DNA of 32,136 bases from Nitrososphaerota archaeon (GTDB lineage Archaea; Thermoproteota; Nitrososphaeria; Conexivisphaerales; UBA164). Where the stretch lies: contig JAMCTX010000020.1 of assembly GCA_023381255.1 (NCBI GenBank), forward strand, positions 1-32,136, in the 5' to 3' direction. This document shows positions 1 to 32,136 of the stretch, piece by piece (position 1 is the stretch's first letter; each line of letters opens with the position of its first letter). The position numbers and the translations under genes were made by a program. The notes below the pieces were generated by a model. It saw nothing but the letters and a program-made list of their open reading frames with translations. It was not told the origin of the DNA and searched no databases.

Positions 1-23
1 CCTACACGACGCTCTTCCGATCT
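1..23. other. Illumina adapter remnant at contig end
   Basis: The first 23 bases match the 3' end of the standard Illumina TruSeq read-1 adapter, including CTACACGACGCTCTTCC followed by GATCT. The match runs exactly to base 23, after which an ilvD reading frame begins in mid-gene. This is sequencing-library DNA, not genome, and it marks the end of the assembled contig. Nothing biological should be read from these bases. Confidence 0.97.
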
Positions 24-24
24 G

Positions 25-765
25 TACATGATAGAAGACCTGCATGATGCTGGTGGCGTGCCGGCTATTATGAAGGCGGTAAAAAATAAACTCGAGCTTG
101 ACCTGCCGACCGTGAGCGGCTTGGATGTTGGGGAAATAATTGAAAATGCGGCAATCGGCAATGCGGAAATTATAAGGGGTCAAAGCAATCCCGTCCACAG
201 GACAGGGGGAATCGCCATCCTTAAGGGAAACCTGGCGCCCAACGGATCAGTAATAAAGGTCGGGGCGCTCAGGGAAAATTACAGGTTTACCGGAAAGGCC
301 GTGGCGTTTGATTCAGAGGAGGAAGCGTTCAAAGCGGTGGTAGGCGGGAAAATCCAGCCCGGGCACGTAATCGTGATCAGGTATGAAGGGCCAAAGGGGG
401 GACCTGGAATGAGAGAGATGCTCGACATTACAAGCGCCGTGGTTGGAATGAAGATAGATGACGGGGTTGCCCTGATAACCGACGGGAGATTTTCCGGAGG
501 CACCAGGGGGCCTGCCGTGGGGCACATAAGCCCGGAGGCCTGGGACTGCGGGCCGATAGCGCTTGTAAATGACGACGACATAATTGAAATAGACGTGCCG
601 GGCAGAAGGCTGAGCCTGAAGGTCAGTGACGAGGAACTTAAGGCCAGAAAGGAAAGGTGGGTTAGGCCAAAAATTAAAACGGATTCGCCTTTGCTGAAGA
701 GGTACTCCCACCTTGTAACATCGTCGGACATGGGATGCGTGATGAGGAAGGATTTTTATGGATAA
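25..765 (+). CDS. ilvD: Dihydroxy-acid dehydratase, C-terminal part (5' end missing)
   Basis: Dihydroxy-acid dehydratase converts 2,3-dihydroxy-acids to 2-keto acids in the last common steps of valine and isoleucine synthesis, using an Fe-S cluster and Mg2+. About 246 codons are present of the usual 550-570, so only the C-terminal part is here. Visible family motifs are GGIAILKGNLAPNG, EGPKGGPGMREML and DGRFSGGTRGPAVGHISPEA; the last contains the serine that acts as catalytic base in this family. The N-terminal part with the cluster cysteines lies beyond the contig end. The frame is open from the base after the adapter, so the ATG at 28 is an internal methionine and not a start. The stop overlaps the start of the following citramalate synthase by 8 bases (ATGGATAA), which indicates one operon for isoleucine synthesis. 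Confidence 0.95.
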   Translation, partial: YMIEDLHDAGGVPAIMKAVKNKLELDLPTVSGLDVGEIIENAAIGNAEIIRGQSNPVHRTGGIAILKGNLAPNGSVIKVGALRENYRFTGKAVAFDSEEEAFKAVVGGKIQPGHVIVIRYEGPKGGPGMREMLDITSAVVGMKIDDGVALITDGRFSGGTRGPAVGHISPEAWDCGPIALVNDDDIIEIDVPGRRLSLKVSDEELKARKERWVRPKIKTDSPLLKRYSHLVTSSDMGCVMRKDFYG

Positions 766-2332
766 AGTTGAGATTCTGGACACCACGCTCAGGGATGGCA
801 GCCAGATGGCAGGAGTTAACTTTACGCTTGAAGACAAGCTTGACATAACTAAAAGGCTTGACGAACTGGGGGTTGATTTTATAGAAGGCGGCTGGCCCGG
901 TTCAAATCCAAAGGACATAAATTACTTCAAGGAGGTGAAGAAGATACCGATTGCGTATTCAAAAATATCGGCGTTTGGGTCCACAAAGAGGAAGCCCGGC
1001 AGCGAAGACAGGAATCTGGAAACGATAATTCAGGCAGACACAGAATTTGCCACCCTTTTTGGAAAGACCTGGAAGCTGCACGTAAAGGAGGTCCTGAAGC
1101 TAACGCCGGCCGAAAACCTGTCGCTTATAGGAGAATCCATTGATTACCTGAAATCACACGGAATTAAAGTGATCTACGATGCTGAACACTTTTTTGACGG
1201 TTACAGGGATGACCCTGAATATGCGCTGAGCACGCTTCGCGCCGCTTCTGGCGCATATGCAGTAGTCCTTGCCGACACAAACGGCGGCACGCTGACGCAC
1301 GTGCTCTCGGGCATAATTCAGGAAGTAAAAAGGAAGTTCCCATTCAAAATTGGCATCCACGCGCACAACGATTCCGGCGTTGCCGTTGCAAATTCACTTA
1401 TGGCTGTGGAGCAAGGAGCAAGCCACGTGCAGGGTACAATAAACGGCCTGGGTGAGAGGTGCGGAAATGCCGACCTCGTGCAAATAATACCGGCACTGGA
1501 GCTTAAAATGGGTTTACGGGCGCTGAATAACGAAGGCGGGTTAAGGGCCCTAAAGGACATATCTTCGTATGTATATGGCATTCTCAACATTCGCGAAAAC
1601 CCGTACCAGCCGTATGTTGGTAAATATGCGTTCACCCACAAGGGGGGAGTGCACATAGATGCTATGATGAAGGATTCAAGGACGTACGAGCATATCGACC
1701 CGGAAAGGGTTGGAAACGTGCGCAATTATGTTGTATCTGAACTGTCTGGAAGGGCAGCCCTGCTGAAATATTCCCAGGAACTCGGCCTGGAGCTGGAAAA
1801 GGACCACCCAGCTGTCATCAAATCACTTGGCGAAATCAAGGAGCTTGAGGCCTACGGCATAGTTGAAAATGCTGATGCGACGGTAAAGCTGATAATTCTC
1901 AAAAACCTGGGGATTTATGCCGATAAGTTCAACGTGCTTTACTGGATGGCAAATGCCAGGGACACAAACGGCAGAACCGAATCGGAAGGCGAGGTAATAG
2001 TTAGGGTGGACAACGAAGTCCACTATGAGAGGGAATTCGGGGTGGGCCCAGTCCATGCACTGGACAATGCGCTCAGGAAAGTGATAGTCAGGGTATTTGA
2101 AATCCTCAAAACCACAGAGTTGCTTAACTACAAAGTAAGCGTGACTGAAGGCGACAGCAAGGGGACGGCCTCCTACGTAAGGGTTTTTATAGAGTTTGGG
2201 GACAGGAAGCTCCGCTGGTCAACAACCGGAGTTTCAAAAAATATACTGGAAGCTTCCGTTAAGGCGCTTACCGACGGCTACAATTACAGGCTGGCGCTGG
2301 AGGAACTTAGCCGTTTGGACAGGTTGGAGTAG
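758..2332 (+). CDS. cimA: (R)-citramalate synthase (CimA type)
   Basis: Predicted to condense pyruvate with acetyl-CoA to (R)-citramalate, the entry to threonine-independent isoleucine synthesis. The 524 residues begin with DTTLRDG (8-14). HAHNDSGVAVANS (201-213) carries the HxH metal ligands, and GLGERCGNADL (230-240) follows; these are signatures of the isopropylmalate/homocitrate/citramalate synthase family. The run GGWPGSNPKD (44-53) is typical of the CimA branch rather than LeuA, and the length fits CimA. Residues from about 385 on look like the LeuA-type allosteric domain that binds the end product. The start overlaps the end of ilvD, supporting the isoleucine assignment. The last 49 bases overlap, in convergent orientation, the end of the aminopeptidase gene. 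A divergent 2-isopropylmalate synthase is the less likely alternative. Confidence 0.88.
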   Translation: MDKVEILDTTLRDGSQMAGVNFTLEDKLDITKRLDELGVDFIEGGWPGSNPKDINYFKEVKKIPIAYSKISAFGSTKRKPGSEDRNLETIIQADTEFATLFGKTWKLHVKEVLKLTPAENLSLIGESIDYLKSHGIKVIYDAEHFFDGYRDDPEYALSTLRAASGAYAVVLADTNGGTLTHVLSGIIQEVKRKFPFKIGIHAHNDSGVAVANSLMAVEQGASHVQGTINGLGERCGNADLVQIIPALELKMGLRALNNEGGLRALKDISSYVYGILNIRENPYQPYVGKYAFTHKGGVHIDAMMKDSRTYEHIDPERVGNVRNYVVSELSGRAALLKYSQELGLELEKDHPAVIKSLGEIKELEAYGIVENADATVKLIILKNLGIYADKFNVLYWMANARDTNGRTESEGEVIVRVDNEVHYEREFGVGPVHALDNALRKVIVRVFEILKTTELLNYKVSVTEGDSKGTASYVRVFIEFGDRKLRWSTTGVSKNILEASVKALTDGYNYRLALEELSRLDRLE

Positions 2333-4626
2333 ATGCCCATCAGCTCGATTCCTACAGAGATTCCCATGCTTGCTTCAGGAGTAGGATTGTTTTTGAAGAA
2401 GTCCGTGACCTCCTTTTCCCTCCCCAGGCCTATAAATGGTATTGTGTAGGAGATTATTCTGGGAAGCACGCCGCTGCCCGAATATATTTTTCTCAGGGTG
2501 CCGTAGTTCTCGGTAAGCCACGACCATATCATCTCCCTGTTGCCATAATTTGTAATTGAGGCTGTAATTGCCCTTATATCCTGCTTTTTTACTTTATCAC
2601 TTAGCAGCAGCTTCAGCGCTTCCTTCAGCCCCTCGCGTTCCCTTATATTAACCATGCCAGCAATTATCCTTGACTTGTCCTCATCGTTTTTTGCGCTGGT
2701 ATAAATGCGGAGCAGCTCATTAAATGGGTCGCCTGAATATATTGCCTTCGACAGGGCAACCGTGGATTTCATGTCCGGTTCTGCCGAGAAGAAATCGGAT
2801 TCAGCAAATGACCTTCCGGATGAGTTGTCAACAAGCACCAGCCTCCTGGATAAAGCGCCGGCAAGCACTTTTGCTGTTGGGTCCTGTTTCTGGCTCCACT
2901 GATTTAACTGCTTCCTGTGAAATTCTATGAATTGCTCCCTCACGACGGGCTGGTTCACTGATAAAATCTGCGTAAGTTGGCTTGAGACTTCCCAAACAGG
3001 CAGATAACCCGAATCTTCATAATATTCCTTTATCAGGCTCAGGTACTTCCGTAATTCAATATTCCCCGAAATCAGCATTGCATATGAATCCGATGCCACA
3101 TTCCACCTGTCGAAGGCGTTCCTGGATTTTAAAAGCGCCTCATTCCAGTCCTGATACTGGACCCTGTAGAAACCGCTGCCGTTGGCATTGAGTTTGGTTG
3201 CCCTCTTTATTAAGCCTGATTCAGCATCTAGGAGCTCCGATTCTGTGACGTCCCCGTGGTAATACGTTAAGGGCACCGGCCATACGCCATGCTCGCTGCC
3301 TTTAAAAAGGAATTTTTTCTGCTTCACCCTGAGCTTATCCCCCTCCTCTTCAAGATTGAGCACGGGGTGGCCCGGAAGGGTTACCCACTCTTTCATGATC
3401 CTGCTGATTGGCAACCCTGAGCTTTCTTCAAGTGAAATCCACAGGTCCTGCATGGTGGCGTTTGAAAAGGAGTACTTTTTCAGGTAGCTTCTTATGCCCT
3501 GCATAAATCGTTCCGAACCCATATAGCTCTCAAGCATTCTCAGAACGCTGGCCCCCTTTCCATAACTTATATCGTCAAATATCTGTTCAATGTCATCTTC
3601 AGATTTGACGTCAACATGTATGGGGTGGGTCGACGAAATGGAATCCATCAGAAGGGCTGGCGATGTTTCGCCAAGCACAAAGTCGTTCCAGTGATCCCAT
3701 TCCGGATGCATGCTTTCAATGGCCTTGTAGCTCATAAATGTGGCGAAGCTTTCGTTTAGCCATAAATCGTCCCACCATTTCATCGTAACCAGATCGCCAA
3801 ACCACTGGTGCGCAAGCTCATGTGCTATGACTACTGCTACGCTTCTTTTGGTTTGTTCAGCGCTTGATTCATCAGCCAGCAGCGCGGTTTCCCTGAAGGT
3901 TATTGCTCCCCAGTTTTCCATCGCGCCCATCGCGAACTCCGGGACGGCTATCAGGTGCATCTTTGGCAGCGCGAACTTTATCCCAAAATACTGCTCGTAG
4001 AATTCTATAGCGCCCTTTGCTACTTCAAGCGCGAACTTCCCCCTTTTAGACCTGTTCCCGTAAGATGCAACGTACAGCTCCTTCCCGTCAAACCTGTCTG
4101 CTATGAAATCAAACGGCCCGACCCCCAGATAAAGGAGGTAGCTGGACATGGCTGGCGTTTCCATAAATTCGACCATCTTAACTTTTCCTTCTCTTTCCGA
4201 CCTGACCTGGGGCATGTTTGATATCACCTCCAGGTCCGTGTCAACATAAACTATGAGCCTGTACCTGGCCTTGAAAGCCGGGTTATCCACACAGGGTATA
4301 AAGTATCTTGCACCGTTTGGCTCAAAGTGTGTAGTAAACACCTTGCCACCATCATACCGCGCAACATAAAAGCCCATCAGGTTGCTGGAAACGCTGTTTG
4401 AAAAATTAACTTCCACGCTTCTGTCGATTTTCCCCGTGATCCGGAGCTTCTTTCCATCGTATGCATAATTTGCAGACTTTCCATCAACCTTTATCCCCTC
4501 AATTTTCATGTCTACTGCATCCAGTTCCAGGCCATCCATCCTGCCTGCTTCAATTACCTCCCTCCCGCTGTACTTCTCAGAACTGTAATCCACCTTCAGT
4601 TCAACCAAATATCTTGCGTCGCTCAT
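2284..4626 (-). CDS. M1-family zinc aminopeptidase (tricorn-interacting factor F2/F3 type)
   Basis: Cytosolic aminopeptidase that trims short peptides released by proteasome and tricorn-type proteases. Motifs are numbered here from an upstream in-frame ATG at 4644: GAMEN (240-244) binds the peptide N-terminus, HELAH (275-279) supplies two zinc ligands and the catalytic Glu, and LNESF (296-300) supplies the third ligand at E298, with the exact M1 spacing. Total length of about 780 fits factors F2/F3, and there is no signal peptide. I prefer the ATG at 4626 (protein beginning MSDARYLVEL). The TATA element centred near 4655 would place transcription start at about 4630, making this start nearly leaderless and leaving the ATG at 4644 upstream of the transcript. 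The C-terminal codons overlap the end of the convergent citramalate synthase gene by 49 bases. Whether it is F2 or F3 cannot be decided here. Confidence 0.92.
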   Translation of the reverse strand: MSDARYLVELKVDYSSEKYSGREVIEAGRMDGLELDAVDMKIEGIKVDGKSANYAYDGKKLRITGKIDRSVEVNFSNSVSSNLMGFYVARYDGGKVFTTHFEPNGARYFIPCVDNPAFKARYRLIVYVDTDLEVISNMPQVRSEREGKVKMVEFMETPAMSSYLLYLGVGPFDFIADRFDGKELYVASYGNRSKRGKFALEVAKGAIEFYEQYFGIKFALPKMHLIAVPEFAMGAMENWGAITFRETALLADESSAEQTKRSVAVVIAHELAHQWFGDLVTMKWWDDLWLNESFATFMSYKAIESMHPEWDHWNDFVLGETSPALLMDSISSTHPIHVDVKSEDDIEQIFDDISYGKGASVLRMLESYMGSERFMQGIRSYLKKYSFSNATMQDLWISLEESSGLPISRIMKEWVTLPGHPVLNLEEEGDKLRVKQKKFLFKGSEHGVWPVPLTYYHGDVTESELLDAESGLIKRATKLNANGSGFYRVQYQDWNEALLKSRNAFDRWNVASDSYAMLISGNIELRKYLSLIKEYYEDSGYLPVWEVSSQLTQILSVNQPVVREQFIEFHRKQLNQWSQKQDPTAKVLAGALSRRLVLVDNSSGRSFAESDFFSAEPDMKSTVALSKAIYSGDPFNELLRIYTSAKNDEDKSRIIAGMVNIREREGLKEALKLLLSDKVKKQDIRAITASITNYGNREMIWSWLTENYGTLRKIYSGSGVLPRIISYTIPFIGLGREKEVTDFFKNNPTPEASMGISVGIELMGIYSNLSKRLSSSSASL

Positions 4627-4646
4627 TTGCCCTGTATTTATCATAC

Positions 4647-4662
4647 TAAATATTATATATTT
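4647..4662. promoter_or_regulatory. Shared, nearly symmetric TATA element for divergent genes
   Basis: The near-palindromic run AAATATTATATATTT sits midway between the ATG at 4626 (minus) and the ATG at 4685 (plus). Both are about 29-30 bases from its centre, the spacing expected for leaderless archaeal transcripts in both directions. It is the only good TATA box in the 58-base gap. Confidence 0.7.
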
Positions 4663-4684
4663 CCCCCATCAATGCTTAAGGGCA

Positions 4685-5209
4685 ATGAAAAAGGGCATAA
4701 TCAACGTCGTTTTCTATATATCGGTGATCCTGCTGATAGTAAATGTGGCATTGCTGGCTCTAAACGTTGCTGGAGTTGCATATCCGGTAATGGGAGTAAG
4801 CATGCAGCCAAAACTTTACACCGGATATATTGCATTTATTCAGCCTGTCAATATAAGCCAGCTTCAGGTCAATAAAAGCATAGTGGTCTACTATAACCCG
4901 TTTTACCGGGAACTGGTGATACACCATGTTGTAGGAAGGGTAAACAATGGTGTTATAGTACAGGGTTTTAACAAATTGACTAACCCTACACCTGACATGA
5001 ACTTTACAAGCATGGAACCGCTTGTTGTAACCCAGAGCATGATAAGGGGGGTCGTTGTATTTTATGCTCCACTATTTGGGTTCTTCATTTTAAGGCCTTA
5101 CAGCTATATCGTTCTGGTTTTCTTCCTGGTGATGCTTGTTCTTAAAATGATCGTCGACAGAAAACCGGCGCAAAAACTAAAATCTACAGATAATCTCACT
5201 CCTCCATAG
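4685..5209 (+). CDS. Archaeal signal peptidase I
   Basis: Membrane serine protease that removes signal peptides from exported proteins. Of the 174 residues, an N-terminal membrane segment (about 8-33) leads straight into GVSMQP, whose Ser39 is the expected nucleophile. IHHVVGRV (79-86) supplies the histidine that archaeal enzymes use in place of the bacterial lysine. NPTPDMNF (100-107) supplies the conserved aspartate region. A second hydrophobic stretch at about 118-158 forms a C-terminal membrane segment followed by a basic tail. The GD that normally follows the serine motif reads TG here, a small departure. Translation starts about 30 bases from the shared TATA element, so the message is probably leaderless. 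Confidence 0.87.
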   Translation: MKKGIINVVFYISVILLIVNVALLALNVAGVAYPVMGVSMQPKLYTGYIAFIQPVNISQLQVNKSIVVYYNPFYRELVIHHVVGRVNNGVIVQGFNKLTNPTPDMNFTSMEPLVVTQSMIRGVVVFYAPLFGFFILRPYSYIVLVFFLVMLVLKMIVDRKPAQKLKSTDNLTPP

Positions 5210-5583
5210 AATAATTGAAAATTTTGCTCCGTTCGCTTTGAGCGTGCCAACCATATTCTTGTGGCCCGGATTTTGCATGCAGGCATATACGTTCAGTTCA
5301 TCTATCTTTTTAGGAAGCTGCCTTTTACCAAACCTGCATGAGTATTTCAGCCTGCAGCATCAAGTTAATCGACAATTGCATAATTTGGCATTCCTTAAGG
5401 CCCGTGCAACGTGGTATTTAGCTACTTAACATTATCACTAGACAATTTTCCAGTTTCGCTTCCTGCATGGCATTTGGCATACAAATATCGCGCTATTCCT
5501 GCTAAAGCAAAAAGTTTCCTGCCATAAAAGTTATGAAGAATTTTTAAATAAGATATTTATGCATGTTTTACGCTGGTTACCAT
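5210..5583. other. Gap without a convincing gene; promoter for downstream gene
   Basis: About 370 bases contain no reading frame with protein-like character; the short plus-strand frame around 5238-5429 resembles no family and has no promoter. The only signal is TTTTTAAATA at 5541-5550, a TATA box placing transcription start near 5572, just before the ATG at 5584. Confidence 0.55.
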
Positions 5584-7191
5584 ATGGTTAGGGCTACCTT
5601 CATTAGACCTTCTAACTATTCTGGCAGCGTATATCTTACAAAGTGGGGCTTTTTGCCGGCTCCCCTTGGCCTGCTGCAGCTTGCTGGATGCGTCTTGACG
5701 CTCAAGGGCAGTTCGGTTCAGGTTATTGATATGGAGGCCGATAAATTCAAGACGGTGGATCAGGTTGTTGACGAAACCGTAAAATTTAACCCGGATATAG
5801 TTGGCATAACCCTTCATGCAACCGCAGCGCATAATACTGCAGGCGAAATAGCGCGCAGGATAAAGGAACAGAAGCCAGCCGCTGTGCTTGTGGCAGGCGG
5901 ACACCATGCAACATTTCTGCCGTATGAAATGCTCAGGCAGGGGTTTGATATATCCGTGCTTGGTGAGGGCGACGCAACCATGATTGACATATCGGAGGCC
6001 GTGGAAAAGGGAACCGGCTTCAGCGAAATCCCCGGGATCGTATACAAAAGCGGAGGCAAATTTATCAGAACCAAGCCCAGGCCTCTTATTGAGGACCTGG
6101 ACAGCCTCCCGATGCCCGCACTGGACCTCGTGAACAAGGACCTTTACTTTTTTAAAACCTTCGGCGGCAATGATACTGTCACATGCATTGAAACTGCGAG
6201 GGGATGCCCGTATGCCTGCGACTTTTGCTCTGTAACGCCGACATGGGGCAACAAGTGGAGGAACAAATCCCTGGACAGAATACTTGCCGAGCTTGACCTT
6301 GCGAAGAAGCTTGGCTATGACTGGGTATTCTTTACCGATGACATATTTGTTGTTTACCCCAATGTAAAGCAAAGGATGAAACTTTTTGAAAAGATGATCG
6401 AGCGTAACTATAACTTCAAGTTCATAGTTCAGATGAGGGCTGACGTAACCAGCAAGAACCCTGAACTCATAAGGAAGGGGGCGGAAGCTGGAATGACAAT
6501 AGCGTTTTTAGGAATAGAATCTGGAAGCCAGGAAACGCTGAAGAAAATGCACAAGGGAACGTTTATCCCGCAGTCGGTCAAAGCTGTACAGATACTCAGC
6601 AAATATGGAATAATCACGCTTGGCGGCATGATGCTTGGGGCGCCATACGAAAGCATAAGGGATATGTTGAATACCGTGAAGTTTTCCCACAAGCTTGCGG
6701 ATGCGGGGCTGGATGCGGTGCAGTTCAGCATGTACACTCCGCTCCCCGGTACCAGAATATTTGACGATGCGGTCAGGAACAACCTGCTGTTCACTCTGGA
6801 CTGGGACAGGTATGACATACTTACTCCGGTCATGAGGACGCGTGTTCATCCTGTAATAACGCAAATAATACAGTGGTACGGCCATTACTCATTTTATATA
6901 CTCAAATACCTGAAGGGCAAGATCTCTGGCAGGGAGGCTGCTACAGCCAGCAAGGACAGGCTGGTAAAAAATGCCACGAAATTCATTTTTGATATGTTCC
7001 CGGAATATTTGAAAGATATTTCAAGGTTTCCGGCCTTCCTTTACAAAACAGCCAGGCTCTATAATTCCAAGGCAACAGCAATCAGTGCTGACAAGATGAA
7101 GGAGCTGCTGCAATTCTCTGGCAGCATAGTCTATGAGGAAGTGGGCGGCAAGAATCCGTATTTTATGATAAAGGAGGCAGAATGGACATGA
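5584..7191 (+). CDS. B12-binding-domain radical SAM protein
   Basis: A radical SAM enzyme of 535 residues, substrate unknown. The N-terminal 160 residues form a cobalamin-binding-like Rossmann domain (VVDETVKFNPDIVGITLHA, then VLVAGGHHATFLP and SVLGEGD), although the DxHxxG histidine that ligates cobalt is not evident. The cluster motif RGCPYACDFC gives C208, C212 and C215 (CxxxCxxC), followed by typical barrel motifs such as VFFTDDIF and FLGIESGSQETLKKMHKG. The ATG at 5584 was chosen over 5563 because the TATA box at 5541-5550 places transcription start near 5572, and MVRATFIRPS resembles the usual first strand. Known archaeal relatives of this architecture include tetraether-lipid ring synthases and methyltransferases; assigning either here would be a guess. 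The stop overlaps the next gene as ATGA. Confidence 0.85.
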   Translation: MVRATFIRPSNYSGSVYLTKWGFLPAPLGLLQLAGCVLTLKGSSVQVIDMEADKFKTVDQVVDETVKFNPDIVGITLHATAAHNTAGEIARRIKEQKPAAVLVAGGHHATFLPYEMLRQGFDISVLGEGDATMIDISEAVEKGTGFSEIPGIVYKSGGKFIRTKPRPLIEDLDSLPMPALDLVNKDLYFFKTFGGNDTVTCIETARGCPYACDFCSVTPTWGNKWRNKSLDRILAELDLAKKLGYDWVFFTDDIFVVYPNVKQRMKLFEKMIERNYNFKFIVQMRADVTSKNPELIRKGAEAGMTIAFLGIESGSQETLKKMHKGTFIPQSVKAVQILSKYGIITLGGMMLGAPYESIRDMLNTVKFSHKLADAGLDAVQFSMYTPLPGTRIFDDAVRNNLLFTLDWDRYDILTPVMRTRVHPVITQIIQWYGHYSFYILKYLKGKISGREAATASKDRLVKNATKFIFDMFPEYLKDISRFPAFLYKTARLYNSKATAISADKMKELLQFSGSIVYEEVGGKNPYFMIKEAEWT

Positions 7192-7373
7192 AAGTGAAGA
7201 CGTGCGGGATATGCGGAAAGGAGTTCACATGCGGCAGCCCCCTTTCGTGCTGGTGTTCCGGCATATCGCTGACCAAGGGCCAGCTTGCAAAATTAAGGGA
7301 GCTCAGCAGCGACTGCGTATGCCCTGATTGCTTGGCAAAAGCATCAAGATCCCAGTTTGATCTGGTGCGCTAA
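7188..7373 (+). CDS. Small cysteine-rich CWC-type protein
   Basis: A 61-residue soluble protein with cysteine pattern CGIC, FTCG, SCWC and CVCPDC, matching the cysteine-rich CWC family (C..C...F.C...CWC...C.C..C). That family is of unknown function and probably binds metal. The start at 7188 forms an ATGA overlap with the upstream radical SAM gene and lies 10 bases after a strong GGAGG Shine-Dalgarno; an alternative ATG at 7182 adds two residues. Its position between two radical SAM genes suggests a role with them, perhaps in Fe-S or substrate handling, but this is inference from neighbourhood only. Confidence 0.75.
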   Translation: MKVKTCGICGKEFTCGSPLSCWCSGISLTKGQLAKLRELSSDCVCPDCLAKASRSQFDLVR

Positions 7374-7413
7374 AAATTTTTGTAATACACTTATAATCGA
7401 AACAGGCGAAAAC

Positions 7414-8385
7414 ATGTCGTTGCTGTCAAAGCTGCACATGGTCAATGGGTTCATTATGACCAAGTACTTTAATAGGGTACCGTTTTACGCCACTTACAAC
7501 GTCACATTTAGATGCAATTCAAGATGCGTGTATTGCGACTACTGGAAAAGCGACCCTCCTGAATTAAACACCGAAAATGCATTGAGGGTTATAGACAGAA
7601 TGGCCGAATCAGGAATATCGATGCTGGCCATAAGCGGCGGCGAACCCCTCCTCAGGAATGATTTGGTTCCCTTGCTTAAAAGGGCAAGGGATTCTGGCGT
7701 TGTAACCACGCTGAACACCAGCGGGCTTATTATCAAAGAACAGCTTGCGTTTGAGCTGGCTAAATATGTTGACGCACTAACCATTTCCATCGACGGCCCG
7801 CCGGAAATCCACGATAAACAAAGGGGAATAAGCGGGGCGTTTGAAAGGTCCCTGAGAGCACTGGCGCTATACAAATCCGCGGGGATCAAGGTTGGCATCA
7901 ACATGGTGCTTACCGACCTTAACAGAGATCTGGTTTTGGAAACGTATAACCTTCTGGAAAGCCATATTGATTTTATGACCGTTCAGCCGGTAAATCCGCC
8001 GCTGAAAAACAGCATTAGTGAAAAAACCGTAGATGACCTTTATTCAATTAAGGATAAGGGGAAGCTGTTCTTGCCCGAGCAGTACATCGAAAAAATGAAA
8101 GAATACTTTGACGGGAGCTTCGCCAAAATCTGCGATGCGCTGAAACTTTATTATGCTGTTGACCCGTTGGGCAACGTAACTGCCTGCGCCCCACGGCACG
8201 ACATCATAGTGGGGAATTTGCTGCAAGATTCCTACAGACAAATAGTCAGCAGCATTTCAAAAACTTCCATGGAAAAGATAGAAAATTGCTCCGGTTGCTA
8301 CCTTGTATGCACAGTGGGAGTCAATATGCAGATTAAACAGCCAATTTTAAGCAGCGCAACGCAGGGAATTAGGACATACTTTTAG
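7414..8385 (+). CDS. Radical SAM protein with SPASM-like C-terminal cysteines
   Basis: A 323-residue radical SAM enzyme. FRCNSRCVYCDYWK gives the CxxxCxxC cluster motif at C34, C38 and C41; SGGEPLL is the SAM-binding GGEP motif, and ISIDGPPEIHD is a typical barrel strand. The C-terminal part contains cysteines in KICD, TACAP, ENCSGC and LVC, arranged like the auxiliary Fe-S cluster of SPASM/twitch enzymes that modify peptides, proteins or porphyrins. An upstream in-frame start at 7357 would overlap the CWC gene, but MSLLSKLHMVNGF at 7414 is the natural beginning. It lies 40 bases after the CWC gene, likely in the same transcript. Substrate not recognised. Confidence 0.85.
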   Translation: MSLLSKLHMVNGFIMTKYFNRVPFYATYNVTFRCNSRCVYCDYWKSDPPELNTENALRVIDRMAESGISMLAISGGEPLLRNDLVPLLKRARDSGVVTTLNTSGLIIKEQLAFELAKYVDALTISIDGPPEIHDKQRGISGAFERSLRALALYKSAGIKVGINMVLTDLNRDLVLETYNLLESHIDFMTVQPVNPPLKNSISEKTVDDLYSIKDKGKLFLPEQYIEKMKEYFDGSFAKICDALKLYYAVDPLGNVTACAPRHDIIVGNLLQDSYRQIVSSISKTSMEKIENCSGCYLVCTVGVNMQIKQPILSSATQGIRTYF

Positions 8386-8525
8386 CTTTTCGGTAAACAG
8401 CAGGCGTTGGCGCTTCTAAAAAAATACAAAAATAATTATTAATATCTTAAGCATCAATAATTGCAAATGCATAAAGGATTTTGCCTTGATGGAACAAGTG
8501 CAGAATTTGCATGCCCCTAGATTCT

Positions 8526-8530
8526 GGTGA
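8526..8530 (+). promoter_or_regulatory. Shine-Dalgarno that decides the start at 8536
   Basis: GGTGA lies five bases before the ATG at 8536 and pairs with the 3' end of archaeal 16S rRNA. The in-frame GTG at 8527 is part of this site and is therefore unlikely to be the start. A TATA-like run (AATAATTATTAATA) lies at about 8430-8443, giving a leader of roughly 70 bases. Confidence 0.6.
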
Positions 8531-8535
8531 TAAAA

Positions 8536-10206
8536 ATGGCGAAATATGTGCTTTTATCAGACCTTACACTGCTGTATAATTACCGCAACTTCCCGCTGCT
8601 GGACTTCTTGCCCTGCGCTCCGTCAAGCTCTGTCCCACAGTTCATTTATTCGTTTTTGAAAGGCAATGAATCGCCCCCACTTGACAATGGTGAAGCAAAG
8701 TACAGCACTTATTCAATAAGGAAGATCGAATCCTCTCTGCTCAGAAACAACAGGAGAGAGGAAGTGACAGTTCCCCATTTTGACTACATTGATAGATTTA
8801 TCGGTGACGATACTGAGGTAATCGGGGTATCCACGATGGACCCGCTGGGGCTGGGGCCGCTAACGATGTCATATGCCATACTTTTTGGGAATGACAGTTA
8901 TGCATGGGTTCGCAGGGAATGGGAAGAACTCCTTAAAAAGATAAATGCCGTAAAGAGTAATAAGACAAAGCTCGTGGTTGGCGGACCCGGTGTATGGGAA
9001 TTTACCATAAGACCGGAAGAACTCAATAAGTTCAACATCGACTATGCCGTTCAGGGAGAAATAGATGACGTTGCCCCGGAACTGTTTTCCCAGATATCTG
9101 AAGACAGAATCGATAAAAATATGTTTTTTGAGGGTTATGTCTCTTATGATGAAAGTTTTTCAAGGCTAACCAGGTCAAACAGCAAATTCATATCAAGGAG
9201 GATTGGAACAAGGATGTACCCTACCCTGGACCAGATTCCAGATATTGTCAGACCCACCATGAAAGACATCACGGAGGTAATGAGGGGATGCGGAGTCGGC
9301 TGTGATTTCTGTGAAGTCACCCTCCGCCCTCTCAGGTACTATCCCATTGAAAAGATAAAGAGAGAAATAGAAGTTAACGTGAAAGGTGGGAGCAACTCCG
9401 CATGGTTGCATTCCGATGAAATATTTGCCTATATGCACGGCAAAAGGTTTGAGCCCAACTATGACGCCTTGATTGACCTGTTCAATGGCGTAATGACCAT
9501 TCCCGGAATAACCCATACAAATCCCACACATGGCAGGATATCAATACCAGCAGGCTACCCTGACCTGATCAGGAAGCTTTCTGATATAATGAGGGCTGGA
9601 CCTGACAACTGGATTGGGATACAGGTGGGCCTGGAGACAGGGAGCGAAAGACTGGCTAAAATCCACATGCCAAACAAGACACTGCCATTAAAGGTGGGGT
9701 CAGACGGCAGCTGGCAGCAGATTGTATGGAAGGGAGTGTACAATATGAACCTGTATTACTGGAGGCCGGCATTTACTGTGCAGGTTGGGCAGGGAGATGA
9801 AACAGATGAAGACAACTGGGAGACGGTATCTCTTATTAACCGGCTCAGCAATTCAGAGGTTAATGGAAAGCCTTTTGAGTTCACTGTAACGCCAATGCAG
9901 AATATACCTCTGGGATTGCTGAAGAACAGGGAGTTCTCGGCCATAAAGCTGTCGGAATCCCAGCTGGCCGTATATTATGCATCATACAGGCATTTGGCTA
10001 AAATGGCAGCAAGGGATGCCTATTCAGAAGGCGGCGGAAACATCCTGGCGAGGCTAGGCGCATCAGCTCTTATAAGCCTGGGTGGGAGGGCAATGCTAAG
10101 ATACGTCGAATCAATCTGCAGGAAAAACGGCCTGGACGTTGAAAAGGTGAAGAACTATGGTCTGGGGAACCAAAAAACTGTAATCGCGCCGGTGCAGATG
10201 AACTGA
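8536..10206 (+). CDS. Radical SAM protein of the B12-binding superfamily
   Basis: A 556-residue radical SAM protein. MRGCGVGCDFCEVTLRPLRYYP carries the CxxxCxxC motif (C252, C256, C259). The preceding region (VIGVSTMDPLGLGP, KLVVGGPGVWEF, YAVQGEIDD) has the strand pattern of a B12-binding domain without a recognisable DxHxxG motif. The segment IGIQVGLETGSERLAKIHMPNK is the conserved C-terminal half of the radical SAM barrel. The second half (about 390-556) is long and without an obvious known domain. Overall it resembles uncharacterised archaeal radical SAM proteins; I cannot name a substrate. It has its own leader and promoter and is followed by a convergent gene after 16 bases. Confidence 0.8.
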   Translation: MAKYVLLSDLTLLYNYRNFPLLDFLPCAPSSSVPQFIYSFLKGNESPPLDNGEAKYSTYSIRKIESSLLRNNRREEVTVPHFDYIDRFIGDDTEVIGVSTMDPLGLGPLTMSYAILFGNDSYAWVRREWEELLKKINAVKSNKTKLVVGGPGVWEFTIRPEELNKFNIDYAVQGEIDDVAPELFSQISEDRIDKNMFFEGYVSYDESFSRLTRSNSKFISRRIGTRMYPTLDQIPDIVRPTMKDITEVMRGCGVGCDFCEVTLRPLRYYPIEKIKREIEVNVKGGSNSAWLHSDEIFAYMHGKRFEPNYDALIDLFNGVMTIPGITHTNPTHGRISIPAGYPDLIRKLSDIMRAGPDNWIGIQVGLETGSERLAKIHMPNKTLPLKVGSDGSWQQIVWKGVYNMNLYYWRPAFTVQVGQGDETDEDNWETVSLINRLSNSEVNGKPFEFTVTPMQNIPLGLLKNREFSAIKLSESQLAVYYASYRHLAKMAARDAYSEGGGNILARLGASALISLGGRAMLRYVESICRKNGLDVEKVKNYGLGNQKTVIAPVQMN

Positions 10207-10222
10207 ACTCCACGATATCCGC

Positions 10223-12157
10223 TTATGCCCTGTCAAAATACGAAAGCAGTTCCTCCTTGCTGCTTATTGGAGAACTGCAATAGCTGCTGCCGCACACATA
10301 AGCAGTGCATTTTCCATTTTTTGCCTGATAAGTTGGCGTAAATCCTGACAAACTGTCAATCAAAGGATCATCAGGGTCCCGGAAAACCGCCACGCTGCCC
10401 GGCGCATATATCCTGCAAAATGCCCCTGCCCATATTTTTGCTTCTTTCTGCTGACCAACCAGAATTACCCTTTTTGGGTCTGATTCATGTATTTTCTTAA
10501 CAAGGTAGAAAAATGCGTGGGCAAAGGGCTGTTCACAGGCGTATGGGCTGATGCTCCTCTCAAGATTATTATATTGCGCCTTTATCGAATCATCATCCGT
10601 TATCAGGTATAATCTGAGCAGGTTATACAACATAACCGAATTGCCGGATGGGAGCACAAGGTCTTCCGTGTCAGTTATCCTTGATATCAGCCCGCCGCTA
10701 TTTTTGTAATAGGGTCCGTTTTCATTTTTGAAATTTTTGTTTACAAGGCCAAGCAAATTGATGGCTGATTTCAGGTAGGAAATTTCGAAAGTGGCCTCAT
10801 ATAGTTCAAGCGCGCCCCACGTCATAAAAGCATAATCTTCAAGCATGGCATCTATTTTTGCCTTGCCGCCGATAAAGCAGTGCTTTAACGCGCCATTTAC
10901 CAGCATGTTTTTTTCAATAAACCCGAACGCGGTTTTTGCAGCGTTTACCATCTCGTCTCTGCCCAACACAGAACCGGCAAACGCCAGCGATGCCACGGCC
11001 AGCGAGTTCCAATCTGTCAGTATTTTTTCGTCTATTTTTGGCCTTACCTTGCCTTCCCTAGACTTTTTAAGCAATTCCAGGCACTTCTGCCCTTCTGCCG
11101 TGCCATCCGTGCCCCTGACAATATAGCCGTTGCCAAACGGTATAAGCATGCTGCGCTTAGCATATTGCATCAAATCAGGCGGCAATATTCTAGCCGGATC
11201 TGTAACTGTATAGTATTTGCCCTCCTCGCCCTCGCTATCGGCATCCTCCGAGGAATAGAAGCCTCCTTCAGCTGACAGCAGCCTGTTGTGCATATACTCA
11301 ACCAGAAGACCCGCGCACCTGGCAAATTCTTCGTTGCCGGTGCCCCTGTATGCATCTGTATAACAGATAATTGAAAGCGCCTGGTCGTATAGCATTTTTT
11401 CAAAATGCGGAATTCCCCACTGCTGGTCAGTGGAATACCTGTGGAATCCGTATTCCAGCTGGTCAAAAGTTCCGCCGTTCATCATTTCATGAAGCGTCTT
11501 GCCGACCATGTCATTCTTGCCTGTGCTGAGCAAAAGCATAATTGCGCAGTAATTCGGGAATTTGGGGGCTGTGCCAAACCCGCCATACTTGCTGTCATAG
11601 GATGTACTCAGTTCATACATTAGCCTTTCAAAACAATCTTTCCCGGGCCTGGCAGGGATCCCTCCGGGCAGCGCATCTACAAGCGCGTTGCCATAGTCCA
11701 AAAGCTCCCTTCTCCTGGTTTTCCACAGATTCTGGATCAGCGGAATCAATTCTACCATGCCCCTGATGCCATATGAGCTGTTTTTTGGAATATAAGTTGC
11801 AGCAAAAAAAGGCTTGCGGTCATAAGTCATAATTACAGTAAGCGGCCATCCACCCGTGCCTGTCATAAGCAATGACGCCTTCATGAAGTAGCTGTCCAGG
11901 TCAGGCCTTTCCTCCCTGTCGACTTTTATATTTATGAACGAGCTGTTCATCAGGCTGGCAACCTCCGTGTCCATGAAACAATCTTCGTTCATCCTGTGGC
12001 ACCAGTGGCATGAGGAATAACCTATTGAAAGAAATACGGCCCTGTCAAGTTCTTTTGCCCTGGCGAAGGCTTCGTCCCCCCAGGGATACCAATCCACGGG
12101 ATTGTTTGCGTGCTCCCTTAAATACGGGCTGCTTTCCCCATTGAGCCTGTTAACCAT
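10223..12157 (-). CDS. YyaL/SSP411-type protein: thioredoxin-like domain plus (alpha/alpha)6 barrel
   Basis: A cytosolic protein of 644 residues. The N-terminal domain (about 1-165) is the DUF255 thioredoxin-like fold: SSPYLREHANNPVDWYPWG, then SSCHWCHRM with a CxxC at C50/C53, IKVDREERPDLD and GTGGWPLTV. The remainder resembles an N-acylglucosamine-epimerase / six-hairpin glycosidase barrel (GGFGTAPKFPN, GTFDQLEYGFHRYSTDQQWGIPHFEKMLYDQ, SSEDADSEGEEGKYYT). The family is present in all domains of life and its biochemical role is not settled. The gene is divergent from the metal-receptor gene at 12228, and AT-rich TATA-like sequence about 26 bases before the ATG suggests a leaderless message. 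Confidence 0.9.
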   Translation of the reverse strand: MVNRLNGESSPYLREHANNPVDWYPWGDEAFARAKELDRAVFLSIGYSSCHWCHRMNEDCFMDTEVASLMNSSFINIKVDREERPDLDSYFMKASLLMTGTGGWPLTVIMTYDRKPFFAATYIPKNSSYGIRGMVELIPLIQNLWKTRRRELLDYGNALVDALPGGIPARPGKDCFERLMYELSTSYDSKYGGFGTAPKFPNYCAIMLLLSTGKNDMVGKTLHEMMNGGTFDQLEYGFHRYSTDQQWGIPHFEKMLYDQALSIICYTDAYRGTGNEEFARCAGLLVEYMHNRLLSAEGGFYSSEDADSEGEEGKYYTVTDPARILPPDLMQYAKRSMLIPFGNGYIVRGTDGTAEGQKCLELLKKSREGKVRPKIDEKILTDWNSLAVASLAFAGSVLGRDEMVNAAKTAFGFIEKNMLVNGALKHCFIGGKAKIDAMLEDYAFMTWGALELYEATFEISYLKSAINLLGLVNKNFKNENGPYYKNSGGLISRITDTEDLVLPSGNSVMLYNLLRLYLITDDDSIKAQYNNLERSISPYACEQPFAHAFFYLVKKIHESDPKRVILVGQQKEAKIWAGAFCRIYAPGSVAVFRDPDDPLIDSLSGFTPTYQAKNGKCTAYVCGSSYCSSPISSKEELLSYFDRA

Positions 12158-12178
12158 ACAATAGTGTTTCTATAATAT

Positions 12179-12206
12179 TATTAATATCTGGTGGAACTTT
12201 TTTAAG
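12179..12206. promoter_or_regulatory. Two divergent TATA boxes between 12157 and 12228
   Basis: ATTATTAATA at about 12179-12188 lies 25-30 bases before the minus-strand ATG at 12157. TTTTTTAAG at 12197-12205 lies about 26 bases before the plus-strand ATG at 12228. Both genes would be leaderless. Confidence 0.6.
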
Positions 12207-12227
12207 CAGTTAACGCAGCATTTTAGC

Positions 12228-13046
12228 ATGAGGAAGGTTTTCTGCGAACTTGCCGGGAAGGAGCTTTTTCTGCCAGATAAGATTGAGAGGATAGTAAGCC
12301 TGAGCCCTGCCGTAACCGAGACGCTCTATTTGCTGGGGCTGGGAAAAGAGGTGGTTGGGGTCACTGCTTTTGACGTGCATCCCGCAGAAGCCAGGGAAAA
12401 ACCGGTTGTGGCAAGCTACAACAAGGTTAGCATGCGAAAGCTAAGCGATTTAAACCCGGATATAATTTTCACCGTAACTGGATACCAGAGGAACACTGCA
12501 CTGGAACTTTCCAAATTTTACCCGACATATATAATTGAGTTGCCTGCTTCAGTTGCATCAATAATTGACATGGTTATCAAAGTTGGCATTGTAACGGGAA
12601 AAATTGACGAATCAAGGGCGTTATCCAAGAGCCTGCTATCATCACTTGCAAACGTGCAGGACAGGATACATGGCAGTGTCTATGTTGAGATAGACCTGGG
12701 CGGACCTGTTACATTTGGAGGTTACAGCTATATAACTGACGGATTATCTGTAATAGGGCTAAATAACATATTTTCAAACCACTTTGCTGAATGGGAGAAA
12801 CCAGATTTTGATGCCGTAAGTTCAGCTAATCCTGATTACATAATCTACGAGCCCAAGATGTACAGGCAGGTTGAGCAGGATAAGGTATTCCGCATGTTAA
12901 GTGGCCGTGGATGGAATAACATCGATTCAAAAGTTTTGGTTACGCCCGGGCCATTCGACTTCCTTGCTCACCACGGGCCCAGTTTTATAACAACCGCCCT
13001 GCCATGGATTGTAGCAAACGCCCCAATGGCGTTAAAACTTAAATAA
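12228..13046 (+). CDS. BtuF/FepB-like helical-backbone metal receptor, no signal peptide
   Basis: A 272-residue protein of the periplasmic binding protein family that handles cobalamin, heme or siderophores (PF01497 type). Visible features are RIVSLSPAVTETLYLLGLG, then VSMRKLSDLNPDIIFT, and a second lobe with FGGYSYITDGLSVIGLNNIF and VSSANPDYIIYEP. Such receptors normally carry a lipoprotein or secretory signal; here the N-terminus MRKVFCELAGKELFLPDKI is charged, has no hydrophobic core and leads directly into the first strand. No BtuC/BtuD transporter genes are adjacent. It may work inside the cell, for example as a corrinoid or metal chaperone, which would fit three radical SAM genes upstream, two of them B12-type; that link is inference. 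The leaderless TATA spacing supports the chosen start. Confidence 0.8.
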   Translation: MRKVFCELAGKELFLPDKIERIVSLSPAVTETLYLLGLGKEVVGVTAFDVHPAEAREKPVVASYNKVSMRKLSDLNPDIIFTVTGYQRNTALELSKFYPTYIIELPASVASIIDMVIKVGIVTGKIDESRALSKSLLSSLANVQDRIHGSVYVEIDLGGPVTFGGYSYITDGLSVIGLNNIFSNHFAEWEKPDFDAVSSANPDYIIYEPKMYRQVEQDKVFRMLSGRGWNNIDSKVLVTPGPFDFLAHHGPSFITTALPWIVANAPMALKLK

Positions 13047-13134
13047 TCAACCCCCATTGTCGCAGCATTTTTGCGGAAAAAATTTCTAAAAAGTGTTTTG
13101 CTGAATGGTGCTGGCAGGTGGCAGAAATGTTCAA

Positions 13135-13941
13135 TCAGTATTGCGATAAGGTGCCATCCCTTCTTGCCTTGTTAAAGGCTTCAATGTACACGAATGTCCC
13201 CAACGGAACCAGCACGGCAACAAACACGAGCATTATTAAAATATCTGGAAATATCGCTGAAAATCCCTGACCGTACAGGAGAGCCCCCCTTAAACCCTGA
13301 AGCGCCCAGGTGAGCGGTATAAAATAGCTGACAAGCCTAAGGTAGTATGGCAGGGCCGCAACAGGAAATACAACATTTCCCATAAGGGTTGAGAATGTTG
13401 AGTAGAAAAAGGCTATGGGATTGCCCTGCTTTGTCACCATGACAACCGCGCCGGAAATTGCCGCTATTCCAAATGATGAAAGCATAAGCAAGAATATGAG
13501 CAGCAGGGCAACAAGAGTGCCGCTCAGCGTATAAGTAACTCCCAGGGCTCTGCCCACTATGAGTATCACTATGGCACTGAGGCTGTTCAGGGCCAACCCC
13601 CACAACATTGTATAGATCAAAAAGCTCAATGCCCCGGAGGGCGCAAGCACATAGTACTCTATGGTACCGTAAAGCTGCTCGTTCCTGAGCCTCTGGCTTG
13701 CGGTGGTGATTGTTGACGCTACATAACCCTGAAACGCCAAGCCTATAACAAAGAAGGCAGTATAATTTCCTGCGCCAAGTTTGGAGACCAAGCTGTCCCC
13801 CAGTGCAGTGCCGGTGAAATAATATGTGAATACAGGCAGCACCCAGCTGAGCAGAGTCAGCACTGCCTGGGTCCTGTAGCTGAACCAGACCCTGAACCCC
13901 CTCAGGTAAAGGTAAGCATAGAGCTTAGAAAGGATGTTCAC
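13135..13941 (-). CDS. ABC-2 type transporter permease
   Basis: A membrane protein of 268 residues with about six hydrophobic segments and the ABC-2 permease layout. It has a short cytosolic N-terminus, a polar loop with ASQRLRNEQLYGTIEYYVLAP between segments 2 and 3 (the typical ATPase-contact region), and a C-terminal segment ending in a basic tail. It starts with GTG and overlaps the end of the ATPase gene by 17 bases, so the two are translationally coupled and form one exporter. The substrate is unknown; drug or lipid export is the usual role of such pairs. Confidence 0.87.
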   Translation of the reverse strand: MNILSKLYAYLYLRGFRVWFSYRTQAVLTLLSWVLPVFTYYFTGTALGDSLVSKLGAGNYTAFFVIGLAFQGYVASTITTASQRLRNEQLYGTIEYYVLAPSGALSFLIYTMLWGLALNSLSAIVILIVGRALGVTYTLSGTLVALLLIFLLMLSSFGIAAISGAVVMVTKQGNPIAFFYSTFSTLMGNVVFPVAALPYYLRLVSYFIPLTWALQGLRGALLYGQGFSAIFPDILIMLVFVAVLVPLGTFVYIEAFNKARRDGTLSQY

Positions 13942-14860
13942 GTCCCCACGCCCCCCCTCTTTTTACCTGGTATGGCCTGAAATCCGCGGTGCTTTCCCCT
14001 GCAAGCAGTATATATGCATCTTCAAGCGTCGGCTCAACAGCGGTATATTCTCCGGTCAGCGTGGAGATCTTGTCTTCAGGCCCCCTGATGAGCGCATTTC
14101 CGTTTTCATACCTGAGAACAAATTTTTCCATTTCGGCCGGTATGTTCGCCGTCGGGACAAAGGCTTCTGCAAATTGCCCGGCCATTGACCTTATTTCCGC
14201 AGGCGTCCCACTGCTTATTACCTTCCCAGTCCTGATTAGATAGATGCTATCTGCCAGTTCTTCTATCTCCTTCATGAGATGACTTGTGAGCACTATTGTT
14301 CTGTCAGTTGCCAGCCTCCTTATCAGCTGCCTGACCTTCCTGGAAGAAGTTGTATCTATCCCCAGCGTTGGCTCGTCCAGCAGCACTACGTCAGGATTGT
14401 GCATGAGAGCCCTAGCTATTGCCAGCCTTCTAAGCATGCCTGTGCTGTAATGCATTATTGGCTGGTTGCCCCACTCGCCAAGCCCTACAGTATCCAGGAG
14501 CTCGCGGGCCTTTGTCTGGGCCTCCTTTAGCCCCATGTTATAAAGCGCTCCGTAAAACACAAGATTTTCGATTCCTGTTAATCTAAAATACATCAGCCTG
14601 TCGCTCACTGTTACAAGCCCTATCTTTTCACGGACTTCCTTTGCCTGCGAGACTACATCAAAGCCATCCACGTAAGCGCTGCCGGATGTAGGAAGTATAA
14701 GAGTTGAAATGATTTTGATTAACGTAGTTTTTCCTGCGCCGTTTGGGCCCACTAGCGCTGTTATGCTGCCGCGGTTAGCCTTAAAGTTCACCCCCCTTAG
14801 GGCTTCGACGGTCCAGCCCCTGGAATTGAATGTCTTGGTCAGCTCAACAGTTTCTATCAT
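13925..14860 (-). CDS. ABC transporter ATP-binding protein
   Basis: ATPase partner of the ABC-2 permease, about 311 residues from the ATG at 14860 (MIETVELTKTFNSRG). Walker A is GPNGAGKTT, the signature motif is YSTGMLRRLAIARAL, Walker B is VVLLDEPTLGID and the switch histidine is in VLTSHLMKEIEEL. A C-terminal extension of about 90 residues is typical of ABC-2 (DrrA/NatA-like) ATPases. An in-frame ATG at 14917 would add 19 residues lying wholly inside the MarR gene; the family start favours 14860. It overlaps the marR-like gene by 17 bases and the permease by 17 bases, giving a regulator-ATPase-permease operon. Confidence 0.92.
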   Translation of the reverse strand: MIETVELTKTFNSRGWTVEALRGVNFKANRGSITALVGPNGAGKTTLIKIISTLILPTSGSAYVDGFDVVSQAKEVREKIGLVTVSDRLMYFRLTGIENLVFYGALYNMGLKEAQTKARELLDTVGLGEWGNQPIMHYSTGMLRRLAIARALMHNPDVVLLDEPTLGIDTTSSRKVRQLIRRLATDRTIVLTSHLMKEIEELADSIYLIRTGKVISSGTPAEIRSMAGQFAEAFVPTANIPAEMEKFVLRYENGNALIRGPEDKISTLTGEYTAVEPTLEDAYILLAGESTADFRPYQVKRGGAWGREHPF

Positions 14861-15284
14861 TTTTATCCGCCATTTCCCTGAGAATTTCTGTAGCCATTGA
14901 GAGATTGCGCTTTTCATCCAAGCTTAAACCACCAATGCGCTCCTCGATCCTCTCAAGAACGCGTTTCCTGGCCGTAATGAGAACCTCGTTGCCCATTTTT
15001 GTCAACCCCAGCTTGACTCTTCTCCTGTCATTCCCGTCTTCAACCCTGGTTACAAACCCCCTCATGTTAAGGGCTTCAACCAGCCTGCTTGTAGAAGGAG
15101 TGGAAATTCCAAGGTAGTTTTTTAACTCCAAAAGTGAACAGTTGTTATTTCTACTTATAAATGATAGAACCCTGAATTGGGCCACAGATAATCCAGAGCA
15201 TTCTCTCATCCAAGTGCGAAATGTTCTGGAAGCGGTAAAAACTGCCTCCATAATCTCCTCGTTAAGGTGATTATAATTAGCCAT
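14844..15284 (-). CDS. MarR-family transcriptional regulator
   Basis: A winged-helix repressor of 146 residues. The recognition region CSLLELKNYLGISTPSTSRLVEALNMRGFVTR and the wing VEDGNDRRRVKLGLT are diagnostic, including the DxRR motif. Long helices at both ends form the dimer interface. The ATG at 15284 is preferred to a TTG five codons upstream. It is the first gene of the ABC exporter operon, and a perfect 13-base palindrome lies just before the start, so autorepression relieved by a transported compound is likely. Confidence 0.88.
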   Translation of the reverse strand: MANYNHLNEEIMEAVFTASRTFRTWMRECSGLSVAQFRVLSFISRNNNCSLLELKNYLGISTPSTSRLVEALNMRGFVTRVEDGNDRRRVKLGLTKMGNEVLITARKRVLERIEERIGGLSLDEKRNLSMATEILREMADKNDRNC

Positions 15285-15292
15285 AGTAATAG

Positions 15293-15305
15293 TTAGCAAT
15301 GCTAA
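15293..15305. promoter_or_regulatory. Palindromic operator, probable MarR site
   Basis: TTAGCAATGCTAA is a perfect inverted repeat of two TTAGCA half sites around one base. It lies 9 bases upstream of the MarR ATG and overlaps or borders two possible TATA boxes (about 15306-15314 and 15323-15330 on the minus strand). Binding here would block transcription of the regulator and exporter. Confidence 0.6.
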
Positions 15306-15404
15306 TTATTTAATGTTTTTCCTTTTTATATGTGTTTGATATAATGTTGAATTTAAGCCGTAATTCTACGTCACTTCGGCGGAATATACAGGGATCTGTG
15401 AAAA

Positions 15405-15412
15405 TCTTTATA
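15405..15412 (+). promoter_or_regulatory. TATA box for the methyltransferase
   Basis: TCTTTATA is centred 26 bases before the ATG at 15435, the spacing of a leaderless archaeal promoter. Confidence 0.55.
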
Positions 15413-15434
15413 GCATGCATGAGAACGCATATAA

Positions 15435-16181
15435 ATGGCCGATAATCCGTTCTTTAAAGAATATGCCGAAGGTTACGCGAAGAGCAAATCTCACGCATCC
15501 GGGTCGGATCTTTTCAGGCTTGTGTCAATTGTAAAGAAGAATAGCAATCTATGCCTTGATATAGCAACCGGAACCGGTTTTACGGCTGCAGAATTATCAA
15601 AAAGGTGCAGGAAAGTTGTCGCTATTGACGAAACGGAAAACATGATCAGGAAGGCCGTAGAACTGATGAACCAACTAAAAATAAAGAATGTAGAATTCAT
15701 CAAAAGCAATTTAGAGAATTTCGAAACTGCGGATAAGTATGATGTCATAACAATAAGAAGGGCCCTTCACCATTTCCAGAACAAAGATCTGTTCTTCAAG
15801 AAATGCCATACGCTGTTAAAAGACGATGGCGTCCTGATAATAGCGGATATGATATCTCCCGAAGAGGACACCGAGGATAACTTTAATAAACTTGAGAGGA
15901 TCAGGGACCCGACACATGTGGGTGCGCTCAAGCTTAGTGAATACTACGAGTTTGCTGAAAAATATGGTTATTCGATACGTTATGAAGATACCGTTATAGA
16001 AGACCTGGGTTTTGAAGAATGGCTCTACCCGGTGCCTCTATCATCTGACACTGGAAAAAATTGCCTGGAATTCATCAGTCAATTGAGTGACGACCAACTT
16101 GCAAATATGCATTACGACAGAAATAAAATGGTGCTGTCGAAACACAGGGTAATAATAGCGCTATCAAAAAAAGGCATTTAG
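15435..16181 (+). CDS. Class I SAM-dependent methyltransferase
   Basis: A 248-residue methyltransferase of the UbiE/Methyltransf_11 type. Motif I is CLDIATGTGFTAAEL (about 36-50), the acidic residue after strand 2 is in VVAIDETENM, motif II is YDVITIRRALHHFQN and motif III is LLKDDGVLIIADM. The substrate is not evident; small-molecule methylation is most common in this group. It is divergent from the MarR operon and borders the insertion-sequence region on its downstream side. Confidence 0.85.
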   Translation: MADNPFFKEYAEGYAKSKSHASGSDLFRLVSIVKKNSNLCLDIATGTGFTAAELSKRCRKVVAIDETENMIRKAVELMNQLKIKNVEFIKSNLENFETADKYDVITIRRALHHFQNKDLFFKKCHTLLKDDGVLIIADMISPEEDTEDNFNKLERIRDPTHVGALKLSEYYEFAEKYGYSIRYEDTVIEDLGFEEWLYPVPLSSDTGKNCLEFISQLSDDQLANMHYDRNKMVLSKHRVIIALSKKGI

Positions 16182-16515
16182 AGGAGATAGATGCTTATCG
16201 CCGTTGCAACAGTAATTAATATCGCTAATCTGCAGCTATCGGTAGAAACTCCCACACTTGATATCCGTGCCAGTAGATAGGAATGTGCCCAGATGGGAAA
16301 GTGCATAGGCGTTATTTTACAGCGTAAATAACCATGCCAGACACTTGGAGCGCATCCATTGGGCAAAAATGACCGGCTTTATGTCATGATTAATGCCAGC
16401 AATGCATTTTACCTGCTCCGACAGTTAAAAAATGTCTGTTTTATGGGCTCATCGTTCATGGTTTTATCTAATTCGGCCATTGAGTTAGCTAACCTGCATT
16501 ATATGCTGTGCATGA
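16182..16515. other. Gap of about 330 bases with no recognisable gene
   Basis: Stretch between the methyltransferase stop and the transposase remnant. No frame has recognisable protein features and I see no RNA gene. It is probably the outer edge of decayed insertion-sequence DNA. Confidence 0.5.
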
Positions 16516-17070
16516 TCATCCTCCATCCCTCACCTGTCTGAGATGTTCAATGTAGAGGGTGTGGAAGACCCCCTTCAGAAACTGCATGCTTATGTTTACC
16601 CTGAATTTCGTCGCAAACTTCCTTGTAAGCTCAATGTTTGCCAGTAACCATGCGTTGTAAACTATCAGAGCATAGTAAAAGTAAAACGTTCTCAAAGAAC
16701 GGTTCCTGCTTGTTGTCCTGGCCCTGAACTGCTCAACCCCCTTGTAGCCGGTCTCTATTCCCCACCTCTTCCTGTACTCTTCCGGAATAATGCTGATGTT
16801 CCACAGCACCTTATGCTCTGGCAGGTTTGTGGCAAAAGCTATGTACTTATCTTTAAGCAGGTTTGATTTTGCGTTTTGCTTGGGAAGTATCACGATGGTG
16901 AACGTTGCCCTCTCCTCTTCAGGGCCCATTGTAAATGTGGAAATTGCAGGCCTCTTATGGCTGTCATATTCTGCAAGCGCCTTCTTGATGCCTGTGGTTA
17001 GCTTGCAAGGGACCAGGAAGTACTGTTTCATCTTCTTCAACCTGTTAAAGCCCAGGGTGCCTGTTTCATA
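16516..17070 (-). pseudogene. IS4-type transposase, C-terminal remnant
   Basis: About 185 codons of a DDE transposase. YRKRWGIETGYK fits the Y-x2-R-x3-E signature that contains the third catalytic acid of IS4-type enzymes, and ARTTSRNRSLRTFYFYYALIVYNAW is a common C-terminal sequence of archaeal members. The frame is closed by a TAG at 17071-17073. The N-terminal half with the first two catalytic aspartates is absent, so the element cannot be autonomous. Confidence 0.8.
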
Positions 17071-17470
17071 CTATGTGGAAAATGTGCTGCTTGAAAACAT
17101 CGAAACAGAAGACCCGATAAAACAGTACGGTCCTTTCCTTTCATACGTTAACACTAGCGAGAATATAATACATATAAATGACTGGAAGCAGCAGAGGATA
17201 GCCGGCGTAAGGGTTCAGGCTAACAAGGACGGTTCCTTTTCGCTTTTCTGCGAGCTTGGCAAGACAGATAACTGCGTGCACGTGGGATTTGCGCTTGCAT
17301 TGCCCCAGTTTTACAGGATGCTCGGGGAAAGAGCCCAAAAAAAAGCTGAATTGATTACAGCTGCAGCATCATACATAATTTTTGATATGCAAAATCGGCA
17401 TAGCCTATCAATCCAACAAAGCCAAGTTATTTTGTCAATATTTTTGATGATGAGCGCCAATTATAAATAG
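17057..17470 (+). pseudogene. 3' remnant of a host gene caught between insertion sequences
   Basis: A plus-strand frame of good coding character, DPIKQYGPFLSYVNTSENI through CELGKTDNCVHVGFALALP, with a C-x7-C-x-H group suggestive of metal binding. It begins abruptly at the transposase remnant without a start and ends at a TAG lying inside the left inverted repeat of the IS701-like element. Both ends therefore coincide with mobile DNA. I do not recognise the family. Confidence 0.55.
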
Positions 17471-18556
17471 GACTTACGTAGTTGAACTATGAATGATAAC
17501 CATAAATTTTTTACAAGATTAACGAAAGAATTTGATTTGCAATCTTAATATTTTCTTCATGATTTTCCCATTCAAATGAACCCCGCGAAGTGCAACGACC
17601 TAGATTACATTGATTTCTCATAGCGTCGCAGATGGCATTTACCTGCACCGAAGCAGCTCGCTGCCAGCCCGATGACAGGCAAAATGTTGCCCATGATTCA
17701 TATAACAGGCTGCTTGAAAGACTGCCTCAAAATACCGAGGCGTTATGGAAGGAGTCAAGGGCGCTGGTTGACCTAAAAGGCGGCGTCCTTATTCTTGAAG
17801 ACACAACCATTGACAAGCCGTATTCAGAAAAGATGGATTACGTGACTTATGCCTGGAGCGGCAAGCACCACAGTGAAGGGAATAAACGTGATAACACTGC
17901 TCTGGTCTGACGGTAACACACTTATCCCAACCGGCTTCAGGATATACAACGCTCCAAAGGATGGCCTGACAAAGAACGACCACTTTGCCTCCATGCTTAA
18001 GACAGCAAAGACGAGGGGCTTCTCAGTGAGCTATGTCCTTTTTGAGAGCTGGTACTCTTCACTTGAAAACCTCAAGCTTGTAAGGGAGTACAGATGACAC
18101 TTCACACGGATAAAGTCAAACAGGCTCGTGAACCCAGACAGGAGCGGAAACGTGCAGGTTGACTCACTGCAGATACCAGAAGAGGGCCTGGTTGTGCACT
18201 TGAAGGGTTTTGGAATGATAAAGGTGTTCCGGACAGTCTCCAGGGAAGGGGACGTGGGCAACTGATAACCTAGGCATGAAAGAAAACGAGAGAAAAGAGC
18301 TTGCAGGCAAGGCATGGGGGATAGAAGTGTTTCACAGGGGAATCAAGCAGTGCTGAGGGCTGGAGAGGGTGAGGAAGGGCAGGAAGGCGTTCAACCACAT
18401 TTGTTTATCAATAAGGGCATACCTAAGACTTGAAGTCCACAGGCTGAGGTCTGGAATAAGCTGGTATTAATCAAAGGCTTTGATAATCAGGGAGGCGATA
18501 AGGCCATACTTGGCTAATCCGGCTTATAAACTGGGGTCAACCGCGTAACTCCTATT
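17466..18556 (+). mobile_element. Decayed IS701-like element with terminal inverted repeats
   Basis: The left end AATAGGACTTACGTAGTT (17466-17483) and the reverse complement of 18539-18556 (AATAGGAGTTACGCGGTT) agree at 15 of 18 positions. They enclose a single broken transposase gene, giving an element of about 1.09 kb, normal for this group. Because the outer bases also match as an inverted repeat, the exact boundary and target duplication cannot be fixed. Confidence 0.75.
17576..18548 (+). pseudogene. IS701-like transposase, multiply frameshifted
   Basis: Reading across frames gives an almost full-length transposase of about 320 residues: MNPAKCNDLDYIDF, then RLLERLPQNTEALW, then GGVLILEDTTIDKPYSEKM with the first catalytic Asp region, WSGKHH, GINVITLLWSDGN, VLFESWYSSLENL, KAWGIEVFHRGIKQC and finally IREAIRPYLANPAYKL. 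It is inactivated by at least three frameshifts (near 17618, 17873 and 18255). It also has in-frame stops where the family has Trp (TGA, about 18096), Cys (TGA, about 18353) and a residue after SWY (TAA, about 18469). It is an old, dead copy. Confidence 0.82.
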
Positions 18557-18586
18557 ATTATTATTCTTATTATTATGGAATGCCAG

Positions 18587-19021
18587 TCAGTATTTCGGGG
18601 CATAGTACAGACTGGCTGAACCTTCAACAAATACGGAGACGTCTTCAAACAGAGGCCCAATAATGCCCCTGATAATATCTGTGATTCTTTCGGGATATTT
18701 TGAAATCAGTTCTTTTAAGTTAGTTTGTTGCTGATCCCCTAAAGAAGCAACAAGAGTACAGGTCATAGAATTTATCATTGCCTTTTTTTCGTCGTCTTCC
18801 AGGCTGACATATGCCTCTATCCTGAAAGGGGCATCAATATAACGATTGTAATGGTAATCTAGAAGGGTTTGCGTCGGCCCGGCATTTCCGTATCGGGATA
18901 CCAGCAGTTCCACTGCTCTTATTAGATTTGTCTTTCCAGCATTGTTGGGTCCGGTAATTAAATTTATGTCTCGAATATTGCTTAATTTAACTTCATCACT
19001 AACAGACAGGAAGTTTTCCAC
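18587..19021 (-). pseudogene. Truncated RecF/OLD-like AAA ATPase N-terminus
   Basis: About 144 codons encoding the start of an SMC/RecF/OLD-type ATPase: a VENFLSVSDE-type first strand, then INLITGPNNAGKTNLIRAVE with the Walker A motif. The frame stops at 18587, next to the right inverted repeat of the IS701-like element. The rest of the ATPase (Q-loop, signature, Walker B) and any nuclease domain are missing. The start is unclear: GTG at 19021 is possible, but the coding frame continues about 14 codons upstream. The full gene may have been an OLD-type nuclease of a defence or repair system. Confidence 0.65.
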
Positions 19022-19337
19022 GCTTATACTGCTAAGCTTTAACTTAACAGTAAACGCCTGAATTTATAAATAAGGTTTACTGCTGCAATAATTTTTCGGA
19101 ATAGGCTATAATAATGCAGCTATGGTATCCATTACAAGGAAGGTAGCATCTGAAAGGCGTTCAAGCGCAGATCATAAATTGTACGAACGCTTTGCCAAGG
19201 CGCTCAAATTGGAGAACATATTACCAATAGACCGTGCAGTAAAGGGGTGACATAAGTCCTAAAATTCTACAACGATCAAAATTCTACAATTTTCTGGCTT
19301 GCCCTTCAACCCCCCACGCCTTTATCCTCGAATCTCC

Positions 19338-19532
19338 TTAACAAGTATTATGATGCCCATAACCTGCTCTCGTGCATTTCCTTGGCGGCCTGCCGGCTTT
19401 GCCTAATGTAGGAATAACGCCGGTATGCGTGTATTGGCTCCACAACTGCTTTATCCTGATCACTGAAACGTGCTGGATTGTGGCTATGTCTTTGTTGCTC
19501 ATTTCACCGTTTCCTTTTGTTTTATTATCCAT
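19338..19532 (-). pseudogene. IS481-like transposase N-terminal helix-turn-helix remnant
   Basis: The frame from 19532 encodes a helix-turn-helix, MSNKDIATIQHVSVIRIKQL, followed by WSQYTHTGVIPTLGKAGRPPR, the usual linker of archaeal IS481/IS630-like transposases. After GRPPRK the frame is lost. Short pieces of coding character continue toward 19290 in other frames, but no catalytic core remains. Confidence 0.6.
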
Positions 19533-19621
19533 CGTATGCTGCTGTCTGTAAGCTTCACATTATGTTTAGTATGCAGATGGTATAATATTTTTGGGATGCT
19601 ACAACAAAGGATTTCCAAGGA

Positions 19622-19633
19622 AATATATATAAA
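19622..19633 (+). promoter_or_regulatory. TATA box of the MutS-like operon
   Basis: AATATATATAAA places transcription start at about 19652-19656, which is the first base of the fluoride aptamer. The transcript therefore begins with the riboswitch. Confidence 0.65.
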
Positions 19634-19653
19634 CCAAAATTATACAATTAAAG

Positions 19654-19713
19654 TTGGGGATGGAGTCCCCCTTCAATTGCCCACAATAGGACTAATGACT
19701 CCTACTGAGGTGG
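19654..19713 (+). ncRNA. Fluoride (crcB-type) riboswitch upstream of the MutS-like pair
   Basis: The P1 hairpin pairs GGGG (19656-19659) with CCCC (19668-19671) around the 8-base loop ATGGAGTC. The loop bases GGAGTC (19662-19667) pair perfectly with GACTCC (19697-19702), forming the pseudoknot that defines the fluoride aptamer. The 3' part, TAATGACTCCTACTG, matches the conserved end of that class. The aptamer ends directly at the Shine-Dalgarno GAGGTGG (19707-19713), seven bases before the ATG at 19721. CCAC (19681-19684) inside the aptamer can instead pair with GTGG (19710-19713) and mask the ribosome site, a plausible off state. Control is therefore probably at translation initiation, on with fluoride. 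Confidence 0.85.
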
Positions 19714-19720
19714 TAAACTG

Positions 19721-21214
19721 ATGGCATTCAAAAGTATATTGTGGACAGAAGATGGTACATTTAGTAACGAACATAATTTCTTTGCCGACCTTAACCTTGA
19801 ACAGGTAATTAATGAAATAACAAAAGGGGATCAAGAGTTAAAGCAGTTGTTCTACCTTCCCTTAAAGTCAAGCACTTCAATTGCTTATAGGCAGAAAATA
19901 TTTGAGGATCTTGAAAATAGCAAAACCTTGAATTCAATTATGGCATTTTATACTAAAATAGAAAAAATTGACAAGCAACTGCAATATTTAGACAAATTAT
20001 ACGATTATCAAAGGGAAGGCGTATTTATTGAAACGGTGATCAGCTACTGCAATGCATTGATTGACCTCGCTGCGGATTTGAGTAATGCACCTCTGAAATC
20101 CACAGGATTAGCTGATTTCCGGGATTTTTTAAAAACATATTTAGAGTCACATGAATTTACAGTCCTTAAAATAAATGCCGAAAAAATACGCTCAAGCATA
20201 TCTTCAATCAAGTTCATAATAACGATAAACGGCGGGCGGATAACAGTGAAAAAATATAACGGTGAAAACGGTTACAATAATGAAATCGTATCTGCTTTTA
20301 GCAAATTTGGCGTTAGAGAAGTGAATGGCACGCCTGAGGTGCGCAATAACTTCAATCATATTGAAGCAAATATCCTGAAGCTACTGGCAAATATATATAT
20401 AAATGAATTTTATACATTAAAGGAGTTTTACAAACAAAACAAAAATTTTATTGACCAAATAATATATAAATTTTACAAAGAAGTAAGGTTTTACTTGTTT
20501 TTTATTGATTATATAACGCCATTGAAACTTGGTGGCCTAAGCTTCTGCTTGCCTCAAATAGACCCAAATTGTGAAAAAGTATTTGGTAAGGAAATGTTTG
20601 ACTTCGTGCTTGCAAAAAAACTGATCAAGGAAAATAAAAAAATTGTAACAAACGATTTTTACCTGGATGAGCGCATTGTTGTTATAACAGGTCCTAATTC
20701 TGGAGGAAAAACTACATTCGCTAGGGCGTTTGGGCAGATGCATGCCTTTGGAAGACTTGGATTGCCAGTTCCTGGAAGGGCGGCCTCGCTTTGCCTCTGT
20801 GACCACATATTTACTCATTTTGAAATTGTAGAGAGGGTTGAAAATTTGACGGGTAAATTTGAAGATGACCTAGTTAGAATCAGGCAGATAATAGATAAAA
20901 GCACAGAAAAAAGCGTTTTAATAATAAATGAAATGTTAAGTTCAACTTCAATATATGATGCAAAAGTAATAGGAAAACAAATTTTGGAGATAATTAAGGG
21001 AAAAGGGGCAATTTGTGTATATGTAACATTCATAGATGACCTAGCTAAGATCAAAGGAGTTCTCAGCATGGTAGCGCAGGTAGACCCGAATGACCCAAGC
21101 ATAAGAACATACAAAATAGTTGTGCAAGAAGCGTCAAGCAAGGCATACACGGATGTGCTAGCAAGAAAATATGGATTAAGTAAAGAAATGGTGCTCAGGA
21201 GGCTTAAAGCATGA
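19721..21214 (+). CDS. MutS-like ATPase, first of a tandem pair
   Basis: A 497-residue protein with a helical core/lever-like region and a MutS-type C-terminal ATPase, but no mismatch-recognition domain. Walker A is TGPNSGGKTT (323-332); FTHFEIVERVENLTGKFEDDL is the MutS-type strand and signature region, and the Walker B position reads VLIINEMLSSTS with Asn instead of the usual Asp (N403-E404). CVYVTFIDDLA and RTYKIV complete the fold. This sequence type is familiar from bacterial MutS-related proteins that occur as adjacent pairs. The gene is AT-rich compared with the left half of the window and directly follows insertion-sequence remnants, consistent with horizontal transfer. The stop overlaps the partner as ATGA. 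It is unlikely to be canonical mismatch repair; its role is unknown. Expression is predicted to respond to fluoride. Confidence 0.85.
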   Translation: MAFKSILWTEDGTFSNEHNFFADLNLEQVINEITKGDQELKQLFYLPLKSSTSIAYRQKIFEDLENSKTLNSIMAFYTKIEKIDKQLQYLDKLYDYQREGVFIETVISYCNALIDLAADLSNAPLKSTGLADFRDFLKTYLESHEFTVLKINAEKIRSSISSIKFIITINGGRITVKKYNGENGYNNEIVSAFSKFGVREVNGTPEVRNNFNHIEANILKLLANIYINEFYTLKEFYKQNKNFIDQIIYKFYKEVRFYLFFIDYITPLKLGGLSFCLPQIDPNCEKVFGKEMFDFVLAKKLIKENKKIVTNDFYLDERIVVITGPNSGGKTTFARAFGQMHAFGRLGLPVPGRAASLCLCDHIFTHFEIVERVENLTGKFEDDLVRIRQIIDKSTEKSVLIINEMLSSTSIYDAKVIGKQILEIIKGKGAICVYVTFIDDLAKIKGVLSMVAQVDPNDPSIRTYKIVVQEASSKAYTDVLARKYGLSKEMVLRRLKA

Positions 21215-22680
21215 AGGTCAGCCTTTTGTACATTAACGAAAAACTGCCACTAAATGCGGACGACCTGATAATTGACCTCGGACTAAATCAGGTAATTGAG
21301 ACGATGGCCGGAAACGACAAATTTATATTTGATACTTGCACGAAAGTCCTGCTTACTGGGGTTAATGATGAAACTGAAATAGCGTACAGGCATGATGTTT
21401 TGGTTGATGCAATTAACAATCCCAGCATCGTGGAGCAGATGTACCAGATATTGAACGATGCCTCGACCAAAGCGCGTAACAGGCTTTATTTTATCACCAA
21501 ACCACACCCAATATATCTACTATACGAGTCAATTTCCGTATTGGAGATTTTTATTGAGGTGCTTGGCAAAATAAAAACTGTGGTAGGCGATAATTCAGTC
21601 TATTTTAAGTCTGAGGGCTTCAGGTCATTTTTTAAAATAATTTTTGATGAATTTAACCTGCAATACATTACAATGGTGATGAATCATATTAACAACTTAA
21701 GGTTTAACAACGGCATAACATTCAGGTGTGAGATAGGCTCCGGCAACAAGCTTGTTAATTACATCTTACTCAAGCCTGACTCAAAAAAAAGGTTAGCCTT
21801 TTTACGGAAAAGAGAGGAATATTCATATAATTTACCAGCAATGGATGAAGGTGGCGCGCAGATCCTTGATGATATGCGCAATGCCGCAGTTGCGGATACA
21901 GCAGAAATCATCAAGATGGCCGCTGATAATGCGCTTGGATTTATTAATGACACCAAAGCCCAGATCGCATTTTATGTGGGATGTATAAACCTTCATAAAA
22001 AAATGAAAGATCTTGGTGAGCCAACTGCAATTCCGCGTATAAGCAAATCCTCGGTGAAATTCAAGGGCCTATACGATATATCGCTGAGCCTTGCTATAAA
22101 GGGAGGCACGGTTAAAAATTCACTTGAAATAGAAAAACCACTGGTTATAGTTACTGGCCCCAACAGCGGAGGGAAGTCCACCTTGCTCAGGAGTTTGGGC
22201 CAGGCACAGCTCATGTTACGAGCAGGGATGTTTGTGCCTGCAGAATATTATGAAGGACCCTTGCTCAAAACAATCAACACTCACTTTAGAAGAGGGGAGA
22301 GTGCCAAGATGGAAGCTGGAAACTTTGAAAATGAACTGGTACACATAAAGGCAGCAATTGAAAATACCGCGGTTCACGGGCTAGTCCTGCTAAATGAGCC
22401 ATTTTCGTCAACAAACGCAATTGAGGCTACCGAACTGTCAAGGCAGATAATTGACTCATTAATTGAAGGCGGGGTGCATGTTGTCGTGGTGACTCACTTT
22501 TATGAGCTGGCCTGGGAATATATAAAGGATCCAAACGCGGTTTTCCTGAAGGCAGAAAGAAAGGAAGACGGTACGCGCACGTTCAGGATTGTCCCGGGCG
22601 AACCGTCATTCACCAGTTATGGAGAAGAAATTTTCCTTAAGGTATTTGGGGATCTAAAGGTTCACAAGGCAGCAGATTAG
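21211..22680 (+). CDS. MutS-like ATPase, second of a tandem pair
   Basis: A 489-residue paralogue of the preceding protein. Walker A is TGPNSGGKSTLLRSLGQAQ (315-333). FRRGESAKMEAGNFENEL is the conserved region after it, and Walker B is LVLLNEPFSSTN (391-402), again with Asn in place of Asp, followed by VVVVTHFYELAW. The C-terminal PSFTSYGEEIFLKVFG is also characteristic of the bacterial family. It lacks MutS domain I and the clamp. Start and stop are coupled to the first gene (ATGA). The two proteins probably form a heterodimer, as MutS ATPase sites work as composite pairs; that is inference from family mechanism. Confidence 0.86.
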   Translation: MKVSLLYINEKLPLNADDLIIDLGLNQVIETMAGNDKFIFDTCTKVLLTGVNDETEIAYRHDVLVDAINNPSIVEQMYQILNDASTKARNRLYFITKPHPIYLLYESISVLEIFIEVLGKIKTVVGDNSVYFKSEGFRSFFKIIFDEFNLQYITMVMNHINNLRFNNGITFRCEIGSGNKLVNYILLKPDSKKRLAFLRKREEYSYNLPAMDEGGAQILDDMRNAAVADTAEIIKMAADNALGFINDTKAQIAFYVGCINLHKKMKDLGEPTAIPRISKSSVKFKGLYDISLSLAIKGGTVKNSLEIEKPLVIVTGPNSGGKSTLLRSLGQAQLMLRAGMFVPAEYYEGPLLKTINTHFRRGESAKMEAGNFENELVHIKAAIENTAVHGLVLLNEPFSSTNAIEATELSRQIIDSLIEGGVHVVVVTHFYELAWEYIKDPNAVFLKAERKEDGTRTFRIVPGEPSFTSYGEEIFLKVFGDLKVHKAAD

Positions 22681-23052
22681 CGTTAAAGTTTGTTCTGCAG
22701 CAACGCGACGAAATTATGATGCTGATATAAAATATGCTTTACGCACTTGAGCAATTTTTCTATGTTTGGTCGTTTATGTAAAGGCAGTGATTCATATATT
22801 TAAACGCAATTAGTTTTTCTGCCAAGACACCCCATTTTGTCGGTAAATCTGCAAAGGGGAACAGCTGCGCTGGTGATGCCGATACAGTAATTAAGACAAC
22901 TTTTTAGAAAATATTAGTACCATAGTTAATACGCTTGAATACTGTATTACAATTATGAGTCCCACAAAGCAAAAAGGACATACATTAACATATAGGCATC
23001 ACCAATATTTGCTGAGTTAGGGTTTAAATAATCATTAATAGGAAATACATTC
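22681..23052. other. Intergenic region with a possible structured RNA and the MFS promoter
   Basis: There is no protein gene in these 372 bases. A TATA-like ATATATTTAAA at 22794-22804 is followed, about 30 bases on, by a foldable stretch at 22830-22884. CCCC/GGGG enclose a loop whose TGTCGGTA can pair with TGCCGATA at 22877-22884, and a small CAGC-TGC-GCTG hairpin lies between. The overall layout recalls the two fluoride aptamers, but the conserved loop sequence is missing. The rest shows nothing recognisable. Confidence 0.35.
23023..23030 (+). promoter_or_regulatory. TATA box of the MFS transporter
   Basis: TTTAAATA centred about 27 bases before the ATG at 23053 indicates a leaderless message with no room for a riboswitch of its own. 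Confidence 0.6.
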
Positions 23053-24201
23053 ATGCAGCAAAAATGGTTAACAAGAAACATGGCGCTGATATCGTTATCC
23101 GCGTTCTTTTCTGATATGGGTTATCAGGCTGTGCTGGCAGCATTACCCGTGCTGCTTGTCATAGTGTATCATGCACCGGTTTATGTTTACGGTGTAACTG
23201 TTGCAATTTCATACGGGCTTGGCTCGCTCATGGGGTACATAGGAGGGAGGCTTTCTGACAAATATGGAAAGAAAAAAATTGTAGTTGCAGGGAATGCCCT
23301 AATCCCATTTCTGTCTTTCAGCGGGATTGCCCCCAATGCATACAGTGCTTCAACTATGTTCAGTGCTGGATGGCTTTCCAGAAATTTTCGTTCCCCGGCA
23401 AGGAAATCGATGTTCAGTGATGAAACAAACGAGGAAAACAGGGGAAGAGCATTCGGCTTCCTCAACGCCCTAGATGTGGGGGGAGGGGTGCTGTCTGTAC
23501 TGATGCTGGTTCTGCTCATTTATCTCGGCACACCGCTAAAAGACATACTCATGATAACGGCAATACCTATTACTGTGGCAACCGTCCTGCTTGTTTTCAC
23601 CAAAGAAAGGCATGGCGTAAAAAGAGAAGTTCACGAAAGTGGATCGGGCTCTGGCGCATACAAGGGCGTCATAATAGCAACAGCTCTATATGGGTTCAGT
23701 TACTACAGCCTTGGATTTCCAGTCCTGACGATAGCTCAGGCCACTCACATGGACATTCCCGCGTTTGCATCATATGGTGTATTTCTCCTGGCATCGGCGC
23801 TTTTTGGATACTTCATTGGAACAAAAAAGCTGAAGATAATAACATCGCTTGGGGTGCTGGGTTACCTGCTTTCAGCAATAGGCACAATGCTGCTTGGGAT
23901 AGCTGATTTTATGCACTTGGGGCTCCCGCTGTTAATGGCATCGGTACTTATTATAGGAATGGCCATTGGCACGATTGATACGCTTGAGCCAAACCTGATA
24001 ACTCAGGTCAAAAGGCAGCTGGGGGAAGGCATGGGAGCCCTCACTGCGTCAAGGAGCCTGGGGCTTTTTTTCGGAAATCTTGTGATGGGTATACTGTACT
24101 ACTTTAACCCGGTATATTCGTATACATATGCTGCAGCAGCGGCCTTCTTGGCATTTATAGTGCTTATGGCACTAGGTGGAAAATACAGCGGAAAGATATA
24201 A
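23053..24201 (+). CDS. Major facilitator superfamily transporter
   Basis: A 382-residue membrane protein with about 11-12 hydrophobic segments in two halves separated by a charged loop (KERHGVKREVHESGSGSG, about 190-207). GGRLSDKYGKKK after the second segment is the MFS motif A. The run RSPARKSMFSDETNEENRGRAFGF between segments 4 and 5 is typical of drug/H+ antiporter-like or metabolite exporters. The substrate cannot be told from sequence. It lies between the two fluoride-controlled units but has an independent leaderless promoter. Confidence 0.85.
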   Translation: MQQKWLTRNMALISLSAFFSDMGYQAVLAALPVLLVIVYHAPVYVYGVTVAISYGLGSLMGYIGGRLSDKYGKKKIVVAGNALIPFLSFSGIAPNAYSASTMFSAGWLSRNFRSPARKSMFSDETNEENRGRAFGFLNALDVGGGVLSVLMLVLLIYLGTPLKDILMITAIPITVATVLLVFTKERHGVKREVHESGSGSGAYKGVIIATALYGFSYYSLGFPVLTIAQATHMDIPAFASYGVFLLASALFGYFIGTKKLKIITSLGVLGYLLSAIGTMLLGIADFMHLGLPLLMASVLIIGMAIGTIDTLEPNLITQVKRQLGEGMGALTASRSLGLFFGNLVMGILYYFNPVYSYTYAAAAAFLAFIVLMALGGKYSGKI

Positions 24202-24301
24202 TCATTTCAATTAGCAGTTTTATATAGCATTTTTTGCAACCTGAAAACTGTTTTTATAAAAATAACACCGTAATTGTGATGAAGTAACCAGCAGAATAAA
24301 A

Positions 24302-24310
24302 ATTTATATG
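24302..24310 (+). promoter_or_regulatory. TATA box of the Ehr operon
   Basis: ATTTATATG predicts transcription start at about 24330-24332, right where the second fluoride aptamer begins. The spacing is nearly the same as in the MutS leader. Confidence 0.6.
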
Positions 24311-24334
24311 GTATTATTTTGAAGGTATAATCCA

Positions 24335-24402
24335 GCGGAGATGACGTTCTCCCGGGTCAGTCCCAAACCGCTATAGCTGATAACGTCTACCAATATTTGG
24401 TG
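24335..24402 (+). ncRNA. Fluoride (crcB-type) riboswitch upstream of the Ehr operon
   Basis: P1 pairs GGAG (24337-24340) with CTCC (24349-24352) around the 8-base loop ATGACGTT. GACGTT (24343-24348) is fully complementary to AACGTC (24382-24387), giving the diagnostic pseudoknot. An extra small hairpin GGG-TCAGT-CCC (24354-24364) follows P1, then AAACC, a GC-TATA-GC hairpin (24370-24377) and TGATAACGTCTACC, which closely matches the conserved aptamer end. CCAA-TAT-TTGG (24390-24400) forms a hairpin that covers the GG of the Shine-Dalgarno GGTGA (24399-24403), eight bases or so before the ATG at 24411. Formation of the aptamer would compete for the left arm of this hairpin and free the ribosome site. 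Confidence 0.9.
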
Positions 24403-24410
24403 AAAACAGA

Positions 24411-25358
24411 ATGACAATAATGACCATAGAGGGAGGAATTGTACAGGTTTTGTTTACTTTACTTACTGCTCCCTTATATGGAGGCATAATAAATAAATTA
24501 AAGGCTAGGGTCGAAGGGAAAAGGGGGCCAAGCATTTTCCAACCATATTATGATATTTTAAAACTAATAAAAAAGGAGGTTATAATTCCTGAAGATTCAA
24601 ACCAGTTATTCTTAATTGCGCCATATTTGGTGTTTGCAATTTATGTTGTTATTTCGTTTGTAATTCCTGTGATAATGCCGGCACCGGTGGTTTTTACTGC
24701 CACAGTGGATTTTCTGGGAGGAGGGATACTTTTTACTTTGGCTGCCTTCTTAAAGGTTACAGGAGCTTTGGGCAGTAAAAGCAACTTTGTCGCCCTGTCA
24801 GCTTCTAGAGTAACATCATTTATGTTTCTAGGGGAGGGCACGCTGATTTCTGTCTTTTTTGCGGTTGCTCTTATAACTGGCACAAACAATCCATACATAA
24901 CACTCGCAACTGTAAGTTCATTGAGCAATTATTTTTCACTTGATCACCTGTTTGCTGCGTTTGCCTTCTTTTTATTATGGTTATTTGAAACTGGCAAGCT
25001 TCCAGTAGAGAGTTCAGGCCTGTCTGAGATGGGAATGATTGACGAAGGCATAAATTATGAATACAGCGGTAAGCTCTTAGGATTATCAAAGTGGGGATCA
25101 TATATAAAGCAGTATTTACTGGGTTCAGTGTTTCTGAACGTTTTTCTGTTGCCATTTTGGTTCTTTTATGGCTCCGCGGGTTACATCCTTAACCCAGTCA
25201 TGATGCTTCTCAAGTGGATAATCCTGATCGGAGTTACAGTAATCATTGAAACATCATTAGCTAAAGTAAGGTTATTTAAGATTCAGGATTACTTGGCCAT
25301 AGCATTTACAATTTCTGTATTATCCCTTATCTTGACGGTTATTGGTGGTTTCTCATGA
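24411..25358 (+). CDS. Ehr/hydrogenase-4-like membrane subunit, NuoH/HyfC/HycD family
   Basis: A 315-residue membrane protein with about eight hydrophobic segments, equivalent to complex I NuoH and formate-hydrogenlyase HycD/HyfC. This subunit forms the link between the Fe-S arm and the ion-pumping arm. The family signature EGKRGPSIFQPYYDILKLIKKE is intact, as is ETGKLPVE with its conserved acid. The following segment reads SSGLSEMGMIDEGINYEYSG, where hydrogenase members normally have NPxTHLELTMxHE, so this protein is divergent. It is the first gene after the fluoride riboswitch, with a Shine-Dalgarno GGTGA seven bases before the ATG. The stop overlaps the next gene as ATGA. Confidence 0.88.
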   Translation: MTIMTIEGGIVQVLFTLLTAPLYGGIINKLKARVEGKRGPSIFQPYYDILKLIKKEVIIPEDSNQLFLIAPYLVFAIYVVISFVIPVIMPAPVVFTATVDFLGGGILFTLAAFLKVTGALGSKSNFVALSASRVTSFMFLGEGTLISVFFAVALITGTNNPYITLATVSSLSNYFSLDHLFAAFAFFLLWLFETGKLPVESSGLSEMGMIDEGINYEYSGKLLGLSKWGSYIKQYLLGSVFLNVFLLPFWFFYGSAGYILNPVMMLLKWIILIGVTVIIETSLAKVRLFKIQDYLAIAFTISVLSLILTVIGGFS

Positions 25359-25972
25359 TTGTATACTTCGAAATAGTTTTAATGCTGGTTGTCATAAATG
25401 CCTTTTATATTCAGGGTCAGGCTTATATAAAGCCTGCCATATATGGGCTTGGCGTTGAATCATTAATTATAGGTGCAACAATAGCTGCAATTGGACTGCT
25501 GCAATTTAGCTGGGAGCTATTGTTGTTAGGCATTCTTGTTATAACGCTGAGGGCTTTTGCCATAACTTACGTGCTCGATAGGTCATTTGCCGGTAAATCA
25601 AGATTGAAAAAGGAACCAACAAATATTACGTCAATGTTTGTAATAGACATGTTTACGCTGATTTTTGCCATAATCATATTCCAGTTCTTCTTGATAGATT
25701 ATTTGAAACTCAACGCACCACAGTTACTATTTGCAATAGCGCTGTTCTTTCAGGGGCTTTTCCTTATAGCTTCAAGGAAGAACACATACATACAGGTGAT
25801 CGGCTATGTTGAAGAGGAAAATGCCATGATACTTTTCGGGATATTTATAATCACAATTCCGTTACTTATAGAGGCCAGTGTTCTGCTAGACGTTTTAGCC
25901 CTTATTCTTGTTATTTCGATTGTTGTAAGAGAGAAGGATGAGCACCTGGCCATAGAGGAGTTAAAAGGGTGA
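25355..25972 (+). CDS. HyfE-like membrane subunit
   Basis: A 205-residue, very hydrophobic protein with about six membrane segments, matching hydrogenase-4 component E, whose C-terminal part is related to NuoK. The conserved IQVIGYVEEENAMILFG (about 147-163) carries the paired glutamates that in NuoK-type subunits sit in the membrane proton path. It is translationally coupled to the upstream subunit by an ATGA overlap and followed by the HyfF-like gene after three bases. Confidence 0.82.
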   Translation: MIVYFEIVLMLVVINAFYIQGQAYIKPAIYGLGVESLIIGATIAAIGLLQFSWELLLLGILVITLRAFAITYVLDRSFAGKSRLKKEPTNITSMFVIDMFTLIFAIIIFQFFLIDYLKLNAPQLLFAIALFFQGLFLIASRKNTYIQVIGYVEEENAMILFGIFIITIPLLIEASVLLDVLALILVISIVVREKDEHLAIEELKG

Positions 25973-25975
25973 AAC

Positions 25976-27289
25976 ATGTTGCAAACCTTCCTGATTCCAA
26001 CACTCATCATCTTGGTTCCTGTTTTAGCATCAATTTCTGGTTTAACAAGGTGGTACAGGCATATAACAGTTGGAGCATCAATTATTGATGCTGTTATGTC
26101 CTTATTTCTTTTTAAAAACGTCCAGGCATCATTTTACCTTGTCAATAATACCACATGGATCTTTTCGATGATGATTATCCTGATCTACGTTTTATCTGCC
26201 CTCTTTTCCCTGGAATATATATCAAGCGCAAACTCCGGAATACCGGAAGGCGCCTATTATTCACTAATGAACATATTTGTATCCACAATGCTGTTTACAG
26301 TTCTTATAAACAATTATGGTTTGATGTGGATTGGAATTGAAGCTACAACCATAAGCTCAGCGCTTCTATTATTATCGGAAAAATCTCAGGTGGCGTTGGA
26401 GGTGGCGTGGAGGTACATCATTCTAGTCTCAGCAGGCGTAGCTGTGGCATTTATTTCCATCATCCTGATATATTACTCGCTTGGCACCCTTACTGTTTCC
26501 ATTGCACTAGAGTCAACTGGCAATGCAAAGGTGCTTGCTCTGGCCGTTGCGATCGCACTTGTCGGATTTGGCACAAAGGTTGGCGTATTTCCAGTTCATA
26601 CCTGGCTGCCTGACGCGCACAGTGAGGCACCAGCCCCAATCAGTGCCATGTTTTCCGGCATATTGCTGCCAACTGCTTTGTATGTGCTATATATGCTTTA
26701 CAGGTTGCACCCACTTACAGAACTGTTTTTGGCCTTCGGGTTAATATCTGTTACATTTGCCACAGCCGCCATGGCAAATCAGAGAAGCTTCAAGAGGTTA
26801 TTTGCTTATTCCACAATGGAAAACATGAACATAGCGCTTATTGGTCTGGCGATTGGCGGTTCTGGTATAATTGGTGCTATTTTGCTTCTAGTATCGCATG
26901 CTTTTGGCAAGGCAGGGGCATTTTATTCCTCAGGAATTATCAGTAGAAAATATAACACAAAGAATATAGACGACGTTGCAGGGGCCCAGGGATTAAGATT
27001 GACTTCTACCGCGCTTATTTTGTCATCCATGGCGGTTACAGGCGCTCCACCCTTTGCAAATTTCATAGGCGAATTTCTGATAATAACCCAGCTCTTTAAG
27101 ATGGGTCTTACGCCAGAGGCTGTTTTCCTCTCGATGATGATTGCCACTGCGTTTATCACTGTAAACTATCATGTGACAAAGATGGTGTTCAAAGGCAAGA
27201 AAACGCTTGATGAACCAAAGATGATGGCTGTTGTGGCGATCATCTCCTCACTGGTGCCGCTTGTTTTGGGGTTGGTAATGGTAATATGA
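25976..27289 (+). CDS. HyfF-like antiporter-type membrane subunit (NuoN/MrpD family)
   Basis: A 437-residue protein with about 13 membrane segments, of the proton-translocating antiporter-like family shared by complex I, Mrp antiporters and hydrogenase-4. The hallmark GFGTKVGVFPVHTWLPDAHSEAPAPISA includes the conserved Lys and the HTWLPDAH motif; SLEYISSANSG and FKRLFAYSTMENMNIALIG are further family motifs. It is somewhat shorter than E. coli HyfF (about 526). The stop overlaps the start of the large-subunit-like gene as ATGA. Confidence 0.88.
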   Translation: MLQTFLIPTLIILVPVLASISGLTRWYRHITVGASIIDAVMSLFLFKNVQASFYLVNNTTWIFSMMIILIYVLSALFSLEYISSANSGIPEGAYYSLMNIFVSTMLFTVLINNYGLMWIGIEATTISSALLLLSEKSQVALEVAWRYIILVSAGVAVAFISIILIYYSLGTLTVSIALESTGNAKVLALAVAIALVGFGTKVGVFPVHTWLPDAHSEAPAPISAMFSGILLPTALYVLYMLYRLHPLTELFLAFGLISVTFATAAMANQRSFKRLFAYSTMENMNIALIGLAIGGSGIIGAILLLVSHAFGKAGAFYSSGIISRKYNTKNIDDVAGAQGLRLTSTALILSSMAVTGAPPFANFIGEFLIITQLFKMGLTPEAVFLSMMIATAFITVNYHVTKMVFKGKKTLDEPKMMAVVAIISSLVPLVLGLVMVI

Positions 27290-28422
27290 GTATGGGAAGA
27301 AGGATTGGAAAACTGGGTGACTATGTGCTTTATGCAGGTGGTTTAAAAAAGGAAGAGATCTCAGACGAGGAAAACGCAGAGATGCCAGAGATGCCATATG
27401 GGACCTTTAATTTTACATATGGCCCATCAGCTGGCGGCCTTATTGAATCGATTGGCTTCGATATTTTGACAAACGGTGAGTACATAGTGGCAGTAAAGCC
27501 CAGGCTATACAAGTGCAGGAAGGTTCATGTAACAGGATTGAACATAAATGACGCGGTGTTTGCTGTGCAGAGGATAAATGCCGCATTTTCAGCTTCACAT
27601 GCAACTGCCTTCCTGCTCGCATCTAGCAAAGAGATTGACTATTATATGAAAATAGATTTGATTCTGAAGATGGAGCTGGAAAGGATCAGGAACAACCTTC
27701 ACGTTATAGGGCGAATGGTTGATGCTTCGTCTCAGGGCGTAGCGTCAAACTGGATCTTTTACCTGCGCGAACTTGTAAACAGGTCTATAGACAGAGCATA
27801 TGGACACAGGTTCTTCTTTAACAGCAATGTAAACAAGTATGACGGTCTGGGCAAAGAGTTAAAATCAATAAACAAGGAGTTCATAAAGGCGCTTGACGGT
27901 CTGCTTGGGACGCGCATTTTTATAGACAGGCTTGAGAAAAATGGCACTATTAGTTCAGATGACCTGATAGGACCAGCTGCAAGAGCTGCAGGATATGACT
28001 ATGATGCCAGAAATGAAGTTGACCTCCCATATAAAGACCTGGGGTTTAGGAGCAAGACAGATCTGTTCAAGGCTGAAGGAAGAGGTGATGCTCTTGACCG
28101 ATTCCTAATAAGGGCCAGTGAAATACCCACTTCAACCGAATTAGTGGAGCGTGCACTGGATTTAATTGGAAAAAGGGGCTTTCCCAATCCATCTGTGCAT
28201 AATGATGTTGGAATAGGCAGGGTAGAGTCACCCTCAGGGGACCTTGCATATTATGTCAGAATCAATGATAAAAAGGTACAGGAGATATATCTCCTCTCGC
28301 CTTCAGATAGAAACCTTGCCTTTTTTGCAAGGTCAATGGCAGGCAATATTTTTACCGATTTTCAGTTCAACTGGGAGAGTTTTGGGGTTTGGGCGTCGGA
28401 ACTGGGGGTGTCATTTACATGA
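27286..28422 (+). CDS. Hydrogenase large-subunit-like protein lacking nickel ligands (Ehr)
   Basis: A 378-residue homologue of HycE/EchE and complex I NuoD. Family framework is clear: YGTFNFTYGPSAGGLIESIGFDI, HVIGRMVDASSQGV and a C-terminal GNIFTDFQFNWESF. Where hydrogenases have RxCGxCxxSHxxAF this protein has RINAAFSASHATAF, so both cysteines are Asn98 and Phe101. Where they have SFDPCxSC it has SFGVWASE, with Trp369 and Glu372. All four Ni-Fe ligands are gone, so it cannot make or oxidise H2. It has no separate 30-kDa (NuoC-like) domain. The product would sit in an energy-converting-hydrogenase-related complex of unknown substrate. The next gene overlaps as ATGA. Confidence 0.86.
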   Translation: MSMGRRIGKLGDYVLYAGGLKKEEISDEENAEMPEMPYGTFNFTYGPSAGGLIESIGFDILTNGEYIVAVKPRLYKCRKVHVTGLNINDAVFAVQRINAAFSASHATAFLLASSKEIDYYMKIDLILKMELERIRNNLHVIGRMVDASSQGVASNWIFYLRELVNRSIDRAYGHRFFFNSNVNKYDGLGKELKSINKEFIKALDGLLGTRIFIDRLEKNGTISSDDLIGPAARAAGYDYDARNEVDLPYKDLGFRSKTDLFKAEGRGDALDRFLIRASEIPTSTELVERALDLIGKRGFPNPSVHNDVGIGRVESPSGDLAYYVRINDKKVQEIYLLSPSDRNLAFFARSMAGNIFTDFQFNWESFGVWASELGVSFT

Positions 28423-29021
28423 GCTGGTTTTTAAGAGGTATAAAAAAGGGAGTAAAGACAGAGCGTTTCCCTGTGGGTGACCCCGAATATAAGCCAGGAT
28501 GGTCCACCGAAATTTCAGGGGAGGGACCCGCTGAGTGCCCCACAGGTGCGATAGATAATGGCAGGTGGATTCCAGAAAGGTGCATATTTTGCAGAAGGTG
28601 CTATCCAAATTATAAGCCAACCGGAAACGTGAGAATAGGTAAAATTTACAGGACTAATGGAATGTTCAGCAAGTCGCTGCATGTATACACCATTGATGTT
28701 GGTTCTTGCGGCGGATGCAATCAGGAGATCAACGCACTGACCAGCCCACATTATGACATGAATAGGTTAGGAATATTTTTTGTAAACACGCCAAGACAAG
28801 CTGACGCGCTGGTCGTCCTCGGACCATTAAGTGAAAGCATGAGAGAGCCACTTATGAGGGCTTATCAGGCAATGCCTGAACCGAAACTGGTAGTGGCTGG
28901 ATGTTCCTGTGCGGTGGTAAACGATTTTCCGCTAAAGTTTGATGCGGTTATACCCGGAAGCCCGCCAAACCCATATACAATGCTGGATGTCCTCATTAAG
29001 CTGGGGCGAAATAAAAAATGA
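28419..29021 (+). CDS. Fused ferredoxin-like and NuoB/HycG-like small subunit
   Basis: A 200-residue Fe-S protein. The N-terminal 65 residues are a reduced ferredoxin-like domain with C40 and C55-x2-C58-x2-C61, enough for one [4Fe-4S] cluster of the usual two. The rest is a NuoB/HycG-like domain: DVGSCGGCNQEI (C97, C100), GCSC (C162, C164) and PGSPPNPY. In hydrogenases and complex I the last motif is GCPP; here the ligand is Ser181, so the proximal cluster must use both C162 and C164, a serine, or a lower iron content. The ATG at 28419 was chosen because it makes the same ATGA overlap as its neighbours. Fusion of a HycF-like ferredoxin with HycG is unusual. Confidence 0.83.
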   Translation: MSWFLRGIKKGVKTERFPVGDPEYKPGWSTEISGEGPAECPTGAIDNGRWIPERCIFCRRCYPNYKPTGNVRIGKIYRTNGMFSKSLHVYTIDVGSCGGCNQEINALTSPHYDMNRLGIFFVNTPRQADALVVLGPLSESMREPLMRAYQAMPEPKLVVAGCSCAVVNDFPLKFDAVIPGSPPNPYTMLDVLIKLGRNKK

Positions 29022-30742
29022 TACTTCCAGTCATTTTACTTTCTGCATCAGTTCTCATAGCTGTATTCAATAAAAAACTGGGGTATATAGCGATAGCATT
29101 TTCCGCTATAGTTTTTGCAGCAATTAGCGTACTAAGTTTCAGTTTGCTACACGCTTTCTGGCTAGTTGCATCAATTTCTTGGGCTATGATATCACTGTAC
29201 TCTCTATCCTATGATAAATATGGTAAGTGGCTTTCGGCACTCCTTTCAATCATGATAGCTGGTATGTCATTGGTCCTAACTGCAAACAACTTCATTTTGT
29301 TTCTGGCAGGCTGGGAAATCATGAGTATTTCATCATATTTTATACTTGGCTTGAATAAAAGCAATGAATCACCCCCATTTCTTTTTATGGCATTCAGTGA
29401 AATAAGCACCATGATGATACTATTGGGCTTTAGCCTGGCCTATTCAGAAACTGGTTCTCTGGCATTTGTTCACCTTTCTTCCTCATTGCCTCTTGACCTG
29501 ACAGTCATGGGTTTTCTAATAAAAATGGGGTCGTTCCCATTTCTGCTTGTAGAGTGGTTGCCTGCAGCTCACGGCGAAGCTCCGGCCAACGCTTCAGCGG
29601 CCCTGAGTGGAACAATGACCCTGATGGGTGCATATGGAATAGTAAAAATGATAGGGATAAGCCCAGCAGATGTCCAGCTGGGCCTGCTATTGCTTGGCAC
29701 CGGCGCGTTTACGGCTTTTTTCGGCGCCCTCTATGCGCACACTACTGATCACTATAAAAAACTGCCAGCCTACAGCACCATTGAAAACAACGGTTCCATA
29801 CTTGTACTGTTTGGAGCCGCGCTTTTAAGTCCAAATTTAACCATCAAGTATTTTGCGCTAGTTGGAGCCCTGTTATTTGGCATGGCCCACACATTTGGAA
29901 AAACAGGGCTATTCATGATCAGCGGACTGGTAGACGGTGAATCACTTAGTCAGTCAAATGGGCCGCGCTCGTTAACTATAGATGCAGGAAAGGCATTGTT
30001 AACTTCGTCGCTGTCAGGGCTCCTACCCAGCTTGGGAGGTGTTGCTACATGGATGCTCCTCGAAATTACATTTATGCTTGCATATGTTGAACGATATACG
30101 CTTCTTGGCGTTGTATTCATAATTTCTGGAATAGTTATTGCCATTGCTGAAGGAATGGCAACCAGCGTCATGATTAAATTCTTTGCTTTCTCCGGGGCTT
30201 TTTCTTTGTCAATTAAAAAAAGTAATGCATGGGCATTTCTGATGGGAATAATTGTTTTGCTTTCTGGTTTAACTGCCTCGGTTATTGTGGGGGCAATTGA
30301 TTCATCATATATTGGATCGGCCCCTTCACTGTACAATTATTTTATAATCTTCTCTCTCAAGAGCTCGACTTCGACTTTTGGCGGCATAGATCCGCTATAC
30401 ATAGGCATCCTTATCGGTGCGTTTTCCTTGTTGACTGTAGCAATATTTGGAAGGCCAAAAGCCAGAAGGGCACCAGTATGGAATAACGGGGAAGCACAAG
30501 GGGAAAAGTACACGTCAACGGCGTTTAGCCACAACATAATATTAATGCTGAAAATATTTTACAGGCCAACGCATTATAACATCACAAAGAACGTTTTCTG
30601 GCAATTTTTGTACTTTATAACAAGGGCTTATAAAAAACTGACCAAGGCTGTAACATACTACGTTATGAACAGCTCCATAAGCACGTACATGCTGTACATG
30701 ATCATGTTACTGATATTTATCATAATAATAGTTTCATTATGA
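29018..30742 (+). CDS. HyfB/NuoL-like antiporter-type membrane subunit
   Basis: A 574-residue protein with about 15-16 membrane segments. Motifs include LAGWEIMSISSYFILG with the conserved glutamate of the fourth-fifth segment, FLIKMGSFPFLLVEWLPAAHGEAPANASAALSG with the conserved lysine and histidine, and KKLPAYSTIENNGSI. It is a second proton-channel subunit beside the HyfF-like protein. An extended polar loop near 470-500 and a final C-terminal membrane helix match HyfB/NuoL topology. Coupled by ATGA overlaps at both ends. Confidence 0.88.
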   Translation: MILPVILLSASVLIAVFNKKLGYIAIAFSAIVFAAISVLSFSLLHAFWLVASISWAMISLYSLSYDKYGKWLSALLSIMIAGMSLVLTANNFILFLAGWEIMSISSYFILGLNKSNESPPFLFMAFSEISTMMILLGFSLAYSETGSLAFVHLSSSLPLDLTVMGFLIKMGSFPFLLVEWLPAAHGEAPANASAALSGTMTLMGAYGIVKMIGISPADVQLGLLLLGTGAFTAFFGALYAHTTDHYKKLPAYSTIENNGSILVLFGAALLSPNLTIKYFALVGALLFGMAHTFGKTGLFMISGLVDGESLSQSNGPRSLTIDAGKALLTSSLSGLLPSLGGVATWMLLEITFMLAYVERYTLLGVVFIISGIVIAIAEGMATSVMIKFFAFSGAFSLSIKKSNAWAFLMGIIVLLSGLTASVIVGAIDSSYIGSAPSLYNYFIIFSLKSSTSTFGGIDPLYIGILIGAFSLLTVAIFGRPKARRAPVWNNGEAQGEKYTSTAFSHNIILMLKIFYRPTHYNITKNVFWQFLYFITRAYKKLTKAVTYYVMNSSISTYMLYMIMLLIFIIIIVSL

Positions 30743-31029
30743 CATATGTGGTATTTCTAATCCAAGCAAAGCCAACAATTCCAAATGCTGAATTATTAAA
30801 GCAGCTTTCAACTCTAGGAAAGAAATTGGCAAATAGAGAAGCTGGTTACCAAGATGTGGAAGATGATGGCACATTCAAATTCTATGATAAAGATGCATAC
30901 AATGAATGGTCTAACTTTGCTAATGAGGTGTGGGCAAATTACGAAAATGAATACAAAAAACTTTTCAACGAACAACAGGTGAACTTGATAAAGCCAGAAT
31001 GGAGATTTGTTCTAGAAAACACCGCCTAA
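30739..31029 (+). CDS. Uncharacterised small protein, last gene of the Ehr operon
   Basis: A 96-residue soluble, acidic, cysteine-free protein rich in aromatic residues (NEWSNFANEVWANYENEYKK). It begins with YVVFLIQAKP, a likely first beta strand, and ends with EWRFVLENTA. It starts inside the stop of the HyfB-like gene (ATGA), exactly like the genes before it, so it is translated with the complex. I know no family for it. It could be an accessory or regulatory subunit. Codon use is more AT-rich than in the membrane genes. Confidence 0.65.
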   Translation: MTYVVFLIQAKPTIPNAELLKQLSTLGKKLANREAGYQDVEDDGTFKFYDKDAYNEWSNFANEVWANYENEYKKLFNEQQVNLIKPEWRFVLENTA

Positions 31030-31097
31030 ATGCTCTAATGTTCTGGTCAATTTATTTTTCGCATCTTTTCTAGAGAATATGGCTGGTATTAGCGGGG

Positions 31098-31156
31098 CGG
31101 CATGCCGTGAACCAATTGGTATGGTATGGTGATGCGGTAACTTGCACCTTACCGCA
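31098..31156. repeat. Cluster of three palindromes after the Ehr operon
   Basis: CGGCATGCCG (31098-31107) and ACCAATTGGT (31111-31120) are perfect 10-base palindromes. TGCGGTAA (31133-31140) and TTACCGCA (31149-31156) form a perfect 8-pair hairpin with the loop CTTGCACC. They lie in the 146 bases between the last Ehr gene and the tRNA. They could be a terminator or processing structure, a small RNA, or protein binding sites. Confidence 0.55.
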
Positions 31157-31175
31157 ATGAACCCGCAAATTTATA

Positions 31176-31260
31176 TGCGGGGGGTGGGATTTGAACCCAC
31201 GAAGGTCAACACCAGTGGATCTTAAGTCCACCCCCATTGACCTGGCTAGGGCACCCCCGC
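31176..31260 (-). tRNA. tRNA-Leu (anticodon TAA)
   Basis: On the minus strand an 85-base type II tRNA begins GCGGGGG and ends CCCCCGC plus discriminator A. The anticodon loop reads CTTAAGA, anticodon TAA, with stem TGGAC-region bases pairing GTCCA/TGGAC style. A long variable arm (TGGTGTTGACCTTCG region) and the T arm GTGGG-TTCAAAT-CCCAC support leucine. CCA is not encoded. A TATA-like TTAAAG lies about 30 bases upstream (near 31290). Confidence 0.95.
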
Positions 31261-31348
31261 TTACATTTCATGCTAAAATACATGGCTTTAAGCGTTTTGT
31301 TATGCCAGAGCGAATACTATGCTAACCAAAAACACTGTTGTATGCCAA

Positions 31349-31753
31349 CTACTGCTTTTTGAAAAGCGTAATATAATGGAATCTGAGGTCCTTTGATCTA
31401 ACCAGCGTAAACCCGTGTTTTTCCATATCGCTGATTACTTCTTCCTTTTTTATCTTAAATGGCGGCCCGAAAAAAGTGTCTTCTTTGAAATCCATTATGG
31501 CAACATATTTCCTTGTCATCATTTTAAAATTGTTCAAAATCGCGTCCTTGCATGCCCTCCTGATCCCGTGATAAACGTTTGCCATGAACAGGAGGTCATA
31601 GATCCCATCCTGCCCCCTGCACAAATCCGCCCTGATGGTTTTCACGCCTGCCTTCTGCAATTCGCTGAAAGCGCTGTTGTCGATATCGTATGCGGTAACG
31701 GATTTTGCAGTCTTGATAAATTCCTTCGAAAAGTACCCGTCCCGTTTCTGAAA
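31349..31753 (-). pseudogene. SAM methyltransferase truncated by an insertion element
   Basis: The minus-strand frame runs from codons for RDGYFSKEFIKT (remnant of the glycine-rich SAM motif I), through AYDIDNSAF (strand 2 acid) and YDLLFMANVYHGI (motif II region), to the natural end VRSKDLRFHYITLFKKQ. Upstream of about 31753 the frame enters the hairpin at the end of the tnpB element and hits a stop. The first half of motif I and everything before it is missing, so the gene is broken by the insertion. Confidence 0.75.
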
Positions 31754-31773
31754 GGTTATAATTTCTTATAACC
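31754..31773. repeat. Terminal hairpin of the tnpB element
   Basis: GGTTATAA-TTTC-TTATAACC is a perfect 8-pair hairpin with a 4-base loop. It contains the tnpB stop codon and lies at the junction with the methyltransferase remnant, as expected for the subterminal hairpin at the right end of IS200/IS605-type elements. Confidence 0.7.
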
Positions 31774-32136
31774 CACATTCGGAGCGTTGGCTTCCTCTGT
31801 CATGCCCGCTCTGGCCATCTTAGGCTGATGGCCGGTGTACAGGTACTCATTCTTCATTGTAAGCCAAGAGGCGTCCGCACTCACGGTAAACGGGTAGCCG
31901 CACAGCCGCAGTCCACGCAGGGTTATGGCCAATGAAGCCAGCCTGTTCCTGTCGTAGCTAACGGCGCATGTTTTGCATACGGAAATCCCCCACGTCGGAT
32001 GCCTAAGCTTGCTCCCGCACACGGGACACTCGGATGAGGTCCCCCTTGGGTTCACGTAAACAGTCTTGCATGACGACTTGTACTCAACCATTTTCTGGAA
32101 TGACCTGTAGGGCCACCTGTTGAGCTCTGTCCTGAA
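31756..32136 (-). CDS. tnpB: TnpB (IS200/IS605 family), C-terminal part, runs off window
   Basis: 127 codons of the RNA-guided nuclease TnpB, read toward lower coordinates and open to the window end. LNRWPYRSFQKMVEYKSSCKT leads to the zinc ribbon (CPVCG and CKTC; C-x2-C twice). YDRNRLASLAI holds the aspartate of the third RuvC motif, though the usual DRDxNAAxNI is altered (NRLASL). The remaining C-terminal tail is about 55 residues. No tnpA is visible in the window. Intact up to the edge; whether the nuclease is active cannot be judged without the first two RuvC acids. Confidence 0.88.
   Translation of the reverse strand, partial: FRTELNRWPYRSFQKMVEYKSSCKTVYVNPRGTSSECPVCGSKLRHPTWGISVCKTCAVSYDRNRLASLAITLRGLRLCGYPFTVSADASWLTMKNEYLYTGHQPKMARAGMTEEANAPNVGYKKL

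Follow-up and report, generated by a model that had tools for sequence, protein, structure and literature searches.

The window, i.e., the whole 32,136-nt stretch of DNA analysed here, carries on its forward strand a fluoride riboswitch aptamer that is directly followed by an operon resembling complex I and group-4 hydrogenases (24411-31029). Using cmscan, we find the Rfam family RF01734 (fluoride riboswitch) at 24328-24396 on the + strand with a score of 46.3 bits, compared to a gathering threshold of 34, and an E-value of 5.8e-10; the match spans the full model (positions 1-64). Such an E-value is far beyond chance, and a chance aptamer is therefore ruled out. An earlier sequence-only reading had proposed a crcB-class fluoride aptamer, to be checked with this very model, and the score bears it out. 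Its interval, 24335-24402, combines the aptamer with the anti-Shine-Dalgarno hairpin discussed below and is thus not that of the RF01734 match itself.

All structural elements named in that reading, i.e., P1, an 8-base loop, a 6-base pseudoknot and the conserved end, are present in the window sequence. P1 is formed by GGAG (24337-24340) and CTCC (24349-24352), with 4/4 positions paired, and encloses the loop ATGACGTT (24341-24348). The pseudoknot pairs GACGTT (24343-24348) with AACGTC (24382-24387) at 6/6 positions, and the conserved aptamer tail CTGATAACGTCTACC is intact. P3 is degenerate and reduced to GC-TATA-GC (24370-24371/24376-24377). By analogy with the solved T. petrophila RNA, we take A24380 and U24388 to be the linchpin nucleotides (A40 and U48). 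Within an alignment of 24 aptamers from relatives, P1 and the pseudoknot show covariation, with two-sided changes at 7 pairs, and 95.7% of the alignment cells are paired, compared to 38-58% when slid. Upstream, a TATA-like box (tttatatg, 24301-24308, + strand) can be read from the sequence; it is consistent with a transcript starting near the 5' end of the aptamer, an inference given that the start site is not mapped.

The window genome (1.28 Mb, 85% complete) holds two RF01734 matches only. The second one, which the earlier reading had missed, is located at 19647-19711 (+ strand, 47.1 bits), directly followed by a Shine-Dalgarno sequence and the ATG of a MutS-like ATPase gene (19721-21214, PF00488). 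A second such gene (21211-22680, + strand, PF00488) is KamC-like (NF052383, 5e-26, below cut-off). Both encode MutS domain V only; the mismatch-recognition domain MutS_I was not found by domain search in 19721-22680, and the two proteins are 29% identical over their matched part. DNA mismatch repair MutS is rejected, given 58-74 bits compared to cut-offs of 480-642 and the missing MutS_I. KamC, a reactivase ATPase, is among the best named relatives. For the fluoride regulon, the 'mutS' product may act in enzyme reactivation and not in DNA repair. The pair is also found near Ehr operons in several archaea and bacteria. An MFS transporter gene without a riboswitch of its own (23053-24201, + strand, PF07690) lies between both riboswitch units. 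Between the upstream DNA and this fluoride cluster, the translations of 16516-18315 show fragments like broken transposase genes. The contig start (1-23, cctacacgacgctcttccgatct) matches an Illumina adapter and is presumably untrimmed adapter, not biology.

The operon downstream of the first aptamer starts with a NuoH/HycD-like membrane subunit (EhrH, 24411-25358; Pfam PF00146, 2e-31), whose best PDB match is subunit 4 of formate hydrogenlyase (FHL; 7z0s_D). It is followed, all on the + strand, by a HyfE-like membrane subunit (25355-25972; NCBIfam NF008556, 1.9e-4; homologous ORF in 79/80 related loci), a HyfF/MrpD antiporter-like subunit (25976-27289; NF005042, 2e-164), a NuoD/large-subunit homologue without Ni-binding cysteines (27286-28422; PF00346; closest PDB entry MBH alpha, 6cfw_L), a NuoB-like small subunit with an N-terminal ferredoxin-like cysteine motif (28419-29021; PF01058 and cysteine conservation) and a HyfB/MrpA antiporter-like subunit (29018-30742; NF005046, 8e-168). 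The last ORF (30739-31029) encodes a 96-aa protein of unknown family without Pfam or NCBIfam match. Most neighbouring genes overlap by ATGA (25355/25358, 27286/27289, 28419/28422, 29018/29021 and 30739/30742), which also couples the 96-aa ORF to the operon; HyfF starts 3 nt after HyfE. The NuoB-like ORF was listed from TTG 28389, with ATG 28419 being the likelier start.

We also compared the functional residues of these subunits among homologues. Glu142 and Lys201 of HyfF are invariant (75/75), as are Glu100 and Lys169 of HyfB (62/62). For the small subunit (numbering from ORF 28389), 64/66 homologues retain the ferredoxin-like cysteines 50, 65, 68 and 71; from the same 66, the cluster cysteines 107 and 110 are kept in 62, 174 in 61 and 191 in 49, the last and fourth of which is a serine in the window. 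Within the large subunit, RINAAF replaces the hydrogenase motif RxCGxC and TDFQFN replaces DPCxxC; no conserved cysteine is found at the Ni-ligand positions of 69 large-subunit homologues, and none of the four is present in the window. The operon thus combines NuoH-, NuoD-, NuoB- and antiporter-like subunits with a large subunit that lacks the CxxC Ni-binding motifs, which is what defines an Ehr complex. With the NiFe site lost and the ion path as well as most of the Fe-S relay retained, the operon is, as judged from its sequence, one for an Ehr complex and not for a hydrogenase or formate hydrogenlyase. This agrees with the sequence-only reading, which had named an Ehr complex as the regulated target.

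Between aptamer and operon, the hairpin UACCAA-UAU-UUGGUG (24388-24402, + strand) forms a candidate expression platform, i.e., an ACCAA-TAT-TTGGT stem to which a U24388-G24402 wobble pair can be added. In it, U48 of the linchpin and the aptamer's 3' tail can base-pair with the Shine-Dalgarno sequence GGTGA (24399-24403, + strand), located 7 nt before the ATG at 24411. The latter matches the 16S 3' end of the window genome, which carries ATCACCTCC. Taken alone, this hairpin is only weakly stable (-4.1 kcal/mol, z -0.73), and folding the complete window leader gives nothing unusual (z -1.21). Analogous hairpins are observed in relatives. For 45 short-leader sequences (the two of the window and 43 from relatives), folding of the stretch between pseudoknot and start codon gives a mean z of -2.3, with 71% of the values below -1; the respective shuffles preserve composition only, and the related sequences are not independent. 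Pairing of the anti-Shine-Dalgarno type recurs across relatives although the sequences vary, the clearest case of the aptamer's 3' strand pairing with the Shine-Dalgarno sequence being GCCTACTCC...GGAGTAGGC before the ATG in locus L148. Folding reveals no such hairpin in the leaders of some relatives (L121, from Acidiplasma aeolicum, and L129), and the leader of the second window aptamer has a z of +0.8 in the same fold test. A sigma-70/terminator scan of a Nitrospira leader found nothing.

Given the family mean z of -2.3 and the weak hairpin of the window, we consider translational ON control well supported for the family and likely, if not shown, for the window; the direction of switching is inferred. 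The proposal that CCAA-TAT-TTGG masks the Shine-Dalgarno sequence as a translational switch therefore holds for the presence of the hairpin and gains support from the family, and is limited by the weakness of the hairpin alone in the window. Compared with the RF01734 aptamers of B. cereus and T. petrophila, the aptamer sequence, P1, the 6-bp pseudoknot and the conserved tail are the same. The window differs by its reduced P3, by a target that is not an exporter and by the platform, which in this archaeon appears translational, with the linchpin strand hiding GGTGA, instead of a terminator.

To assess the recurrence of this arrangement, an alignment of three EhrH proteins was used to collect 149 related stretches in GTDB genomes, from which the best 80 were kept (L110-L189). 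Aptamers were annotated with a covariance model (R1), which replaced a regex detector that had found 88/108 known matches. R1 places an aptamer at most 1 kb upstream and on the same strand at 68/80 EhrH loci (best 80 of 149); this upstream region makes up 3% of the searched sequence and holds more than half of the R1 matches. Locus L110 (Metallosphaera yellowstonensis) has a permuted operon with HyfF first and an aptamer 17 nt before HyfF, such that, with L110 included, a fluoride aptamer is found at the operon's 5' end in 69 of the best 80 loci of 149. R1 was built from 24 aptamers, mostly of the same loci it counts. Since its count includes its own seeds, a control with RF01734 on NuoH genes matters: among the matches listed, RF01734 is upstream of 48/61 NuoH genes in the Ehr score range compared to 0/83 complex-I-type NuoH genes of the same genomes (p 1.5e-26, uncorrected for shared ancestry). 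At the genome level, RF01734 is present in 67/77 genomes holding the best 80 of the 149 loci (42/49 and 25/28) and in 86/400 genomes of the window's class. This comparison is only a rough one, as the samples differ. The class includes Nitrosopumilaceae.

In the EhrH tree, aptamer-bearing rows are found on either side of the midpoint root. The lineages with aptamer-linked Ehr operons comprise Sulfolobales, Thermoplasmata, Nitrososphaerota, Nitrospirota, Pseudomonadota, Acidobacteriota, Myxococcota, Actinomycetota, Chloroflexota and others; many of the carrier genomes are incomplete MAGs. The window EhrH groups with those of Sulfolobales (99/94), which suggests, on the basis of this placement, a lateral transfer. 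Most aptamer absences fall within one Nitrososphaerota group of the tree; no aptamer was detected at the Nitrososphaerota Ehr operons L128, L131, L133-L136, L139 and L155, which form a natural comparison group. Two of these aptamer-less genomes have CrcB. Overall, the data suggest that fluoride control characterises almost the whole Ehr branch, for which no fluoride response has been measured.

We also screened the carrier genomes for CrcB, and the window genome for CLC-F. CrcB was not detected in the window genome, nor was a hidden copy found. With two Nitrosopumilaceae loci set aside, 41 archaeal loci have aptamer-linked Ehr, and CrcB was detected in none of their genomes; it is also absent from the Metallosphaera genome (L110). 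Both Nitrosopumilaceae have CrcB, as do most bacterial carriers (16/21 in G454-G474). That is, Ehr is not a mere CrcB substitute, since most bacterial holders have both. Of 200 genomes sampled from the class to which a Thermoplasmata carrier belongs, only 34 (17%) have CrcB. Given this background, the absence of CrcB (0/36, p 0.004, uncorrected for ancestry) is only weakly to modestly linked to Ehr, which weakens the idea that Ehr caused the absence. The two CLC proteins of the window genome match ClcA better than fluoride CLC and neither adjoins an aptamer; we thus discarded them as CLC-F candidates.

What was observed computationally is the aptamer, the operon, the loss of Ni ligands, the retained ion-path residues, the recurrent linkage and the lack of detectable CrcB. 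The best overall explanation, which we hold to be probable with clear reservations, is that the fluoride riboswitch turns on translation of an ion-pumping Ehr complex that counters acidification by HF; pumping, role and switch direction are inferred. Without fluoride, U48 and ACCAA of the aptamer's 3' end would pair with UUGGUG such that the Shine-Dalgarno sequence GGTGA is hidden. Once Mg-fluoride is bound, the pseudoknot and the A40-U48 linchpin would hold this strand, the ribosome site would open and the whole ATGA-overlapping operon could be translated. The operon is predicted to encode an ion-translocating membrane machine (NuoH-, HyfB-, HyfE- and HyfF-like) with Fe-S electron-transfer subunits and without a NiFe site. 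This machine would most likely use reducing power to pump H+ (or Na+) and thereby restore pH and proton-motive force upon HF entry. In most of these archaea, Ehr would fill the place that belongs to CrcB in the regulon of other organisms.

HF enters cells and acidifies them, and fluoride export needs proton-motive force (PMC11139923). Fluc is a passive channel that relies on an inside-negative potential (PMC3755343). In acidophiles the potential is inside-positive, and these organisms are hypersensitive to fluoride (PMC12831704). Given the acidification by HF, the dependence of export on proton-motive force and the poor fit of a passive Fluc to inside-positive acidophiles, inducing an ion pump would make sense as a response. 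Acidophily of the window organism is an inference from its relatives and has not been shown. No site for an electron acceptor is recognisable, i.e., the pumping role is inferred without a known acceptor.

The same subunits can be read with redox chemistry as the main purpose. Here, fluoride would induce a rerouting in which ferredoxin or another carrier is re-oxidised when glycolysis and phosphoryl transfer are blocked, with pumping being secondary. This would fit the ferredoxin-like cysteine motif conserved in 64/66 small subunits, the ferredoxin and enolase genes within the fluoride island of a Nitrosopumilaceae MAG and the PPDK among the aptamer-linked genes of a Nitrospira MAG. Still, the acceptor site is not recognisable, and both the conserved antiporter-like arms and the many carriers from acid environments remain unexplained, such that we regard rerouting as an unlikely alternative that deserves to be kept in mind.

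Another option, which we judge doubtful, is that Ehr itself extrudes fluoride (as F-/H+ or HF, powered either by redox energy or by ion exchange) and serves as the primary exporter in archaea without CrcB. In these archaea, Ehr sits at the aptamer with CrcB undetected, the CLC proteins of the window genome are nearer to ClcA than to fluoride CLC, and a passive Fluc would work poorly under an inside-positive potential. However, subunits of this type have no known fluoride-specific motif, the conserved residues are the usual Glu/Lys of H+ paths, bacterial holders usually have CrcB as well, and the CLC-F comparison covers the window genome only. With the same doubt, one may speculate about the Ehr branch of acid-living archaea as a third kind of defence against fluoride, next to Fluc/CrcB channels and CLC-F antiporters, i.e., a redox-powered complex extruding fluoride or HF; if true, it would serve these archaea where a passive channel cannot work.

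Genes for formate hydrogenlyase and mutS were listed downstream of the crcB-class RNA by Weinberg 2010 (PMC2864571); for formate hydrogenlyase, the sequence-only reading had stated this correctly. A 2024 review explains the formate hydrogenlyase of the fluoride regulon as a shift to fermentation. The genes so labelled (Weinberg 2010; Baker 2012, cited via PMC11139923) are in all likelihood the gene group described here, preceded by the same riboswitch. In favour of the literature label, FHL subunits 3, 4 and 7 are the closest solved relatives of three subunits. The membrane arm and small subunit of the window complex show sequence homology to FHL of E. coli (7z0s) and MBH of P. furiosus (6cfw). 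The window complex differs in having neither a NiFe site nor an FDH module. H2 chemistry is contradicted by the absent Ni ligands. HypD was not detected in the 85%-complete window genome and is missing from 61/78 genomes in all, i.e., from most carriers. A formate dehydrogenase was found neither in the operon (Pfam, NCBIfam) nor recognised among recurrent neighbours, the clustering of which is cluttered by antisense ORFs in GC-rich genomes. With Ni ligands, HypD (in most holders) and an operon-encoded formate dehydrogenase missing, the hydrogenlyase reading fails for this branch; we reject it, and with it a hydrogenase, as very improbable. We attach just as little weight to an aptamer that switches the operon OFF, or that has decayed and no longer affects it: the short P3 and the weak anti-Shine-Dalgarno hairpin of the window would allow for this, but the conserved aptamer nucleotides and the perfect 6-bp pseudoknot are kept, the platforms of relatives point to ON control and the linkage of aptamer and Ehr endures over great divergence.

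The riboswitch class and its bare association with such genes are already known. For the Ehr of comammox Nitrospira and ammonia-oxidising archaea, which is likewise complex-I/group-4-like without CxxC motifs, the function is called unknown and fluoride is not mentioned (PMC10284858, PMC10432482). Members of the branch are found in the same or neighbouring lineages, with the membership of those exact proteins not being established. A literature search for 'fluoride riboswitch' and 'hydrogenase' returned only an unrelated paper among open-access articles, subscription papers being outside its scope. Within this scope, linking an entire Ehr branch, whose function is unknown, to the fluoride response appears to be new. 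As far as the open-access literature shows, the same holds for the identification of the regulon's 'hydrogenlyase' as an Ehr complex, at least in this branch, and for the nearly branch-wide fluoride control, without CrcB in most archaea concerned. The data suggest that the Ehr of unknown function and the 'formate hydrogenlyase', for which the fluoride field has no satisfying role, are one thing, namely an Ehr branch that responds to fluoride nearly throughout. The function of the branch becomes directly testable by fluoride challenge, and the linkage hints at how exceptionally fluoride-sensitive acidophiles may cope without a CrcB channel.

Finally, we observe further fluoride-linked genes around Ehr loci. 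Fluoride islands of Nitrosopumilaceae MAGs (L046/L047 and L044/L045) show 6-8 aptamers around enolase, Ehr, HAD hydrolase and CrcB genes; the L046/L047 island adds a Rieske protein, an MFS transporter, a [4Fe-4S] ferredoxin and TFB. The genomes of L167 and L169 hold unusually many fluoride riboswitches, with 11 and 13 matches, respectively. For a Nitrospira MAG (L171, 1-8600), the genes linked to aptamers include one for a Na+/H+ exchanger together with one for a universal stress protein, as well as genes for a dynamin-like GTPase, a PPDK-like enzyme and AAA/MFS proteins. A universal stress protein gene is found near Ehr in 26/80 loci (e.g., L160, 16132-16635).
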